Part shown: positions 1-64,000 of the stretch, piece after piece | How the letters are laid out: each line of letters opens with the position of its first letter | Position numbering within the stretch: position 1 is the first letter of the stretch | Assembly: GCF_000215105.1 (NCBI RefSeq) | Contig: NC_015588.1 | Location: 496,001-560,000, forward strand | DNA from: Isoptericola variabilis 225 | GTDB taxonomy: Bacteria > Actinomycetota > Actinomycetes > Actinomycetales > Cellulomonadaceae | DNA: 64,000 nt | Direction: 5' to 3' | Notes under the pieces: model-generated | The model's database searches: none | Told to the model about the DNA's origin: nothing | The model's input: the letters and a program-made list of their open reading frames with translations, nothing else | Position numbers and translations under genes: made by a program

Positions 1-1296
1 GCGGGCACGGACGGCACCTCGCTCGACCTCGTCGGCGCGGTGCTCGACGTCGCGTGGCCCGCCGAGGAGACGCCGCGCGTCCTATCCACGATCGCCGCGC
101 CGACCACGCACCTCGTCACGCTCACCGTGACCGAGAAGGGCTACTGCCGCGACGCCGACGGCGGTCTCGACGTCGCCCGCGTGCGCGCGGACCTCGAGGC
201 GCTCTCCGTGGAGGAGGCCGGCACCGGCGCGGCCGGTGCCGCGCCGTCGACCACCGCGATCGGGCTGCTCGTGCGCGGCCTGGCCGCACGGCGTCGCGCC
301 GCTGCGGCGTCGGGCGAGGACCGCCCGGTCACGGTGCTCACGTGCGACAACATGGTCGACAACGGGCGCGTGCTCGAGCGCCTCGTGCACGAGGCCGTCG
401 ACGCCGCGCTGCCCGGGGAGGCGGGCGACGCGCTGCGGGACTGGCTGCGGGCGCACGTCGCGTTCCCGTGCTCGATGGTCGACCGGATCGTGCCCGCCAC
501 GACGCCCGAGCAGCGCGACGCGGTCGAGCGCGAGCTCGGCGTGCGCGACGAGGGCCTGGTCGTCGGCGAGCCGTACCGGCAGTGGGTCGTGGAGGACCGC
601 TTCGCGGGGCCGCGGCCCGCGTGGGAGGAGGCCGGCGCGACGCTGACCTCCGACGTCGCGCCGTGGGAGCGGGCCAAGCTGCGGCTGCTCAACGGCACGC
701 ACTCGTTGCTCGCGTACGCGGGCTGGCTCGCCGGCCACGCGACCGTGGCCGAGGCCGTCACCGACCCGGCGATCGCCGCGCGCGCCCGCGAGCTGCTGTT
801 CGACGACGCCCTGCCGACGCTCACGCCGCCCGACGGCGCCGACCTGCACGCCTACGGCGAGTCGCTGCTCGAGCGGTTCGCCAACCCGGCGACGGGCCAC
901 ACCACGCTCCAGGTCTCGATGGACGGTACGCAGAAGATCCCGTTCCGCTGGGGCGGCACGATCGCCGACCGGCTCGCCGCCGGCGCGGTGCCGCGCGGCG
1001 CGGCGTTCGCGCTCGCGGCGTGGTCGGAGGTCGTGCGCCGCGAGGCGGCCGCCGGCAGGACGGTCGACGACCCGCGTGCCGCCGAGCTGCGCGACGTCGT
1101 CGAGCAGGTCGGGAACGGCGACGCCGCGGCGGCCCCGCCCGCCGACGTGGTGCGTGCCCTGCTCGCGCTCCCGGGCCTCCTGCCCGACGGCGCGGGCACC
1201 GACGAGCGGCTCGTCGGCGCCGTCGTCGCCGAGGCGGGGACGCTCGCCGAGCGCGACGCGGTCGCGGTGGCCGGGCGCTCAGAGCAGCCGGCGTGA
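1..1296 (+). CDS. Mannitol dehydrogenase/fructuronate reductase family protein (5' partial)
   Basis: This NAD-dependent polyol/uronate oxidoreductase interconverts a ketouronate or ketose and its reduced sugar acid or polyol. The frame is open from the first base, so the N-terminal Rossmann nucleotide-binding motif lies outside the window. What remains is the end of the first domain (TEKGY region, then TCDNMVDNG) and the helical C-terminal domain with the family signature K-x-R-L-L-N-G-x-H-S near base 675. That Lys and the Asn/His are the expected catalytic residues. Altronate dehydratase and pectinases elsewhere in the window favour fructuronate or tagaturonate reductase (UxuB/UxaB-like) over mannitol dehydrogenase, but this is inference. 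The last 18 bases overlap the end of the convergent GH13 gene. Confidence 0.85.
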   Translation, partial: AGTDGTSLDLVGAVLDVAWPAEETPRVLSTIAAPTTHLVTLTVTEKGYCRDADGGLDVARVRADLEALSVEEAGTGAAGAAPSTTAIGLLVRGLAARRRAAAASGEDRPVTVLTCDNMVDNGRVLERLVHEAVDAALPGEAGDALRDWLRAHVAFPCSMVDRIVPATTPEQRDAVERELGVRDEGLVVGEPYRQWVVEDRFAGPRPAWEEAGATLTSDVAPWERAKLRLLNGTHSLLAYAGWLAGHATVAEAVTDPAIAARARELLFDDALPTLTPPDGADLHAYGESLLERFANPATGHTTLQVSMDGTQKIPFRWGGTIADRLAAGAVPRGAAFALAAWSEVVRREAAAGRTVDDPRAAELRDVVEQVGNGDAAAAPPADVVRALLALPGLLPDGAGTDERLVGAVVAEAGTLAERDAVAVAGRSEQPA

Positions 1297-2982
1297 GCTC
1301 GGCTGCGTGACGCGCAGCCAGCGGTAGCCGTACCCGTCGAGCCGGACCTCCGCGCTGCCGTCGGGCTCGGGTTCGCAGTCGTCGTCGGTCAGGAGGTCGA
1401 CGAGCCGCGAGCCCTCCTCGAGCTCACCCAGCTCGAGCGGCACCACGGCGGGGTTCGGCGACAGGTTGTGGAGCGTGACCATCGACGCGTCCTGCCACGT
1501 GCTCCGCAGCGCGAGCACGGCGGCGTGCGGCTGGTCGAGGATCTCCCAGTCGCCCCAGCCGAGCTCGGGGCACTCGCGGTAGCGGTGCGCGAGCGTGCGG
1601 ACGAACGCCAGCAGCGAGTCCGGGTTCCGGCGCTGGTCGGCGACGTTGACGTGCTCGGGCGCGTACCCGTCGGTCGGCAGGGGGCCGGCGAGACTCCGCT
1701 CGGCGGCCCGCGAGAACCCCCCGTTGCGCTCGGGTGTCCACTGCATGGGCGTGCGGACCGCGAGCCTGCCCTCGGCGGCGAGGTTCTCGCCCATGCCGAT
1801 CTCCTCGCCGTAGTACAGCACCGGGGTCCCCGGCAGCGAGAAGAGCAGCGAGTAGACCATGCGGACGCGGCGCGGGTCGCCGCCCAGCATCGGCGGCAGC
1901 CGGCGGCGCAGACCGCGCCCGTAGAGCTGCATGTCCTCCTCGGGCCCGAACGCCGCGAAGACCTCCTGGCGCTCCTCCTCGGAGAGCTTGTCGAGCGTGA
2001 GCTCGTCGTGGTTGCGGACGAACGTCGCCCACTGCGCGTCGTGCGGGATGGGCGGGCGCGACCGCAGCGCCGCGGCGAGCGGGCCGACGTCCTCGCGCGC
2101 GAGCGACAGGTACATCGCCTGCATCGCGTTGAAGTCGAACTGCATCGTGAGCTCGGTGACGTCGGTCCCGCCGTCGCCCCCGTCGGTCGGGTCGGAGTTG
2201 CCGAAGTACTTCGCCTGCTCGAGGTAGGGCAGGTTGACCTCGCCCATGAGGATCGCGTCGCCCGCGCGTCGCCCGACGAAGGCGCGCAGGATCCGCAGGA
2301 ACTCGTGCGGGTCGTCGATCTCGTCGTCCGGCGTCGAGGCGGCGTCGGCGAGGGCGAACGGCACCGCGTCGACCCGGAACCCGGAGATGCCGAGCTCGAG
2401 CCAGAAGCCGATGGTCTTGGCGAGCGCGTCGCGCACCTTCGGGTTGGCCGTGTTGAGGTCGGGCTGGTGGTGGTAGAAGCGGTGCCGGTACCACTCGCCG
2501 GTCTTCTCCTCGAAGGTCCAGATGGCGTCCTCCTTGTCGGGGAAGACGACCTGGTCCTTCGTGGGCGGCGGCTCGTCGGCGCGCCAGACGTAGAAGTCCC
2601 GGAACGGCGAGTCCTTCGACCGGCGCGCGGACCTGAACCACGGGTGCTGGTCGGAGGTGTGGTTGACGACGAGGTCGACGATGACGCGGATCCCGCGGTC
2701 GCGCGCTGTGCGGACGAGCTCGACGACGTCGCCCAGGTCGCCGAGGCGCTCGTCGACCGCGAGGAAGTCGGTGACGTCGTACCCGTCGTCGAGGTCGGCC
2801 GTGGCGTAGAACGGCATGAGCCACAGGCACGTCGCACCGAGGTCGGCCAGGTGGTCGATGCGCTGGACGAGGCCCGGGAAGTCGCCGATGCCGTCGTCGT
2901 TCCAGTCCATGAACGTCTCGACGTCGAGGCAGTAGACGACGGCGTTCTTCCACCACAGGTCGCCGGTGTCGCGGATCCTCAC
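1279..2982 (-). CDS. GH13 alpha-amylase family protein, trehalose-synthase-like
   Basis: A GH13 alpha-glucan-active enzyme of 567 residues. The conserved regions are visible in order: DLVVNH (about residue 103), GFRVDA with the nucleophile Asp (about 200), GEVN with the acid/base Glu (about 246) and FVRNHDELTL (about 323). The NHDELTL segment and the length resemble trehalose synthase (maltose glucosyltransferase), but alpha-glucosidase activity cannot be excluded. No signal peptide is seen, so it should be cytoplasmic. The start is the GTG at 2982, which overlaps the stop of the upstream LLM oxidoreductase gene by 4 bp (GTGA). The frame stays open far upstream, but that extension is antisense noise inside the neighbour. 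Confidence 0.85.
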   Translation of the reverse strand: MRIRDTGDLWWKNAVVYCLDVETFMDWNDDGIGDFPGLVQRIDHLADLGATCLWLMPFYATADLDDGYDVTDFLAVDERLGDLGDVVELVRTARDRGIRVIVDLVVNHTSDQHPWFRSARRSKDSPFRDFYVWRADEPPPTKDQVVFPDKEDAIWTFEEKTGEWYRHRFYHHQPDLNTANPKVRDALAKTIGFWLELGISGFRVDAVPFALADAASTPDDEIDDPHEFLRILRAFVGRRAGDAILMGEVNLPYLEQAKYFGNSDPTDGGDGGTDVTELTMQFDFNAMQAMYLSLAREDVGPLAAALRSRPPIPHDAQWATFVRNHDELTLDKLSEEERQEVFAAFGPEEDMQLYGRGLRRRLPPMLGGDPRRVRMVYSLLFSLPGTPVLYYGEEIGMGENLAAEGRLAVRTPMQWTPERNGGFSRAAERSLAGPLPTDGYAPEHVNVADQRRNPDSLLAFVRTLAHRYRECPELGWGDWEILDQPHAAVLALRSTWQDASMVTLHNLSPNPAVVPLELGELEEGSRLVDLLTDDDCEPEPDGSAEVRLDGYGYRWLRVTQPSSRRLL

Positions 2983-4004
2983 GCCGCACCTCCCGTGCTC
3001 GCGGCGGTGGCGCCGGTGGCCGTGCCCCGCGGCGCGGCGCCGGCGACGTCGCGCAGGCGGGGGAGCAGGGTCGAGGCCGCGACGTCGAGGAACGCGTCCT
3101 GCTCCTTCCCGACGTGGTGCAGGTACACCTGGTCGAACCCGCACGCGACGAGCTCGGCGACGCGGTCGGCGAGCCGTTCGGCGTCGTGGTCGACGAGAAC
3201 CGACCCGCGCACGGCCTCGGGCCGGACGAGCTCGCCCACGGCGTCGTACTGCTCGGGCGTCTCGAGGTCCCAGTTCACCGCGGGCGGCAGGAGGTTGGAG
3301 CGCCACTGGTCGTGCGCGACGGCGAACGCCGCCTCGTCGCTGGTGCCCCACGCCACGTGGACCTGGAGCGCGAGGTCGCCGCGCCCGCCGGCGTCGCGGT
3401 ACTCGGCGACGACCTGCCGCAGGGTCTCGACGGGCTGGTTGACGGTCACGAGGCCGTCGGCCCAGTCGGCGTGCCGGCGCGCGGTGGCGGGCGTCACCGC
3501 GGCCCCGACGAGCCGCGGCGGGACCTCGGGCAGCGACCAGACCCGGGCGCGGTCGACCGTCACGCGGCCGTGGTGGGTGACCTCCTCGCCCGCGAGCAGC
3601 GCGCGCATGACCTCGACGCACTCGCGCAGGCGCTCGTCGCGCTCCGCCTTCGTGGGCCAGCGGTCGCCGGTGACGTGCTCGTTCATCGCCTCGCCCGAGC
3701 CGAGCGCCGCCCAGAAGCGCCCGGGGAACATCGCGCCGAGCGTGGCGACCGCCTGCGCGACGATCACCGGGTGGTAGCGCTGGCCGGGCGCCGTCACGAC
3801 GCCGAACGGCAGCTCGGTCGTCGCGAGCGCGGCGCCGAGCCAGGACCAGGCGAAGCCCGACTCGCCCTGCCGCACGCTCCAGGGTGCGAGGTGGTCGGAG
3901 CACATCGCGGCGTCGAAGCCGGCCTGCTGCGCGCGCTGGGCGGCGGCGAGCAGGGGACCGGGCGCGATCTGCTCGTGGGACGCGTGGAATCCGACGGTGA
4001 CCAT
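2979..4004 (-). CDS. LLM-class flavin-dependent oxidoreductase
   Basis: A luciferase-like monooxygenase-fold protein of 341 residues. It starts MVTVGFHASHEQ and carries the family stretches AALGSGEAMNEH and GFDQVYLHHVG. It resembles the group of probable non-F420 flavin oxidoreductases often found next to trehalose-synthase-like GH13 genes in actinobacteria, which matches this context. The substrate is unknown. It is the first gene of a two-gene leftward unit with the GH13 gene (4-bp overlap, translational coupling likely). Its promoter must lie in the region shared with the divergent sugar importer operon. Confidence 0.8.
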   Translation of the reverse strand: MVTVGFHASHEQIAPGPLLAAAQRAQQAGFDAAMCSDHLAPWSVRQGESGFAWSWLGAALATTELPFGVVTAPGQRYHPVIVAQAVATLGAMFPGRFWAALGSGEAMNEHVTGDRWPTKAERDERLRECVEVMRALLAGEEVTHHGRVTVDRARVWSLPEVPPRLVGAAVTPATARRHADWADGLVTVNQPVETLRQVVAEYRDAGGRGDLALQVHVAWGTSDEAAFAVAHDQWRSNLLPPAVNWDLETPEQYDAVGELVRPEAVRGSVLVDHDAERLADRVAELVACGFDQVYLHHVGKEQDAFLDVAASTLLPRLRDVAGAAPRGTATGATAASTGGAA

Positions 4005-4074
4005 GGCGACCAGTCAACCGGCGACCGGCCCGCCTCGCTCGGCGACCACCGAACCCGCTACCACGCCCGGAATC

Positions 4075-4098
4075 GCAACGATACGAACGCTTCGTTGC
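4075..4098. promoter_or_regulatory. Nested inverted repeat in the divergent promoter region
   Basis: GCAACGA (4075-4081) and TCGTTGC (4092-4098) form an interrupted palindrome. CGAA-cgc-TTCG (4084-4094) is nested inside it. It lies between the LLM oxidoreductase and importer-1 genes and looks like a repressor site; the cognate protein is unknown. Confidence 0.4.
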
Positions 4099-4136
4099 CC
4101 CGGACGACGCACGCGTGTTCGTTGCCGGATCGTGAT

Positions 4137-4149
4137 GAAGCGCTTTCCC
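4137..4149. promoter_or_regulatory. LacI/cre-like operator
   Basis: The sequence GAAGCGCTTTCCC has the A-A-G-C-G-C-T-T core common to LacI/GalR-family operators. It shares GCGCTTTCC with the site at 31901-31914 between the DUF993 operon and its LacI gene. It lies about 110 bp upstream of the importer-1 binding-protein gene. Confidence 0.45.
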
Positions 4150-4181
4150 GGGCCTCTGGACATCTGGTCCGAGACGTGTAT

Positions 4182-4193
4182 TGTAACGATTCA
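4182..4193. promoter_or_regulatory. Candidate operator of the rhamnogalacturonan LacI regulator
   Basis: TGTAACGATTCA matches TGAAWCGNTTCA-type sites upstream of GH42 (15734), of the LacI gene itself (17003) and of rhaM (17155). It sits 67 bp upstream of the importer-1 start codon, a plausible position for repression. Confidence 0.6.
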
Positions 4194-4260
4194 AGTCGGC
4201 GGCCAAGGGCTGTTCGTGCGGCGCCGTCGATGTCGATGAGCGACGAGCAAGGAGGCTCTC

Positions 4261-5583
4261 ATGAGGATCACGCGCAAGGCCGTCGGTGCGGCCGCGGCGA
4301 CCACTGCGGTCGCACTCGTCCTGACCGCGTGCGGCGGTGGCGGGGGCACCACCGAGGAACCCGGTTCGGGCGAGGAGCTCAACACCGAGGAGCAGGTCAC
4401 CCTCTCCATGGCGTGGTGGGGCAACGACGACCGGGCCGCCAAGTACGAGGAGGCGATCGACCTCTTCGAGGAGAAGTACCCCAACATCACGGTCCAGACC
4501 CAGTTCCAGGCGTGGGACGACTACTGGACCGCCCGGGCGACCGAGGCCGCCGGCGGCGCGCTCCCGGACGTCGTCCAGATGGACCTGTCGTACCTCCGCC
4601 AGTACGGCGGCACGGGCCAGCTGCTCGACCTCAGCGGCCAGATCGGGGTCAACCTCAACGTCGACGAGTTCGACGAGAGCCTGCTCCAGGCCGGCACCAT
4701 CGAGGGCGCCCAGTACGGCATCCCGACGAGCACCAACACGCTCGCGCTGTTCTACAACCAGGACGTCCTCGACAAGGTGGGCATGGAGCCGCCGGCCGAG
4801 GGCTACACCTGGGACGACCTCGACGCCTGGATCCAGGAGGTCTCCGCGGCCGGCGCCGGCCAGGAGCCCGTCATCTACGGCTCGGGCGACTACTCGGGCA
4901 CCTTCTGGTTCTTCCTGCAGTGGCTGATCCAGCAGGGCGTCCAGCCGTTCACCGAGGACGGCCAGCTCGGCTTCGACGAGAGCCACATGACCGAGTGGCT
5001 CGAGCGCGTGCAGCCGCTGCGCGACGCCGGCGTGCTCTACCCGATCGACAAGGCCAAGCAGATCGAGCCGCTCGGCGGCTTCACCGTCAACGAGGCGGCC
5101 GCCGAGATGAGCTGGGACAACTTCCTCGCCGGCTACGTGGCCGACTCGGGCACCGAGAACATCGGCATGATGCCGATGCCGTCGGGCGACGAGGGCCCGC
5201 AGCAGTTCTGGAAGCCGTCGATGCTGCTCTCGGCCTCGGCGAGCACCGAGAACCCCGAGGCCGCCGCGGCGCTCATCGACTTCCTCGTCAACGAGCCCGA
5301 GGTCGGGCGCATCTTCGGCACCTCGAAGGGCGTCCCCGCCGTCGCCGCCCAGCGTGACGCGATGGAGGTCGAGGAGGGCTCCGTGGACGCGACGGTCGTC
5401 GAGTACGAGGAGACCGTGGCCGACGTCGTGACCGAGCCGGCGCCGCTGCCGGTCGAGGGCTTCGGCGCCGTCGAGGCGGAGTTCAAGCGCCTCAGCGAGG
5501 AGCTCCAGTACGGCAACATCGACGTCGAGCAGTTCGTGACGGACTGGTTCGCCTTCGCGGACAGCAACGTCGGCCAGTCGTGA
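4261..5583 (+). CDS. Sugar ABC transporter substrate-binding lipoprotein (importer 1)
   Basis: The extracellular solute-binding component of a CUT1-type carbohydrate importer, 440 residues. The N-terminus carries a signal with the lipobox L-T-A-C (Cys24) followed by a Gly-rich linker, so it should be a membrane-anchored lipoprotein. The family-typical LSMAWWGNDDRAAKY and GALPDVVQMD segments are visible. A strong AGGAGG lies just before the ATG. Two permease genes follow directly and a secreted rhamnogalacturonan lyase comes after them. With the operators upstream, this suggests the ligand is an unsaturated rhamnogalacturonan oligosaccharide, which is inference. As usual for this class, no ATPase gene is linked; a shared MsiK-type ATPase is expected elsewhere. 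Confidence 0.93.
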   Translation: MRITRKAVGAAAATTAVALVLTACGGGGGTTEEPGSGEELNTEEQVTLSMAWWGNDDRAAKYEEAIDLFEEKYPNITVQTQFQAWDDYWTARATEAAGGALPDVVQMDLSYLRQYGGTGQLLDLSGQIGVNLNVDEFDESLLQAGTIEGAQYGIPTSTNTLALFYNQDVLDKVGMEPPAEGYTWDDLDAWIQEVSAAGAGQEPVIYGSGDYSGTFWFFLQWLIQQGVQPFTEDGQLGFDESHMTEWLERVQPLRDAGVLYPIDKAKQIEPLGGFTVNEAAAEMSWDNFLAGYVADSGTENIGMMPMPSGDEGPQQFWKPSMLLSASASTENPEAAAALIDFLVNEPEVGRIFGTSKGVPAVAAQRDAMEVEEGSVDATVVEYEETVADVVTEPAPLPVEGFGAVEAEFKRLSEELQYGNIDVEQFVTDWFAFADSNVGQS

Positions 5584-5585
5584 CC

Positions 5586-6539
5586 ATGAGCTCCACGACG
5601 TTCGACATCGCGCGGGGGGCGGACGCTCCGTCCCCCGCGCGGGGGCGCAAGGCGTCCCTGAGCAGGGACACGGCGGCGGGGTACGCCTTCCTGTCGCCGT
5701 GGTTGGTCGGGTTCGTGCTGCTGACGGCGTTCCCGATGGTGGCGTCGCTGTACCTGGCGTTCACGGACTACGACCTGTTCCGCCCGCCGCAGTGGGTGGG
5801 GCTCGAGAACTTCCAGGCGCTGTTCGCCGACCGGCGGTTCATCACGTCGGCGAAGGTGACGGCCGTGTACGTGCTGGTCGGCACGCCGATCAAGCTCGCG
5901 GCGGCGCTCGCGGTGGCGATGCTGCTGAACATGAAGCACCGCGGCCAGGGCGGGTACCGGTCGGTGTTCTACGCCCCGTCGCTGATCGGTGCCTCCGTGT
6001 CGGTCGCGATCGTGTGGAAGGCGATGTTCATCGACAACGGCATCGTGGACCGCATCCAGCAGTTCTTCGGACTGCCGGCCGGGGGCTGGGTGGGTGACCC
6101 GTCGCGCACGATGCCGATGATGATCCTGCTGGCGGTGTGGACGTTCGGCGCCCCGATGGTGATCTTCCTGGCCGGGCTCAAGCAGGTCCCGGCGGAGCTG
6201 TACGAGGCGGCGTCGGTCGACGGCGCGGGCGCGGTGCGCAAGTTCCTGAAGATCACGCTGCCGATGCTGTCGCCGGTGCTGTTCTTCAACCTGCTGCTGG
6301 AGACGATCAACGCGTTCCAGGTGTTCTCGAGCGCGTTCATCATCTCGGGCGGCACGGGCGGTCCGGCGGACTCGACGCTGTTCTACACCCTGTACCTGTA
6401 CATCAAGGGCTTCGCCCAGTTCGACATGGGCTACGCCTCGGCCATGGCCTGGGTGCTGGTCGTGGTGGTCGGCGCGATCACCGCGGTGCTGTTCCGCACC
6501 TCCAAGGGCTGGGTGCACTACTCCGGAGACTCCCGATGA
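5586..6539 (+). CDS. Sugar ABC transporter permease (MalF/UgpA type, importer 1)
   Basis: An inner-membrane subunit with about six membrane segments, beginning YAFLSPWLVGFVLLTAFP. The cytoplasmic EAA loop that contacts the ATPase is visible as ELYEAASVDGAGAVRKFLKITLP, around residues 200-222. The start is either the ATG at 5586 or an in-frame GTG at 5580 that overlaps the binding-protein stop; the difference is two residues. The stop overlaps the next permease start by 4 bp (ATGA), giving a tight operon. Confidence 0.93.
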   Translation: MSSTTFDIARGADAPSPARGRKASLSRDTAAGYAFLSPWLVGFVLLTAFPMVASLYLAFTDYDLFRPPQWVGLENFQALFADRRFITSAKVTAVYVLVGTPIKLAAALAVAMLLNMKHRGQGGYRSVFYAPSLIGASVSVAIVWKAMFIDNGIVDRIQQFFGLPAGGWVGDPSRTMPMMILLAVWTFGAPMVIFLAGLKQVPAELYEAASVDGAGAVRKFLKITLPMLSPVLFFNLLLETINAFQVFSSAFIISGGTGGPADSTLFYTLYLYIKGFAQFDMGYASAMAWVLVVVVGAITAVLFRTSKGWVHYSGDSR

Positions 6540-7492
6540 GCGAGCACGTCGTCACCCCGAACCTTCCCGCGCAGGCCGCGGGCGCCGCGATGCTGCTCGA
6601 GCAGCAGGACCCCGGCACCAACGTCGAGGCGACCCGCCGCCGGCAGGCCGCCCGCCGCAGGAAGGGCGTGCGCTCGCTCGGGTTCCACCTGCTGCTCGCC
6701 GCCCTGACGATCGTGGTGCTGTACCCGGCGGCGTGGATGGTCGTGTCCTCGCTCAAGCCGTCCAGCGAGATCATCGGCAACGTCAACCTGTGGTCGGACA
6801 GCTTCTCGCTGACCAACTACGCCACCGCCATGTCGGGCATCGGCGGGGTGTCGTTCTGGACGTTCGTGGCCAACTCCACGTTCCTGGCCGTGATGTCCGT
6901 GATCGGGGTCGTGATCTCCTCGGCCGTGGCGGCCTACGCGTTCGCCCGGATCGACTTCCCCGGCCGCGGCCTGTTCTTCGCGATCATGATCGGCACGCTG
7001 CTGCTGCCGTTCCACGTCGTGATCATCCCGCAGTACATCATGTTCAACACGCTCGGCCTGGTGAACACGTTCGCGCCGCTGCTGCTGCCCAAGTTCCTGG
7101 CCGCCGAGGCGTTCTTCGTGTTCCTCATGGTCCAGTTCATGCGCAACCTGCCGCGGGAGCTCGACGAGGCCGCCCGCATCGACGGGTGCGGGCACGTGCG
7201 CATCTTCCGGTCGATCATGCTGCCGCTGATGCGCCCGGCGATCATCACCAGCTCGATCTTCGCCTTCATCTGGTCCTGGAACGACTTCCTCGGCCCGCTG
7301 CTGTACCTCAAGAAGCCCGACCTGTACCCGCTGCCCATCGCGCTGCGCCTGTACGTCGACCAGACCTCCGTGTCCGACTACGGCGCCCAGATGGCCATGG
7401 CCGTGCTCGCCCTGCTGCCGGTCATGCTGTTCTTCATCCTGTTCCAGCGGTACATCGTCGAGGGCGTCGCCACCCAGGGGCTCAAGGGCTGA
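6536..7492 (+). CDS. Sugar ABC transporter permease (MalG type, importer 1)
   Basis: The second membrane subunit of importer 1, 318 residues. A polar N-terminal tail of about 45 residues precedes six predicted membrane segments. The EAA loop is visible as ELDEAARIDGCGHVRIF. The start ATG at 6536 overlaps the previous stop. It closely resembles the MalG-type subunit of importer 2 (50487-51428), including the PHEV-like PQYI(M/L)F stretch, so the two importers are related. Confidence 0.93.
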   Translation: MSEHVVTPNLPAQAAGAAMLLEQQDPGTNVEATRRRQAARRRKGVRSLGFHLLLAALTIVVLYPAAWMVVSSLKPSSEIIGNVNLWSDSFSLTNYATAMSGIGGVSFWTFVANSTFLAVMSVIGVVISSAVAAYAFARIDFPGRGLFFAIMIGTLLLPFHVVIIPQYIMFNTLGLVNTFAPLLLPKFLAAEAFFVFLMVQFMRNLPRELDEAARIDGCGHVRIFRSIMLPLMRPAIITSSIFAFIWSWNDFLGPLLYLKKPDLYPLPIALRLYVDQTSVSDYGAQMAMAVLALLPVMLFFILFQRYIVEGVATQGLKG

Positions 7493-7494
7493 CG

Positions 7495-8148
7495 ATGACC
7501 CGACGCACGAGGCAGGGCGGGCGCGGCACCGGTGGGGAGACCCGCACCGGCGCCGCGCTCGGCCTGCTCGGCGAGGTCCTGCTCGCCGGGATCCTGGCGG
7601 CCGTCGGGAGCCTGCTCGTGGTGACGGCCGTGCCGTCCCTCGCGGCGGCCGTCGCCCACGTGCGGCGCCAGGTCGCGGGGCTCGACGTCGGCGTCGGCCG
7701 CTTCGCCCGCGAGTGGTGGGCTGCCGTGCGGACCCTGTGGACGCTCGGCCTCGCCGCCGTCGGGATCGCCGTGCTCCTCGCGTTCGACATGCGGCTCGCG
7801 GGCTCGGGCGTCCTCCCCGGCGGCCAGGTCGTGGCCGCCGTGGTCGCGCTCGCCGCGGCCGTCGCCGTCGTCGTCCTCCTGCGTGCCGCCGGCACGTGGT
7901 CCGACGACGAGGGCACCCCGGCGGGGACGGGCGCCCGCGAGGCGCTCGTCGTCGGCGCCGAGCGGGCGCGCGACGACCTCGTCGGCTCGGTCCTCCTCCT
8001 CGTCGGGGTGGGCCTGTGCCTGACCTTCGTCTGGATGCTCCCGCCGCTCGCCCTGCTCGTGGGCGGACTGCTCGCGCTCGCCGTCGTCGGCGTCGAGGTG
8101 CGGCGTCGCGGCCTGGACGCGGAGCGCGCCGGGGGCACCGACATCTAG
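7495..8148 (+). CDS. Small membrane protein, DUF624/YesL-like
   Basis: 217 residues with about five hydrophobic segments (near residues 22-50, 80-98, 110-125, 160-185 and 186-203) and no catalytic motif. Its position directly after the MalG-type permease, two bases past the stop, and the pattern of membrane segments fit the YesL/DUF624 family. That family accompanies sugar ABC importers in rhamnogalacturonan clusters and has no firmly established function. Assignment is by context and topology because sequence identity to YesL cannot be measured here. Confidence 0.65.
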   Translation: MTRRTRQGGRGTGGETRTGAALGLLGEVLLAGILAAVGSLLVVTAVPSLAAAVAHVRRQVAGLDVGVGRFAREWWAAVRTLWTLGLAAVGIAVLLAFDMRLAGSGVLPGGQVVAAVVALAAAVAVVVLLRAAGTWSDDEGTPAGTGAREALVVGAERARDDLVGSVLLLVGVGLCLTFVWMLPPLALLVGGLLALAVVGVEVRRRGLDAERAGGTDI

Positions 8149-8152
8149 AGAC

Positions 8153-8179
8153 GTCCGGCCGGCACGACGTGCGCCGGAC
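8153..8179. terminator. Weak stem-loop between importer 1 and the PL11 gene
   Basis: GTCCGGC (8153-8159) pairs with GCCGGAC (8173-8179), extended by GCAC/GTGC with a small bulge. There is no U-tract. It may attenuate readthrough into the lyase gene or only protect mRNA ends. Confidence 0.35.
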
Positions 8180-8256
8180 CGGTCCGGCCTGCCCGCGACG
8201 ACGACGGGTGGGTCTCGCCCACGCACCACTGCAACGATGCACGGGAGGCAAGCGAG

Positions 8257-10551
8257 ATGAGAACCACCAGAGCGACGGCCTGCGCCGTCGCGGCGACGAC
8301 CGCGGGCGTGCTCGCGATCACCGGGGCGGCGGCGGTCGCCGCCCCCGGCGGCCCGCCCGGGTCCGCGGCGCCGACGGGCGGCGTCCAGCTCGAGCGGCTC
8401 GACCGCGGCCTGGTCGCGGCGCACACGAGCGAGGGCGTCTTCCTGTCCTGGCGCCTCCTCGGGGAGGAGGTCACCGGCCACACCGACTCGGGCATGGCGG
8501 GCGCCGACTTCGTCGTCTACCGCGACGGCGCTGCGATCGCCACCGTGACGGACTCGACCAACTACGTCGACCCGGCGGGCACGGCCGACGCCGAGTACGC
8601 CGTCGCACCCGTCGTCGACGGCGTCGAGGGGGAGCGGAGCGCGGCCGTGACCGCGTGGGACGCGGGCTACCTCGACATCCCGCTCAACAAGCCCGCCGAC
8701 GGCGTCACGCCGGTCGGCGAGGCCTACACCTACTCGGCCAACGACGCGTCGGTCGCCGACCTCGACGGCGACGGCGAGTACGAGATCGTGCTCAAGTGGG
8801 ACCCGTCCAACTCCAAGGACGTCTCGCAGAAGGGGTACACCGGCAACCAGTACCTCGACGCCTACGAGCTCGACGGCACCCAGCTGTGGCGCATCGACCT
8901 CGGCGTCAACATCCGCGCCGGTGCCCACTACACGCAGTTCCCCGTCTACGACTTCGACGGCGACGGGGCGGCCGAGCTCATGGTCAAGACGGCGCCGGGC
9001 ACCAAGGTCACGAAGTACGAGGACGGCGAGCCCGCCGGCGAGCAGTACATCCAGATCCCCGCGCGCGACCGCAAGGCCGGCGTCAAGCACAGCGACGACT
9101 ACCGGTACGGCGCGGACGACTACTACGAGCACGTCGTGCAGATGTTCCGCGACTGGGCCTCCTACCCCGAGGTGGTCAGCGGCCAGTGGCCCGCCACGCT
9201 CGAGGAGGCGTTCGGCATCGAGCCGCGGTACGACTACCCGCTCTCGGACGCCGACGCCCGCGCGCTCGCCGACCACTTCATGGACGTCTACGCGCCGAGC
9301 CGCTCGGCCCGCAACGACCTGCGCACGTTCGAGGGCTTCGTCATCAGCGGGCCCGAGTACCTCACGGTGTTCGAGGGTCGCTCGGGCCGGCCGCTGCGGA
9401 CGGTCGACTACAAGCCCGGACGCGAGGACGACGGCCTGCGCTGGGGCGACTACGCGATGTCCCGCATCGAGCCGGGCAACCGCGTGGACCGCTTCCTGGC
9501 CGGCGTCGCGTACCTCGACGGCGAGCGCCCGTCGGCGGTCTTCGCGCGCGGCTACTACACGCGCTCGACGATCGTGGCGTACGACTGGGACGGCAAGAAC
9601 CTCACCGAGCGGTGGTTCGTCGACTCCGGCTGGACGCCCATGACCAACCCGTTCAACGACGGGCCGCACGGCCGGCTCGGCACCGACCCCGAGTTCGGGT
9701 CGATCACCACGCAGGGCTTCCACTCGATGTCGGCGGCCGACGTCGACGGGGACGGCAAGCACGAGATCGTCTACGGCTCGGCGACGATCGACGACGACGG
9801 CTCGCTGCTCTACTCGTCGTTCGACACGCTGCCCCCGGGCAGCGGGAACCCGGGCGCGTACGTCGGGCTCGGGCACGGCGACGCCATGCACGTGACCGAC
9901 ATCGACCCGTCCCGCCCCGGGCTCGAGATCTGGACGGTGCACGAGGGCGGGGCGTGGGCGCCGTACGGCTCGGCGATGCGCGACGCCGCCACGGGCGAGG
10001 TGCTCTTCGGCGCCTACTCCGGCCGGGACACCGGCCGCGGCATGATCGGCGACGTCCTGCCCGGCACGCCGGGCATCGAGGTCTGGGCGTCGATGCCCGG
10101 CGGCTCCGACGGCTCGGGCACGCTCAGCGCCACCGGCGAGCAGGTCTCGACGCGGACCATGGGCACCAACCAGTCGGTGCGCTGGGCCGCGGACGCCACG
10201 ACGCAGATCATCGACGGCTCGGGCGACGCCACGCCGCGCATCGTCGACTGGTCCGGCACGGTGCTGTCGCTCGACGGCACGCGCACCAACAACGGCACCA
10301 AGGGCAACCCGTCGCTCGTCGCCGACGTCCTCGGCGACTGGCGCGAGGAGGTGCTCGTGCGCACGGCGGACTCGTCGGCCCTGCGGCTGTACCTGTCCAC
10401 CGAGGTCACGGACATCAAGCTCTACACGCTCATGCACGACCCGCAGTACCGGGCCGAGGTGGCCCGGCAGCAGACCGCCTACAACCAGCCGTCCTACCCG
10501 GGGTTCTACCTCGCGTCGGACACCGACTGGTCGCAGGTGCCGATCCCCTGA
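8257..10551 (+). CDS. Secreted rhamnogalacturonan lyase, PL11 family
   Basis: This enzyme cleaves the rhamnogalacturonan-I backbone by beta-elimination outside the cell. The 764-residue protein has a signal peptide (positive start, hydrophobic run, AAPGG after about residue 30). The PL11 opening VQLERLDRGLVAAHTSEGVF and repeated Ca-binding-type loops such as DLDGDGEYE, DFDGDGAAE and DVDGDGKHE match the family's eight-bladed propeller. It ends at the family C-terminus, TLMHDPQYR followed by TAYNQPSYPGFY, with no additional carbohydrate-binding module. It follows importer 1 and precedes sugar-oxidoreductase genes. A fragment of a related PL11 occurs at 41119-41736. Confidence 0.92.
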   Translation: MRTTRATACAVAATTAGVLAITGAAAVAAPGGPPGSAAPTGGVQLERLDRGLVAAHTSEGVFLSWRLLGEEVTGHTDSGMAGADFVVYRDGAAIATVTDSTNYVDPAGTADAEYAVAPVVDGVEGERSAAVTAWDAGYLDIPLNKPADGVTPVGEAYTYSANDASVADLDGDGEYEIVLKWDPSNSKDVSQKGYTGNQYLDAYELDGTQLWRIDLGVNIRAGAHYTQFPVYDFDGDGAAELMVKTAPGTKVTKYEDGEPAGEQYIQIPARDRKAGVKHSDDYRYGADDYYEHVVQMFRDWASYPEVVSGQWPATLEEAFGIEPRYDYPLSDADARALADHFMDVYAPSRSARNDLRTFEGFVISGPEYLTVFEGRSGRPLRTVDYKPGREDDGLRWGDYAMSRIEPGNRVDRFLAGVAYLDGERPSAVFARGYYTRSTIVAYDWDGKNLTERWFVDSGWTPMTNPFNDGPHGRLGTDPEFGSITTQGFHSMSAADVDGDGKHEIVYGSATIDDDGSLLYSSFDTLPPGSGNPGAYVGLGHGDAMHVTDIDPSRPGLEIWTVHEGGAWAPYGSAMRDAATGEVLFGAYSGRDTGRGMIGDVLPGTPGIEVWASMPGGSDGSGTLSATGEQVSTRTMGTNQSVRWAADATTQIIDGSGDATPRIVDWSGTVLSLDGTRTNNGTKGNPSLVADVLGDWREEVLVRTADSSALRLYLSTEVTDIKLYTLMHDPQYRAEVARQQTAYNQPSYPGFYLASDTDWSQVPIP

Positions 10552-10569
10552 CCCTCCGACCCCCTGCCC

Positions 10570-10619
10570 GGGCTGTCAGGCCCACGCCGCGACATGGCGA
10601 GGCGTGGGCCTGACAGCCC
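10570..10619. repeat. 42-bp palindromic element D1 (intergenic), possible terminator
   Basis: Core 10574-10615, TGTCAG-N30-CTGACA. The flanks extend the arms to a perfect 19-bp inverted repeat, GGGCTGTCAGGCCCACGCC at 10570-10588, around a 12-nt centre. It lies between the PL11 stop and the next oxidoreductase gene and could end transcription. In-frame relatives occur in the rhamnulokinase and LutC genes. Confidence 0.85.
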
Positions 10620-10672
10620 GCCAGGGGTAGGGTCGTTCGTCACGATTCGACGCAGAGACGGAGCATCCACCG

Positions 10673-11812
10673 ATGAAGGTGAGCATCCTGGGCGCGGGCG
10701 CGATCGCGCACGCCCACGCGCAGGCGATCCAGGGCCTGGCCCGGTACGAGGGCCTCGAGGACGTCGAGCTGGCGCACGTCGTCGACGTCGACCCCGCGCG
10801 GGCCGAGGAGTTCGCGACGACGTTCGGCGCACCGAAGCACAGCACCGACCTCGCGACGGCGCTCGCCCCCGGCGAGACCGACGTGCTGCACGTGTGCACG
10901 CCGCCGTCGCTGCACCTCGAGCAGGCGCGCGCCGCGCTCGCCGCCGGGGTGCACGTCGTCGTCGAGAAGCCGGCCGTGCTGTCGCTGGCCGAGGTCGACG
11001 CGCTCGCCGTCGCCGAGCAGGAGGCGGCGCGCGGCGCGCGGTTCACGCAGATCGTCCAGCACCGCTTCGGCGCGGGCGCGCTGCGGCTGCGCCGCCTGCT
11101 CGCCGACGGCACGCTCGGCCGGCCGCTCGTCGCCACGTGCGACACGCTGTGGTTCCGCCCGCCGGCGTACTTCGAGGTGCCGTGGCGCGGCCGTTTCGAC
11201 ACCGAGGGCGGCGGCCCCACGATGGGGCACGGGATCCACCAGTTCGACCTGCTCGTCTCGGTGCTCGGCCCATGGGTCGAGGTCCGGGCCATGGCGGGCC
11301 GGCTCGCGCGCGAGGTCGACACCGAGGACGTCTCGATGGCGATCGTCCGGTTCGCGAACGGCGCGATGGCGTCGATCACCAACTCGCTGCTGTCGCCGCG
11401 CGAGACCTCGTTCCTGCGCTTCGACACCGAGGCGGCGACGCTCGAGCTCGAGCACCTCTACGGGTACGACGACGCGTCGTGGACCGTCACGCCGGTCCCC
11501 GGGCGCGAGGACGTCGCCGAGCGCTGGGCGGCCGACGTCGCCCAGGTCGCCGACGGCGGTCCTAGCGGCCACCTCGCCCAGCTCGTCCCCACGTACCGGG
11601 CGCTCGCCGCCGGCCAGACCCCGCCGGTCACGGTGGGCGACGCGCGCGGCACGCTCGAGCTCGCGGCCGCCATCTACAAGTCCGCGTTCACCGGCGCACC
11701 CGTCGTGGCCGGCGAGATCACGCCGGGCGACCCCTTCTACGCGAGCATGGGCGGTACCGGCGCGCCCTGGCCCGCTGTCAAGCACGTGCCGGTCGAGGAG
11801 GCCGCGCGATGA
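10673..11812 (+). CDS. Gfo/Idh/MocA family oxidoreductase
   Basis: An NAD(P)-dependent sugar oxidoreductase of 379 residues. The N-terminal Rossmann motif is MKVSILGAGAIAHAHAQAI, the family signature EKPAVLS appears near residue 100, and a GFO_IDH_MocA C-terminal domain carries the HGIHQFD motif near residue 185. It overlaps the DUF6807 gene by 4 bp (ATGA). A similar Gfo/Idh/MocA-plus-DUF6807 pairing recurs at 46159-49317. The substrate is probably a sugar or uronate intermediate from rhamnogalacturonan; this is inference from context. Confidence 0.88.
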   Translation: MKVSILGAGAIAHAHAQAIQGLARYEGLEDVELAHVVDVDPARAEEFATTFGAPKHSTDLATALAPGETDVLHVCTPPSLHLEQARAALAAGVHVVVEKPAVLSLAEVDALAVAEQEAARGARFTQIVQHRFGAGALRLRRLLADGTLGRPLVATCDTLWFRPPAYFEVPWRGRFDTEGGGPTMGHGIHQFDLLVSVLGPWVEVRAMAGRLAREVDTEDVSMAIVRFANGAMASITNSLLSPRETSFLRFDTEAATLELEHLYGYDDASWTVTPVPGREDVAERWAADVAQVADGGPSGHLAQLVPTYRALAAGQTPPVTVGDARGTLELAAAIYKSAFTGAPVVAGEITPGDPFYASMGGTGAPWPAVKHVPVEEAAR

Positions 11813-12825
11813 CCACCGAGCAGCAGCAGACCGCCGAGCAGGACGTCGCGGTGCACGACGACGGCGCGGCGCTCGCCGTCCGCCGCGGCGACGTCGAGCT
11901 GTTCCGCTACGTCTACCGGCCGACCGACGTCCCGTACGAGAGCCCGCGCCCGTACGTGCACCCGCTGCGCACGCCCGGCGGCGACGTCGTCACGGCCTAC
12001 CGGCCGTGGGACCACGTGTGGCACAAGGGCATCGCCTGGTCCCTGCCCCACGTGGGGCCGTGGAACTTCTGGGGCGGCCCCAACTACGTGCGCGAGCGGG
12101 GCACCTACGTCGACCTCGGCAACGACGGGTCCATGGACCACGAGCGGTTCGAGTCCGTCGACGCCTCGCGCGTCGTCGAGGAGCTCGCGTGGCGCACGCC
12201 GCCCACGGCGGACGGCACGCCGGGCGACGTCGTCGTGCGCGAGCGCCGGACGCTCGGGGTGCACGTGCCCGACGGCGAGGAGCCGGCCTGGGTGCTGACC
12301 TTCCGCTCGGAGATGACCAACGTCTCCGACGGGCCGCTCGACATCGGCAGCCCCACGACCAACGGCCGCGAGAACGCCGGCTACGGGGGCCTGTTCTGGC
12401 GCGGGCCGCGCTCGTTCACCGAGGGGCAGGTCATCCTGCCCGACGACGCGGGCCACGGCCTGCTCACGGACGGCGAGGACGCGCGCGGCGTGCACGCCCC
12501 GTGGCTCGGGTTCGTCGGCCGGCACGACGGGCCCGCGCCCGGCCCCGAGGGCGGGTCGCGCGCCTCGACGGTGCTCATGGTCGACGGCGGCGCCAACCCG
12601 GGCGGGGAGCCGCAGTGGTTCGTGCGGTCCGTGCCGTTCGCGTGCCTGTGCCCGGCGCCGGCGTTCAGCACCGAGCTGCCGTTCGGCACGGGCCGGACGC
12701 TGACGTTCGACTACGCCGTCGTCGTGGCCGACGGCGCGTCCGACGGCGCCCGGGGCGCGGCGCTCGCGGCGCTCGGCCGCCGGGTGCTCGACGACGTGCT
12801 CGGCACGCAGGTGCCCTCGGCGTGA
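11809..12825 (+). CDS. DUF6807 (PmoA-type) family protein
   Basis: 338 residues of the DUF6807 family, historically labelled methane-oxygenase PmoA although no link to methane oxidation is credible here. The typical stretches are YVHPLRTPGGDVVTAYRPWDHVWHKGIAW with conserved His residues and, further on, a Gly-rich segment ENAGYGGLFWRG. No signal peptide or membrane segment is seen. The biochemical function is unknown. Its coupling to a Gfo/Idh/MocA oxidoreductase and the fusion of the same domain to a LacI regulator at 47329 suggest that it binds or acts on a carbohydrate intermediate. Confidence 0.82.
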   Translation: MTTEQQQTAEQDVAVHDDGAALAVRRGDVELFRYVYRPTDVPYESPRPYVHPLRTPGGDVVTAYRPWDHVWHKGIAWSLPHVGPWNFWGGPNYVRERGTYVDLGNDGSMDHERFESVDASRVVEELAWRTPPTADGTPGDVVVRERRTLGVHVPDGEEPAWVLTFRSEMTNVSDGPLDIGSPTTNGRENAGYGGLFWRGPRSFTEGQVILPDDAGHGLLTDGEDARGVHAPWLGFVGRHDGPAPGPEGGSRASTVLMVDGGANPGGEPQWFVRSVPFACLCPAPAFSTELPFGTGRTLTFDYAVVVADGASDGARGAALAALGRRVLDDVLGTQVPSA

Positions 12826-13553
12826 GCACGCCGGTGTTCCCGGGCGGGGCCTCGGTCAGCCACCTGCGGGTCTACGACTGGCCCGCGGACGACGCCCCGC
12901 TCGGGTCCGGCACGCCGCACCTGCACACGACGTCGACCGAGGCGTACGTGACGCTCGCCGGGCGGGGCCGGGTCGAGACCCTCGGGCCCGAGGGGTTCGC
13001 GGTGCACGAGCTCGTGCCCGGCCGCATCGTGTGGTTCACGCCCGGCGTGATCCACCGCGCGGTCAACGACGGCGACCTCGAGGTGCTCGTCGTCATGTCC
13101 AACGCGGGCCTTCCCGAGGCGGGGGACGCCGTGATGACGTTCCCCGCCGACGTGCTCGACAGCCCCGAGCGGTACGCCGAGGCCGCACGGCTGCCGTCGC
13201 CCGCCGACGTGGGCGACGCCGAGGCGGCGCGGGCCGCCCGGGCCCGGCGCGACCTCGCGCTCGAGGGCTACGCGGTCCTGCGCGCCGCCGTCGGGCGGCA
13301 CGGGCCGGGCGCCCTCGAGCCGCTGCACGACGCCGCGGCGCGGCTCGTCGCCCCGCGCGTCGCGGGGTGGCGCCGCACCTGGGAGGCGTCGGCCGCCGCC
13401 GCGACCGAGCAGACCGCCGCGGCGCTCGCCGCGCTGGCCCGGGGCTCGGCGGCCACGCTCGCCGACGGCCGCGTCGCGTCGATCGACGCCGCGCCCGGGA
13501 CGCGCCGCTACGGCATGTGCGGCCGTCTCCAGACCTGGCCGCTCACCCCGTAG
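12822..13553 (+). CDS. Cupin-domain protein with helical C-terminal extension
   Basis: 243 residues, GTG start overlapping the DUF6807 stop by 4 bp. The N-terminal half is a cupin: HLHTTSTEAYVTLAGRG provides a His/Glu metal-binding set and PGVIHRAVNDGDLEVLVV supplies the second motif. Residues from about 130 on are Ala/Arg-rich and probably helical, with no motif I recognise; this part is longer than in a minimal cupin. It may be a sugar isomerase or a small-molecule sensor. The activity is not predictable from the sequence. It is the last gene of the block and is followed by a large palindrome. Confidence 0.75.
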   Translation: MSTPVFPGGASVSHLRVYDWPADDAPLGSGTPHLHTTSTEAYVTLAGRGRVETLGPEGFAVHELVPGRIVWFTPGVIHRAVNDGDLEVLVVMSNAGLPEAGDAVMTFPADVLDSPERYAEAARLPSPADVGDAEAARAARARRDLALEGYAVLRAAVGRHGPGALEPLHDAAARLVAPRVAGWRRTWEASAAAATEQTAAALAALARGSAATLADGRVASIDAAPGTRRYGMCGRLQTWPLTP

Positions 13554-13561
13554 ATCAGCGC

Positions 13562-13630
13562 TGTGGGCATGATTTCTGGCCCGTTTTGCCCCTATAAAGC
13601 GGGCGAAACGGGCCAGAAATCATGCCCACA
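13562..13630. repeat. 69-bp palindrome A1, possible bidirectional terminator
   Basis: TGTGGGCATGATTTCTGG at the left end and its exact complement at the right end. The perfect arms reach 26 bp when counted as 13561-13586 and 13606-13631. It lies between the stops of two convergent genes (cupin and GH42), which suits a bidirectional terminator. A second 69-bp copy at 55644-55712 shows that it is a dispersed element. Confidence 0.85.
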
Positions 13631-13639
13631 GTGGGACGG

Positions 13640-15718
13640 TCAGCCGATCCGGACGACGCGGACGGCCCTCGCCGGGACGGTGAGCGCGCCGTCGGCGGCC
13701 TCGCCCGTGAGGAGCTCGGTGCCGCGGACCGGGGCCTCGGGCGTGCCGAGCGTCGCGTCGGCGTCGGTGTGGTTGATGGCGAACAGCCACGAGGTGGCGC
13801 CGTCCTCGGACCAGCGGCGCACGACCTCGACGCCCGCCGGCGGGGCGACGTCGGGCCCGACGCCGGACTCCTCGACCAGGCGGGCCGCGAGCGCGTCGAG
13901 CCCCGCGGCGTCGAGCCGGGTCGCGACGTACCAGGCGGCGCCGTCCTGCCCCACGGAGCGACGGGTGACCGCGGGCCACCCGGCGAGCGCGCCGTCGTCG
14001 TACGAGGCCACGACCTCGGTGCCGTCGGCGACGTGCGTCTTCTCGGTCCACAGGTCGGCGCTGGCCTCGCCGCCGACCGCCTTGCCCTCGACCCTGACGG
14101 TCTCGCCCTCCTGGAGCGGGTAGAACTCCTCGGTGCGCACGCCGAGCAGCTCGCGGAAGGCGCCCGGGTAGCCGCCGAGGCGCACGTGGTCGTGCTCGTC
14201 GACGATCCCGGAGAAGTAGGTGATCGCGACGGTCGCGCCGCGCTCGGCCGCGGACGCGACGTTCGCGGCGTCGGCGTCGGTGACGAGGTACGTGGTCGGC
14301 AGGACGACGAGGTCGTAGGCCGTGAGGTCGCCGTGCGGCGGCACCATGTCGACCGTGACGCCGAGGCGCCACAGCGCGCGGTACCACGCCTGGACCTGGT
14401 CCATGTAGCGCAGCGCCTGCGTCGGGTGCGAGTCGAGCTCGGAGCCCCACCACGACGGCCAGTCGACGACCATCGCCGCGCGCGAGCGGACGCGCGAGCC
14501 CCGCACCTCGCCGAGCGCGCGCAGCACCCGGCCGAGCTCGACGACGCCGCGCCACACGTCCGTGTCGGTGCCGGCGTGCGGGACCATGCCCGAGTGGTAC
14601 TTCTCGGCGCCCGCCCGGGAGGCCCGCCACTGGAAGAACATGACCGAGTCGGCGCCGCGCGCGACGTGCTGCAGCGAGTTGCGCAGGAGCTCGCCGGGGA
14701 GCTTGGTGCGGTTGCGCGGCTGCCAGTTGACCGCCGACGTCGAGTGCTCCATGAGGATCCACGGGTCGCCGCCCGCGACGCCGCGCGAGAGGTCGGCGGA
14801 GAACGCCAGCTCGACGTGGCGGTCCGGGTCCGCCGCGACCGTGTAGTGGTCGTTGGCGACGACGTCGAGCTCCGGCGCCCACGCGAAGTAGTCCATGCCC
14901 TTGGTGTGGCTCGACGCCATGAGGTTCGTCGTCGTCGGGACGTGCGGCGTGATCTCGCGCAGCGTGTCGCGCAGGTCGCGGTAGTAGTCGAGGAGCGCGT
15001 CGGACGAGAAGCGGTCGAAGTCGAGCTGCTGCGTCGGGTTGGCGAACGTCGGCGCGACGAGCGGCGGCAGGACGTCGTCGAACGAGCCGTAGCGCTGGGA
15101 CCAGAACGCGGTGCCCCACGCCTCGTTGAGGTTCTCGACGGTGCCGTAGCGGGCGCGCAGCCACTCGCGGAACGCCGCGGCGGCGGCGTCGGAGTAGTCG
15201 CGGGGGACGTGGCAGCCGATCTCGTTGTCGACGTGCCACAGCGCGAGCGCCGGGTGCTCGGAGTACCGCTCGGCCATGCGCGCGGCCATCCGCAGCGCGT
15301 ACTCCCGGTGGACGGGGTGCGTGACCGCGTACGACTGGCGGCCGCCCTGGTGCAGCACCGTGCCGTCGGCGAGTCGCGGCAGGATCTCCGGGTGCTTGCG
15401 CGTCAGCCACGGCGGCGGCGACGCGGTGGCGGTGGCGAGCGCGACCTGGATGCCGGCGTCGTGCAGGCGGTCCATCGTCTCGTCGAGCCAGCCCCACTCG
15501 AGCTCGCCCTCGCGCGGCTCGATCGTCGCCCACGAGAAGATCGCCACGCTCAGCAGGTTGACCCCCGCCTCGCGCATGAGCTCGATGTCCTCGAGCCGGA
15601 CCTCCTGCGGCCACTGCTCGGGGTTGTAGTCGCCACCGAACCCCAGGCCCTCGATGCGGGCGTTCCAGGGCCGGACGACGGACGGGTCGAAGGACTCGGG
15701 GGAGGTGCGTCGTCGCAT
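13640..15718 (-). CDS. GH42 beta-galactosidase
   Basis: A 692-residue glycosidase hydrolysing beta-galactosides, in this setting probably galactan or arabinogalactan side chains of rhamnogalacturonan-I. The GH42 hallmarks are GGDYNPEQWP near the N-terminus, WHVDNEIGCH with the acid/base Glu (about residue 170) and ILMEHSTSAVNWQ with the nucleophile Glu (about 320). The trimerisation/glutamine-amidotransferase-like middle domain and a C-terminal beta domain follow. There is no signal peptide, so it acts on imported oligosaccharides. A LacI-type operator lies 15 bp upstream of the start. Confidence 0.92.
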   Translation of the reverse strand: MRRRTSPESFDPSVVRPWNARIEGLGFGGDYNPEQWPQEVRLEDIELMREAGVNLLSVAIFSWATIEPREGELEWGWLDETMDRLHDAGIQVALATATASPPPWLTRKHPEILPRLADGTVLHQGGRQSYAVTHPVHREYALRMAARMAERYSEHPALALWHVDNEIGCHVPRDYSDAAAAAFREWLRARYGTVENLNEAWGTAFWSQRYGSFDDVLPPLVAPTFANPTQQLDFDRFSSDALLDYYRDLRDTLREITPHVPTTTNLMASSHTKGMDYFAWAPELDVVANDHYTVAADPDRHVELAFSADLSRGVAGGDPWILMEHSTSAVNWQPRNRTKLPGELLRNSLQHVARGADSVMFFQWRASRAGAEKYHSGMVPHAGTDTDVWRGVVELGRVLRALGEVRGSRVRSRAAMVVDWPSWWGSELDSHPTQALRYMDQVQAWYRALWRLGVTVDMVPPHGDLTAYDLVVLPTTYLVTDADAANVASAAERGATVAITYFSGIVDEHDHVRLGGYPGAFRELLGVRTEEFYPLQEGETVRVEGKAVGGEASADLWTEKTHVADGTEVVASYDDGALAGWPAVTRRSVGQDGAAWYVATRLDAAGLDALAARLVEESGVGPDVAPPAGVEVVRRWSEDGATSWLFAINHTDADATLGTPEAPVRGTELLTGEAADGALTVPARAVRVVRIG

Positions 15719-15733
15719 GGCCAGAGTCTGTCA

Positions 15734-15745
15734 TGAATCGGTTCA
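15734..15745. promoter_or_regulatory. Candidate LacI operator upstream of GH42
   Basis: TGAATCGGTTCA is one of four related 12-bp palindromes in the window. It lies 15 bp before the GH42 start codon, so a bound repressor would block transcription or initiation. Confidence 0.6.
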
Positions 15746-15754
15746 AGCTGTCGT

Positions 15755-15924
15755 CGAGGTAGCGCATCTCGCGGCGAGGTAGCGCTCGGCTCGGCGAGGT
15801 AGCGCACGGCTCGGCGAGGTAGCGCTCGGCTCGGCGAGGTAGCGCACGCGACGCGCTACTTCGGCGGGCGCAGCGCTACTTCGGCGCGTGCGGCGCTACC
15901 TCGGCGGGGGGTGCGGCTACTTCG
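15755..15924. repeat. 20-bp-period array 1: five direct and four inverted units
   Basis: CGAGGTAGCG recurs at 15755, 15775, 15795, 15815 and 15835. Its inverse CGCTAC(C/T)TCG follows at 15854, 15874, 15894 and, degenerate, at 15914. The roughly 10 bp between cores vary slightly. The last inverted unit contains the TAG stop of the leftward LacI gene. Arrays of the same design lie at 23411 and 42831. Confidence 0.92.
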
Positions 15925-16930
15925 CGGAGGACTCGCGGACCACGAGTGTCGGCTGGAACATCACGTGCTCGGGCTCGGCGTCGCCGGGGCGCAGCAGAAG
16001 GTCGGCGGCGCGGACGCCGAGCTCGTGCGTCGGCTGCCGCACGGAGGTGAGCGGGGTGGCGAGCTCGGCGGCGAACGTGACGTCGTCGTACCCGACCACC
16101 GCGACGTCGTCCGGCACCGAGAACCCTGCGCGGCGCAGCACGCGCAGCGACCCGAGCGCCACGAGGTCGTTGACGCAGAAGATCGCCGTGGGACGGTCCT
16201 CGCGGGCGACGAGGGCGCGGGTGCCGGCGTCGCCGCCGTCGGCGTTGAGGCTGACGGTGAGCTCCTCGAGCACGTCGGCCGGGTCGAGGCCGGCCGCCTC
16301 GACGGCCTGGACGGCGCCGGCCCAGCGGTCGGCGCACTGGTGGATGGTGTGCGGGCCGTTGAGGAAGGCGATGCGCGTGTGCCCCTGCTCGAGCAGGTGC
16401 CGCACGGCGAGCGCGCCGCCGTGCACGTCGTCGACGGCCACGGAGGACAACGACTCGACGGGCGACGGCCGGTCCAGCAGCACGATGCGCACCCCGCGGT
16501 CGGCCAGCGCGACGAGATGGTCGACCTCGTCGGTGGCGGGGACGACCATGATGCCCTGGACCCCGTGCTGCTCGTAGAGGCGCAGGTACCGCGCCTCGCG
16601 CTCGGGGTCCTCGTCGGAGCTCGCGACCATGAGCGTGTAGTCGTCCTGGTCGAGGCGGGCCTCGATGCCGCGCGCGAGGTCGGTGAAGAACGGGTTCGCG
16701 ATGTCGAGGACGACGGCGCCGACGGTCGTGATCGTGCCGACGCGCAGCTGGCGCGCCGAGCCGTTGGGCACGAACTGCAGCTGCGCGATGGCGGTCTCGA
16801 CGCGTTCGCGCGTCGCCTCCGACACGCGGTCGGGGCGGTTGAGCACGTTCGACACGGTCCCGACGCTCACGCCGGCGAGGCGCGCCACGTCGGAGATGGA
16901 GGCGCGGCGGCGGGCCGTGGTGCGGGGCAT
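15917..16930 (-). CDS. LacI-family transcriptional regulator (rhamnose/rhamnogalacturonan)
   Basis: A 337-residue repressor. The N-terminal helix-turn-helix ISDVARLAGVSVGTVSNVLN and hinge helix are typical of LacI/GalR, followed by a periplasmic-binding-protein-like effector domain (VGAVVLDIANPFFTDLARGIE). It is divergent from rhaM and just upstream of GH42. Four similar 12-bp palindromes lie at 4182, 15734, 17003 and 17155, and one is in its own promoter. It probably represses importer 1, GH42 and the rha operon, released by rhamnose or a rhamnogalacturonan fragment. The stop codon lies inside repeat array 1. Confidence 0.9.
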   Translation of the reverse strand: MPRTTARRRASISDVARLAGVSVGTVSNVLNRPDRVSEATRERVETAIAQLQFVPNGSARQLRVGTITTVGAVVLDIANPFFTDLARGIEARLDQDDYTLMVASSDEDPEREARYLRLYEQHGVQGIMVVPATDEVDHLVALADRGVRIVLLDRPSPVESLSSVAVDDVHGGALAVRHLLEQGHTRIAFLNGPHTIHQCADRWAGAVQAVEAAGLDPADVLEELTVSLNADGGDAGTRALVAREDRPTAIFCVNDLVALGSLRVLRRAGFSVPDDVAVVGYDDVTFAAELATPLTSVRQPTHELGVRAADLLLRPGDAEPEHVMFQPTLVVRESSAK

Positions 16931-17002
16931 GGGTCCTCTCCTCGTCGACAGGTCCCCGTGCGTCGCCGGGCGCTCGGACCGGCGCGGTGCGGGAGTGCTG
17001 AT

Positions 17003-17014
17003 TGTAACGTTTCA
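17003..17014. promoter_or_regulatory. Candidate LacI operator (autoregulation)
   Basis: TGTAACGTTTCA lies 73 bp upstream of the lacI start, in the divergent region shared with rhaM. Confidence 0.6.
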
Positions 17015-17154
17015 CCCGGCGTCGTGTCGGACGGCCGCGCCGGCGTACCCGGGCCCGCGCACGCCGGGCCGGCGGACCGCCCTACGCACGCTCATCTCTC
17101 GGCGCCCGGTCGATCCTTGCGGATCATGCCGCACCCGGTGTACCGTCGGGGCAT

Positions 17155-17166
17155 TGAATCGTTTCA
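17155..17166. promoter_or_regulatory. Candidate LacI operator of the rha operon
   Basis: TGAATCGTTTCA is nearly a perfect palindrome and lies 27 bp upstream of the chosen rhaM start. Together with 17003-17014 it could allow looping across the divergent promoters. Confidence 0.62.
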
Positions 17167-17192
17167 TCGACGCGTCGAGGGAGACGCGGGAA

Positions 17193-17633
17193 GTGAGACC
17201 GACGGTGGCTCCACAGACCACTCCGCCCGGTGCCGGACGGCGCAGGGTGATGTTCCAGTTCCGGGTGCGTCCCGACCGGCTCGACGAGTACGCGCGGCGG
17301 CACGCCGAGGTGTGGCCCGAGATGCTGCGCGCGCTCCACGAGACCGGGTGGGAGAACTACTCGATCTTCACGCGGCCCGACGGCCTCGTGGTCGGGTACT
17401 TCGAGACCGAGGACCTCGACGCCGCGCAGGCCGGCATGGCCGCGCGCGAGGTCAACGCGCGCTGGCAGGCCGAGATGGCCGAGTTCTTCGACGGCGCCGG
17501 CCCGGACGCCGAAATGGACCAGCTCACCGAGGTCTTCCACCTCGAGACGCAGCTCGCCGCGGCCGAGGCCGCCGACGCGGGTGCCGCCGTCGGGCACGCC
17601 ACGGACCGGGCCGACCAGGCCGACCAGGACTGA
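17193..17633 (+). CDS. rhaM: L-rhamnose mutarotase
   Basis: It interconverts the anomers of L-rhamnose ahead of the isomerase. 146 residues from the GTG at 17193. The core MFQFRVRPDRLDEYARRHAEVWPEM and WENYSIF match the RhaM dimeric ferredoxin-like fold, including the His of the active site. The family is usually about 105 residues; here both ends carry extra Ala/Asp-rich residues. If translation began nearer the core, the N-terminal 19 residues would be leader. It is the first gene of the rha operon, with a GGGAGA ribosome site and a LacI-type operator just upstream. Confidence 0.85.
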   Translation: MRPTVAPQTTPPGAGRRRVMFQFRVRPDRLDEYARRHAEVWPEMLRALHETGWENYSIFTRPDGLVVGYFETEDLDAAQAGMAAREVNARWQAEMAEFFDGAGPDAEMDQLTEVFHLETQLAAAEAADAGAAVGHATDRADQADQD

Positions 17634-17647
17634 GGAAGGACACCACC

Positions 17648-18814
17648 ATGCCCACGTTCGACGACATCACCCCGGTCCTCGACCGCCTCGCGATCGAGGT
17701 CCCGTCCTGGGCCTACGGCAACTCCGGCACGCGCTTCAAGGTGTTCTCCACCCCGGGCACGCCGCGCAACCCCGAGGAGAAGATCGCCGACGCCGCGAAG
17801 GTGCACGAGCTCACGGGCCTTGCGCCGACCGTGGCGCTGCACATCCCGTGGGACAAGGTCGACGACTACGCCGCGCTCAAGCGCTACGCCAACGACCACG
17901 GCGTCGACCTCGGGACGATCAACTCGAACACGTTCCAGGACGACGTCTACAAGCTCGGGTCGCTCACGCACATCGACCCCGCCGTGCGCCGCAAGGCGAT
18001 CGACCACCACCTCGAGTGCATCGAGATCATGAACGCGACGGGCTCGCGCGACCTCAAGATCTGGCTCGCCGACGGCACCAACTACCCGGGCCAGGGCGAC
18101 ATCCGCACGCGCCAGGACCTCATGCACGAGGCGCTGCAGGAGATCTACGCGCAGCTGGCCGACGACCAGCGCATGGTGCTCGAGTACAAGTTCTTCGAGC
18201 CGGCGTTCTACCACACCGACGTCCCGGACTGGGGCACCTCGTACGCGCACGTGGCCGCGCTCGGCGACAAGGCGTTCGTCTGCCTCGACACGGGCCACCA
18301 CGCGCCCGGCACGAACATCGAGTTCATCGTCGCGCAGCTCCTGCGCCTCGGGAAGCTCGGCTCGTTCGACTTCAACTCGCGCTTCTACGCCGACGACGAC
18401 CTCATCGTCGGCGCCGCGGACCCGTTCCAGCTCTTCCGGATCATGGTCGAGGTCGTCCGCGGCGGCGGGCTCGACGAGGGCTCGGGCGTCGCGCTCATGC
18501 TCGACCAGTGCCACAACATCGAGGACAAGGTGCCGGGCCAGATCCGCTCGGTGCTCAACGTCCAGGAGATGACGGCGCGCGCGCTGCTGCTCGACCGCGA
18601 GGCGCTGACGCAGGCCCAGCAGGCGGGCGACGTGCTGACCGCCAACGCGATCTACATGGACGCGTTCTACACCGACGTGCGCCCGCTGCTCGCCGAGTAC
18701 CGCGAGAAGCGCGGCCTGCCGGCCGACCCCATGGCCGCGTACGCCGAGTCGGGCTACCAGGCGAAGATCGCCGCCGAGCGCGTCGGCGGCCAGCAGGCGG
18801 GGTGGGGCGCGTGA
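17648..18814 (+). CDS. rhaI: L-rhamnose isomerase
   Basis: It converts L-rhamnose to L-rhamnulose. 388 residues, TIM-barrel xylose-isomerase-like superfamily, of the RhaI (Pseudomonas-type) group and not RhaA. Likely metal-binding segments are visible: LEYKFFEPAFYHTD, CLDTGHHAPGTN and DFNSRFYADDDL. The start ATG lies 14 bp after the mutarotase stop behind GAAGGA. The stop overlaps the next GTG start by 4 bp. Confidence 0.92.
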   Translation: MPTFDDITPVLDRLAIEVPSWAYGNSGTRFKVFSTPGTPRNPEEKIADAAKVHELTGLAPTVALHIPWDKVDDYAALKRYANDHGVDLGTINSNTFQDDVYKLGSLTHIDPAVRRKAIDHHLECIEIMNATGSRDLKIWLADGTNYPGQGDIRTRQDLMHEALQEIYAQLADDQRMVLEYKFFEPAFYHTDVPDWGTSYAHVAALGDKAFVCLDTGHHAPGTNIEFIVAQLLRLGKLGSFDFNSRFYADDDLIVGAADPFQLFRIMVEVVRGGGLDEGSGVALMLDQCHNIEDKVPGQIRSVLNVQEMTARALLLDREALTQAQQAGDVLTANAIYMDAFYTDVRPLLAEYREKRGLPADPMAAYAESGYQAKIAAERVGGQQAGWGA

Positions 18815-19743
18815 CCACGGGCACGACGGCGGTACCTGCGTCGCCGCAGGCCGGCTCGCGCGAGCCGGTGGTCACCGACCACGTGACCGACGGCCCCCAC
18901 GGCGACCTGCGCGTCCGGGTCTACGAGCCCGCCCCGGGCGTCGAGCGCCGCGCGGGACTCGTGTGGGCGCACGGCGGGGCGTTCATGCACGGCGACCTCG
19001 ACATGCACGAGGCCGACGGCGTCGCGCGGTCGCTCGCCCGCCACGGCGTCGTCGTCGCGAGCGTCGACTACCGCCTGTGTCCGCCGATCGACTACCGGGC
19101 CCCGGGCGCCGCCGCGGCGCAGGCGCCGGACGCGGTCCGGTTCCCGGTCGCGTCCGAGGAGCTGACGTCCGCGTTCGGCTGGGCGCGCGACGCCGGGTTC
19201 GGCGTCGTGCCGGAGCGCTGGTCGATCGGCGGGGCGAGCGCGGGCGGCAACCTGGCCGCCGGCGTGTCGCTGCGGCTGCGCGACGCCGGCGGCCCGCAGC
19301 CCCGCAGCGTCGTCCTGGCGTACCCGGTCGCGCACGACGGGCTGCCCGAGCCCCGGCCCGAGCTCGCCGCCAAGCTGGCGACGCTCGCGCCGGAGCGGAA
19401 CTTCCCGCCCGAGGCGGTGCGCGCGCTCAACGCCAACTACCTCGGGCACGAGGGCCCCGCGACGTCGCCGTACGCCTTCCCCGGCGGTCAGGACCTGCGC
19501 GGCCTGCCGCCGACCTTCGTCCTCAACTCCGACCACGACGCGCTGCGGTCGTCGGGCGAGGCGTACGCGGCCGAGCTCGCCGCCGCGGGCGTCGACGTGC
19601 TGCTCGTCCGCGAGGACGGGACGTACCACGGCCACCTCAACCAGCCCGACGACCCGGGGTGCGCGCGCAGCCTCGCCCGCATCGCCGCGTGGCTCACGAC
19701 CGACGCGCTGGTGGGTACCGCCCACGAGCCGCCCACCGCCTGA
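18811..19743 (+). CDS. Alpha/beta hydrolase (HSL/acetyl-esterase type)
   Basis: A 310-residue cytoplasmic serine hydrolase. The oxyanion motif is HGGAF (about residue 53), the nucleophile elbow GGASAGGNLAAG (about 145), an Asp in NSDHDALR and a His in TYHGHL complete a plausible triad. It is related to hormone-sensitive-lipase-type acetyl esterases. Its position inside the rha operon, coupled by a 4-bp overlap to the isomerase, suggests removal of acetyl groups from imported rhamnogalacturonan fragments or rhamnose esters. The substrate is inference. Confidence 0.82.
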   Translation: MTTGTTAVPASPQAGSREPVVTDHVTDGPHGDLRVRVYEPAPGVERRAGLVWAHGGAFMHGDLDMHEADGVARSLARHGVVVASVDYRLCPPIDYRAPGAAAAQAPDAVRFPVASEELTSAFGWARDAGFGVVPERWSIGGASAGGNLAAGVSLRLRDAGGPQPRSVVLAYPVAHDGLPEPRPELAAKLATLAPERNFPPEAVRALNANYLGHEGPATSPYAFPGGQDLRGLPPTFVLNSDHDALRSSGEAYAAELAAAGVDVLLVREDGTYHGHLNQPDDPGCARSLARIAAWLTTDALVGTAHEPPTA

Positions 19744-19768
19744 CCGCAACCTCTCACGGAGCACCACG

Positions 19769-21823
19769 ATGACGAACGAGACCGTCACCTCCCTTGTCGA
19801 GCGATCCAACCGCCTCGGCGCCGACCCGAGGAACACCAACTACGCCGGCGGCAACACGTCCGCCAAGGGCGTCGAGAAGGACCCGGTCACCGGGCAGGAC
19901 GTCGAGCTGCTGTGGGTCAAGGGCTCGGGCGGCGACCTGGGCACGCTGACCGAGAAGGGCCTGGCGGTGCTGCGGCTCGACCGCCTGCGCGCGCTGCAGG
20001 ACGTCTACCCCGGCGTCGAGCGCGAGGACGAGATGGTCGCCGCGTTCGACTACTGCCTTCACGGCAAGGGCGGCGCCGCGCCGAGCATCGACACGGCCAT
20101 GCACGGCCTCGTCGACGCCGCGCACGTCGACCACCTGCACCCCGACGCCGGCATCGCCATCGCGACCGCCGTCGACGGCCCCGAGCTGACCGCGAAGATC
20201 TTCGGCGGCAAGGTCGTGTGGGTGCCGTGGCGCCGACCCGGCTTCCAGCTCGGTCTCGACATCGCCGCGATCAAGGCGCAGCACCCCGAGGCGATCGGCA
20301 CCGTGCTCGGCGGCCACGGCATCACCGCGTGGGGCGACACCTCCGAGGAGGCCGAGCGCAACTCGCTCTGGATCATCGAGACCGCCGCGGCGTACATCGA
20401 GGCGAACGGTCGCCGCGAGCCGTTCGGCCCCGTGCTGCCCGGGTACGAGCCGCTGCCCGCAGAGGAGCGCCGGCTCAAGGCCGCCGCCCTGGCGCCGCAC
20501 CTGCGCGCGATCGCGTCGCACGACAACCCGCAGGTCGGGCACTACACCGACTCCGACGTCGTGCTCGACTTCGTCTCCCGCGAGGCGCACCCCCGCCTGG
20601 CCGAGCTCGGCACGTCCTGCCCCGACCACTTCCTCCGCACCAAGGTCAAGCCGCTCGTGGTCGACCTGCCGGCCACGGCGAGCGTCGAGGAGATCGTCGA
20701 GCGCCTGCCCGAGCTGCACGAGGCCTACCGCGCCGACTACACCGCGTACTACGAGCGCGGCGCGGCCGAGGCGCGGGCCCGCGGCGAGGAGCCGCCGGCG
20801 ATGCGTGGCGCGGACCCCGCGATCGTGCTCGTGCCGGGCGTCGGCATGTTCTCCTACGGCGCCGACAAGCAGACGGCGCGCGTCGCCGGCGAGTTCTACG
20901 TCAACGCGATCAACGTCATGCGCGGCGCCGAGGCGCTCTCGCGGTACCAGCCGATCGACGAGTCGGAGAAGTTCCGCATCGAGTACTGGGCTCTCGAGGA
21001 GGCCAAGCTGCAGCGCCGGCCCAAGCCCAAGCCGCTCGCGACGCGCATCGCGTTCGTGACCGGCGCGGCGTCGGGCATCGGCAGGGCGATCGCCGATCGT
21101 CTCGCGTCCGAGGGCGCGTGCGTCGTCATCGCGGACCTCGACGCGGAGAAGGCGCAGGGTGTCGCGGCCGAGATCGGGTCGGCCGACGTCGCGATCGGGG
21201 TCGCGGCGAACGTCGCCGACGAGGCCGCCGTCCAGGCCGCGCTGCGCGAGGCCGTCCTGGCGTTCGGCGGCGTCGACATCGTCGTCAACAACGCAGGCCT
21301 GTCGCTGAGCAAGTCGCTCTTCGACACGACCGAGGCCGACTGGGACCTCCAGCACGACGTCATGGCCAAGGGCTCGTTCCTCGTGTCCAAGAACGCCGCG
21401 CGCATCCTCGTCGACCAGAAGCTCGGCGGCGACATCGTCTACATCTCGTCGAAGAACTCGGTCTTCGCCGGCCCGAACAACATCGCCTACTCGGCGACCA
21501 AGGCCGACCAGGCGCACCAGGTGCGTCTGCTCGCCGCCGAGCTCGGCGAGCACGGGATCAAGGTCAACGGCATCAACCCCGACGGCGTCGTGCGCGGCTC
21601 GGGCATCTTCGCCTCCGGGTGGGGCGCGAACCGGGCCAAGACCTACGGCATCCCCGAGGAGGACCTGGGCAAGTTCTACGCCCAGCGCACGCTGCTCAAG
21701 CGCGAGGTGCTCCCGGAGCACGTCGCCAACGCCGTCTACGCGCTGTGCACGTCCGACTTCTCGCACACCACGGGTCTGCACGTCCCCGTCGACGCCGGCG
21801 TCGCGCAGGCCTTCCTGCGATGA
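19769..21823 (+). CDS. rhaD: Bifunctional rhamnulose-1-phosphate aldolase / lactaldehyde dehydrogenase
   Basis: A 684-residue fusion. Residues 1 to about 400 are a class II aldolase: HLHPDAG and a later GGHGITAW give the zinc-binding His residues, splitting L-rhamnulose-1-phosphate into DHAP and L-lactaldehyde. Residues from about 425 are a short-chain dehydrogenase: TGAASGIG binds the cofactor, and Ser with YSATK (Tyr/Lys) is the active site. The fused dehydrogenase is expected to oxidise lactaldehyde to L-lactate, which would feed the lutABC genes at 36364-39487. The stop overlaps the kinase start by 4 bp. Confidence 0.92.
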   Translation: MTNETVTSLVERSNRLGADPRNTNYAGGNTSAKGVEKDPVTGQDVELLWVKGSGGDLGTLTEKGLAVLRLDRLRALQDVYPGVEREDEMVAAFDYCLHGKGGAAPSIDTAMHGLVDAAHVDHLHPDAGIAIATAVDGPELTAKIFGGKVVWVPWRRPGFQLGLDIAAIKAQHPEAIGTVLGGHGITAWGDTSEEAERNSLWIIETAAAYIEANGRREPFGPVLPGYEPLPAEERRLKAAALAPHLRAIASHDNPQVGHYTDSDVVLDFVSREAHPRLAELGTSCPDHFLRTKVKPLVVDLPATASVEEIVERLPELHEAYRADYTAYYERGAAEARARGEEPPAMRGADPAIVLVPGVGMFSYGADKQTARVAGEFYVNAINVMRGAEALSRYQPIDESEKFRIEYWALEEAKLQRRPKPKPLATRIAFVTGAASGIGRAIADRLASEGACVVIADLDAEKAQGVAAEIGSADVAIGVAANVADEAAVQAALREAVLAFGGVDIVVNNAGLSLSKSLFDTTEADWDLQHDVMAKGSFLVSKNAARILVDQKLGGDIVYISSKNSVFAGPNNIAYSATKADQAHQVRLLAAELGEHGIKVNGINPDGVVRGSGIFASGWGANRAKTYGIPEEDLGKFYAQRTLLKREVLPEHVANAVYALCTSDFSHTTGLHVPVDAGVAQAFLR

Positions 21824-23418
21824 GCGCGGCGGCCGTGCCCGACGGCGGTGCTCGCCTGCCGGCGTTCGTCGCGGTCGACCTGGGCGCCACGAGCGGGCGC
21901 GTCATGCTCGGCGTCGTCCACCCTGACGCTCCCGAGGTGTCAGGTCCAGGCCGCGGCATACCGGGGCGTGGGCCTGACAGCTCGCGGGGCGGCAGCGCGC
22001 GCGTCGAGCTCGTGGAGACCGGGCGGTTCCCCAACGGCCCGGTCGCGGTGCCGCGGGCCGGCGGCGACGTCGTCGACCTGCGCTGGGACGTGCTCGGCCT
22101 GTGGCGCGGGATCGTCGACGGTCTGCGCGAGGCCGGCCGCGAGGCCGCGCGACGCGGCGCCCGGGTCCAGGGGGTCGGCGTCGACTCGTGGGCCGTCGAC
22201 TACGGCCTGCTCGACGCGGACGGCGCGCTGCTCGGCGCGCCGCGCAGCTACCGCGACCCGCGCATCCTCGGCGCCGCCGAGCGCGTGTACGAGCGCGTCT
22301 CGCCCGCCGAGCACTACGCCGTCAACGGGCTGCAGCACCTCGCGTTCACCACGGAGTTCCAGCTCGTGGCGGGGGCCGACGACGCCGCGTGGAGGTCTGC
22401 GCGGGGGCTGCTGCTGATCCCGGACCTCATCACGTGCTGGCTCACGGGGCGCCAGGTCGCCGAGGTCACCAACGCGTCGACCACGGGCCTGCTCGACGTC
22501 CGTGCGCGCGCCTGGTCCGACGAGCTGCTGGGGCGCCTCGGCTCGGAGTTCCCGGCCCTCGCCGGGCTCAAGGACGTCCTGCCCGACCTCGTCGAGCCGG
22601 GCACCGTCGTCGGGCCGCTCCGGCCGGCGCTCGCGGAGGAGACCGCGCTCGGCGACGTGCCCGTCGTGGCGGTCGCGTCGCACGACACGGCGTCGGCCGT
22701 GGCGGCGATCCCGCTCGGTGCCGGGGCTGCAGACGGCGCTCGCGAGGCCGGGGTGGCGGCGTACGTCTCGAGCGGGACGTGGTCGCTCGTCGGGCTCGAG
22801 CTCGACGCACCCGTGCTCACCGAGGCGAGCCGCGCGGCGAACTTCACCAACGAGCTCGGGCTCGACGGCACGGTCCGGTACCTGCGCAACGTCATGGGCC
22901 TGTGGGTGCTCGACGAGTGCCTGCGCGAGTGGGAGCGCGAGGGCACGCCCGAGGACCTCGGAGAGCTGCTCGCGGCGGCGGCCGAGGAGCCGGGCGGGCG
23001 GTGCGTCGTCGACGTCGACGACGACGCGTTCCTCGCGCCCGGCGACATGCCCGCACGGTTCCGTGCGGCGGCCGAGGCCGCGGGGCAGGTGGTCCCGACG
23101 ACGCGTCCGGCGCTCGCGCGGGCCGTGCTCGACAGCCTCGCGACGGCGTACGCACGCGTCGTCGCGCGGGCGGGCGAGCTCGCGGGCGTCGAGGTCGGTG
23201 CGGTGCACGTCGCCGGCGGCGGGGTGCGCAACGAGCTGCTGTGCCGGCTCACGGCCGAGGCGACCGGGCTGCCCGTCGTCGCCGGGCCGGTCGAGGCCGC
23301 CGCGCTCGGGAACGTGCTCGTCCAGGCGCGGGCCGTCGGTGTGCTCGACGGCGGGCTGGACGCGCTGCGCGACGTCGTCGTGGCGAGCACCGAGCTCACC
23401 GCCTACCCGCCGAGGTAG
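21820..23418 (+). CDS. rhaB: Rhamnulokinase with an inserted palindromic segment
   Basis: It phosphorylates L-rhamnulose at C1. The 532-residue FGGY-family kinase has the N-terminal phosphate loop AVDLGATSGRVMLG, VDSWAVDYGLLD and the C-terminal AGGGVRNELLCR. Residues about 40-54 (VSGPGRGIPGRGPDS) are encoded by a 42-bp palindrome inserted between the first two beta strands of the N-terminal domain. This is a surface turn in sugar kinases of this fold, so activity may be kept. The TAG stop at 23416-23418 is inside the first unit of repeat array 2. Last gene of the rha operon. Confidence 0.92.
   Translation: MSAAAVPDGGARLPAFVAVDLGATSGRVMLGVVHPDAPEVSGPGRGIPGRGPDSSRGGSARVELVETGRFPNGPVAVPRAGGDVVDLRWDVLGLWRGIVDGLREAGREAARRGARVQGVGVDSWAVDYGLLDADGALLGAPRSYRDPRILGAAERVYERVSPAEHYAVNGLQHLAFTTEFQLVAGADDAAWRSARGLLLIPDLITCWLTGRQVAEVTNASTTGLLDVRARAWSDELLGRLGSEFPALAGLKDVLPDLVEPGTVVGPLRPALAEETALGDVPVVAVASHDTASAVAAIPLGAGAADGAREAGVAAYVSSGTWSLVGLELDAPVLTEASRAANFTNELGLDGTVRYLRNVMGLWVLDECLREWEREGTPEDLGELLAAAAEEPGGRCVVDVDDDAFLAPGDMPARFRAAAEAAGQVVPTTRPALARAVLDSLATAYARVVARAGELAGVEVGAVHVAGGGVRNELLCRLTAEATGLPVVAGPVEAAALGNVLVQARAVGVLDGGLDALRDVVVASTELTAYPPR
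21938..21979. repeat. 42-bp palindromic element D2 inside rhaB
   Basis: Arms TGTCAGGTCCAGGCC and GGCGTGGGCCTGACA around a 12-nt centre, two mismatches. The element is exactly 14 codons long and is read in the frame xTG-TCA-Gxx, avoiding the TGA present in another frame. Confidence 0.9.
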
Positions 23419-23570
23419 CGCTCCGCACGCCGAGGTAGCGCTCCGCTCGCCGAGGTAGCGCTCCGCTCGCCGAGGTAGCGCTCCGCTCGCCGAGGTAGCG
23501 CTCCGCTCGCCGAGGTAGCGCGCTACCTCGGCGCGGGACGCGCTACCTCGCGCGGCCGAGCGCTACCTCG
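23411..23570. repeat. 20-bp-period array 2: six direct and three inverted units
   Basis: CGAGGTAGCG at 23411, 23431, 23451, 23471, 23491 and 23511, then CGCTACCTCG at 23521, 23541 and 23561. Most spacers read CTCCGCTCGC. It lies between the convergent rhaB and HATPase genes and supplies the TAG stop of both. Confidence 0.95.
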
Positions 23571-24027
23571 GCGCGAGGGGGCTCGGGTCCGTGAAGCGGG
23601 CCCAGACGCGCTTCTCGTCGCGCGCGGTGCGGTACCACCCCACGGTGTGGGCGGCGCGTCGCGCGAGGTGCAGGCCGAAGCCGCCCTCGCCGGGCGGACG
23701 CCGCGACGCGACCACGGGCGGTACGTCGGGGCTGCGGTCGACGACCTCGAGCAGGACCGACCGGCCGTCGCACAGGAGCCGGACGGTCGCGGGGCCGTCG
23801 GCGTGCTGGAGCGCGTTCGACACCAGCTCGCTCGCCACGAGCACGATGCGCTCGACGCCGGACAGGGCGGTGTCCTCGACGGGGTCGGCGGTGGCGGCGG
23901 CGCAGTCGCACGGCAGCCGGTCGGCCAGCGCGTGGCGCACGCCCGAGAGCTCGTGCACGGAGCGCACCGTCCAGCTGCCGACCAGCGCCATCCTGCCGAC
24001 GCGCGGCGGGGCCTCGGTGCAGGTCAC
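23563..24027 (-). CDS. HATPase_c domain protein, RsbW-like anti-sigma regulatory factor
   Basis: A 154-residue single-domain GHKL ATPase of the serine-kinase anti-sigma type. The N-box is LVASELVSNALQHA, Asp in VVDRSPD, and the Gly-rich lid GGFGLHLARRAAHTVGW. The start is the GTG at 24027 with AGGAGG eight bases before it. A longer open frame upstream lacks domain similarity. A related protein is encoded at 27584. Partners would be a sigma factor and a STAS antagonist; neither is adjacent, but the STAS and PP2C genes lie 3 kb away. The stop codon is in array 2. Confidence 0.82.
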   Translation of the reverse strand: MTCTEAPPRVGRMALVGSWTVRSVHELSGVRHALADRLPCDCAAATADPVEDTALSGVERIVLVASELVSNALQHADGPATVRLLCDGRSVLLEVVDRSPDVPPVVASRRPPGEGGFGLHLARRAAHTVGWYRTARDEKRVWARFTDPSPLAPR

Positions 24028-24193
24028 GGCACCATCCTCCTGGCACACCGGCGCTCGGTCACTCGATCTCCCTCGTGGTGGCCGCGCCCGCGGCCCCTGG
24101 TCCGGCGTCGAGCGTACAACCGCTCCCATGCCCACGCGCGCGCACGTGAAGAACCCCACGTGCGCGCGTGGCCCGGTCCCGTCGCCGGGCTGC

Positions 24194-24235
24194 TGTCAGA
24201 AGCCTGGTGGGCTCCGGCCCACCAGCTTTCTGACA
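24194..24235. repeat. 42-bp palindromic element C1 (intergenic), possible terminator
   Basis: TGTCAGAAGCCTGGTGGGC and its near-complement, two mismatches, around a 4-nt loop. It sits 12 bp beyond the stop of the leftward ABC ATPase gene. The same element occurs twice inside the E2 gene (61778, 61919). Confidence 0.88.
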
Positions 24236-24247
24236 CGGGAGAAGGCG

Positions 24248-25030
24248 TCAGGCGAAGCGCTGCACCGCGAGCGGCGCCGCCTCGGCGAGCCCGCGGACGG
24301 CGGGGTGGTCCGACGTCGCGAGCACCTCCTGCAGCGGCCCGGACGCGACGAACGTCCCCTCGGCGAGGACGTGCGCCGTCGTGCACAGGCGCTCGACGAG
24401 CTCGAGGTCGTGCGAGACGAGCAGGACCGCGGTCCCGGCCGCCGCCGTGGCCTCGGTCAACCGGCGCACGACCTCGCCGCGCATCCCGGGGTCGACGGCG
24501 GTCAGCGGCTCGTCGAGCAGCAGCGCGGCCGGGCGGGTCGCGAGAGCGAGGGCCAGGGCCAGCCGCTGGCGCTCGCCGCCCGAGAGCGAGCCGACCGTGC
24601 GCGGGGCGAACCGGGGCTCGAGCGCGACGTCGGAGAGCAGCTCGGCGACCGTCGCGCCGCTGGGCGAGCCTGCCCGCCGGGCCTCGGTGAGGGCCGCGCC
24701 GACCGCGCGGTCGACGGTCCAGCGGGCGTCGACGTCGAGGCCCTCCTGGGTGACGCGCCGCACCTGCGCGCGGAAGCGCTTCTTCTCGCGCAGCGGGATG
24801 CGGGTGACGGTGCGCCCGGCCCACGTGACGCGTCCTGCCGTGGGGCGGACCTGCCCGACGAGGGCCGCGACGATCGTCGACTTGCCCGCCCCGGACTCGC
24901 CGACGATCCCGACCGGCTCGCGGCCGGGCACGAGCTCCAGGTCGACGCCGCGCACCACGTCGGGGCCTCCGTACCCGGCCGCGAGACCGTCGGCGCGCAG
25001 GACGGGCGTGGTGGCGGGGGACGTGCTCAT
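24248..25030 (-). CDS. ABC transporter ATP-binding protein (Opp/Dpp/Nik ATPase type), orphan
   Basis: 260 residues. Walker A GESGAGKST (about residue 42), signature LSGGERQRLALALALA (about 158), Walker B AALLLDEPLT and the switch His in LLVSHD. The sequence resembles the second ATPase of peptide/nickel importers (DppF/NikE). No permease or binding protein is nearby, so the transport partner is unknown. The start ATG is preceded by GGAGAG. Element C1 lies downstream and may terminate the transcript. Confidence 0.85.
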   Translation of the reverse strand: MSTSPATTPVLRADGLAAGYGGPDVVRGVDLELVPGREPVGIVGESGAGKSTIVAALVGQVRPTAGRVTWAGRTVTRIPLREKKRFRAQVRRVTQEGLDVDARWTVDRAVGAALTEARRAGSPSGATVAELLSDVALEPRFAPRTVGSLSGGERQRLALALALATRPAALLLDEPLTAVDPGMRGEVVRRLTEATAAAGTAVLLVSHDLELVERLCTTAHVLAEGTFVASGPLQEVLATSDHPAVRGLAEAAPLAVQRFA

Positions 25031-25219
25031 CGGTGCTCTCCGGTCGGGGACGGTGGCGGCCCGCCGGGCGAAGGGGGAACGCCGGCGGGCCACCTCGTAG
25101 GACGAACGGGCGCGGGCCGCGGTTCCCCGGCCCGCGTCGCATGTGGTCGAGAGGCGGTGATCGTCGTGTGGAGACGGCACGATACGCCCGCCCGGCCTCA
25201 GGAGGTGCTCAGGTCGAAG

Positions 25220-25235
25220 CTGGACGATCGTCCAG
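25220..25235. promoter_or_regulatory. Perfect 16-bp palindrome upstream of the phytochrome-like gene
   Basis: CTGGACGATCGTCCAG is an uninterrupted palindrome 74 bp before the GTG start. It looks like a dimeric repressor site (TetR- or GntR-like); no cognate regulator is adjacent. Confidence 0.4.
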
Positions 25236-25308
25236 GGCTGTGGCCACGGGGCTCGTCCGGGGTACGCTTGGGGCGCCAAACAAATGGGAGCCCACGGGAG
25301 GGGCACAC

Positions 25309-27570
25309 GTGACGAAGTCCGCTGCGGCGTCTGCCGCGCCGGTACCGGCGTCGAGCGAGGCCGCGGCGAGCGAGGCCGTCGCGCGCGTCGGCGTCCCGGC
25401 GACCGTGCAGCCCCGCGGCGTGCTCCTGGCGGTGCGCGTGAGCGACGGCGTCGTCCTCCACGCCTCCGCCGCGACCGACCTCCTGGGTCTCGAGGTGAGC
25501 GAGGTCCTCGGCAAGCCCCTGTCGGACGTGCTCGGCGCGGGCCCCGCCGGCCAGATCCTCGCGCCCGTCGTCGCGGGCGTCGACCTCGCCACGGTCAACC
25601 CGCTCGTGGTCGAGCGGCCCGCCCGGTGCGGGGGAGGAGAGCTCGAGGCGATCCTGCACCGTCCCCGCCGCACGTCGGCGTCGGCGCCCTCGCTCGTCGT
25701 GGTCGAGCTCGCGCCGCGGACGTCCGGCAACGGCGTCGCGACCGGCTACGGGCCGCTGCGCACGGCGCTCGCAGACCTCGAGCTCGCCGAGTCGCTCGAC
25801 GAGCTGTACGACGTCGCGCTCGAGGCGATGCGCACCCTGACGGGCTTCGAGCGCGTGTCGCTCTACCTGCTCGACGCCCAGGGCAACGCCGAGGTCGTCG
25901 CCGAGGCGCACCGCCGCGGGCTCGCGCCGTGGACCGGCGTCCACTTCCCGGCGTCCGACATCCCCGCCGAGGTGCGCGAGCTCCACCAGAGCCTGCGCGT
26001 GCACCTGGTCGACGACACCGAGGCCGAGCCCGTGCCGGTCCTGGCGGCGGACCCGTCGGTCGCGGGCCGCCAGCTCGACCTGTCGGCGGCGACGCTGCGC
26101 GCCGAGCCGCGCGAGTACGTCGCGCTGCACCGCGCCCGCGGCGCCCGCGCCACGATCGCGGTCGGGCTGTCGTACGGCGGCGAGCTGTGGGGCGTCGTCT
26201 ACGGCCACCACTACGGGAGCCCGAAGCGCGTCCCCTACGACGTGCGCGTCGGCGTGGAGCTCATCGCGAGCACCCTCTCGGCCCTGCGCGCCGCCCAGGT
26301 CGGCGCCGACCGCGACGCCGAGGCACGCCGCCAGGAACGCGTCCTGGCCCACCTCGCCGCCGACTCCCGCGACGAGTCCGTGCCGCTCGGCACGGCCATC
26401 ACGCGCTCCGGCTGGACCCGTCGCCTCGTGCGCGCGGACGGCGCGATCGTGCGCGCCGAGGGGCGCGTGACGAGCGTCGGGCACGTGCCCGACGCCGCGG
26501 GCCAGCAGGCGCTCATCGCCTGGGTCTCGGGCGCCGGCGAGGAGGTCATCGCGACCGACTGCCTGCGTGAGACCGCGCCCGACGTCGCGGCCGCGGCCCC
26601 CGACGTCGCCGGCGTCATGGGCATCGCGCTGCCGGAGGGCCAGGTCCTCATCTGGCTCCGCGACGAGGTGCAGCGGCGCGTCGAGTGGGGCAGCGATCCG
26701 TCGTCGAGCCGGCCGCTGCGCGCCGACGACCCGATCCGCACCATGCTGCGGGCCTCGGAGGAGCGCTGGCGGGAGGTCGTCGACGGGCACAGCCTGCCGT
26801 GGACCGAGGACCAGGTCGACAGCGCGGCCGCCCTGCGCGTGCACCTGCTCGAGGCGCTCTACCTGCGCGGGCGCAAGGAGGTCCGGGCGACCGAGGAGCT
26901 GCAGCGCAGCCTCCTGCCGCACGACCTCGCGCACGTCGACGGGTGGACCGTCGAGGCGCGCTACGAGGCGGCCGGGGCCGGGCTCGTCGGCGGCGACTGG
27001 TACGACGCGCTCGTGCTGCCCTCGGGCCACCTCGCGCTCGTCGTGGGCGACGTCACGGGCCACGGCCTGCAGGCCGCGGCGACCATGGGCCAGCTGCGCA
27101 CGGCGCTGCGCACGTCGCTGGTCGGCAGCAGCACCGCGCACGAGGCGGCCCGCCTGCTCTTCGAGGTCGTGCGCTGGACGCTCCCGGGCGAGGTCGCGAC
27201 GCTCACGGTCGCGCTCGTCGACCCGGTCACAGGCGTCGTCGAGAACGTGTCGCTGGGGCACCCGCCCCTGCTCGTCGTGCAGCCCGACGGCGCCGTCCGG
27301 TGGGGCCCCAAGGCCGGTGCCCCGCCGCTCGGCCTCGCGCGCGACGTCCCGCCGGCGACCCGCGTCGAGGTGCCCCTGGGCGGCGCGCTCGTGCTCTACA
27401 GCGACGGGCTGGTGGAGCGTCGCGACGAGTCGATCGGCGAGGGGCTCGCGCGGCTCGCGACGGCGTTCGTGCGCGGCCCGGCGGTGGACGTCGACGAGGT
27501 CCTGCGCAGCACGCGCGACGAGCGGTCGGCCGACGACGCGACCCTGCTGGTGGTGCGGCGGGAGGCCTGA
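25309..27570 (+). CDS. Phytochrome-like PAS-GAF-PHY sensor fused to a SpoIIE (PP2C) phosphatase
   Basis: 753 residues from the GTG at 25309 (GGGAGGGG upstream). PAS about 27-140, phytochrome GAF about 150-325 with the signature HFPASDIP and WGVVYGHHYGSP, PHY about 330-515 with LIWLRDEVQRRVEWG, and SpoIIE phosphatase about 530-750 with metal-binding GGDWYDA, GDVTGHG, SDGLVE and DDATLLVV. The output should dephosphorylate a STAS antagonist such as the product of 27994-28335. The chromophore ligands look lost: no Cys before VQPRG (normally QPHG) and Tyr where GAF usually has His. It may sense something other than a light-driven bilin. Confidence 0.85.
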   Translation: MTKSAAASAAPVPASSEAAASEAVARVGVPATVQPRGVLLAVRVSDGVVLHASAATDLLGLEVSEVLGKPLSDVLGAGPAGQILAPVVAGVDLATVNPLVVERPARCGGGELEAILHRPRRTSASAPSLVVVELAPRTSGNGVATGYGPLRTALADLELAESLDELYDVALEAMRTLTGFERVSLYLLDAQGNAEVVAEAHRRGLAPWTGVHFPASDIPAEVRELHQSLRVHLVDDTEAEPVPVLAADPSVAGRQLDLSAATLRAEPREYVALHRARGARATIAVGLSYGGELWGVVYGHHYGSPKRVPYDVRVGVELIASTLSALRAAQVGADRDAEARRQERVLAHLAADSRDESVPLGTAITRSGWTRRLVRADGAIVRAEGRVTSVGHVPDAAGQQALIAWVSGAGEEVIATDCLRETAPDVAAAAPDVAGVMGIALPEGQVLIWLRDEVQRRVEWGSDPSSSRPLRADDPIRTMLRASEERWREVVDGHSLPWTEDQVDSAAALRVHLLEALYLRGRKEVRATEELQRSLLPHDLAHVDGWTVEARYEAAGAGLVGGDWYDALVLPSGHLALVVGDVTGHGLQAAATMGQLRTALRTSLVGSSTAHEAARLLFEVVRWTLPGEVATLTVALVDPVTGVVENVSLGHPPLLVVQPDGAVRWGPKAGAPPLGLARDVPPATRVEVPLGGALVLYSDGLVERRDESIGEGLARLATAFVRGPAVDVDEVLRSTRDERSADDATLLVVRREA

Positions 27571-27583
27571 GGCCTCGCGGGCG

Positions 27584-27997
27584 TCAGGCGAACTGCGCCC
27601 ACACGTGCTTCGCGCCCTGGGCGCGGAACCAGCCCAGCCCCTTGGCCGCGCGTGCGGCGAGGATGAGCCCGAAGCCCCCGGTGCCCGCACCGGCGGTCCC
27701 CACGACGGGCGGTGCGTCGGGGCGGTGGTCGACGACGTCGACCACGAACGTGCTGCCGTGGCCGAGCAGGCGCAGCGTCACCGGCTGGCTGCCGTGGCGC
27801 ACGGCGTTGGTCGCGAGCTCGGACGCGACGAGGATGATGCGGTCGCGGGCCTTGGCGTCGAGCACGCGCCCGCCGGGTGCGGCGGCGAGCGCATCCTCCA
27901 GGCGTGCGCGGACGTGCGCGACGTCGTCGACGCCGCAGACGGTCCAGGCCTCGACCTCGGTGAGCTCCGCGGGGGGAGCAGCTTCGAGCAGCGTCAT
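27584..27997 (-). CDS. HATPase_c domain protein, RsbW-like anti-sigma regulatory factor
   Basis: 137 residues. N-box IILVASELATNAVRHG, Asp in VVDVVDHRPD and Gly-rich lid GTGGFGLILAARAAKGLGW define a small GHKL serine kinase/anti-sigma factor. Its ATG overlaps the STAS gene stop by 4 bp, so kinase and antagonist are co-translated. It converges on the SpoIIE phosphatase gene. Together these are the three parts of a partner-switching module. No sigma factor gene is present in the window. Confidence 0.86.
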   Translation of the reverse strand: MTLLEAAPPAELTEVEAWTVCGVDDVAHVRARLEDALAAAPGGRVLDAKARDRIILVASELATNAVRHGSQPVTLRLLGHGSTFVVDVVDHRPDAPPVVGTAGAGTGGFGLILAARAAKGLGWFRAQGAKHVWAQFA

Positions 27998-28335
27998 ACG
28001 CCCGCCTGAGCGGTCGGGGAGGCGCCTGCCTCCTGCTCGTCCTCGAGCGTGAACAGGCCGATGACGCCGGAGAGCTCGAGCAGGTCGCGGATGCGCGCCG
28101 GTGCGCCCTTGAGCAGCGGCGGCTGCGGGCTGCCGTCCGCGGCGTGGTACAGCAGACGCAGGCCGCCGGAGTCCATGAAGCTCACGTCGGACAGGTCGAT
28201 GACGATCCGCCGGCTCGCGGCACGCGTGACCTGGAGCAGCTGCTCCTCGTGGCGGGCCTGGACCGCGGCGTCGACCTCACCCCGCATCACCCAGAGGTAG
28301 CCGTCGTCCTCGATGCGGACGTCGCCGTGGGTCAC
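27994..28335 (-). CDS. STAS-domain anti-sigma factor antagonist
   Basis: 113 residues from the GTG at 28335 behind AAGGAG; the frame extends further upstream without similarity. The STAS fold is visible, with the phosphorylatable Ser in VIDLSDVSFMDSGGLRLLY (about residue 55). When unphosphorylated it should bind the HATPase protein encoded next in the operon and free a sigma factor. Dephosphorylation would come from the convergent SpoIIE-type phosphatase. Confidence 0.88.
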   Translation of the reverse strand: MTHGDVRIEDDGYLWVMRGEVDAAVQARHEEQLLQVTRAASRRIVIDLSDVSFMDSGGLRLLYHAADGSPQPPLLKGAPARIRDLLELSGVIGLFTLEDEQEAGASPTAQAGV

Positions 28336-28469
28336 GGTGCGCTCCTTCTCGTCGGTGCTGCCGGCGTGCCGGCGCTCGGGTCCGGCATCCGACCTTACCG
28401 TGGGAGCGCTCATCCTTCAGCCCCGGGACGCCCCCGCGCCGGTGACCCGGCTCACACGCCGGGAGACGG

Positions 28470-28513
28470 CCGGGCGCCGTCGTCGTGGGCATCAGCACGA
28501 CGACGGCGCCCGG
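28470..28513. terminator. Perfect 18-bp stem terminator
   Basis: CCGGGCGCCGTCGTCGTG (28470-28487) pairs perfectly with 28496-28513 around an 8-nt loop. It lies 20 bp beyond the stop of the leftward DUF993 operon. There is no clear U-tract, as often in high-GC actinobacteria. Confidence 0.7.
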
Positions 28514-28533
28514 GGTTCCGGTGTCCCGCCTGC

Positions 28534-29421
28534 TCAGAGGTGGGGCAGGACGTGCGCGGCGTACCGCGCGCCGACCGTCTCCGCGGTCCGGCGCGGGTCG
28601 GCCGCCCAGATCTCCTCGTTGAAGATCTCGGTCTCGACGTCGCCGGCGTAGCCGGCCGCCGCGACCCAGCGCGAGATCGTCGGGAAGTCGACGTAGCCGT
28701 CGCCGACGTGCCCGCGCGAGTTCAGGGGCTCGGCCGCGAGCGGCAGCACCCAGTCGCAGACCTGGTAGCTCGCGATGCGGCCCTCGCGCCCGGCCCGGGC
28801 GATCGACTCCTCGAGCGCCGGGTCCCACCACACGTGGTACGTGTCCACGACGACGCCCACGGTCTCGGGGGCGAACGGCGCGGCGAGGTCGAGCGCCTGG
28901 CCCAGCGTCGAGATCACGGCGCGGTCGGCCGCGAACATCGGGTGCAGCGGCTCGAGGACGATCCGCACGTCGTGCTCGGCCGCCACCGGCGCCAGGTCGG
29001 CGAGGCGGTCCGCGACGCGTGCACGGGTGGCCACGATGTCACGGTCCTGCGGACCGGCGTCGGGCCGCGGGCCCTGGCCGGGCGCGCTCACCGCGGGCAG
29101 GCCGCCGACGACGAACACGAGCTCGCGCGTGCCGACCGTCGCGGCCTCCTCGATGGCCCGCCGGTTGTCCTCGAGCGCCGCCGCGATCCCGGCGTCGTCG
29201 GTGGCCGTGAGGAAGCCCCCGCGGCACAGCGACGAGACGCGCAGCCCGGCGTCGGACACGATCCGTGCGGCCTTCTCCGCGCCGGCCTCCTGCACCTGGT
29301 GGCGCCACAGGCCCACCGCGCCGAGCCCGGCTCCCGCGGCGGCCTCGACCGCCTCGGTGAGCGACGCGTGCTTGACCGTCGCCGTGTTGAGCGAGCAGCG
29401 GCTCAGGTCCGGGGCGCTCAC
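28534..29421 (-). CDS. Sugar phosphate isomerase/epimerase (AP-endonuclease-2-like TIM barrel)
   Basis: 295 residues from the GTG at 29421, overlapping the upstream DUF993 stop by 4 bp. The metal-binding pattern of the xylose-isomerase-like TIM barrel is seen: Glu in VLEPLHPMF, Asp/His in VVVDTYHVWWDP, His in SRGHVGDGYVDF and Glu in VETEIFNEE. The substrate is unknown. It is the last gene of a three-gene operon with a DUF993 protein and a Gfo/Idh/MocA oxidoreductase. Confidence 0.85.
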   Translation of the reverse strand: MSAPDLSRCSLNTATVKHASLTEAVEAAAGAGLGAVGLWRHQVQEAGAEKAARIVSDAGLRVSSLCRGGFLTATDDAGIAAALEDNRRAIEEAATVGTRELVFVVGGLPAVSAPGQGPRPDAGPQDRDIVATRARVADRLADLAPVAAEHDVRIVLEPLHPMFAADRAVISTLGQALDLAAPFAPETVGVVVDTYHVWWDPALEESIARAGREGRIASYQVCDWVLPLAAEPLNSRGHVGDGYVDFPTISRWVAAAGYAGDVETEIFNEEIWAADPRRTAETVGARYAAHVLPHL

Positions 29422-30665
29422 GCGGTCACCCCGTTCGTGACCAGGAGCGCGTCGAGGCGCTTCGCGGCCGTCTCCGGCTCGAGCAGCATGCCGCAGCCGT
29501 CCGCCAGGCGCGCGAGCTCCACGAGGTGCGCGAGCGACCGGCCGGAGTGCAGCCCGCCGACGAGCTGGAAGCCCGGCTGGAAGCCGTTGAGCCACGACAG
29601 GAACGCGACGCCCGTCTTGTAGAAGTAGGTCGGCGCGCAGAAGATGTGCCGGCCCAGCTTCTCGGTCGACGCGAGGATCGCGTGCCCGCGCCCCGCCTCG
29701 CCGGCGTCGAACGCCTGCAGCGCGGTCGACGCGGCGGGGTAGATCGCCGCGAAGATGCCGAGCAGTGCGTCGGAGTAGCCCTGGTCGTCGCCCGCGATGA
29801 GCTCGGGGTAGTTGAAGTCGTCGCCCGTGTAGAGGCGGACCGTCGGTCCCTCGAGCGCGGCGAGCGCGCGGCGCAGGCCGATCTCGTGCTGCGCGTCGAG
29901 CAGCGACACCTTGACGCCGTCGACCTTGGCCTGGTGGGCCTTGATGAGGTCGAGGAACGTGGCGGTCGCGGTGTCGACGCTGTCCGAGCCCCAGTAGCCG
30001 GCGAGCGCCGGGTCGAACATCGTGCCGAGCCAGTGCAGGATCACCGGGCTGTCGGCCTCGGCGAGCACCGCGTCGTAGACGCGCGCGTAGTCCTCGGCCG
30101 AGCGGGCGACCTTGGCCAGGGCGCGCGACGCCATGACGATGACCTGTGCCCCGGCCTCCTGCACGACGCGCACCTGCTCGCGGTACGCCTCGGTGACGGC
30201 GGCCAGCCCGGCCTCGCCGGCCTCGACCGACGCGGGGTCGAGCTGGTCGGTCCCCGCGCCGCACGCGATGCGGGCGCCGACCGACGCCGCCTCGGCGGCG
30301 GAGCGGCGCACGAGCTCCTGCGTCGCGGCCCAGTCGAGGCCCATGCCGCGCTGCGCGGTGTCCATGGCGTCGGCGACGCCGAGCCCGTGCTCCCAGATCC
30401 GGTGCCGGTACGCGAGGGTCGAGTCCCAGTCGACGACCGCGGGCGCGCCCGGCACGTTCTCCGCGCCGACGTGCGGCACGACGTGCGCCGCGGCGAACGC
30501 GACGCGCGAGGTGATCTCACCGGCGGGCGTCGTCCACGGACCCGGGGCGTTGAGCTCGCGCACCTCGGTGCCGACCGGGCGGCCGGCGTCGTCGAACCGC
30601 GGGAGGCGGACCGTCACGCCGCTCGGCGCGAGGACGGGCGCGAGGGACGTCGTCGGCGCGCTCAC
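29418..30665 (-). CDS. DUF993 family protein (DHDPS/aldolase-like TIM barrel)
   Basis: 415 residues, GTG start overlapping the upstream oxidoreductase stop by 4 bp. The family is annotated only as DUF993. The sequence has the look of a class I aldolase/dihydrodipicolinate-synthase-like barrel (VKVSLLDAQHEIGLRRAL with a candidate Schiff-base Lys, VRLYTGDDFNYPELI). A retro-aldol or keto-acid step in a sugar pathway is plausible, but no reaction can be assigned from the sequence. Its two operon partners also act on carbohydrates. Confidence 0.83.
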   Translation of the reverse strand: MSAPTTSLAPVLAPSGVTVRLPRFDDAGRPVGTEVRELNAPGPWTTPAGEITSRVAFAAAHVVPHVGAENVPGAPAVVDWDSTLAYRHRIWEHGLGVADAMDTAQRGMGLDWAATQELVRRSAAEAASVGARIACGAGTDQLDPASVEAGEAGLAAVTEAYREQVRVVQEAGAQVIVMASRALAKVARSAEDYARVYDAVLAEADSPVILHWLGTMFDPALAGYWGSDSVDTATATFLDLIKAHQAKVDGVKVSLLDAQHEIGLRRALAALEGPTVRLYTGDDFNYPELIAGDDQGYSDALLGIFAAIYPAASTALQAFDAGEAGRGHAILASTEKLGRHIFCAPTYFYKTGVAFLSWLNGFQPGFQLVGGLHSGRSLAHLVELARLADGCGMLLEPETAAKRLDALLVTNGVTA

Positions 30666-31828
30666 AGCGTGATCTCCGGGACGTCGAGGCGGCGGCCCTC
30701 GGCGGACGAGCGCAGGCCCAGCTCGGCGAGCTGGACGCCGCGCGCGGCGGAGAGCAGGTCGAAGCGGTGCGGGCGCCCGGCGACGACGTCGCGCAGGAAC
30801 TCCTCCCACTGCAGCCTGAAGCCGTTCTCGAGCTCGGTGTTGGCCGGCACCTCGGCCCACTGCTCGCGGAACTTCTCGGTCGTGGGCAGGTCCGGGTTCC
30901 AGACCGGCTTGGGGGTGTTGGCGCGCTGCTGGGAGACGCACTTGAAGAGGCCGGCGACGGCGGAGCCGTGCGTGCCGTCGACCTGGAACTCGACGAGCTC
31001 GTCGCGGTAGACCCGCACGGCCCAGGACGAGTTGATCTGCGCGACGACCGGGTCGCCCGCGGGGGTCTCCATCTCGAAGATGCCGTAGGCGGCGTCGTCG
31101 GCGGTGGCGTCGTAGGGCTTGCCCTGCTCGTCCCAGCGCCTCGGGATGTGCGTGACGGTCTGGGCGTTGACGGTCCTGACCGAGCCGATGATGCCCTCGA
31201 GGACGTAGTTCCAGTGGCAGAACATGTCCGTCGTCATGCCGCCGCCGTCCTCCTTGCGGTAGTTCCACGACGGGCGCTGCGCGGGCTGGATGTCGCCCTC
31301 GAAGACCCAGTAGCCGAACTCGCCGCGCAGCGACAGGATGCGGCCGAAGAAGCCCTCGTCGACGAGGCGGCGGAGCTTGACGAGGCCGGGCAGGTAGAGC
31401 TTGTCGTGCACGACGCCGGCGGTCACGCCGGTCTCCTCGCGCAGGCGGGCGAGCTCGACGGCCTCGGCGAGCGTCTCGGCCGTGGGCTTCTCGGTGTAGA
31501 CGTGCTTGCCCGCCCGCATGGCCTTGCTCAGGGTCTCGGGGCGCAGGTTGGTCATCGCGGCGTCGAACACGATGTCTGTGTCGGCGTCGTTGATGATGCC
31601 GTCGAGGTCGGTCGTGTACTCGGCGACGTCGTGCTTCTTCGCCAGCTCGCGCAGCTTCTCCTCGTTGCGGCCCACCAGGACCGGCTCGACCTGGACGCGC
31701 GAGCCGTCGGGAAGCTCGACGCCGCCCTGCTCGCGGATGGGCAGGATCGAGCGCACGAGATGCTGGCGGTAGCCCATGCGGCCGGTCACGCCGTTCATGG
31801 CGATGCGCAGGGTGCGGGTGGTGCTCAC
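30662..31828 (-). CDS. Gfo/Idh/MocA family oxidoreductase
   Basis: 388 residues from the GTG at 31828 behind AAGGAG. The N-terminus is atypical (RIAMNGVTGRMGYRQH) but is a Rossmann fold. EKPTAETLAEAVELA is the family signature and VVHDKLYLPGLVKLRRL the following catalytic-region stretch. First gene of the DUF993 operon. A LacI-type palindrome at 31901-31914 lies between it and a divergent LacI gene, so the operon is likely sugar-inducible. Confidence 0.88.
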   Translation of the reverse strand: MSTTRTLRIAMNGVTGRMGYRQHLVRSILPIREQGGVELPDGSRVQVEPVLVGRNEEKLRELAKKHDVAEYTTDLDGIINDADTDIVFDAAMTNLRPETLSKAMRAGKHVYTEKPTAETLAEAVELARLREETGVTAGVVHDKLYLPGLVKLRRLVDEGFFGRILSLRGEFGYWVFEGDIQPAQRPSWNYRKEDGGGMTTDMFCHWNYVLEGIIGSVRTVNAQTVTHIPRRWDEQGKPYDATADDAAYGIFEMETPAGDPVVAQINSSWAVRVYRDELVEFQVDGTHGSAVAGLFKCVSQQRANTPKPVWNPDLPTTEKFREQWAEVPANTELENGFRLQWEEFLRDVVAGRPHRFDLLSAARGVQLAELGLRSSAEGRRLDVPEITL

Positions 31829-31900
31829 GGGGGACTCCTTCGTCCGGCCGCCGTGCCGGGCGGCGCGGGGGTCTGGTGGGGCGTCACGAGGGACGCGCGT

Positions 31901-31914
31901 GGAATGCGCTTTCC
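31901..31914. promoter_or_regulatory. LacI-type operator between the DUF993 operon and its regulator
   Basis: GGAATGCGCTTTCC is close to palindromic and is centred between the two divergent starts, 73 and 82 bp away. Confidence 0.6.
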
Positions 31915-31995
31915 TGCCCACGGTAAGGTGTGCCAGTGGGTGCGTCAAGCACGCGGGTCGAACGGGTGCCGACGACGGCGCCGGAGGAGGTGCAC

Positions 31996-33009
31996 GTGGC
32001 CAGGGCACGGCTGCAGGACGTCGCTCAGCGGGCGGGGGTGTCGCTCGCGACGGCGTCGCGCGTCCTCAACGGGTCCGACCGTCAGCCCGGACCGCAGCTC
32101 GTCGAGCGCGTGCGCGCCGCGGCCGCGGAGCTCGGCTACGTCGTCAACGCCCAGGCGCAGGCCCTGGCCCGCGCGCGGACCGGGCTGCTGGGCCTCGTCG
32201 TCCAGGACATCTCGGACCCCTACTTCTCCACCATCGCGGCCGGGGCGCAGGCCGCCGCCCGCGAGCGGGGGCGCCTCGTCCTGCTGGCCTCGACCGAGCG
32301 CGACCCGGCCGCCGAGCGCGACGCCGTCGCCGCGTTCGCCGCGCACCGGGTCGACGGGATCGTCGTCGCCGGGACGCGCTGGTCGTCCGACGAGGACGCC
32401 GCGCTCGTTGCGGAGCTCGGGGCGTACGAGGCCGCGGGCGGGCGTGCCGTGATCGTCGGCCAGCCGCTCGGCGACGCCCGGGTCGTGCGGCCGCCGAACG
32501 CCGAGGGCGCCCGGGACCTCGCCACGGCGCTGCTCGGCCAGGGGCACCGGCGGTTCGTCGTGCTCAGCGGCCCCGCGCGCGTCGCGACGTCGCAGGAGCG
32601 CGCGGGCGCGTTCGCCGAGGCCGTGCGGGCCGGCGGCGGCGACGTCGTCGCGACGCTCGAGACGGAGTTCTCGCGCGACGGCGGGCACGAGATCGGCGAC
32701 GAGCTGGCCCGGCTCGTGCGGGCCGAGGCCGGCGAGCCGCCGTGCGTCTTCGCGGTCACCGACGTCATGGCGATCGGCGTCATCGCGCGGCTGCGCGAGC
32801 TCGGTGTCGAGGTCCCGCGCGACGTGCGCGTCGCGGGGTTCGACGACGTGCCGACGCTGCGCGACCACGCGCCCGCCCTGACGACCGTCCATATCCCGCT
32901 CGAGGAGATGGGCCGCCGGGCGGTCGTGGCCGCCGTCGACGACGGTGCCGCGGCGACCGAGACGGTCGTCGACCACGAGGTCGTGCTGCGCGAGTCCACG
33001 CGGCCGTAG
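31996..33009 (+). CDS. LacI-family transcriptional regulator
   Basis: 337 residues from the GTG at 31996, preceded by GGAGGAGG; the open frame continues upstream to 31930 without similarity. The helix-turn-helix is LQDVAQRAGVSLATASRVLN and the effector domain starts GLLGLVVQDISDPYFSTIAAG. Divergent from the DUF993 operon, so it probably represses that operon through the palindrome at 31901. Confidence 0.9.
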   Translation: MARARLQDVAQRAGVSLATASRVLNGSDRQPGPQLVERVRAAAAELGYVVNAQAQALARARTGLLGLVVQDISDPYFSTIAAGAQAAARERGRLVLLASTERDPAAERDAVAAFAAHRVDGIVVAGTRWSSDEDAALVAELGAYEAAGGRAVIVGQPLGDARVVRPPNAEGARDLATALLGQGHRRFVVLSGPARVATSQERAGAFAEAVRAGGGDVVATLETEFSRDGGHEIGDELARLVRAEAGEPPCVFAVTDVMAIGVIARLRELGVEVPRDVRVAGFDDVPTLRDHAPALTTVHIPLEEMGRRAVVAAVDDGAAATETVVDHEVVLRESTRP

Positions 33010-33037
33010 CGCCCCGTCGGCCGGCGGGCCGCGAGGG

Positions 33038-34243
33038 CTACACCCGGGCGACCTGCAGGCCGGCGCCGTGCGCGGCACGCTCCAGCACGCCCGCGTAGGC
33101 GGACAGCATCCGCACGTGGCTGAACCGCGGGCGGGCCGCGGTGAGCGCGCCGCCCAGCTCGGTGCGGCGCGCCGCCGCCTCGGACCACGTGGCCGCGATC
33201 TCGCCCGGGTCGAAGCCCGTGACGAACCCGATGCCGTCGACGATGCGCGCGCTGTCGCCGACGGGCGTCGTGACGGGGATCGCGCCGCACATCGCGCCCT
33301 CGATGAGGCACAGCGGCGCCGCCTCGCCGAACACCGACGTGAGCGCGACGACGTCGGCCGCCGCCAGGACGAGCTCCATGTCGTGCCGGACGCCGAGCGC
33401 GTGCACGCGGTCCAGCAGGTCGGGCCGGTCGGCGAACGCGCGGCGCAGGTCCGCCTCGAGGCCCGGGTTGGCCGTCGTCATCCCCGCGCCGCACAGGACC
33501 ACGTGGCCGTCCGGGTCCCGCTCGAGGAACAGGCGCGCGGAGTCGACGAACAGGCCGGGGTTCTTCATCGCGTCGTACCTGGCGGCGTAGACGACGACGG
33601 TCGCGTCGCCGGGCAGGGCCAGCGCCCCGCGCAGCGCGAGACGGCGCGCACCCGAGACGGGCCGGAACCGCGCGAGGTTGATGCCGTTGGGGATGACGCG
33701 CAGCAGGTGGTCCGGCACGCCCGCGGCGCGGTAGGCCAGCCGCGTCGACTCGGCGCAGCACACCACGGCGGCGAGGCGGCCCGCGGCGGCGGCCGCGAGC
33801 AGGTCGTCGAGCGCGGTGCCCGAGTGCTCGGGGTCCGACCGGTGCAGGCACGCGACGACCGGGCGGTCGGGGAACCCGGCCTGGTTCACCAGCCGCAGCG
33901 GCTGCTCCTTGAGCGAGACGACGACGTGCGCGGCGGCCGCGTGCCGGGCCGCGGAGGCCATCTCCGCCTCGGTGAACCGCTGCGGGTCGTGGTCGCCGTC
34001 GCTCGAGCGGCCGAGCGACGAGATCCGCACGCCCGCCGCACGCAGGGCGCGGTAGCGCTGGTCGTCGACCATCCGCTGCAGCGTCGCCTCGCGCCGCACC
34101 TCGCGGTGGATGCTGAGCACCGAGTGCTTCTGCCGGCCCGCGGCGTGCAGGCCGGCCACCACCGTCGAGTGCAGCGCCCGGGCGCCACCGCTGAAGAAGC
34201 CCTCGTAGAGCGAGAGCGCACGAAGCCCGTCGCGCTGGATCAC
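33038..34243 (-). CDS. Glycosyltransferase family 4-like protein
   Basis: 401 residues from the GTG at 34243, AGGAGG seven bases before it. GT-B fold features: VIPNGINLARFRPVSG in the linker, AARYDAMKNPGLFVDSA and the E-x7-E-type segment FGEAAPLCLIEGAMCGAIPVTTPVG. It would transfer a nucleotide-activated sugar to an unknown acceptor. It stands alone between convergent lacI and a leftward kinase-like gene. The longer frame upstream is antisense noise over the kinase-like gene. Confidence 0.83.
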   Translation of the reverse strand: MIQRDGLRALSLYEGFFSGGARALHSTVVAGLHAAGRQKHSVLSIHREVRREATLQRMVDDQRYRALRAAGVRISSLGRSSDGDHDPQRFTEAEMASAARHAAAAHVVVSLKEQPLRLVNQAGFPDRPVVACLHRSDPEHSGTALDDLLAAAAAGRLAAVVCCAESTRLAYRAAGVPDHLLRVIPNGINLARFRPVSGARRLALRGALALPGDATVVVYAARYDAMKNPGLFVDSARLFLERDPDGHVVLCGAGMTTANPGLEADLRRAFADRPDLLDRVHALGVRHDMELVLAAADVVALTSVFGEAAPLCLIEGAMCGAIPVTTPVGDSARIVDGIGFVTGFDPGEIAATWSEAAARRTELGGALTAARPRFSHVRMLSAYAGVLERAAHGAGLQVARV

Positions 34244-34341
34244 AAGACCACCTCCTGGTACCACGATGGGCCACGGTGAGGTGGCATGGATGACCGCCTC
34301 GTTACGATCACATGACTTCTTGGCGGACGCTTGAGGACCCG

Positions 34342-34998
34342 CTACCGGGCGAGGATACGGATGGCCCTCTCCGCCTGACCAGGGGTCGCCGTGCGGCAGC
34401 CCAAGGCGACCCACCGCCGCACGAGGCGCGGCTCCTCGCGCAGCAGTCCCCAGCCCCGGCGCACGAGCGTGCCGAGCGGCTTGCGCGCCTCCGCGACGTC
34501 GCGCAGGAAGCGGAACCAGAAGGTCACGAGCCGCGGCCGGACGAGGCAGATCGCGTCGGCGAGGAGCCCCTCGGCGCGGCACGCCTCGACGAGCTCGGCG
34601 GCGAAGATGCCCTCGGCGACGACGAGCGGCGCCCCCTGCGTCTCGACCACCGTCGTGCCCGTGCGGCGCGACGTCGGGATGTCGTAGACCGGCACCTCGG
34701 TGCGGCCCGTGGTCGTCACGGTGCGCAGCGCCTCGAGCGCGGCGGCGCCGTCCCAGCTGCGCGGGTCGTCCCAGTCGACGATGCCGTAGCGCATCGGCAT
34801 GCCCGGGTGGTCGACGTCGCGGTAGAAGTCGTCGAGCGCGACGACCGGCAGACCGAGCCGGCGCGTCAGCGCCGACTTGCCCGACCCCGACGGGCCCGTG
34901 AGCAGCACGACGCGCGCGGCGGGCCGCCGGGCGTCCGGCGGGACGTCGAAGAGGGCGTCGGCCGCCGGGGCGGTCGCGGGCAGGTCGCTGTCGGTCAC
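34342..34998 (-). CDS. Uridine-kinase-like P-loop ATPase
   Basis: 218 residues. Walker A LLTGPSGSGKSALTRRLG near residue 35, then VVALDDFYRD, where the Asp pair matches the substrate-binding region of uridine/phosphoribulokinase-type enzymes. The C-terminus is unremarkable. The GTG start is the only well-placed initiator. It could be a nucleoside or small-metabolite kinase; the substrate is not known. Confidence 0.78.
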   Translation of the reverse strand: MTDSDLPATAPAADALFDVPPDARRPAARVVLLTGPSGSGKSALTRRLGLPVVALDDFYRDVDHPGMPMRYGIVDWDDPRSWDGAAALEALRTVTTTGRTEVPVYDIPTSRRTGTTVVETQGAPLVVAEGIFAAELVEACRAEGLLADAICLVRPRLVTFWFRFLRDVAEARKPLGTLVRRGWGLLREEPRLVRRWVALGCRTATPGQAERAIRILAR

Positions 34999-35093
34999 GG
35001 GAGCCCATTGTGCGGCTTTTCCCGGCCCGTTGACGACCGGCCGTCGAGCGCTCCACCACCCGCGCGGGAGCGGGCCTGCACGCCTATTGAGAA

Positions 35094-35114
35094 ATCGTTA
35101 TCGACATCGTTATC
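35094..35114. promoter_or_regulatory. Direct repeat of ATCGTTATC upstream of the xylanase gene
   Basis: ATCGTTATC occurs at 35094-35102 and 35106-35114, a 12-bp period, about 70 bp before the xylanase start. Such short repeats near promoters of glycosidase genes are often regulator sites. Confidence 0.45.
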
Positions 35115-35182
35115 CTGCTCACGCCCGGATTTGTTCGACGGCTTGCCTCAAGTCGTCGGACCCCGATCGGAGAGGAACAACG

Positions 35183-36340
35183 ATGTCCCATCCCACGACC
35201 ATGACCCGCGTCGCCGCCGTCGCGGCGTCGGCGATCACCGCACTGGCGGTGGCGATGCCCGCGGCCCAGGCCGCTCCGCCGGAGCCGACCCTGCGATCCG
35301 AGGCGCCGCGCGACGTCAAGATCGGCAGCGCCGTGTGGGGTCAGCGTGACCTGCTCGACTACGACCCGAAGAACCCGACCGAGTTCCAGCGCATCCTCGC
35401 CGAGGAGTTCAACTCGCTCACCCCCGAGAACGACATGAAGTGGGCCGAGATCCACCCGGAGGAGGGCGTCTACGACTTCTCCGGTGCGGACGCCGTCGTG
35501 GCGTTCGCCGAGGCCAACGGCCAGGAGGTCCGCGGCCACACGCTGCTCTGGCACAGCCAGAACCCGCAGTGGGTGATCGACGCCAGCGCCACGTGGACCT
35601 GCGAGGAGGCCCGCGACGTCCTCGAGGAGCACATCCGCACCGTCGTCGGCCGGTACGCCGGCCAGATCTACGAGTGGGACGTCGCCAACGAGATCTTCCA
35701 GGACACCTGGGACGCCGGCGGCGTGCGCCTGCGCACCGAGGCCAACCCGTTCCTCAAGGCCTGTGCCGACGACCCGGTCGCCCTCATCGGTGACGCCTTC
35801 CGTTGGGCGCACGAGGCCGACCCCGAGGCGGTCCTCTTCCTCAACGACTACAACGCCGAGGGCATCAACACCAAGACCGACGCCTACTACGCCCTGGTGC
35901 AGGAGCTCCTCGCCGACGGCGTGCCGATCCACGGCTTCGGCGCCCAGGGCCACCTGAGCCTGCAGTACGGCTTCGACGAGTCGATCCAGGCCAACTTCGA
36001 GCGGTTCGCGGACCTGGGGCTCAAGGTGTCCGTCACCGAGGCCGACGTGCGCATGCCGCTCGGCGAGGACGGCGAGCCGACCGCCGAGCAGATCGCGCTC
36101 CAGGCCGAGCGGTTCGACAAGATGCTCGAGGCGTGCCTCAACGTGCCTGCCTGCACGAGCTACACCGTCTGGGGCTTCGACGACGCCCGCTCGTGGGTCC
36201 CGGGCGTCTTCCCGGAGGGCTACGCGACGATCATGACCGAGGACTTCGAGAAGAAGCCCTCGTACTACGCCCTGCTCGAGAGCCTCACCGAGGCCACCCC
36301 GGGCAAGTCGCCGCGCACGCCGCCGGGCCTGAACAAGTAG
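35183..36340 (+). CDS. Secreted GH10 endo-1,4-beta-xylanase
   Basis: 385 residues with a signal peptide (cleavage near AAQA-APPE, about residue 31). It hydrolyses the xylan backbone outside the cell. GH10 features: NSLTPENDMKW, GHTLLWHSQNPQW, the acid/base Glu in WDVANEIFQDTW (about 167) and the nucleophile Glu in VSVTEADVRMPL (about 290). No carbohydrate-binding module follows; the protein ends shortly after the catalytic domain. It is a single-gene unit with its own promoter region. Confidence 0.94.
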   Translation: MSHPTTMTRVAAVAASAITALAVAMPAAQAAPPEPTLRSEAPRDVKIGSAVWGQRDLLDYDPKNPTEFQRILAEEFNSLTPENDMKWAEIHPEEGVYDFSGADAVVAFAEANGQEVRGHTLLWHSQNPQWVIDASATWTCEEARDVLEEHIRTVVGRYAGQIYEWDVANEIFQDTWDAGGVRLRTEANPFLKACADDPVALIGDAFRWAHEADPEAVLFLNDYNAEGINTKTDAYYALVQELLADGVPIHGFGAQGHLSLQYGFDESIQANFERFADLGLKVSVTEADVRMPLGEDGEPTAEQIALQAERFDKMLEACLNVPACTSYTVWGFDDARSWVPGVFPEGYATIMTEDFEKKPSYYALLESLTEATPGKSPRTPPGLNK

Positions 36341-36363
36341 GTCCTCCCGCTCGAGGCGCCGGG

Positions 36364-37107
36364 TCAGGACGCAGGCGAGACCAGCAGCACGTGCAGCGTC
36401 CGGGGCCCGTGCACGCCCTCGACCCGGTCGAGCTCGATGTCGCTCGTCGCGCTCGGTCCGGAGATCCACGTCAGCGGGCGCTCCGGGTGCGCGCCGAGCA
36501 GCCGGACCGTCTCGGGCACGGTCTGCACCACCTGCTCCGCGCGGACGACGCACAGGTGCACGTCCGGCACGAGGGAGATGGCGCGGCGACCCTGGTCCGG
36601 CTCGCCGTCGAGCACGATGGTGCCGGTCTCCGAGCACGCGACGCGTGCCGCGGTGAGCACGGCGTCGACCGCGTCGAGCTCCGCCGCCGGCAGCGGGGCG
36701 TCGGGGGAGTCCTCGCGGACGACGACGCCGTCGGGAAGCGCGGCGAGCCAGGCCCGGTCGAGGCCGTGCGGCACCACGACCGTCACGCTCTCCTCCGAGT
36801 TGTCAGGTCCAGGGCCCGGTATACCCGGGCGTGAGCCTGACAACTCGTGGAGGAGGGCGGCGACGGCGGCGGGGAGCTCGGGCTCGGCGACCCGGTGGAC
36901 GTGGGCCTTGTAGTCGACGAGGCGGTCGACGAGCTGGTCGAGCACCTCGGGGGACCCGGGCGCGTGCTCGCCCGCGGCCCGGTAGTCACGCGGCACGACG
37001 ACGTCGCGCGGCGGGGCGCCGACCTTCCCGGCGGGCGTCGTTCCGGTGCCGGGGCGGCCCAGCGCCGCGCGCACCCGGGACAGCACCTCGGTGCGTGCAT
37101 CGGTCAT
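36364..37107 (-). CDS. lutC: LutC (lactate utilisation protein C) with an inserted palindromic segment
   Basis: A 247-residue subunit of the L-lactate oxidation complex LutABC. The DUF162/LUD core includes AARVACSETGTIVL and a C-terminal GPSATSDIELDRVEGVHGPR, the typical family end. Residues about 88-104 (around LSGSRPGIPGPGPDN) are encoded by a 42-bp palindrome, making an insertion not expected in LutC. The start ATG overlaps the LutB stop by 4 bp. Confidence 0.9.
   Translation of the reverse strand: MTDARTEVLSRVRAALGRPGTGTTPAGKVGAPPRDVVVPRDYRAAGEHAPGSPEVLDQLVDRLVDYKAHVHRVAEPELPAAVAALLHELSGSRPGIPGPGPDNSEESVTVVVPHGLDRAWLAALPDGVVVREDSPDAPLPAAELDAVDAVLTAARVACSETGTIVLDGEPDQGRRAISLVPDVHLCVVRAEQVVQTVPETVRLLGAHPERPLTWISGPSATSDIELDRVEGVHGPRTLHVLLVSPAS
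36801..36842. repeat. 42-bp palindromic element D3 inside lutC
   Basis: TGTCAGGTCCAGG on the plus strand and its partial complement at the other end. The flanks GAGT/ACTC extend the arms. The coding strand reads it as TTG-TCA-GGC, the same frame as in rhaB. Confidence 0.9.
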
Positions 37108-38693
37108 CGGTCTTCTCCCTGGTCGTGCTCTCCCGGACGCGCGGCCTCGTGCTCCGCCCACCACTGCCGGAACGTCTGCGCCGGCGGGGCGGGCAGGTCC
37201 CGGGACCGGGTCCAGGCCGAGGCAGGCGGCGGTGCGGTCGAGATGACGCCGTCGCGCCCGCCGAGCCGGTGCCCGAGCGTCGCCGCGCGGCCCGCGAGAC
37301 CGAACCGACCGCCGTCGGACATGACCCACGACGCGGCCTTCATGGCCGCGGCCCACGGGTCGACGCCGCGGCGCGAGCGGTCCGCGTCGACCTCCCGGGC
37401 GCGCAGGTCGACGAGGATCGACGGGATGTCGATCTTCACGGGGCAGACCTCGTAGCAGGCGCCGCACAGGGTGGAGGCGTACGGCAGGGCCGCGTTGACG
37501 TCGTCGTGCCCGGACATGCCGCCGGTCGACGCCGTGAGCTGCGGCGTGAGGATCGCGCCGATCGGGCCGGGGTAGACCGAGCCGTACGCGTGCCCGCCGA
37601 CCCTCTCGTACACGGGGCAGACGTTGAGGCACGCCGAGCAGCGGATGCAGTGCAGCGCGGCCCGGCCGACCTCGTCCGCGAGCACGTCGGTGCGGCCGTT
37701 GTCGAGCAGCACGAGGTGGAACTCGCTCGGCCCGTCGCCCGGCGTCACGCCCGTCCACAGGGACGTGTACGGGTTCATGCGCTCGCCCGTCGACGAGCGG
37801 GGGAGGAGCTGGAGGAAGACCTCGAGGTCCTCGAAGCCCGGCACGAGCTTCTCGATCCCCATGACGGTGACGAGGGTCTCGGGCAGCGTGAGGCACATGC
37901 GCCCGTTGCCCTCCGACTCGACGACGGCGAGCGTGCCGGTCGACGCGACGCCGAAGTTGGCGCCGCTCACCGCGACCTTCGCCGAGAGGAACTTGCGGCG
38001 CAGGTGCGCGCGGGCGGCCATGGCGAGCTCGCGCGGCACGTCGGACAGGTCGGGCGGCGCGTCGCCCATGCGCGCGAGGAAGATGTCGCGGATCTCCGTC
38101 CGGTTGCGGTGGATGGCGGGCACGAGGATGTGCGACGGCATGTCGTCGGCGAGCTGCACGATGAGCTCGGCGAGGTCCGTCTCGATCGCGGCGATGCCCT
38201 CGGCGGCGAGGTGCTCGTTGAGCCCGATCTCCTGGGTGGCCATCGACTTGACCTTGACGACCTCGTCGGCGCCCTTGGCCTTCGCGATCTCGGCGACGAT
38301 GCGGTTGGCCTCGGCCGCGTCGCGGGCCCAGTGGACGACGCCGCCGCGTGCCGTGACGTTCTCCTCGAGCTGCGCGAGCAGCTCGGGCAGCTCGGCCATG
38401 ACCCGCTCCTTGAGCGCCGACCCGGCGTCGCGCAGCGCCTCCCAGTCCGGGACCTCGCCGACGACGGCCGCGCGCTTGGCGCGGATGACCCGCGTCGCGT
38501 GGCCGAGGTTGCGGCGCAGCTGGTCGTTCTTGAGGGTTTCGCGCGCCGCCGCCGGAAAGGCGTCGCCCCAGCGCAGCGGCGCCTGGGGGTGCGGAACCGG
38601 ACCGAACGGGTCGGCCGCGCCGGTGCCGGCGGGTGTCGCGGCGTCGTCGGGCCGGGACAGGCGGCGGGGGAGGCCGAGGAACGTGCGGCTCAT
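37104..38693 (-). CDS. lutB: LutB iron-sulfur lactate oxidation subunit
   Basis: 529 residues. The N-terminal LUD domain is followed by two ferredoxin-type [4Fe-4S] motifs: CIRCSACLNVCPVYE (about residue 325) and CGACYEVCPVKIDIP (about 376). It is the electron-transferring subunit of L-lactate dehydrogenase LutABC. ATG start overlapping lutA by 4 bp. In this window the likely source of L-lactate is the RhaD fusion enzyme. Confidence 0.93.
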   Translation of the reverse strand: MSRTFLGLPRRLSRPDDAATPAGTGAADPFGPVPHPQAPLRWGDAFPAAARETLKNDQLRRNLGHATRVIRAKRAAVVGEVPDWEALRDAGSALKERVMAELPELLAQLEENVTARGGVVHWARDAAEANRIVAEIAKAKGADEVVKVKSMATQEIGLNEHLAAEGIAAIETDLAELIVQLADDMPSHILVPAIHRNRTEIRDIFLARMGDAPPDLSDVPRELAMAARAHLRRKFLSAKVAVSGANFGVASTGTLAVVESEGNGRMCLTLPETLVTVMGIEKLVPGFEDLEVFLQLLPRSSTGERMNPYTSLWTGVTPGDGPSEFHLVLLDNGRTDVLADEVGRAALHCIRCSACLNVCPVYERVGGHAYGSVYPGPIGAILTPQLTASTGGMSGHDDVNAALPYASTLCGACYEVCPVKIDIPSILVDLRAREVDADRSRRGVDPWAAAMKAASWVMSDGGRFGLAGRAATLGHRLGGRDGVISTAPPPASAWTRSRDLPAPPAQTFRQWWAEHEAARPGEHDQGEDR

Positions 38694-39487
38694 CGGGCCA
38701 CCTCCGTCCGCACGGCGTGCCCGGCCGGGACGGGCGTCGGCTCGTCGCGCGTGGAGGCGAGGATCTCGGCGAGGTGGAGCGTACGGACGCCCGCGCGCTG
38801 CCGCGACAGGCCGCCGCCGATGTGCATGAGGCACGACATGTCGCCGGCGGTGAGCACGTCGGCGCCCGTCGCGCGCACGTGCGCCGTCTTGTCGGCGAGC
38901 ATCGCGGCGGACGTGTCGGCGTTCTTCAGCGCGAACGTGCCGCCGAACCCGCAGCACGACTCGGCCTCGGGCAGCTCGACGAGGTCGATTCCGGCGACCG
39001 CGCGCAGCAGGCGCAGCGGCCGGTCGCCCACGTGCAGCATGCGCAGCGAGTGGCACGTGGGGTGGTAGGTGACGCGGTGCGGGAACCACGCGCCGACGTC
39101 GGTCAGCCCGAGCACGTCGACGAGCAGCTCGGAGAGCTCGTAGGTCTTCGCGGCCACGGCCTCGGCGGTCGCCGCGAGGTCGTCGAGCCCCGCGCGCCGG
39201 CACACCATCGCCTGCTGGTGGCGGACCGAGCCCGTGCACGAGCCGGACGGGATGACGACCGCGTCCCACTCGCCGTCGGCGACGGGCGCGAACGTCACGA
39301 CGTGGTTGCGCACCACGGGCACGGCCTCGGCGAAGTAGCCCGTGTTGACGTGCATCTGGCCGCAGCAGGCCTGCGCCCGCGGGAACACGACCTCGTGGCC
39401 TAGGCGCTCGAGCAGGCGCACGGTGGCGCGCGGCGCGCCGGGGAACATCGTGTCGGCGATGCAGGTGGCGGCGAGGGCGATCCGCAC
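38690..39487 (-). CDS. lutA: LutA (Fe-S oxidoreductase, CCG domains)
   Basis: 265 residues. Two CCG domains of the heterodisulfide-reductase type: QACCGQMHVNTGYF (about residue 40) and SCCGFGGTFALKN (about 155) bind iron-sulfur clusters. First gene of lutABC; the start is the GTG at 39487. The divergent GntR gene and two palindromes lie between. Confidence 0.93.
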   Translation of the reverse strand: MRIALAATCIADTMFPGAPRATVRLLERLGHEVVFPRAQACCGQMHVNTGYFAEAVPVVRNHVVTFAPVADGEWDAVVIPSGSCTGSVRHQQAMVCRRAGLDDLAATAEAVAAKTYELSELLVDVLGLTDVGAWFPHRVTYHPTCHSLRMLHVGDRPLRLLRAVAGIDLVELPEAESCCGFGGTFALKNADTSAAMLADKTAHVRATGADVLTAGDMSCLMHIGGGLSRQRAGVRTLHLAEILASTRDEPTPVPAGHAVRTEVAR

Positions 39488-39563
39488 GTGCGGCTCCCTT
39501 CACGGTTGGCCGACGCCCGGTGGCGTCGGACGGCGACGACGGCGTCGCGGCACGGCCCGAGGG

Positions 39564-39578
39564 TGTGGCCGGACCACG
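39564..39578. promoter_or_regulatory. GntR-type operator 1
   Basis: TGTGGCCGGACCACG: TGG and CCA half-sites around a short spacer, in the lutA-gntR divergent region. Confidence 0.5.
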
Positions 39579-39607
39579 GTTCCGGACACTGTAGACCATC
39601 GGCGCGG

Positions 39608-39622
39608 TGTGGACCGACCACA
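39608..39622. promoter_or_regulatory. GntR-type operator 2
   Basis: TGTGGACCGACCACA, a TGTGG-N5-CCACA palindrome 25 bp upstream of the gntR start, related to the site at 39564. Confidence 0.58.
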
Positions 39623-39646
39623 GGCCGGATCTCGTAGGATCCTGCC

Positions 39647-40366
39647 GTGCGCACCCACGAGAAGGTCCTGGCCCGGATCGAGGCCGATCTCGCGGCCGGC
39701 CGGTGGGGTCTCGGCGAGCGGCTCCCCGGCGAGCGTGCCCTCGCCGAGCAGCTCGGCGTCTCGCGACCCTCGGTGCGCGAAGCGATCCGCATCCTCGAGG
39801 CCATGGGCATCATCCGTACCGCGGTCGGCTCCGGGCCCGACGCCGGTGCCGTCATCGTGGACCGCCCCGCGGCCGGGCTCGGCGCGGCCGTCCGGCTGCA
39901 CGTCGCGTCCGGCACGCTGCCCGTGGCGGACGTCGTCACGACCCGCGAGGCGCTCGAGACCTGGGCCACGGGCCGTGCGGCCGAGCGCGTCGCCCGCACC
40001 CCCGATGCCGCGGACGACCTGCTCGCCGAGGCCCGCCGGCTCCTCGACGCCATGTCGGAGCCTGCGCTCGACGTCGAGGCGTTCGTCCGGCTCGACCAGG
40101 ACTTCCACGGCGAGCTGATCCGCCTGGGCGGCAACCAGCTCGTCGAGGCGATCCTGCTCGGGCTCCGTTCGGCCGTCGCCGGCTACGTGCTGCAGGGCGC
40201 CGGGCGTCTCGCCTCGTGGCGTGCCACCGCCGAGCGGCTCTGCGCGGAGCACGCGACGATCCTCGACGCGGTCGCGGCCGGGGACGCGGACGCCGCCCGC
40301 GACGCCGTGAGCCGGCACATCCTCGGGTTCTCCGAGGAGGCGGGGCTCGTCCCCAGGCCGGCGTGA
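39647..40366 (+). CDS. GntR/FadR-family regulator, probably LldR-like
   Basis: 239 residues. The winged helix is PGERALAEQLGVSRPSVREAIRILEAMGII and the C-terminal helical FCD domain binds metal and an effector (DFHGELIRLGGN with Asp/His, later His residues). It is divergent from lutABC with two TGTGG-N5-CCACA-type sites between them, so lactate-responsive control of lut is likely. The GTG start is the first in frame. Confidence 0.88.
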   Translation: MRTHEKVLARIEADLAAGRWGLGERLPGERALAEQLGVSRPSVREAIRILEAMGIIRTAVGSGPDAGAVIVDRPAAGLGAAVRLHVASGTLPVADVVTTREALETWATGRAAERVARTPDAADDLLAEARRLLDAMSEPALDVEAFVRLDQDFHGELIRLGGNQLVEAILLGLRSAVAGYVLQGAGRLASWRATAERLCAEHATILDAVAAGDADAARDAVSRHILGFSEEAGLVPRPA

Positions 40367-40438
40367 CCGCCGCGGCCTGTGGACGACGCCGGACGCGCGT
40401 CGGCGCCCGCGGGTAGCGTCCCGGCGGGAGGGGGACGC

Positions 40439-41122
40439 ATGGACCTGCACGACGCACAGCGCCTGGCGCGCGAGCTCATGGCCGAGCACGGGCTCGACGG
40501 CTGGCGCTTCCGCTTCGACCGCGCCCGCCGCCGTGCCGGGGTGTGCCGGCACGACCGGCGCGAGATCGGCCTGTCCGCGCCGCTCACGGCGCTCTACTCC
40601 GAGGCCGACGTGCGCGAGACGCTCCTGCACGAGATCGCGCACGCACTGGTCGGGGCGAAGCACGGGCACGACGCCGTGTGGCGCGCGACGGCGGTGCGGA
40701 TCGGCGCGAGCGGGCGCCGGCTCGTGAGCGACGAGGCGCCGCGCGTCGAGGGCGACTGGGTCGGCACCTGCCCGGCCGGCCACCGCGTCACGCGGTTCCG
40801 GCGCCCGGCGCGGCCGCAGGCCTGCGCACGCTGCTCGAGCACGTTCGACCCGCGGTTCCTCCTGACATGGACGCACCGCGGCGTCCCGGTGCCGGGCCTG
40901 TCCCGGCTGCCCGACGGCGGCGCTGGCGCGGGCGCACCGGGTCGCGCCGGGCCGCTCGACCCGCAGGCGGTGCGGCCGGGGGAGCGGCTGCGGGTCACGG
41001 TGCCGGGACGGTACGAGGGCGTCGTCGGAGTGGTGGTCAGGCGCGGCCGCACCCGGTTCCACCTCGACGTCCCAGGCGGGCTGCTCACGGTCCCGTTCGC
41101 GGGCGTCGAGCGCGCTCCGTGA
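40439..41122 (+). CDS. SprT-like domain metalloprotein
   Basis: 227 residues from the ATG at 40439 behind GGGAGGGGG. A zinc-metalloprotease motif LLHEIAHALVGAKHGHDAVW (HExxH with a distal His) lies near residue 63. A CPAGH and CARC zinc ribbon follows near residues 110-135. Both features fit SprT-like proteins. The C-terminal third (about 165-227) is a small beta domain resembling a KOW-type fold. The function in actinobacteria is not established. Confidence 0.82.
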   Translation: MDLHDAQRLARELMAEHGLDGWRFRFDRARRRAGVCRHDRREIGLSAPLTALYSEADVRETLLHEIAHALVGAKHGHDAVWRATAVRIGASGRRLVSDEAPRVEGDWVGTCPAGHRVTRFRRPARPQACARCSSTFDPRFLLTWTHRGVPVPGLSRLPDGGAGAGAPGRAGPLDPQAVRPGERLRVTVPGRYEGVVGVVVRRGRTRFHLDVPGGLLTVPFAGVERAP

Positions 41123-41736
41123 GGGCGCCGGCGACACGACGGCCACGTGACACCCAGCCAGCAAGCGCATTCCGAGCCCGATCGATCACCGCCCTCGCCG
41201 CCGCGGCCGCCGTGGCCGCGGCCGGCGCCGTCGGCGTCCCCGCAGCGGCCGCCGCCGAGCAGGTGGACCTGCGCCTCCGCACGCTGATGTCCGACCCGCA
41301 GTACCGCCTCGCGGTCGCCTGGCAGAACACGGCGTACAACCAGCCCCCGCACACGTCGTACTTCCTCGGCGAGGGCATGGAGCGGCCCGCCGCGCCGCGG
41401 CTCGCGTTCACGACGGACGCGCCCTCCGCGGAGCGGGTGCCCGGACCGGCGACCGGTGCGCCCGGGCCGGTGCAGGTGCGGGTCGACGACGTCGACGGCG
41501 GCACCGTGAAGCTCGAGGCGACGATCAGGCAGGGGCGCGACAACGCCCACACGTTCTCGCTCGTCGTCGACGGCGAGACCGTCGAGGTCCGGTCGGTGCG
41601 CGACGCGACCCCGCACGAGCAGACGGCGAGCTTCGCCGTCGACGGCCTCGCGCCGGGTGCGCACGAGATCGTCGTGCTCGCGGCGAACCAGCACGGCGAG
41701 ACGTCGAGCAAGCCCGTGACGGTGCGCATGCGCTGA
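41119..41736 (+). CDS. Secreted PL11 C-terminal remnant with a beta-sandwich domain
   Basis: 205 residues. The proposed GTG start overlaps the previous stop by 4 bp and lacks a good ribosome site. A signal-like hydrophobic stretch ends AAAAA-EQVD. Directly after it come TLMSDPQYR and TAYNQPPHTSYFLGEGM, matching the last 35 residues of the PL11 lyase at 8257-10551. The remaining about 110 residues look like a fibronectin-III/Ig-type domain. All propeller blades are missing, so lyase activity cannot be expected. Probably an internal-deletion relic of a second PL11 gene, or a small binding protein. Confidence 0.6.
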   Translation: MRAPATRRPRDTQPASAFRARSITALAAAAAVAAAGAVGVPAAAAAEQVDLRLRTLMSDPQYRLAVAWQNTAYNQPPHTSYFLGEGMERPAAPRLAFTTDAPSAERVPGPATGAPGPVQVRVDDVDGGTVKLEATIRQGRDNAHTFSLVVDGETVEVRSVRDATPHEQTASFAVDGLAPGAHEIVVLAANQHGETSSKPVTVRMR

Positions 41737-41779
41737 CACGCCGGGTGCCCCCGGCGGGGGCGGTGGGATGATCGCTCCT

Positions 41780-42838
41780 ATGAGCGAGCCCACCGCCCCC
41801 GTCGTGTCGTCCCCGCTGCGGCTCCCCGCAGGCGCCGCAGGCTCCCGGATCGTCGGGCTGGGTCACCACCAGCCCGCGAAGACGCTCACCAACGACGACA
41901 TCGCGCAGCTCGTCGAGACCAACGACGAGTGGATCCGGTCGCGCACCGGCATCGTCACGCGCCACGTCGCCGCCGACGACGTCACCGTCGCCGACATGGC
42001 GACGGCCGCCGCGGTGCACGCCCTCGAAGACGCGGGGCTGAGCCACGACGACGTCGACCTCGTGATCGTCGCCACCGCGACCGCCGTCGACCGCTCGCCC
42101 AACACGGCGGGGCGCGTCGCCTACGCGCTGCGGACCGGCGTCCAGCCGGGGGCGAGCACGCCCGAGGGCGAGGAGGAGCCGGACCTGCGCGACGTCGTCG
42201 GGCCCGCGGTGCTCGACGTCAACGTGGCCTGCTCGGGGTTCGCGCACGCCGTCGGCCTGGCCGACCAGGCCATCCGCGCCGGCAGTGCGCGCACCGCCGT
42301 CGTGATCGGGGCGGAGAAGCTCACGGCCTTCACCGACTGGAGCGACCGAAGCACGTGCATCCTCACCGCCGACGGCGCCGGCGCGGCGGTGCTGCAGTCG
42401 GCGGACGAGCCCGGCGTCGGGCCGGTCGTGTGGGGCTCGGAGCCCGAGATCACACCGGCCGTGCTCATCGAGGCGCCCGACGAGCGGTTCGCGCAGGACG
42501 GGCGCGCGGTCTTCAAGTGGGCGATCACGCGCGCCGCCGAGCGTGCCCGTCGCGTGGTCGAGGCGTCCGGGCTGGGGCTGGACGACATCGAGGTGCTCGT
42601 GGCGCACCAGGCGAACCTGCGCATCATCGAGCCGCTCGCCAAGAGCCTCGGGCTCGAGGACAAGGTCGTCGTCACCGACATCGTCGAGTCGGGGAACACG
42701 TCGGCCGCGTCGATCCCCATGGGGCTGTCGAAGTGGTGGCACTCCGGGCGCGTGCCCGCCGGCGCACCCGCGCTGCTCTTCGGGTTCGGCGGCGGCTTCG
42801 CCTGGGCGGGCCAGGTCGTCCTCACGCCCGCGAGGTAG
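41780..42838 (+). CDS. Beta-ketoacyl-ACP synthase III (FabH-like)
   Basis: 352 residues. Catalytic Cys in VNVACSGFAHAVG (about residue 152), His in VLVAHQANLRI and Asn in VESGNTSAASIPMG form the KAS III triad. It condenses an acyl-CoA with malonyl-ACP to start fatty-acid synthesis. No other fatty-acid gene is adjacent, so its role (primary or a special branched starter) is open. The alternative start at 41768 adds four residues. The TAG stop is inside the first unit of array 3. Confidence 0.9.
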   Translation: MSEPTAPVVSSPLRLPAGAAGSRIVGLGHHQPAKTLTNDDIAQLVETNDEWIRSRTGIVTRHVAADDVTVADMATAAAVHALEDAGLSHDDVDLVIVATATAVDRSPNTAGRVAYALRTGVQPGASTPEGEEEPDLRDVVGPAVLDVNVACSGFAHAVGLADQAIRAGSARTAVVIGAEKLTAFTDWSDRSTCILTADGAGAAVLQSADEPGVGPVVWGSEPEITPAVLIEAPDERFAQDGRAVFKWAITRAAERARRVVEASGLGLDDIEVLVAHQANLRIIEPLAKSLGLEDKVVVTDIVESGNTSAASIPMGLSKWWHSGRVPAGAPALLFGFGGGFAWAGQVVLTPAR

Positions 42839-43000
42839 CGCTCCACCCGCCGAGGTAGCGCTCCACCCGCCGAGGTAGCGCTCCACTCGCCGAGGTAGCG
42901 CTGCAGCGCGCGAGGTAGCGCGGCTCGCCGCGCTACCTCGGCGAATCGCGCGCTACTTCGCGGACCGGGGCGCTACCTCGGCGGATTCTGCGCTACCTCG
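42831..43000. repeat. 20-bp-period array 3: five direct and four inverted units
   Basis: CGAGGTAGCG at 42831, 42851, 42871, 42891 and 42911, then CGCTAC(C/T)TCG at 42931, 42951, 42971 and 42991. It supplies the FabH stop and ends 18 bp before an operator-like palindrome. Confidence 0.94.
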
Positions 43001-43018
43001 GCGTCCGGTAGGCTAGTC

Positions 43019-43034
43019 GGGAAACCGCTTCCCC
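43019..43034. promoter_or_regulatory. LacI-type operator upstream of the 43047 oxidoreductase
   Basis: GGGAAACCGCTTCCCC resembles the AAACCGGTT sites near 46010, 49422 and 49460. It is only 12 bp before the start codon. Confidence 0.5.
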
Positions 43035-43046
43035 GACGGGAGATCG

Positions 43047-44405
43047 ATGATGCCCTCCTCCTCCAGCCCATCCCGACGCCGGTACGCGATCGTAGGGACC
43101 GGCCACCGCGCCGGCATGTTCGTCGGCGGCCTGCTCGACGCCCACGCGGACGACGGCGAGATCGTCGCCTGGGTCGAGCCGAACCCCGTCCGCGCCGCGG
43201 TCCACGAGGCGCGCGTCGCGGCGAAGGTCGGCGGGACCCGCCCGGTGTACCACCCGGACGACCTCGAGAAGGCGATCGACGAGCAGCGCGTCGACCGCGT
43301 CGTCGTGACGTCGGTCGACAGCACGCACGCCGACATGGTGTCGCGCGCGCTGCGCGCGGGCGTCGACGTCGTCGTCGAGAAGCCGATCGCCGCGACCGCG
43401 GACGAGGCGCGCGAGATCGCGCTCGCCGTCCGCGAGACGGGCCGCGACCTCACCATGACGTTCAACTACCGGTACTCGCCGCGGAACTCGGCGCTGCGCG
43501 AGGTGATCGCCTCCGGCGAGATCGGCCGCGTGCTGTCGGTGCACTTCGACTGGGCGCTCGACACGGTCCACGGCGCGGACTACTTCCGGCGCTGGCACCG
43601 TCAGAAGGTCAACAACGGCGGCCTGCTCGTGCACAAGTCGAGCCACCACTTCGACCTCGTCAACTGGTGGATCGACGCCGTCCCGCAGCGCGTCTTCGCG
43701 AGCGGCGGCCGGCGCTTCTACGGCGACGACGGCGCGCACGCCCAGGGCTACGAGCCGACCGAGGGCGAGCGCGCGCTCAACGAGCAGGGCGTCGACCCCT
43801 GGTTCCTCGACATCGAGAAGGACCCGTACCTCCTCGAGCTCTACGGCCCCGAGGCGCAGGCCGTCGACGGCTACGTCCGCAACCGCAGCGTCTTCGACGC
43901 CGGCATCACCACCGAGGACACGCTCGGCCTCGTGGTCGAGTACGCGGGGGGTGCGGTGCTCACCTACTCGCTGACGGCGTACGCGCCCTGGGAGGGCTAC
44001 CGCGTGGTCGTCAACGGCTCGCGCGGGCAGGCCGTGCTCGAGGTCGTCGAGCGCGGCTCGGTCGAGTTCGGCGACGGCCGGGCGATCCTCGACCCCAGCT
44101 TCACCGAGGCGTTCGCGCAGGACGAGGTGCGGCCGCAGGGCGAGCGCCTCGTCGTCCAGAAGCACTGGGAGCGCGCCGAGGTGCGGCCGATCCACAACGT
44201 CGGGACGGGCGGCCACGGCGGGGGCGACGCGCTGCTGCTCTCCGACGTCTTCCGCGGCCGGGACGAGCCCGACCCGCTCGGCCGCGCCGCACGCCTCGTC
44301 GACGGCCTGCGGGCCTCGGGCGTGGGGTACGCGGGCAACCGCTCGCTCGAGACGGGCGACCCCGTGCGCCTCGTCGACCTGGGGCTCGGCATCGACCTCG
44401 GCTGA
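43047..44405 (+). CDS. Gfo/Idh/MocA family oxidoreductase
   Basis: 452 residues, longer than average. Rossmann motif YAIVGTGHRAGMFVGG, signature VVVEKPIAATADEAREIA and GGLLVHKSSHHFDLVNWW with the catalytic-region His residues. The substrate is unknown. Its LacI-type operator and position ahead of pectate lyase suggest a role in galacturonan breakdown. A strong terminator follows. Confidence 0.88.
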   Translation: MMPSSSSPSRRRYAIVGTGHRAGMFVGGLLDAHADDGEIVAWVEPNPVRAAVHEARVAAKVGGTRPVYHPDDLEKAIDEQRVDRVVVTSVDSTHADMVSRALRAGVDVVVEKPIAATADEAREIALAVRETGRDLTMTFNYRYSPRNSALREVIASGEIGRVLSVHFDWALDTVHGADYFRRWHRQKVNNGGLLVHKSSHHFDLVNWWIDAVPQRVFASGGRRFYGDDGAHAQGYEPTEGERALNEQGVDPWFLDIEKDPYLLELYGPEAQAVDGYVRNRSVFDAGITTEDTLGLVVEYAGGAVLTYSLTAYAPWEGYRVVVNGSRGQAVLEVVERGSVEFGDGRAILDPSFTEAFAQDEVRPQGERLVVQKHWERAEVRPIHNVGTGGHGGGDALLLSDVFRGRDEPDPLGRAARLVDGLRASGVGYAGNRSLETGDPVRLVDLGLGIDLG

Positions 44406-44419
44406 GCCGCACGGAGCGT

Positions 44420-44453
44420 GACGGCCCGGCACCCTGGAGGGTGCCGGGCCGTC
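44420..44453. terminator. Perfect 15-bp stem terminator
   Basis: GACGGCCCGGCACCC (44420-44434) pairs with 44439-44453 around a 4-nt loop. It lies between the convergent oxidoreductase and pectate lyase genes and can serve both. Confidence 0.8.
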
Positions 44454-44508
44454 GTGGCGTCGTCGTCGGCCGGGCGCGGTGGTTCGTGTCACCGCGTCCC
44501 GGCCCCGG

Positions 44509-45945
44509 TCACGGGAGCTCGGAGGCAAGGACTCCCGCGCCGGCCCTCGCGCCGACGACGCCGGGCACCGCCTGAGTCGGCAGCAGGCGGTACGAGTAGT
44601 GGTCGGACGGCGTCCAGCGCGCCGCGTCCGCGAGCGGCGTCGACGCCGAGGCGTTGAACGCGGCGAGCACGTCGGTCGGACGTCCGTCGACGAACGTGCC
44701 GGTCTCGGAGAGCATCTCGCCGCCGTACCGGCCGACGACGCGGCCCGGGTCGACACCCGGCGCCAGGTCGATCGCGTTGTTCTCCGCGACGATCGACGAC
44801 TCGCGGCCCGCGCCCCAGTAGTACTGGAAGAGCCCGGCCTCGGACTGCTCGTAGTGGTTGTTGTAGACGTGGACGTCGCCGAACCGCACGCGCGGCGCGC
44901 GCTGGCCGATGTCCTGCCAGTGGTTGTGGTGCAGGGTCACGCGGTGCTGGCCGCGGTCCTGCAGGCGGCCGTCCGACGAGCCGACGAGCATCGTCTTGTC
45001 GTGCGCCTCGAACCGGTTGTAGGAGACGGTGACCAGGTCGGAGCCGTGCGTGATGTCGAGCAGGCCGTCGTGGATCTCGAACGGCCGGCCGTAGACGGTC
45101 GGCAGCGACTCGGCCGGGTGCTCCCCGTCGTCGAACGTGTTGTGGTCGATCCACACGCTCGTGGAGGTCCAGACCGACACGTTGTCGTAGGCGGAGTTCC
45201 AGTTGCCCGTCGCGCCGTCGCCCGGGTCCCACTCGGGGAAGCAGTCGCGGCCGTCGGAGATCGTGAGGTTGCGCAGGATGACGTTGTGCGCGTCGCGGAT
45301 GCGGACGTTGGCGCCCGAGATCTGCGCGTCGTCGCCCACGCCGACGATCGTCACGTTCGAGCCGACGTGGACCTGGGTCTGGCGAGACTGGACCGTCGCG
45401 GCCGCGCGGCGTGCGTCCTCGAGCGGCCCGGAGGGGGCCTTCCGGCCCCAGGCGCCGGACGGGTCGTAGTACGCGACGTAGTCGTCCATCGAGAACGGCT
45501 CGCCGGTGCCCGCGACGGTGACCTGGTCCGCGAAGGCCTGGCAGTCCTGACCCTCGAACGCGTCGATCTGGCCGACGACGTAGACGATGCGGGGGACGGT
45601 GTTCCCGCGGCCGTCGTCGTGGTCGCCGCCGGGCCTGCCGGCCAGCGCGTCGCGCAGCTCGTCCCAGGTGCGGACCACGTAGACGTGCTCGGGTGCGGCG
45701 GCAGCGCCGCCCGTGACCGGGGCGGCCTCGCGGGCGACGCCCTCCGGGTACGTCGTGGTAGCCACGGAGGCCCAGCCGTCGGCGCCGGGCGTGATGACCT
45801 GGCGGCCGAGGTCGTCGGCGTCGTGGCCGGGGGCTCCGGGCGCCGCGACGGCGACCGCGGTGCCGAGCAGCAGCGAGGCCGCGGCCGAGCCGGCGACGGC
45901 GGCCGCGCGGCGTCGGCGCCGGGCGGTGGCGGGGGTGGGGTGCAT
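44509..45945 (-). CDS. Secreted pectate lyase, PL1 family
   Basis: 478 residues with a signal peptide (Arg-rich start, hydrophobic run, cleavage near AVA-APG about residue 35). Parallel beta-helix lyase cleaving polygalacturonate. PL1 features: NVTIVGVGDDAQISGANVRI, SVWIDHNTFDDG with Ca-binding Asp residues, KTMLVGSSDG, and VTLHHNHWQDIGQRAPRVRFGDVHVYNNHY, with Arg in RAPRVR as the probable catalytic base. The start is the ATG at 45945; an AAACCGGTT-type palindrome lies 65 bp upstream. Confidence 0.93.
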   Translation of the reverse strand: MHPTPATARRRRRAAAVAGSAAASLLLGTAVAVAAPGAPGHDADDLGRQVITPGADGWASVATTTYPEGVAREAAPVTGGAAAAPEHVYVVRTWDELRDALAGRPGGDHDDGRGNTVPRIVYVVGQIDAFEGQDCQAFADQVTVAGTGEPFSMDDYVAYYDPSGAWGRKAPSGPLEDARRAAATVQSRQTQVHVGSNVTIVGVGDDAQISGANVRIRDAHNVILRNLTISDGRDCFPEWDPGDGATGNWNSAYDNVSVWTSTSVWIDHNTFDDGEHPAESLPTVYGRPFEIHDGLLDITHGSDLVTVSYNRFEAHDKTMLVGSSDGRLQDRGQHRVTLHHNHWQDIGQRAPRVRFGDVHVYNNHYEQSEAGLFQYYWGAGRESSIVAENNAIDLAPGVDPGRVVGRYGGEMLSETGTFVDGRPTDVLAAFNASASTPLADAARWTPSDHYSYRLLPTQAVPGVVGARAGAGVLASELP

Positions 45946-46009
45946 CGTGTCGAAACTCCTTCGTCTCGGTTCGTGCTCCGGTCGGCGGTGACCGGCACGG
46001 GAGACCGGT

Positions 46010-46023
46010 AGAAACCGGTTTCT
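46010..46023. promoter_or_regulatory. AAACCGGTTT operator upstream of pectate lyase
   Basis: AGAAACCGGTTTCT is a perfect 14-bp palindrome, the same core as at 49422 and 49460. Confidence 0.65.
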
Positions 46024-46113
46024 CGCTCGGACGGCTCCACTGTGGCACACGTCCGCGAGGTGCGCAACGCCCCTTCTGACCTGCGGTGATGCGCTCTGCG
46101 GGCATGCGGCGGC

Positions 46114-46141
46114 CCCGCGCGGCGGCTGACCGCCGCGCGGG
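46114..46141. terminator. Stem-loop terminator
   Basis: CCCGCGCGGCGG (46114-46125) and its exact complement (46130-46141) around CTGA. It lies 18 bp beyond the stop of the leftward oxidoreductase gene. Confidence 0.7.
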
Positions 46142-46158
46142 TTCCGGGACCGCGCGCC

Positions 46159-47310
46159 CTACGCCGTCCAGGGCGCGCCGAGCTCCGAGAAGGTCTGCTG
46201 CGTGCGGGCGACGCGCTCGCACCAGTGCGCGACGTCGCGCACGACCGGGTGCCGGTCGTCGCCCTCGCCGTGCCACTCCACCACGGCGTCCGGCAGCGGC
46301 GTCGGGTCGGCGCCCGTGCGCACGGCCTCGAGCACGCGCATGAAGGCGCCCGTGTCGCGCACGTCGCACAGGAGCGGGCGCGAGCCGTCGGCGCGCGCGT
46401 CGAGCAGGTCGTCGAGGAGCGGCGTGCGCCCGTACGTCTTGTCCATCGTGAGGTGGTCGGTGCGCAGGCGCAGACGGTCGTGCTCGTACTCGAGCTCGAG
46501 CTCGCCCCGCGTGCCCAGCACGAGCACGCGCGCCGGTGTGCGCTCCGCGGCGCACAGCGTCAGGCCGAACCCGTAGCGGCGCCCGTCGCCGCCGACGACC
46601 CGCACCGAGGACGTGTCGTCGGCCTCGATGGGGTTCGCCCGGTACAGGTCCGTGTCGACCCAGGCCACGTCCTCGGCCGTCGTCGCGCCGCCGACGCGCA
46701 GCGCGGTCGCGACCGCGTGCGCGAGCGGGTTGGTCACGACGCCGTCGACGACGTCGCGCCCGTCGAGGCGGCGTCGTCCCGCCCACGGGGCGCGCGCCCA
46801 GTACGCGGCCGTGCGGATCCACGTCCCGACCGCGCCGATGCCGACGACGTCGCCGATCTCGCCGCGCGCGACGAGCTCGGCCGCGGCCGGGAGCGCGTGC
46901 GAGCCGAACGTCTGGAAGCCGACCTGGACCCGCCGGCCCGTGCGGTCGGCGATCGCGACGAGCTCGGTGTGCTCGGCGAGCGAGGCCGTCGTCGGCTTCT
47001 CAAGGAGCACGTCCATGCCCGCCTCCATGGCGGCGCGGGCGAGCGGCAGGTGCGTCGGGATCGGCGTCGAGAGCACGACGACGTCGGGACGGTCCGCGTC
47101 GCCGGGCGCCGACAGCAGGTCGCCGAACGTGGGGAACCACGCGACGCCGGCGTCGTGGCCCGGGTGGCCCGGCCCGGGCGCGCGCGGGTCCACGACGGCG
47201 ACGAGCCGGGCGCGCCCCGCGCGCTGCAGCTCCAGGGCGTGCTCGACGTGCTTGGCGCCGTGGCCGTGGATGCCCACCACGGCGAGGCGGTCCGGTCGGT
47301 GCGGTTCCAT
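46159..47310 (-). CDS. Gfo/Idh/MocA family oxidoreductase
   Basis: 383 residues. Rossmann start LAVVGIHGHGAKHVEHALEL with an unusual GHG loop, signature LLEKPTTASLAEH near residue 100, and a C-terminal domain without a clear H-x2-H. It lies just downstream of the LacI-DUF6807 fusion gene (18 bp gap) and is likely in the same operon. The same family pairing of oxidoreductase and DUF6807 occurs at 10673-12825. Confidence 0.87.
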   Translation of the reverse strand: MEPHRPDRLAVVGIHGHGAKHVEHALELQRAGRARLVAVVDPRAPGPGHPGHDAGVAWFPTFGDLLSAPGDADRPDVVVLSTPIPTHLPLARAAMEAGMDVLLEKPTTASLAEHTELVAIADRTGRRVQVGFQTFGSHALPAAAELVARGEIGDVVGIGAVGTWIRTAAYWARAPWAGRRRLDGRDVVDGVVTNPLAHAVATALRVGGATTAEDVAWVDTDLYRANPIEADDTSSVRVVGGDGRRYGFGLTLCAAERTPARVLVLGTRGELELEYEHDRLRLRTDHLTMDKTYGRTPLLDDLLDARADGSRPLLCDVRDTGAFMRVLEAVRTGADPTPLPDAVVEWHGEGDDRHPVVRDVAHWCERVARTQQTFSELGAPWTA

Positions 47311-47328
47311 CGCGTCCTTCCTCGGGTC

Positions 47329-49317
47329 TCAGCGCAGACCGGTCGCGAGCTCGGCCGCCTCGGCGGCGTCGAGCTCCCGGTCGAGCAGCGCGGCGACGAC
47401 GCCGGTCTCGACCGTGCCGCCGGCGGGGACGAGCAGCGGGGTGTCCCACGCGAGCGCGGGGCACGCACCGGGGTACTCCGCGGCGCGCAGGAACCAGTGC
47501 CGCGCGGGCGACGTCTGGGTCAGCAGCAGCGTGGTCGCGCGCTCGCCGCCCTGGTGGTCGCTGTGCCGCTGCACGAACGCGACCCACGGCGAGGCGCTGC
47601 CGTGCGCGAGCCCCTCGCCCTCGCCGGCCGCCGAGAGCACGCGCGTGCTCGTCGCGACGGGAAGGCGCCAGAACACCCCGCCGTACCCGGCGCCGGGGCG
47701 TCCGTTGGTCGCGGGGGAGCGGATCTCGAGCGGGCCGTGCGCCGCGTGCAGCGTCGAGCGCCACTCGAGCACCCATCCGTCGTCGCCGAGCAGCCGGGCG
47801 CCGACGCGCCGCCGCTCCTCGAGCTGCGGCGCGCCGTGCTCGTCGCTCCACAGCACGGTGTCGAGCAGGACGTGCGGCGACAGGGCGTCGACGACGGTGT
47901 GCGTGCTCGTCTGGCGGCCGTGGTTGGGCAGCAGCGTCGGGCCGACGTCGGCCACGAACGTGCGTCCGCCCCAGTGGCTCGTGCCGTTGACGTCGGGCAC
48001 CGCCATGCTCACGCCGTAGTGGTGGCGGTGGTCGACCGGGCTCACGTCGGTCAGCGGCACGCCGGCGAGCGTGTGCAGCGGGTGCAGGTACGGCCGCGGG
48101 GAGTGGATCGTCGGCAGGGAGGTGCCGGGCTCGTACCGTGCGAGCGCCACGTGGTCGAGCGCCCGGTGCAGGACGACGGCGCCGCCCTCGGTCGTCCACG
48201 TCGGCACCTGCTCGGGCCGCGCCGCGTCCTGCGCCGCACCCGCGTCCTCGGGCCGGCGGTCGGGCTCCTGGACCGCGGCCCGGGCCACGCGCGGCGGCAC
48301 CGGCCCGGTGCTGGCCCGCACCTGGAGCTGGGCGCCGAACCGCGTCGTGGTCGCGGGCTGGGCGGAGTCGTCGATCACGGCGTGGAGCTCCCTCCAGGCG
48401 TGCCGGCCCAGGTCGACCTGGGGCACGGCGACGGTGGTCAGCGCGGGCGTGGCGTACCGGGCAAGCTCGATGTCGTCGAAGCCGGCGACCGAGATGTCGG
48501 CGGGGACCGCGACCCCGGCCTCGTTGAGCGCCGCGAGGAGCCCGAACGACACGAGGTCGTTGAAGGCGACGACGGCGGTCACGCGGCTCGCGAGGACCGG
48601 CCCGGCCGCGGCGTGGCCCGCCTCGATGTCGGCGCCCGCCGGCAGGACCGTGACCTCGAGGTCGGGGTGCTCCTGGCGCACGGCCGCGATGCCGCGCCGA
48701 CGCGCGGCGTCCGACGCGGCGGCGGGCGGTCCCGCGAGGTAGGCGACGCGGCGGTGGCCGAGCTCGACGAGGTGCTCGAGCACCTGCACCGTCGCGTCCG
48801 CGTAGTCGACGACGAGCGTGGGCACGCTGCTGGACGCGAGCTCGCGGTTGATCACGACCGCCGGCTCGACGTCGGGCAGCAGCCCGGCGAGGACGGCGTC
48901 GGGCATGCGCGGCGCCATGAGGATGAGCGCGTCGCAGCGCTGCCGCGCGTCGCGCGCGATCGCCGCCTCCTGCCCCGGGTCCTCGGCGGCGTCGGCGACG
49001 AGCACGCGGTAGCCGTCCTCGGCCGCGGCCGAGGTCACGCCCCCGAGGACGCGCTGGAAGACCGGGTTGCCGAGGTCCGGCACGACGAGAGCGACCGTCG
49101 TCGTGCGGCCCAGCGACAGGCTCCGCGCGACGTTGCTCGGGCGGTAGTTGAGCTCGATCGCCGCCTCCTGCACGCGGGCCGAGATGGCAGGGTCGACCGT
49201 GCTGCGCCCGTTCATCACGCGCGACACCGTCGCCCGGGACACGCCCGCGGCGGCCGCCACGTCCGCGATCGTGACCACGGTACGCCGGGTGCTCGCCCCA
49301 GGCCTCGCAACAGGCAT
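47329..49317 (-). CDS. LacI-family regulator fused to a DUF6807 domain
   Basis: 662 residues in one frame. Residues 1 to about 340 are a complete LacI repressor: ITIADVAAAAGVSRATVSRVMN-like helix-turn-helix and the effector domain VALVVPDLGNPVFQRVLGG. After a Pro/Ala/Asp-rich linker (about 340-385) follows a DUF6807 domain (SPRPYLHPLHTLAGVPLTD, PVDHRHHYGVSM, GYGGVFWRLP). The start ATG at 49317 is preceded by GGAGG. It is divergent from importer 2 with two AAACCGGTT palindromes between. The DUF6807 part may act as a second sensor or as an enzyme. Confidence 0.88.
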   Translation of the reverse strand: MPVARPGASTRRTVVTIADVAAAAGVSRATVSRVMNGRSTVDPAISARVQEAAIELNYRPSNVARSLSLGRTTTVALVVPDLGNPVFQRVLGGVTSAAAEDGYRVLVADAAEDPGQEAAIARDARQRCDALILMAPRMPDAVLAGLLPDVEPAVVINRELASSSVPTLVVDYADATVQVLEHLVELGHRRVAYLAGPPAAASDAARRRGIAAVRQEHPDLEVTVLPAGADIEAGHAAAGPVLASRVTAVVAFNDLVSFGLLAALNEAGVAVPADISVAGFDDIELARYATPALTTVAVPQVDLGRHAWRELHAVIDDSAQPATTTRFGAQLQVRASTGPVPPRVARAAVQEPDRRPEDAGAAQDAARPEQVPTWTTEGGAVVLHRALDHVALARYEPGTSLPTIHSPRPYLHPLHTLAGVPLTDVSPVDHRHHYGVSMAVPDVNGTSHWGGRTFVADVGPTLLPNHGRQTSTHTVVDALSPHVLLDTVLWSDEHGAPQLEERRRVGARLLGDDGWVLEWRSTLHAAHGPLEIRSPATNGRPGAGYGGVFWRLPVATSTRVLSAAGEGEGLAHGSASPWVAFVQRHSDHQGGERATTLLLTQTSPARHWFLRAAEYPGACPALAWDTPLLVPAGGTVETGVVAALLDRELDAAEAAELATGLR

Positions 49318-49421
49318 CGTCGCCTCCGTCCTCGCATCACGCGCAGGTCGCGCGCAGATCACGTCTCGGTCACAGCCGCGCGTCCTCGGCGGCGTGTCGT
49401 CCCGAGATGACCGTACACCAT

Positions 49422-49435
49422 GGGAAACCGGTTCC
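49422..49435. promoter_or_regulatory. AAACCGGTT operator 1 of the importer-2 region
   Basis: GGGAAACCGGTTCC, 105 bp upstream of the LacI-DUF6807 start, in the divergent promoter region. Confidence 0.62.
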
Positions 49436-49459
49436 TCGTGTGATACGTTCCTCAACAGC

Positions 49460-49471
49460 AACCGGTTTCCC
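49460..49471. promoter_or_regulatory. AAACCGGTT operator 2 of the importer-2 region
   Basis: AACCGGTTTCCC lies about 38 bp from operator 1, inverted relative to it, nearer to the importer-2 genes. Confidence 0.6.
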
Positions 49472-49570
49472 GCCGTCGCACCTCTCGCGCGGCGGTGGGA
49501 GGCCCAGGATCGACGGAGATCTGGAGGTCGGCATGACGCCCACCACACAGGCGCACGGGGAGGTGCGGCC

Positions 49571-50494
49571 ATGGCGGTGATCCAGGAGGTCGCCCGCACG
49601 CGCGGCGCCGCGACCGAGCGACGCAAGGGCGACGGCAAGGCCGCGGCGGTCTTCCTCGCGCCCTGGTTCGCCGGCCTCGCGCTCATCACGGCGTTCCCGC
49701 TGTTCGCGTCGCTCTACCTGTCCTTCACGGACTACAGCCTGCTCGCCGCGCCGAGCTGGATCGGGTTCGAGAACTACACGCGGATGTTCGACGACCCGCG
49801 GTTCTTCCAGGCGCTCGAGGTCACGTTCACGTACGTGTTCGTCTCGGTGCCGCTGCAGCTCGCCGCGGCGCTCGCCCTCGCGATGCTGCTGGACCGCGGC
49901 ATGCGCGGCCTCGCGCTCTACCGGTCGGCGTTCTACCTGCCGTCCCTGCTGGGCGGCAGCGTCGCGATCGCGATCCTGTGGCGCCAGGTCTTCGGTGCCG
50001 ACGGCCTGGTCAACCAGGTCCTCGCGTTCTTCGGCGTCCAGGGCTACGGATGGGTGTCGCACCCCGACTACGCGCTCGGCACGCTCATGGTGCTCAACGT
50101 GTGGACCTTCGGGGCGCCGATGGTCATCTTCCTCGCGGGCCTGCGGCAGATCCCGACGATGTACTACGAGGCCGCCTCGATCGACGGCGCCGGCAAGGTG
50201 CGGCAGTTCCTCAGCATCACGTTGCCGCTGCTCACGCCGATCGTGTTCTTCAACCTCGTGCTGCAGCTCATCGGGGCGTTCCAGTCGTTCACCCAGGCGT
50301 TCATCGTCTCGGGCGGCACGGGCGGCCCGGTCGACTCGACGCTCTTCTACACGCTGTACCTGTACCAGAAGGGCTTCGCCTCGTACGAGATGGGCTACGC
50401 CTCGGCGATGGCCTGGTTCCTGCTCCTCGTCGTCGCGGGCATGACCGCGGTGAACTTCCTCGCCTCCAAGTTCTGGGTCTTCTACGATGACTGA
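49571..50494 (+). CDS. Sugar ABC transporter permease (MalF/UgpA type, importer 2)
   Basis: 307 residues, about six membrane segments beginning VFLAPWFAGLALITAFP. EAA loop YYEAASIDGAGKVRQFLSITLP. First gene of importer 2, whose order (permease, permease, binding protein) differs from importer 1. The binding-site architecture upstream and linkage to pectate lyase and UxaA suggest oligogalacturonide uptake, which is inference. It overlaps the next gene by 8 bp. Confidence 0.92.
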   Translation: MAVIQEVARTRGAATERRKGDGKAAAVFLAPWFAGLALITAFPLFASLYLSFTDYSLLAAPSWIGFENYTRMFDDPRFFQALEVTFTYVFVSVPLQLAAALALAMLLDRGMRGLALYRSAFYLPSLLGGSVAIAILWRQVFGADGLVNQVLAFFGVQGYGWVSHPDYALGTLMVLNVWTFGAPMVIFLAGLRQIPTMYYEAASIDGAGKVRQFLSITLPLLTPIVFFNLVLQLIGAFQSFTQAFIVSGGTGGPVDSTLFYTLYLYQKGFASYEMGYASAMAWFLLLVVAGMTAVNFLASKFWVFYDD

Positions 50495-51428
50495 CACGCC
50501 CGTGCGCCCCGAGGCGCGTCCTCAGACCACCGGCCGCCCCGGCGCGACGCTCACCGAGCTCGCGGCCGAGATCCCGGACCTCCACCCCCGCCGTCGCGCG
50601 GGAGCACGCGTCCGCAGCGTGCTCAAGCACGTGGCGCTCGTCGCCTTCGCGCTGGTCATGCTGTACCCGCTGCTGTGGATGCTCTCCAGCTCGTTCAAGC
50701 CGACGTCGCTCATCTTCCGCGAGCCGGGCCTCATCCCGACCGAGTGGGACTTCTCGAACTACGCGGACGGCTGGACGGCGCTGCTGCACCCGTTCCACCA
50801 CTACCTGATCAACTCGGCGCTCGTGGTGCTGGGCTCGGTGCTCGGCAACCTGGTCTCGTGCTCGATGGCGGCCTACGCGTTCGCGCGGCTGAAGTTCCGC
50901 GGCCGGAACCTGTGGTTCGCGATCATGCTCATGTCGATCATGCTGCCGATCCACGTGATCATCGTGCCGCAGTACATCCTGTTCTCGTCGCTCGAGTGGA
51001 TCAACACGTTCCTGCCGCTCATCGTGCCGAAGATCCTGGCGACGGACGCGTTCTTCGTGTTCCTCATGGTCCAGTTCTTCCGCGGCATCCCGCGCGAGCT
51101 CGACGAGGCGGCACGGCTCGACGGCTGCGGCCACGGGCGGATCTTCCTGCAGATCATGCTCCCGCTGGCGCTGCCGGCCCTCGCCACGACGGCGATCTTC
51201 ACGTTCATCTGGACCTGGAACGACTTCTTCAGCCAGCTGATCTTCCTCACCCGGCCGGACATGTACACGGTCCCGATCGCGCTGCGCACGTTCGTGGACG
51301 CCACGAGCAACAGCTCGTGGGGACCGCTGTTCGCGATGTCGATCGTGTCGCTCGTCCCGGTCTTCCTGGTGTTCCTCTTCGGACAGAAGTACCTGGTGAA
51401 GGGAATCGCGACCACGGGAATCAAGTAA
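50487..51428 (+). CDS. Sugar ABC transporter permease (MalG type, importer 2)
   Basis: 313 residues with a polar N-terminal tail of about 45 residues, six membrane segments and the EAA loop ELDEAARLDGCGHGRIFLQI. Closely similar to the importer-1 MalG subunit. The ATG overlaps the previous gene by 8 bp; the stop is TAA. Confidence 0.92.
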   Translation: MTDTPVRPEARPQTTGRPGATLTELAAEIPDLHPRRRAGARVRSVLKHVALVAFALVMLYPLLWMLSSSFKPTSLIFREPGLIPTEWDFSNYADGWTALLHPFHHYLINSALVVLGSVLGNLVSCSMAAYAFARLKFRGRNLWFAIMLMSIMLPIHVIIVPQYILFSSLEWINTFLPLIVPKILATDAFFVFLMVQFFRGIPRELDEAARLDGCGHGRIFLQIMLPLALPALATTAIFTFIWTWNDFFSQLIFLTRPDMYTVPIALRTFVDATSNSSWGPLFAMSIVSLVPVFLVFLFGQKYLVKGIATTGIK

Positions 51429-51513
51429 GCCGTCTCACCTCGACCGGTTCCCGACGACGGGAACGCAGCAGATGCGAACAACGACGTTTCGTCACGCACA
51501 CCGAAGGAGAATC

Positions 51514-52857
51514 ATGCGAGTCACGACCACCCGGCGGACGCCGCGCACCACCCGCGCCGCGCTCGTCGCCCTCACCGCGGCCGGGGCCATGGCCCTGACG
51601 GCCTGCTCCGGCGACTCCGGCGCGATGCCCGAGAGCGACGGCGGGAACGGCGACGCAGCCGAGGGCGGCAACGTCGAGATCCGGTTCGCCTGGTGGGGTT
51701 CCGACACCCGCCACGAGACCACCCAGCAGATCATCGACCTGTTCGAGGAGAAGAACCCGGGCATCACGGTCGTCCCGGACTACACCGACTGGGGCGGGTA
51801 CTGGGACAAGCTCGCGACGTCCGTCGCCGGCGGCGACACGCCCGACGTCATCACGCAGGAGGAGCGCTACATCTCCGACTACGCGACGCGCGGCGTCATC
51901 GCCGACCTGAACGAGCTCGACATCGACACGGCCGAGATCCCCGAGGAGATCCTCGCGACCGGCGAGATCGACGGCAAGCTCTACGGCATCGCGACCGGCG
52001 TCAACGCGTACGCCATGGTCGCGAACCCCGAGATCTTCGAGCAGGCCGGCGTCGAGATGCCGGACGACACGACGTGGACCTGGGAGGACTACGTCGAGAT
52101 CGCGGGCCAGATCTCCGAGGGCGCCGGCGACGGCGTCTGGGGCACCCAGGACTACGGGTTCAACGAGGCCGGCCTCAACGTGCTCGCGCGCCAGAAGGGC
52201 GAGTCGCTCTACTCGCCGGACGGCGGCCTGGGCGTCTCGGAGGAGACCGTCGCCGAGTTCTTCCAGCGCTCGCTCGACCTCATGGCGAACAACGGCCAGC
52301 CCGACGCGTCCCGCTCGGTCGAGATCCAGAACGCGGGCCCCGAGGGCTCGCTGCTCGGCACCAGCACCGGCGCCATGGGCGTGTGGTGGTCGAACCAGCT
52401 CGGCGCGCTGTCGTCGGCGTCGGGCGCCGAGCTCGAGCTGCTGCGCCTGCCGGGCGAGGCGCAGTACGAGCGCACCGGCATGTACTTCAAGCCGGCCATG
52501 TACTACTCGATCTCGGCCACGACCGAGCACCCCGAGGAGGCGGCGAAGTTCGTCGACTTCCTGCTCAACGACCCCGAGGTCGCGGCGCTGCAGCTGACCG
52601 ACCGCGGCCTGCCGTCGAACCTCTCGGTGCGCGAGTCGATCGTCGGTGACCTCGAGGCGGCCGACCAGAAGGTCGCCGAGTTCATGAGCGACCTCGAGGA
52701 CGAGATCGTCGACAGCCCGCCGGTGCCGCCGAACGGCTCGGCCCAGATGCAGGACATCATGACCCGCATCAACACCGAGGTCCTGTTCGGCAACATCACG
52801 CCGCAGGAGGCCGCGGAGCGCTTCATCTCCGAGGTCGAGGCGGCGATCGGCGGCTGA
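51514..52857 (+). CDS. Sugar ABC transporter substrate-binding lipoprotein (importer 2)
   Basis: 447 residues. Lipoprotein signal with L-T-A-C (Cys31) and an Asp/Gly-rich linker, then the solute-binding core: FAWWGSDTRHETTQQIIDLFEEKNPGI. The start ATG lies 7 bp after GAAGGAGA. The 85-bp gap after the permeases contains nothing remarkable. A strong stem-loop follows the gene, as is common where a binding protein needs higher mRNA levels. Confidence 0.92.
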   Translation: MRVTTTRRTPRTTRAALVALTAAGAMALTACSGDSGAMPESDGGNGDAAEGGNVEIRFAWWGSDTRHETTQQIIDLFEEKNPGITVVPDYTDWGGYWDKLATSVAGGDTPDVITQEERYISDYATRGVIADLNELDIDTAEIPEEILATGEIDGKLYGIATGVNAYAMVANPEIFEQAGVEMPDDTTWTWEDYVEIAGQISEGAGDGVWGTQDYGFNEAGLNVLARQKGESLYSPDGGLGVSEETVAEFFQRSLDLMANNGQPDASRSVEIQNAGPEGSLLGTSTGAMGVWWSNQLGALSSASGAELELLRLPGEAQYERTGMYFKPAMYYSISATTEHPEEAAKFVDFLLNDPEVAALQLTDRGLPSNLSVRESIVGDLEAADQKVAEFMSDLEDEIVDSPPVPPNGSAQMQDIMTRINTEVLFGNITPQEAAERFISEVEAAIGG

Positions 52858-52871
52858 CGCCGGTCCGACCG

Positions 52872-52910
52872 CGGCGCAGGGCGGGGGCATGCCACCCCCG
52901 CCCTGCGCCG
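52872..52910. terminator. Perfect 16-bp stem-loop after the binding-protein gene
   Basis: CGGCGCAGGGCGGGGG (52872-52887) pairs with 52895-52910 around 7 nt. It lies between the importer-2 binding protein and uxaA, so it may act as a partial terminator or mRNA stabiliser. Confidence 0.75.
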
Positions 52911-52939
52911 ACCGTACGCACGAAGGAAGAGAACGTCCG

Positions 52940-54547
52940 ATGAACGACCTGCTCGTGCTCCGCGACGGCGACGACGTCGCGGTCGCCACCCGCGACCTCG
53001 CGCCCGGTGACGAGGTGTCCGCGCCCGGCGCCGGCACCGTCGTCGTGCGCGACGCCGTCGCGCGAGGCCACAAGGTCGCGCTGCGGGCCGTGGCACGCGG
53101 CGCCGCGGTGCACAAGTACGGGCAGGTGATCGGCGTCGCGACGGCCGACGTCGCGCCGGGGGAGCACGTCCACGTGCACAACCTCGGCTTCGACCCGGGC
53201 GAGCGCGAGGCGCCGCTCGGAGGCGTGCACACCGAGCTGCGGGTCCCCGACGGGCCGCGCCCGACGTTCCGCGGCTACCGTCGCGCTGACGGCCGCGTCG
53301 GCACGCGCAACTACGTCGCGATCCTCACGAGCGTCAACTGCTCGGCGTCGACGGCGCGCATGATCGCCGACCAGTTCCGCGGTGCGGCGCTCGACGAGTT
53401 CGAGAACGTCGACGGCGTCATCGCGCTCACCCACACCTCAGGCTGCGGGCTCGTGCCCGAGTCCGAGGGCGGGCAGATGCTGCTGCGCACGCTGCGCGGC
53501 TACGCGGCGCACCCCAACGTCGCGGGCCTGCTCGTGCTGGGTCTCGGCTGCGAGATGGTGCCCGGCGCGGCGCTCGCGGCGCGCTCGGGCTCGGGCTCGG
53601 GCACCGTGACCGACCTCGGCATGCCGGGCGTCGGCGCCCCGGACCCGGGCGAGGCCTCCGGGCTGCTCGCGTCCATCCCGGACGACACCGTCGTCCGGTC
53701 GCTGACCATCCAGGAGAGCGGCGGCGTGCGCGCGTCGGTGCGGGCCGGCGTCGCGGCCGTGCGCGAGATGCTGCCCGAGGTGAACGCGCGCCAGCGCGTC
53801 GAGTGCGACGTCTCCGAGCTCGTGCTCGGGCTCAACTGCGGGGGCTCGGACGGCTACTCCGGCATCACGGCGAACCCCGCGCTCGGCTGGGCGTCGGACC
53901 GCCTCGTCGCCTACGGCGGCACCTCGGTCCTGGCGGAGACGCCCGAGGTCTACGGCGCGGAGCACCTGCTCACCGCCCGCGCGACGTCGCCCGGGGTCGC
54001 GAAGAAGCTGCTCGACCGCATCGAGTGGTGGCGCGGGTACGTCGCCGCCGGCCAGGGCACGCTCGACAACAACCCGTCGCCGGGCAACAAGGCGGGTGGT
54101 CTGACGACGATCCTCGAGAAGTCGCTCGGCGCGGTCGCCAAGGGCGGCCAGGCCGACCTCGCGGCGGTCTACGACTACGCCGAGCCCATCACCGACCGCG
54201 GGTTCACGTTCATGGACACCCCCGGGTACGACCCGGTGTCGGTGACGGGGCTCGTGGCCGGCGGCGCGAACGTCGTCGTCTTCACGACCGGGCGCGGGTC
54301 GGTCTTCGGCTGCCGGCCGACGCCGTCGATCAAGGTCGCGACCAACACGCCCATGTACGACCGGATGGCCGAGGACATGGACCTCAACGCGGGGCGGATC
54401 GTCGACGGCACCGCCACGGTCGACGACGTGGGCGCGGAGATCCTCGCGAAGATCCTCGCCGTCGCCTCGGGCGAGAAGACGGTGAGCGAGGAGCTCGAGA
54501 TCGGTGCCGAGGAGTTCATCCCGTGGCACGTCGGCGCCGTGACCTGA
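52940..54547 (+). CDS. uxaA: Altronate dehydratase (UxaA/GarD family)
   Basis: 535 residues. An N-terminal SAF domain (LRDGDDVAVATRDLAPG) is joined to the large dehydratase domain with NCSAST, HTSGCGLVPESEGG and GLNCGGSDGYSGITANPALG. It dehydrates D-altronate to 2-keto-3-deoxy-gluconate in galacturonate breakdown. Galactarate dehydratase is an alternative in the same family. Residues about 215-240 (GSGSGTVTDLGMPGVG) form a Gly-rich loop. Position after importer 2 supports the galacturonate arm. Confidence 0.88.
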   Translation: MNDLLVLRDGDDVAVATRDLAPGDEVSAPGAGTVVVRDAVARGHKVALRAVARGAAVHKYGQVIGVATADVAPGEHVHVHNLGFDPGEREAPLGGVHTELRVPDGPRPTFRGYRRADGRVGTRNYVAILTSVNCSASTARMIADQFRGAALDEFENVDGVIALTHTSGCGLVPESEGGQMLLRTLRGYAAHPNVAGLLVLGLGCEMVPGAALAARSGSGSGTVTDLGMPGVGAPDPGEASGLLASIPDDTVVRSLTIQESGGVRASVRAGVAAVREMLPEVNARQRVECDVSELVLGLNCGGSDGYSGITANPALGWASDRLVAYGGTSVLAETPEVYGAEHLLTARATSPGVAKKLLDRIEWWRGYVAAGQGTLDNNPSPGNKAGGLTTILEKSLGAVAKGGQADLAAVYDYAEPITDRGFTFMDTPGYDPVSVTGLVAGGANVVVFTTGRGSVFGCRPTPSIKVATNTPMYDRMAEDMDLNAGRIVDGTATVDDVGAEILAKILAVASGEKTVSEELEIGAEEFIPWHVGAVT

Positions 54548-54569
54548 GCCCGCCTGCCAGGATGGGGCC

Positions 54570-55631
54570 ATGCCTCTCGCACCCCGGTACCTGGCCGACG
54601 ACGCCCGGTACGACTCGATGACCTACCGCCGTGCCGGCCGGTCGGGCCTGGACCTGCCGGCGCTCTCGCTGGGCCTGTGGCACAACTTCGGCGACGTCAA
54701 CCCGTTCGAGACGCAGCGCGCGATCCTGCGCCGCGCGTTCGACCTCGGCATCACGCACTTCGACCTGGCCAACAACTACGGGCCGCCCTACGGCTCGGCC
54801 GAGCAGAACTTCGGCCGCCACCTCGCGGCGGACCTCCGCCCGTACCGGGACGAGCTGATCATCTCGACCAAGGCCGGCTACGACATGTGGCCCGGCCCGT
54901 ACGGCGACCACGGCTCGCGCAAGTACCTGCTGGCGTCGCTCGACCAGTCGCTCGCGCGGATGGGGCTCGACTACGTCGACGTCTTCTACCACCACCGGCC
55001 GGACCCGGCCACGCCGCTCGAGGAGACCATGGGCGCGCTCGCGTCCGCGGTGCAGCAGGGCAAGGCGCTGTACGTGGGCGTCTCGAACTACTCGCCCGCG
55101 CGCACGCGCGAGGCGGCGCGCATCCTCGGCGAGCTCGGCGTCCCGCTGCTCCTCCACCAGCCGAGCTACTCGATGTTCAACCGGCACGTGGAGAACCCGC
55201 ACCACGACGACCCCTACGACGGCCGTCAGAGCGAGTCGCTGCTCGACGCCGTCGAGGACCTCGGCGTCGGCACGATCGTGTTCTCGCCGCTGCAGCAGGG
55301 GCTGCTCACGGGCCGGTATCTGTCCGGCGCGGCGCCCGAGGGCTCGCGCGCGGCGCGCAGCGACTCGCCGTTCCTGTCGTCGTCGAACCTCTCGGAGACG
55401 TACCTCGAGCGGGCGCGCGCGCTCAACGAGATCGCCGAGGGCCGTGGCCAGACCCTCGCTCAGCTCGCGCTCACGTGGGTCCTGCGCGACCCGCGCGTGA
55501 CGTCCGCCCTCATCGGCGCGTCGAGCGTGTCGCAGCTCGAGGACAACGTGGGTGCGCTCAGCGCCGGCCCGCTGAGCGAGGACGAGATCGCCGCCATCGA
55601 GCCGTACGCCGTCGACGGCACGGGCCGCTGA
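54570..55631 (+). CDS. Aldo/keto reductase (YghZ-like)
   Basis: 353 residues. AKR barrel with the catalytic set Asp in THFDLANNYG, Tyr of NNYG and Lys in IISTKAGYDMW, and His in YVDVFYHHRPD. C-terminal cofactor-binding stretch TSALIGASSVSQLEDN. Similar to YghZ-type enzymes acting on small aldehydes such as glyceraldehyde-3-phosphate or methylglyoxal. 22 bp after uxaA, probably the same transcript, so a uronate or aldehyde intermediate of that pathway is possible. Confidence 0.87.
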   Translation: MPLAPRYLADDARYDSMTYRRAGRSGLDLPALSLGLWHNFGDVNPFETQRAILRRAFDLGITHFDLANNYGPPYGSAEQNFGRHLAADLRPYRDELIISTKAGYDMWPGPYGDHGSRKYLLASLDQSLARMGLDYVDVFYHHRPDPATPLEETMGALASAVQQGKALYVGVSNYSPARTREAARILGELGVPLLLHQPSYSMFNRHVENPHHDDPYDGRQSESLLDAVEDLGVGTIVFSPLQQGLLTGRYLSGAAPEGSRAARSDSPFLSSSNLSETYLERARALNEIAEGRGQTLAQLALTWVLRDPRVTSALIGASSVSQLEDNVGALSAGPLSEDEIAAIEPYAVDGTGR

Positions 55632-55643
55632 CCGGAAGATCGC

Positions 55644-55712
55644 TGTGGGCATGATTTCTGGTCCGCTTCGTCCCTTTTATGGGGGCGAACCGGGCCAGAA
55701 ATCATGCCCACA
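55644..55712. repeat. 69-bp palindrome A2
   Basis: Ends TGTGGGCATGATTTCTGG and CCAGAAATCATGCCCACA, identical to copy A1 at 13562. The inner arms differ at two positions, one of which keeps a G-U pair. It lies between the aldo/keto reductase and the sugar kinase. Confidence 0.85.
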
Positions 55713-55732
55713 ACGGGGAAGAGGGGAGTGAC

Positions 55733-56617
55733 GTGGGGGTCTGCTGGTTCGTCGGGCTGACGACGCTCGACGTCGTGCACCGCTCGCCCGTGCGGCCGGG
55801 GCCGAACCAGAAGGTCACGGCCACGCGGCAGGACGTCGCGGCGGGCGGCCCGGCCGCCAACGCCGCCGTCACGGCCGCGGCGCTCGGCGCGCGCGCCCTG
55901 CTCGTCACGGCCCTCGGTGCCGGGCCTGTCGCCACCGCGGCGCGCGCCGACCTCGAGGCGCACGGCGTCGAGGTGCACGACGTCGTCGCGCCCGGCCAGG
56001 ACTTCCCGCTCGCGGTCTCGGCCGTGCTCGTCGACGACGGCACGGGGGACCGGTCGGTCGTCTCGGCCGACGCGGCGCTCGCCACGGCGCCCGCGCCGCC
56101 GTCCGGCCTGCTCGCCGGCCTGCCGGCGCCCGACGTCGTGCTGCTCGACGGGCACCATCCCGCGGTCGCGCGCGCCGTCGTCGGGCACCTCGACGCGCTC
56201 GAGCCGCGCCCGCGCGTCGTGCTCGACGCCGGCCGGTGGCGTCCGCTGTTCGCCGAGCTCCTCCCGGTCGCCGACGTCGCCGCGCTCTCCGCCGACTTCA
56301 CGGTCCCCGACGAGGTGGTCCCGGGGCACGGCGGCGCCGCGGCGGCCGCCCGGGCGCTCGGCGCGCGCGCCGTCGTGGTGACCCACGGGCCCGACCCCGT
56401 GGAGTGGACCGAGGGCGGGGCCTCCGGCGCGGTCGACGTGCCGCGCGTCGAGGCCCGCGACACGCTCGGCGCGGGCGACGCGTTCCACGGCGCGCTCGCG
56501 GCCGCGCTCGCCGCCGGCACGCCGCTGCCCGAGGCGTGCGACCGGGCCGCGCGGGTCGCGAGCACGCGCGTGGCCCACGTCGGTCCCCGCGGCTGGCTCG
56601 CCGAGGTGCGCCCGTGA
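55733..56617 (+). CDS. PfkB/ribokinase-family sugar kinase
   Basis: 294 residues from the GTG at 55733 behind GAGGGGAG. The first motif is AAGGPAANAAVTAAALGA and the second, containing the catalytic Asp, ARDTLGAGDAFHGAL. It phosphorylates a sugar or sugar acid; 2-keto-3-deoxy-gluconate is the attractive substrate downstream of UxaA, but fructose-type substrates are equally compatible with the sequence. It overlaps the next gene by 4 bp. Confidence 0.85.
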   Translation: MGVCWFVGLTTLDVVHRSPVRPGPNQKVTATRQDVAAGGPAANAAVTAAALGARALLVTALGAGPVATAARADLEAHGVEVHDVVAPGQDFPLAVSAVLVDDGTGDRSVVSADAALATAPAPPSGLLAGLPAPDVVLLDGHHPAVARAVVGHLDALEPRPRVVLDAGRWRPLFAELLPVADVAALSADFTVPDEVVPGHGGAAAAARALGARAVVVTHGPDPVEWTEGGASGAVDVPRVEARDTLGAGDAFHGALAAALAAGTPLPEACDRAARVASTRVAHVGPRGWLAEVRP

Positions 56618-57282
56618 CGGTCGACCCGAGTCCGTCGACGCGGCCGGCGACGCCGCTCACCACGGCCCAGCTCGTCGCCCGGGCGCGCGCGGTCGCCGCG
56701 CGCGACGGACGGACGATCCTCGGCATCACGGGCGCCCCGGGCGCGGGCAAGTCGACGCTCGCCCGGACGATCGTCGAGGCGCTCGGCCCGCGGCTCGCCG
56801 TCGAGGTCGGGATGGACGGCTTCCACCTGTCGAACGCCGTGCTCGAGGAGCTCGGCCGCCGCGACCGCAAGGGAGCGATCGACACGTTCGACGACGCGGG
56901 CTACGCGGCGCTGGTGGCGCGGCTCGGCGACGCCCGGGCGGGCGACCCCCCGGTCTACGCACCGGTGTTCCGGCGCGAGATCGAGGAGCCGATCGCCGCG
57001 GGCGTCGCCGTGCCCGGCGACGTGCCGCTCGTGGTGACCGAGGGCAACTACCTGCTCGCGACGTCGGGCGCGTGGCCCGACGCGCGCGCCCGCATGGCCG
57101 AGATCTGGTACCTCGAGGTGCCCGACGACGTCCGCCTCGCCCGTCTCGAGGAGCGTCACCACGCGTTCGGCAAGAGCCGCGACGACGCGCGCCGGTGGGC
57201 CAGAGGGTCGGACCAGGCGAACGCCGACCTCATCGTCACGACGCGCGACGCCGCCGACCTCGTCGTCGGGTGGAGCGGCTGA
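56614..57282 (+). CDS. Nucleoside/nucleotide kinase family P-loop protein
   Basis: 222 residues, GTG start overlapping the PfkB gene. Walker A ITGAPGAGKSTLARTI (about residue 38), MDGFHLSNAVL and TEGNYLL are typical of the PanK/uridine-kinase-like group. Some members are sugar kinases such as the fructose-import-associated FrcK. Coupling to a PfkB kinase suggests related sugar substrates. Confidence 0.83.
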   Translation: MTVDPSPSTRPATPLTTAQLVARARAVAARDGRTILGITGAPGAGKSTLARTIVEALGPRLAVEVGMDGFHLSNAVLEELGRRDRKGAIDTFDDAGYAALVARLGDARAGDPPVYAPVFRREIEEPIAAGVAVPGDVPLVVTEGNYLLATSGAWPDARARMAEIWYLEVPDDVRLARLEERHHAFGKSRDDARRWARGSDQANADLIVTTRDAADLVVGWSG

Positions 57283-57291
57283 CCGGGACGC

Positions 57292-58512
57292 CTACGCCCG
57301 GGCGAGGGCGTACGTCGCGCAGCCGATGATCTCGATCGAGACGGCGAGGCGCTCGGCCGAGATGTTCGCGGCGATCGTGTCGTCGGCCGAGTGGTACGGC
57401 GGCTCGAGCAGCGCCGGGGTGTCGGCACCGCGCCACGAGAAGTTGCCGCTCGGCACCCCGACCTCCTGGAACGACTGGTGGTCGCTCGCGCCGCGCTGCG
57501 TCACGTCGCTCATGTGCGTGCGGTAGCCCAGGCGGTCGCCCGCGGCCAGCACCTCGGCGTTGACGACGTTGGGCTGCCCGTCGTAGGAGAGCCCCCAGTA
57601 CCGCTCGGCGGGGTCCCAGCTCGTGCCGACCATGTCGTTGTTGAAGACGCCGCGCATCGCCGCGCGGGCTCCGGCGTCCATGCCGGCGACGTAGGTGCGG
57701 GAGCCGACGAAGCCGACCTCCTCGGAACCCCACAGGGCGAACTGGAGGTTCGTCGAGGTGGGCAGGTCGCGCAGCACGCGCGCGAGCTCGAGCGTGAGCA
57801 CGGTCCCCGAGCCGTCGTCGTTGGCGCCGCGCGCCCCGATGACCGAGTCGTAGTGCGCGCACACCATGACGTTCTGACGCGTCGGGTCAGGGCGCCCGGT
57901 GCCGGGCCGCGACCCGATGACGTTGTACGAGGTGAGGTTCCGGTGGTGCGTCGTCGTGACGGTCAGGGTGGGCGGGCCGGCCGCGACGGCGTCGAGCAGC
58001 GCGTGCTTCTGCACCTGGCCGACGCCGACCACGGGGATCGTGGCGGCCGGGGAGGCGGTGCTCAGGGAGGGCACGAACGCCGACGCCTGCCGCGGGTACG
58101 CCGAGTCGACGCGGGTCCAGATCACCGCGCCCGCGCCGCGGGCCTGCACCGCGAGGACGAACGCGGTGAGGTTCTCGTTCGCCGCCGTGATGGGGCGCAG
58201 GACGACGGCGCCGCCGAGGTCCTCGGGCAGCGCGAGCGGGTCGGCGGACTCCGCGACGACCACCGGGCCGGTCACCGAGACGTCGAGCGCGCCACGGGCG
58301 GCGGCGCCGACGCCCCAGCACAGGGCAGCGTCGAGACCCGGGGAGGCGAGCTCGCCGAGGTAGCGGTCGGGCACGGAGAAGGACGGCATGTCCACGTCGT
58401 AGCCGTACTCGTCGAGCACGCCGGCGAGGTAGTGCGCCGCCTCGACCTCGGCGGGGGTGCCGCTGTAGCGCTGGCCGATGCCCTCGCTGAGGTCGACGAG
58501 GTGGTCGAGCCG
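57292..58512 (-). pseudogene. M28-family peptidase, N-terminally truncated
   Basis: The peptidase frame reads without interruption from 58512 down to 57292, and the part upstream of the first GTG (58419) still looks like M28 (DLSEGIGQRYSGTPAEVEAA). It meets a TAG at 58513-58515 with no start codon between, so the signal peptide and first residues are gone. The metal and catalytic residues are kept: CAHYDSV, NDDGSG, GSEEVGF, NNDMVG and YHSADD. If translation starts at GTG 58419, a 375-residue unsecreted protein results. Only about 30 bp separate it from the Lrp gene, which suggests a deletion. Confidence 0.62.
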
Positions 58513-58543
58513 CTAGTGCCCGGACGAACCGATGTGCATTGGG

Positions 58544-59023
58544 TCACATCTCCAGGCCGCGGCGCACCTGCTCGATGAGCGGGCGCAGGCGGTAGGGGAT
58601 GAGCTCGCCCATGGAGAGCGACGTCTCGGTCCGCTCGACGCCGTCGACGCGCAGGATCGCGGCGTCGATCCGGAACAGGTGGTCGGTGTCGCGGCACACG
58701 ACCTGGACCCGCAGGTCGGCCGAGCCGCTGTGCCCGAAGGCCTGCACCACCTCGGGGATGCGCGCGACCTCCTCGACGATCCGGGCGAGGTCGCGCTGGC
58801 GGACCGTCAGCTCAATGAAGGCCGTGAGCGGGTGCCCGAGGTACTGGGGGTCGATGCAGCGGTCGAAGCTCAGCAGCGCGCCCGCCGCCACGAGCCGGGC
58901 CAGGCGGGCGTGGACGGTGTTGCGCGAGAGGTTGAGGCGCTGGGCGAGGCCGACCGTCGTCGCGCGCGGGTCGTCCGCGAGCGCCGCGAGAAGAGCCAGG
59001 TCTACGGCGTCGTAGTTGGGCAC
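58544..59023 (-). CDS. Lrp/AsnC-family transcriptional regulator
   Basis: 159 residues from the GTG at 59023. The helix-turn-helix is TVGLAQRLNLSRNTVHARLARL and the C-terminal RAM effector domain starts PLTAFIELTVRQ. Divergent from the branched-chain keto-acid dehydrogenase operon, which it probably controls in response to a branched-chain amino acid. A longer upstream frame is noise. Confidence 0.9.
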   Translation of the reverse strand: MPNYDAVDLALLAALADDPRATTVGLAQRLNLSRNTVHARLARLVAAGALLSFDRCIDPQYLGHPLTAFIELTVRQRDLARIVEEVARIPEVVQAFGHSGSADLRVQVVCRDTDHLFRIDAAILRVDGVERTETSLSMGELIPYRLRPLIEQVRRGLEM

Positions 59024-59097
59024 ATCGACCAGCCTAGCCGCGTGGCGGATGCGCACTCTGCGCAGGCCGACGCGAGGTGCTGGCAGCAGTGTGTGAG

Positions 59098-59114
59098 CGG
59101 CGTTACGTTCGCCG
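59098..59114. promoter_or_regulatory. Inverted repeat in the lrp-bkd intergenic region
   Basis: CGGCG-ttacgtt-CGCCG; a candidate Lrp site 52 bp upstream of the E1-alpha start. Confidence 0.42.
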
Positions 59115-59165
59115 TATCCGGTGCTCGACGCAGAGCAACCGGGGACGACGCGAGGTGAGGCGACG

Positions 59166-60443
59166 ATGCCCAGCACCATGGGTTCGACGACGCGCGGCGA
59201 CCTGTCACGAGCGGGGACGACGCGTCGGGAGACGGTGAACGACGGCCACCAGGACGCCGTCCGGCCGAGCACGGCCGGAACGGCCGGCAGCACGGAGCCG
59301 GCCGTGGCCACGGTCCGGCTGCTCGACGAGGACGGGGTCCGCCACCCGGACCCCGAGCACGACCGCTGGCTGCCGGACCTCGACGGGGACGGCGCCGACG
59401 AGGCCCTGCTGCGCCTGTACGAGGACATGGTCGTGGTCCGGCGGATCGACGCCGAGGCCACGGCGCTGCAGCGGCAGGGGCAGCTCGCGCTGTGGCCGCC
59501 GCTGCTGGGCCAGGAGGCCTCGCAGATCGGTTCGGCGCACGCGCTGCGCGCGGACGACTTCGTGTTCTCGAGCTACCGGGAGCACGCGGTCGCGCACGTG
59601 CGGGGTGCCCGGCCCGTCGACCTGCTGCGCGTGTGGCGCGGAGTGACCGGCTCCGGCTGGAACCCGTACGAGATCAACATGGCGACGCCGCAGGTCATCA
59701 TCGGTGCCCAGGCGCTGCACGCCATGGGCTACGCGATGGGCATCCTGGCCGACGCCGACCGCGGCATCGGGCCGCGGGCCGACGGGCAGGGCACGTCCGC
59801 CGTCGTGGGCTACTTCGGCGACGGCGCGATGAGCCAGGGCGACGTCAACGAGGCGTTCGTGTTCGCGGCCACGTGGGCGGCGCCCGTCGTGTTCTTCTGC
59901 CAGAACAACCAGTGGGCGATCTCGGAGCCCGTGACGCTGCAGTCGCGGGTGCCGCTCGTGCAGCGCGCGTCGGGCTTCGGCATCCCGGGCGTGCGGGTCG
60001 ACGGCAACGACGTCCTCGCGGTCCTCGCGGTGACGCGCGAGGCGCTGCACCGGGCCCGCACCGGCGGCGGCCCGACGCTCATCGAGGCCGTGACCTACCG
60101 CATGGGCCCGCACACGACCGCCGACGACCCCACGCGCTACCGGACCCCCGAGGAGCTCGAGGAGTGGCGCCGTCGTGACCCGATCACGCGGCTCGAGGCG
60201 TACCTGCGCTCGCGCGGCGCGCTCACGGAGGAGGTCGAGGCACGCGTCAAGGAGGCGGCCGACCGGGTCGCCGCCGAGCTGCGCGCCGGCTGCACCGCGA
60301 TCGAAGACCCGCCGCCCCTGACGGTGTTCGAGCACGTGTACGCCGAGCCGAACGCGACCGTCGCCGCCGAGCGCGACGAGTACGCCCGCTACCTGGCCGG
60401 CTTCGCGGACACCGACGACGACCAGAAGGGGGCCGCGCGATGA
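59166..60443 (+). CDS. bkdA: Branched-chain alpha-keto acid dehydrogenase E1 alpha
   Basis: 425 residues. The thiamine-diphosphate motif GDGAMSQGDVNEAFVFAATW...NNQWAIS lies around residues 215-255. It decarboxylates branched-chain 2-keto acids with the beta subunit. A divergent Lrp gene and a methylcrotonyl-CoA carboxylase gene downstream favour the branched-chain over the pyruvate enzyme. The start ATG 59166 has GAGG upstream; the first about 50 residues are low-complexity. It overlaps the beta gene by 4 bp. Confidence 0.88.
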   Translation: MPSTMGSTTRGDLSRAGTTRRETVNDGHQDAVRPSTAGTAGSTEPAVATVRLLDEDGVRHPDPEHDRWLPDLDGDGADEALLRLYEDMVVVRRIDAEATALQRQGQLALWPPLLGQEASQIGSAHALRADDFVFSSYREHAVAHVRGARPVDLLRVWRGVTGSGWNPYEINMATPQVIIGAQALHAMGYAMGILADADRGIGPRADGQGTSAVVGYFGDGAMSQGDVNEAFVFAATWAAPVVFFCQNNQWAISEPVTLQSRVPLVQRASGFGIPGVRVDGNDVLAVLAVTREALHRARTGGGPTLIEAVTYRMGPHTTADDPTRYRTPEELEEWRRRDPITRLEAYLRSRGALTEEVEARVKEAADRVAAELRAGCTAIEDPPPLTVFEHVYAEPNATVAAERDEYARYLAGFADTDDDQKGAAR

Positions 60444-61453
60444 GCACGCTCACCCTCGCGAAGGCGATCAACGCCGGGCTGCACCGGGCGATGGACACCG
60501 ACCCGACCGTCGTCGTCATGGGCGAGGACATCGGCCGCCTCGGCGGCGTCTACCGGGTCACGGACGGGCTGCAGGAAAAGTTCGGCGACCGTCGCGTGCT
60601 CGACACGCCGCTCGCCGAGTCCGGGATCCTCGGCACCGCGATCGGCATGGCCTACCGCGGCTACCGGCCGGTCGTCGAGATCCAGTTCGACGGGTTCGTC
60701 TACGTGGCGTTCGACCAGATCGTCAGCCAGGTCGCGAAGATGCACGCGCGCACCAACGGGAACGTCAAGCTGCCCATCACGATCCGCATCCCCGTGGCCG
60801 GCGGCATCGGCGCGGCCGAGCACCACTCGGAGTCGCCCGAGGCGTACTTCGTGCACACCGCCGGCCTGCGCGTCGTGTCGGTCGCCACCCCGCAGGACGC
60901 GTACACCGTGATCCAGCAGGCGATCGCGTGCGACGACCCGGTCGTGTTCTTCGAGCCCAAGCGGCGCTACCACGTCAAGGGCGAGGTCGACGAGACGGTC
61001 TCGCTCGACGAGGCGCCGCCCATGGGCGCCGCGCGCGTCGTCACGCCGGGCGACGACGTCACGATCGTGACGTTCGGCTCGCACGTCGCGACCGCGATCG
61101 ACGCCGCGACGGCGCTGTCCGACGACGGCGTGTCGGCCGAGGTGATCGACCTGCGGTCGCTGTCCCCGATCGACCACGAGCGCGTGGCCGAGTCGGTGCG
61201 CAAGACCGGGCGCCTCGTCGTCGTGCACGAGGGACCGCGGCAGGCCGGGGTGGGCGCGGAGATCGCCGCGACCGTCACCGAGCGGTGCTTCGAGCACCTG
61301 CTCGCCCCGCCCGTGCGCGTCACGGGCCACGACATCCCCTACCCGCCCGCGAAGCTGGAGATGCACCAGGTGCCCGACCTCGACCGGATCTGCGACGGCG
61401 TCGACCGCGTCCTCGGGCGCGTCCCCGCGAGCCTGCAGGGGGTGACCGCGTGA
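60440..61453 (+). CDS. bkdB: Branched-chain alpha-keto acid dehydrogenase E1 beta
   Basis: 337 residues, transketolase-type beta subunit: MGEDIGRLGGVYRVTDGL, DTPLAESGILG and EIQFDGFVYVAFDQIV. It forms the heterotetramer with E1 alpha. ATG overlapping E1 alpha; the stop overlaps the E2 start. Confidence 0.92.
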   Translation: MSTLTLAKAINAGLHRAMDTDPTVVVMGEDIGRLGGVYRVTDGLQEKFGDRRVLDTPLAESGILGTAIGMAYRGYRPVVEIQFDGFVYVAFDQIVSQVAKMHARTNGNVKLPITIRIPVAGGIGAAEHHSESPEAYFVHTAGLRVVSVATPQDAYTVIQQAIACDDPVVFFEPKRRYHVKGEVDETVSLDEAPPMGAARVVTPGDDVTIVTFGSHVATAIDAATALSDDGVSAEVIDLRSLSPIDHERVAESVRKTGRLVVVHEGPRQAGVGAEIAATVTERCFEHLLAPPVRVTGHDIPYPPAKLEMHQVPDLDRICDGVDRVLGRVPASLQGVTA

Positions 61454-62928
61454 TGACGACGCTGCGCGAGTTCCGCCTGCCGGACCTCGGCGAGGGCCTC
61501 ACCGAGTCGGACGTCGTGGCCTGGCGCGTCAAGGCCGGCGACCGCGTCGAGCTCAACCAGGTCATCGCCGAGGTCGAGACCGCCAAGGCGCTCGTCGAGA
61601 TCCCGTCGCCGTACGCCGGCGTCGTCCAGGCGCTGCACGCCGAGGAGGGCCAGACCGTCGAGGTCGGCGAGCCGCTCGTGACGTTCGAGGTGCCCGACGA
61701 CGCCGCCTCGTCCGCGAGCCCGGCGCCTGCTCCCGCGCCGCCCGAGGAGGTCACCACCCCGGAGACCGCCGAGCCCGTGTCAGAAAGCCAGGGGGCTGGA
61801 GCCCACCAGCCTTCTGACACGGAGAGGGACGAGGGCCCCGAGCCCAACCTCGTCGGCTACGGCGCGCGCCCCGAGCGCGCGGGCCGGCCGCGGCGCCGTC
61901 CGCGCCGCTACGCCCCCGTGTCAGAAAGCGGGTGGGCTGGAGCCCACCAGGTTTCTGACACGCTCGACCCGGACGCGCGCCGCGCCGCCGTGCGCGCGCA
62001 CACGACGCCCGGCATCAGGGCGATGGCCAAGCGCCTCGGGGTCGACCTGACCGGCGTGCAGGGCACCGGCCCCGACGGCAGCGTCACGCGCGAGGACGTC
62101 GAGGCCGCGGCGGCGTCGGGCGCCACGGCGCACGCGGCGACCCACGTGGTGTCGCCGAACGGCGCCGCGCCCGCACGCAGCGAGACCCGCACGCCCGTGC
62201 GCGGCGTGCGCAAGCACACGGCCGCGGCCATGGTCGCGAGCGTGCGGGAGGCCCCGCAGGCGTCGGTCTTCCTCACGGTCGACGTCACGCGCAGCATGGA
62301 GCTGCTCGCGCGGCTCAAGTCGCACCGCATGGCGGGCGGCACGCGCATCACCGTGCTGGCACTCGTCGCCCGGGCGATGTGCGCGCTGCTGCCCCGCCAC
62401 CCCGCGCTCATGACGCGCTGGCAGGACCTGCCCGACGGCGGCGCGGAGCTCGTGCGGCCCGCGCAGGTCGACCTCGGCATCGCGGTCGCGACCGACCGCG
62501 GGCTCGTCGTCCCGCACGTGCCGGGCGCCGACCGGATGTCGCTCGTCGAGCTGGCCGACGCCCTCGGGCGGCTCACCGAGACCGCGCGCGCGGGCCGCAC
62601 GCCGCCCGAGCGCCTGACCGGCGGCACGCTCACGATCACCAACGTGGGCGTGTTCGGGGTCGACGCCGGCACGCCGATCCTCAACCCGGGCGAGCCGGCG
62701 ATCCTCGGCGTCGGGCAGGTCGCGCGCCGGCCGTGGGAGCACGACGGCGAGGTCGCGCTCCGGCAGGTGATGACGCTGAGCCTCACGTTCGACCACCGCG
62801 TGGTCGACGGCGAGCAGGGCGCGCGCTTCCTCGCCGACCTCGGCGCGGTCCTCGAGGACCCGGCGCTCGCGCTGCTCCTCGGCGGCCCCGACGACGTCGG
62901 GTCCGGCACGGCGGGGGAGGGCGCGTGA
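61450..62928 (+). CDS. bkdC: Dihydrolipoamide acyltransferase E2 with two palindromic-element inserts
   Basis: 492 residues. Lipoyl domain about 2-80 with the lipoylated Lys in [10 protein letters not shown], linker, E3-binding domain about 178-215 ([15 protein letters not shown]) and catalytic domain with His/Asp in [10 protein letters not shown]. It transfers the acyl group to CoA. The linker contains two related 15-residue segments, [15 protein letters not shown] (110-124) and [15 protein letters not shown] (157-171), each encoded by a 42-bp palindrome and flanking the native EPNLVGYG motif. GTG 61450 or ATG 61453 as start. Confidence 0.93.
61778..61819. repeat. 42-bp palindromic element C2 inside the E2 gene
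   Basis: TGTCAGAAAGCCAGGGGGCT and a matching right arm ending CTGACA, 14 codons, in frame GTG-TCA-GAA. Confidence 0.92.
61919..61960. repeat. 42-bp palindromic element C3 inside the E2 gene
   Basis: TGTCAGAAAGCGGGTGGGCT and AGCCCACCAGGTTTCTGACA, 14 codons, in the same frame as C2. The arms are nearly complementary. Confidence 0.92.
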
Positions 62929-64000
62929 CCGTCCTGGCCTCCGCCGTCGACCCCCGCGCCGAGGCGGCCCGCGGCACCGAGGCGGCGCAGCGGGCGCTCG
63001 CGGACCAGCTCCGCGAGCGCACCGCCGCGGCCGCCGCGGGCGGGCCCGAGCGCGCCCGCGCCAAGCACGTCGAGCGCGGCAAGCTGCTGCCGCGCGAGCG
63101 CGTCGCGCGGCTGCTCGACGACGGCAGCCCGTTCCTCGAGGTCGCCCCGCTCGCGGCGTACGGGCTCGACGACGGCGCGTGGCCCGGCGCGGGCGTCATC
63201 GCCGGCATCGGCATGGTCTCGGGCCGGCAGGTCATGGTCGTGTGCAACGACCCGACGGTCAAGGGCGGCACGTACCACCCGCTCACCGTGAAGAAGCACC
63301 TGCGCGCACAGGAGATCGCGTTCGAGAACCGGCTGCCGTGCGTCTACCTCGTCGACTCGGGCGGCGCGTTCCTGCCGCGCCAGGACGAGGTCTTCCCCGA
63401 CCGTGATCACTTCGGGCGCATCTTCTACCACCAGGCCCGGATGTCGGCGGCGCGCATCCCGCAGATCGCGGCCGTGCTCGGCTCGTGCACCGCGGGCGGC
63501 GCGTACGTGCCGGCGATGAGCGACGAGACGGTCATCGTGAGGAACCAGGGCACGATCTTCCTCGGCGGCCCGCCGCTGGTGAAGGCCGCGATCGGCGAGG
63601 ACGTCTCGGCCGAGGAGCTCGGCGGCGGCGACCTGCACGCGCGCCGGTCCGGCGTCGTCGACCACCTCGCCGACGACGACGAGCACGCGCTCGACATCGT
63701 GCGCGACATCGTCGCCACCCTCCCGCCCGACCCGGAGCCCGCGTGGGACGTCGCACCCGCGCAGGACCCCGCCGTCGACACGCAGGGGCTGTACGCGGCC
63801 GTGCCGGTCGACGTCCAGCAGCCGTACGACCCGCGCGAGATCGTCTCGCGCCTCGTCGACGGCAGCCGGTTCGACGAGTTCAAGCCCGAGTACGGCACGA
63901 CGCTCGTCACCGGGTTCGCGCGCATCCACGGGCACCCGGTCGGCATCCTGGCGAACCAGGGCGTGCTGTTCCGGGAGTCGGCCCTCAAGGGCGCGCACTT
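62925..64000 (+). CDS. Acyl-CoA carboxylase carboxyltransferase, methylcrotonyl-CoA type (3' partial)
   Basis: GTG start overlapping the E2 stop by 4 bp; the frame is open to the end of the window (358 codons seen). [26 protein letters not shown], the [28 protein letters not shown] block and [16 protein letters not shown] match methylcrotonyl-CoA carboxylase beta. Its place after the branched-chain dehydrogenase fits leucine degradation. The biotin-carrying alpha subunit would be expected next. Confidence 0.9.

Follow-up and report, generated by a model that had tools for sequence, protein, structure and literature searches.

We analysed a stretch of 64,000 nucleotides (hereafter the window; G000:C1:496001-560000, G000 being the own genome) from Isoptericola variabilis 225, whose genome was searched as one contig of 3,307,740 bp. 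An E1 alpha-like ORF (59121-60443) and a beta-like ORF (60440-61453) adjoin the gene of a dihydrolipoyl acyltransferase (E2), whose ORF runs from an ATG at 61453 to a stop codon at 62926-62928. The initial annotation had described two 42-bp palindromes in the linker of this E2, 99 bp apart, flanking the NLVGYG motif and read in one shared frame, and all of these were found. Searching the window for TGTCAG-N26..34-CTGACA yielded six copies against 0.02 expected from shuffled sequences: two in the E2 gene, one in a LUD-domain gene and three intergenic. The features, in window positions, are the following:

61453..62928, + strand: host gene, dihydrolipoyl acyltransferase (E2) of a 2-oxoacid/branched-chain dehydrogenase operon
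61778..61819, no strand: class A element 1 in the E2 linker, 46 bp including the flanking CG, encoding a 15-residue peptide on the + strand
61919..61960, no strand: class A element 2 in the E2 linker, encoding a 15-residue peptide
36801..36842, no strand: class B element, in frame in the gene of a LUD-domain protein (36364-37107, - strand), peptide EL-SGSRPGIPGPGPD-NS
10574..10615, no strand: class B element, intergenic, 22 bp past a stop codon
21938..21979, no strand: class B element, intergenic
24194..24235, no strand: class A element, intergenic, 12 bp from a gene 3' end

No Rfam family was detected in the window at the gathering threshold.

A dispersed family of 42-bp palindromes

The initial annotation had suggested counting TGTCAG-N30-CTGACA inside and outside genes. 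This exact pattern yielded 98 matches in the genome and 0 with the reversed-pattern control; the count was unchanged (98) with a spacing of N28-32, and rose to 101 with N20-50, for which the control gave 1. We read 97 of the 98 copies with their flanks (the one left out belongs to class A) and found 32 of these 97 fully within genes. By sequence, the copies were sorted into 52 of class A, 44 of class B and two others. Class A has the form TGTCAGA...TCTGACA with a GGTGGG core, its palindromy reaching a CG on either side, and class B has the form TGTCAGG...CCTGACA with the centre GGTATACC, its palindromy reaching CGAGT...ACTCG (52 bp).

The nearest E2 protein found (L044, 82% identical) lacks the class A segments, as do the eight other E2 proteins that we aligned, two of which (L045 and L047) carry palindrome pairs of other dialects in the same linker. 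The outcome named in advance as speaking against the annotation, a segment in every relative and no palindromy, was not observed. E2 linkers do differ strongly among the nine aligned relatives, as would be expected of ordinary variable linker sequence, but members of the same 42-mer family stand at 98 places, the shuffles give almost none per window and the reversed control none. With the E2 alignment, this rules out the ordinary-linker reading, to which we assign practically no probability. The E2 elements are best explained as passengers tolerated by the linker. The genome encodes a second E2 (L131 2233-3711; 268899 and 269085), likewise an acyltransferase, in which two in-frame class B elements flank VLVGYG.

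We searched 58 genomes including the own one, of which 24 had a match; 13, all from the same family, had at least 7, and the other 11 had 1-3, which is near chance. G000, G002, G003, G004, G005, G013, G014, G022 and G024 count among the element-rich genomes, whereas no match came from G001, G006, G008-G011 or G015-G017. In 396 genomes of the order, 32 had a match and 8 had at least 7 (six from the own family, and G105 and G131 from another family). The GC content was 72-76% in the stretches sampled. In a viral collection, the class A pattern gave 0 matches, and a looser pair pattern matched 7 stretches. What had been presented as a feature of one E2 protein is real at that place, but it belongs to a chromosome-wide system present in several related genera. 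The proposal of dispersed in-frame palindromic elements, similar to the RPE of Rickettsia, in a high-GC actinobacterium is borne out by the orthologues without the segments and by the 98 copies.

Copies inside and between genes

Genes were called with a simple, purpose-written codon-usage gene caller. The 32 in-gene copies of the own genome are spread over 23 genes and all use the frame xTG TCA (32/32); another copy (2165968) overlaps a gene end and gives that gene's stop in another frame. The same frame was used by every in-gene copy in G013 (10/10, with 45 copies in the stretches read), G014 (14/14, of 19 copies), G003 (5/5, of 14), G002 (5/5, of 7), G024 (9/9, of 15) and G019 (1/1, with 9 of its 10 copies read). 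Pooling the seven genomes gives 76/76 fully-in-gene copies in 63 host genes in a single frame, which is also obeyed by five more copies, found in L045 (E2 and biotin carboxylase genes) and in L047 (E2 gene). The frame is constant ([L/V]-S-x11-D) while the interior peptide is genome-specific. Reading both strands of the 97 copies (194 readings), the used frame is open in 183 and the third frame in none, a stop occurring in every reading. The second frame is open in 189 readings, yet its use was seen in no case; its peptide would start with Cys-Gln and is less polar than that of the used frame (mean hydropathy -0.38 vs -0.73 for class A and 0.27 vs -1.06 for class B).

The host proteins include HrpA, the second E2, an Hrq1/MrfA-like helicase, Fpg/Nei, a NuoG-like protein, AMP-binding and TPP enzymes, SMC (at the hinge), MoeA, HemD, an XPB-like helicase and a molybdopterin oxidoreductase. 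In the model of HemD (mean pLDDT 92.6), the first element falls where the chain is unstructured (residues 131-140 have a mean pLDDT of 57), and the second lies where the C-terminal helix ends and in the tail. Many dispersed palindromic copies, in-frame presence in unrelated conserved protein genes and orthologues of the host proteins without the element are all observed here, as would be expected of elements of the RPE/WPE kind.

The two arms of class A copies differ in composition according to whether they are translated. Intergenic copies hold TGGTG at positions 12-16 in 56/74 arms, and their virtual readings contain two Trp in 54/74. Coding copies in sense orientation have TGGTG in 0/14 five-prime arms and 14/14 three-prime arms (Fisher 5e-8; the 14 copies are not all independent because four form two tandem pairs), the first Trp being replaced by Gln, Arg, Gly or Glu. 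In class B, position 9 is asymmetric as well, though less strongly (P 0.037, for the best base there and with fifteen positions looked at). The loss of the first Trp codon in coding class A copies therefore indicates translation and selection at the protein level, and we take the arm asymmetry, as far as sequence can tell, to reflect selection acting on copies that are translated; alternatively, the source copy may itself have been asymmetric.

Between genes, 41 of the 56 intergenic copies that have a neighbouring gene 3' end lie at most 30 bp from it, and 16/65 intergenic copies lie between convergent genes (background 31/179). The position behind genes and between convergent ones would suit bidirectional intrinsic terminators that are palindromic by chance, as would the TTTCT in which the class A stem ends and the extra pairing of intergenic class A copies described below. 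One third of all copies, however, lie in frame within ORFs, and the stem is followed by only three T in class A and by none in class B, which makes terminators a very improbable account of the family.

We compared the pairing of the two arms at variable positions with that of shuffled arms. For coding copies, it was 0.286 vs 0.487 in class A and 0.500 vs 0.500 in class B; for intergenic copies, it exceeded that of shuffled arms in class A (0.708 vs 0.590, P 0.0004) and marginally exceeded chance in class B (P 0.049). A pure hairpin or RNA element is unsupported for the coding copies, whose pairing is at or below the shuffled level. Because intergenic class A copies keep extra arm pairing, a secondary hairpin role between genes is possible.

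Pairs of copies in direct orientation mostly lie at 60-63 bp. In the own genome, the partners of tandem pairs are alike in direct orientation (5.0 vs about 8 differences; permutation 0/20,000), and in G013 this likeness is weak (9.5 vs 10.9). The flanks of the elements (about 20 bp per side) are rich in C to the left and in G to the right, both inside and outside genes, a possible insertion preference.

Shared sites and differing dialects among relatives

In a tree built from a single 1,455-bp segment (support 87/92), G006 and G015 are the closest relatives of the own genome and G014 is the next, placed outside G000+(G006,G015). No copy was seen in G006 and G015, whose assemblies are 74% and 86% complete, nor in G010. 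Ten sites of the own genome were compared with their counterparts in G006, G015 and G014, and at four of them a close relative is clearly shorter. The pair at 2681648 (103 bp) is absent from G006, G015 and G014 (net 3, 5 and -15 bases), as is the class A copy at 2685470 (2, 2 and -7 bases). The copy in a MenE-like gene at 604085 corresponds to -3 bases in G006 and G015 and to 45 bases in G014, by eye a decayed copy. Site 2684844 holds 6 bases in G015, 9 in G006 and, in G014, an exact element of the G014 dialect. Elsewhere, the relatives have other linker sequence (36-51 bases) at 2833666 and 2838704, perhaps decayed copies, 41, 47 and 46 bases at 2684215, with a degenerate palindrome in G014, and 24, 15 and 72 bases at 608603; 605144 (20 bases, G006 only) and the pair at 2837216 (519 bases in G014) allowed little comparison. 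Because G014 falls outside G000+(G006,G015), some of the "empty" sites may be deletions.

To compare positions within proteins, we aligned host proteins of eight genomes after removing the element residues, defining orthologues by an identity of 60% or more. A partner at most 3 residues away in another genome's orthologue was found for 51/81 in-gene copies, at 19 sites (45/76 without L045 and L047, which had been fetched for their E2); the site in the LUD-domain protein, for instance, is also occupied (within 3 residues) in G003 and G013. In the 88 element comparisons between orthologous hosts, the two positions coincided exactly in 16 and lay at most 3 residues apart in 42. The interiors of same-site copies differ at 17.5/30 bases and those of random cross-genome pairs at 18.3. 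Copies within one genome differ at 6.7-14.6/30, the upper value being that of the own genome with its two classes (7.1 and 9.1 within classes). Same-site partners exist for 1/14 class A and 14/18 non-A copies (P 8e-5). By this difference, most class B sites are shared and presumably old, class A looks like a young, lineage-specific expansion, and the E2 copies of the window are part of the latter.

Because same-site interiors resemble each other no more than random cross-genome pairs do, the shared places could stem from separate insertions that struck a few target hot spots again and again, with neither vertical inheritance nor a turnover of dialects. Two Cellulosimicrobium funkei linkers that hold an unrelated 54-bp repeat would fit such hot spots as well. 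Against them stand the frequency of exact or near-exact coincidence in the comparisons above, the 60-bp period that the E2 tandem pair keeps in G002, G004 and G013, and a possible relic: the own copy at 2408285, a site occupied in G014 too, has a sequence like the G014 dialect and may be an unconverted relic. We consider the hot spots unlikely and favour, from the aligned sequences, inheritance with concerted replacement over repeated insertion at the same places; the comparisons are best explained if sites persist while the genome-wide "dialect" turns over.

Some copies are of interest in themselves. G014:C29:33070-33111 looks chimeric, with arms from two different dialects. The Nei gene of the own genome contains a degenerate in-frame class A copy (1163062, L148) with a synonymous TCA->TCC change in its core. 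The Nei homologues P0025, P0036, P0037 and P0040 have linker peptides like VSETQVTGVTHASDT, possibly another class A-type dialect. A regular-expression count of element-like peptides, which misses visible cases and is given no weight here, gave 6/79 linkers for Nei and 1/87 for HemD (120 homologues each).

Proposed recognition and spread, and relation to known elements

Outside the search pattern, some positions of the half-sites are near-invariant while their neighbours vary (C at position 10 in 88/88 for class B, G at position 16 in 102/102 for class A). The genome has 81 class B half-sites, of which 78 belong to exact 42-bp dyads and 3 do not; class A half-sites were sought in the fetched stretches. 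Judged by its sequence, the dyad resembles a site where a protein with two-fold symmetry binds double-stranded DNA, with about 21 bp per subunit.

We consider that the palindromes probably form a dispersed dyad family, RPE-like and protein-coding, that is recognised and spread by a trans-acting dimeric protein and undergoes dialect drift. A trans-acting dimeric DNA-binding protein would recognise the dyad, each subunit contacting about 21 bp, and the same protein would copy or move it, making the elements non-autonomous. Copies landing in frame as a polar loop would survive, a drift in the protein's specificity would be followed by the copies of that genome as a new dialect, and loss of the protein would leave the copies to decay or be deleted. 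We found no mobilising protein. The flanks examined held no clean target-site duplication beyond the flanking CG, which is itself palindromic. Among the three lone class B half-sites, none were paired around a gene, and the search for an autonomous element by this route gave none.

Movement by an IS200-like Y1 transposase (RAYT), as for REP or REPIN elements, would suit the intergenic copies, whose placement within 30 bp of gene 3' ends is that of REPs. In the available parts of the published descriptions, GTAG and CGTC REPs also occur within ORFs, many of them in DNA synthesis and repair genes. On the other hand, PF01797 had a match in 0/36 family genomes including the own one, the GTAG or CGTC tag is absent, and pair partners are alike in direct orientation (5.0 vs 9.1 differences), whereas REP dimers are described, as far as the accessible text goes, as mostly head-to-head and rarely head-to-tail. 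We regard a RAYT/IS200 mover as highly unlikely, and the search for Y1 together with the missing tag and missing inverted pairs left this candidate unsupported.

We examined the distribution of copies along the chromosome. The first gene of the contig is dnaA-like and is followed by dnaN- and recF-like genes, as read from the sequence (the DnaA-like protein has one strong G013 match). The largest element-free gap spans 659,357 bp and is centred at 1,655,650, the antipode of dnaA being 1,654,060; its P is 1.25e-4 under uniform placement (58 clusters, 97 copies), and a 51-bp match inside it, at 1474664, fits the loose pattern without being one of the 42-bp elements. From origin to terminus, the clusters per tenth of an arm number 4, 9, 6, 10, 7, 6, 7, 8, 1 and 0. 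In G013, depletion at the terminus was not significant (gap P 0.105; clusters per tenth 1, 6, 3, 4, 4, 4, 4, 1, 0 and 2).

Such a gap opposite dnaA would be expected if the dyads were sites of a nucleoid protein (Noc- or SlmA-like, or a condensin or replication factor), retained by selection on the arms and excluded from the terminus, gene insertion being merely the way in which new sites arise. The places also persist across species while the sequence differs, and few class B copies are half-decayed. The available excerpts on these proteins give about 70 Noc sites (14 bp) and 24-52 SlmA sites, both under-represented in part of the chromosome, and the 98 copies are of the same order. Against this stand the weak depletion in G013 and the shorter Noc site, and the copies fall to 0 in close relatives, so that a chromosome function cannot be essential. 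We judge this reading improbable. A wider version, in which the dyads would be sites of a dimeric organising protein on both arms and off the terminus, and at the same time mobile, settling in reading frames as polar loops and changing in concert to a new dialect in each species while their places in those proteins are kept, is proposed tentatively and with low confidence. Palindromic sites of Noc and SlmA likewise number in the tens, are unevenly spread and are rare near the terminus, but the protein that binds them is known; we know of no such site that is mobile or coding.

Returning to the dispersed dyad family moved in trans, its closest likeness is with the RPE and the Wolbachia repeats, which are also dispersed, comprise several families and occur both between genes and in frame in unrelated protein genes. 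The available parts of the RPE reports give 44 integrations in ten families for R. conorii and a length of about 150 bp or 105-146 bp. The elements here measure 42 bp against the RPE's 105-150 bp (RPE being compared by description) and have an actinobacterial host, and the TGTCAG tag, the dialects at shared sites, the Trp avoidance and the gap opposite the origin are traits that we set against the RPE. Rickettsia and Wolbachia are the bacteria best known for protein-coding palindromes.

With REPs and REPIN-RAYT systems, as far as their accessible descriptions go, the elements share the form of 20-40 bp palindromes, often paired, lying behind genes or between convergent ones and sometimes in ORFs; CGTC REPs likewise have no dedicated transposase. 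They differ in their tag, which both arms carry, in their fixed 42 bp, in direct pairs mostly at 60-63 bp, in the lack of a Y1 match and in the single frame of 76/76 copies. MITEs are, in the portions of the reports available, similarly non-autonomous with terminal inverted repeats and known in-frame fusions; here the whole element consists of two 21-bp inverted arms, no target-site duplication was seen and class B half-sites led to no autonomous copy.

DNA uptake sequence dialects of Neisseriaceae shift in concert between species, and these sequences lie in genes and in terminator-like inverted repeats; they measure 10-12 bp, occur in about a thousand copies or more and are not known to insert codons in frame. 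The likeness to the present family is that many copies shift in concert, and the differences are size, number and the absence of inserted codons.

The initial annotation's remark that no named equivalent exists does not hold in this form: Wolbachia protein-coding palindromic repeats and GTAG/CGTC REPs within ORFs are on record in the published descriptions, so far as these were available. In the open-licence literature, no paper on such elements in these bacteria was among the matches listed. The best reading of our analysis is that they represent a new family of RPE-like protein-coding palindromes, which would work like RPE, Wolbachia repeats and REPs in ORFs. This high-GC group offers copies that are lineage-specific or probably decayed, empty sites, same-site variants and close relatives in which no copy was seen; movement, the use of one frame, the origin of new protein segments and a selfish as opposed to a chromosomal role are therefore testable, and the trans-acting factor should emerge by comparing genomes with and without elements.

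Other repeats were met nearby. The window contains arrays of about 20-bp repeats in inverted arms at 23423-23578 and 42831-43003 (CGAGGTAGCGC.../GCGCTACCTCG), and a repeat of apparently the same kind has many matches in G006 and G015. Two similar long hairpins at 13561-13631 and 55641-55715 (CTGTGGGCATGATTTCTGG...) suggest another dispersed inverted-repeat family. Cellulosimicrobium funkei (L050) has three 54-bp repeats (10271-10324, 10526-10579 and 14879-14932) whose inverted ends read GAACCnGGGG...CCCGGGTTC. The E2 linker contains two of them and the linker of the biotin carboxylase the third: the element is unrelated and the linkers are the same.
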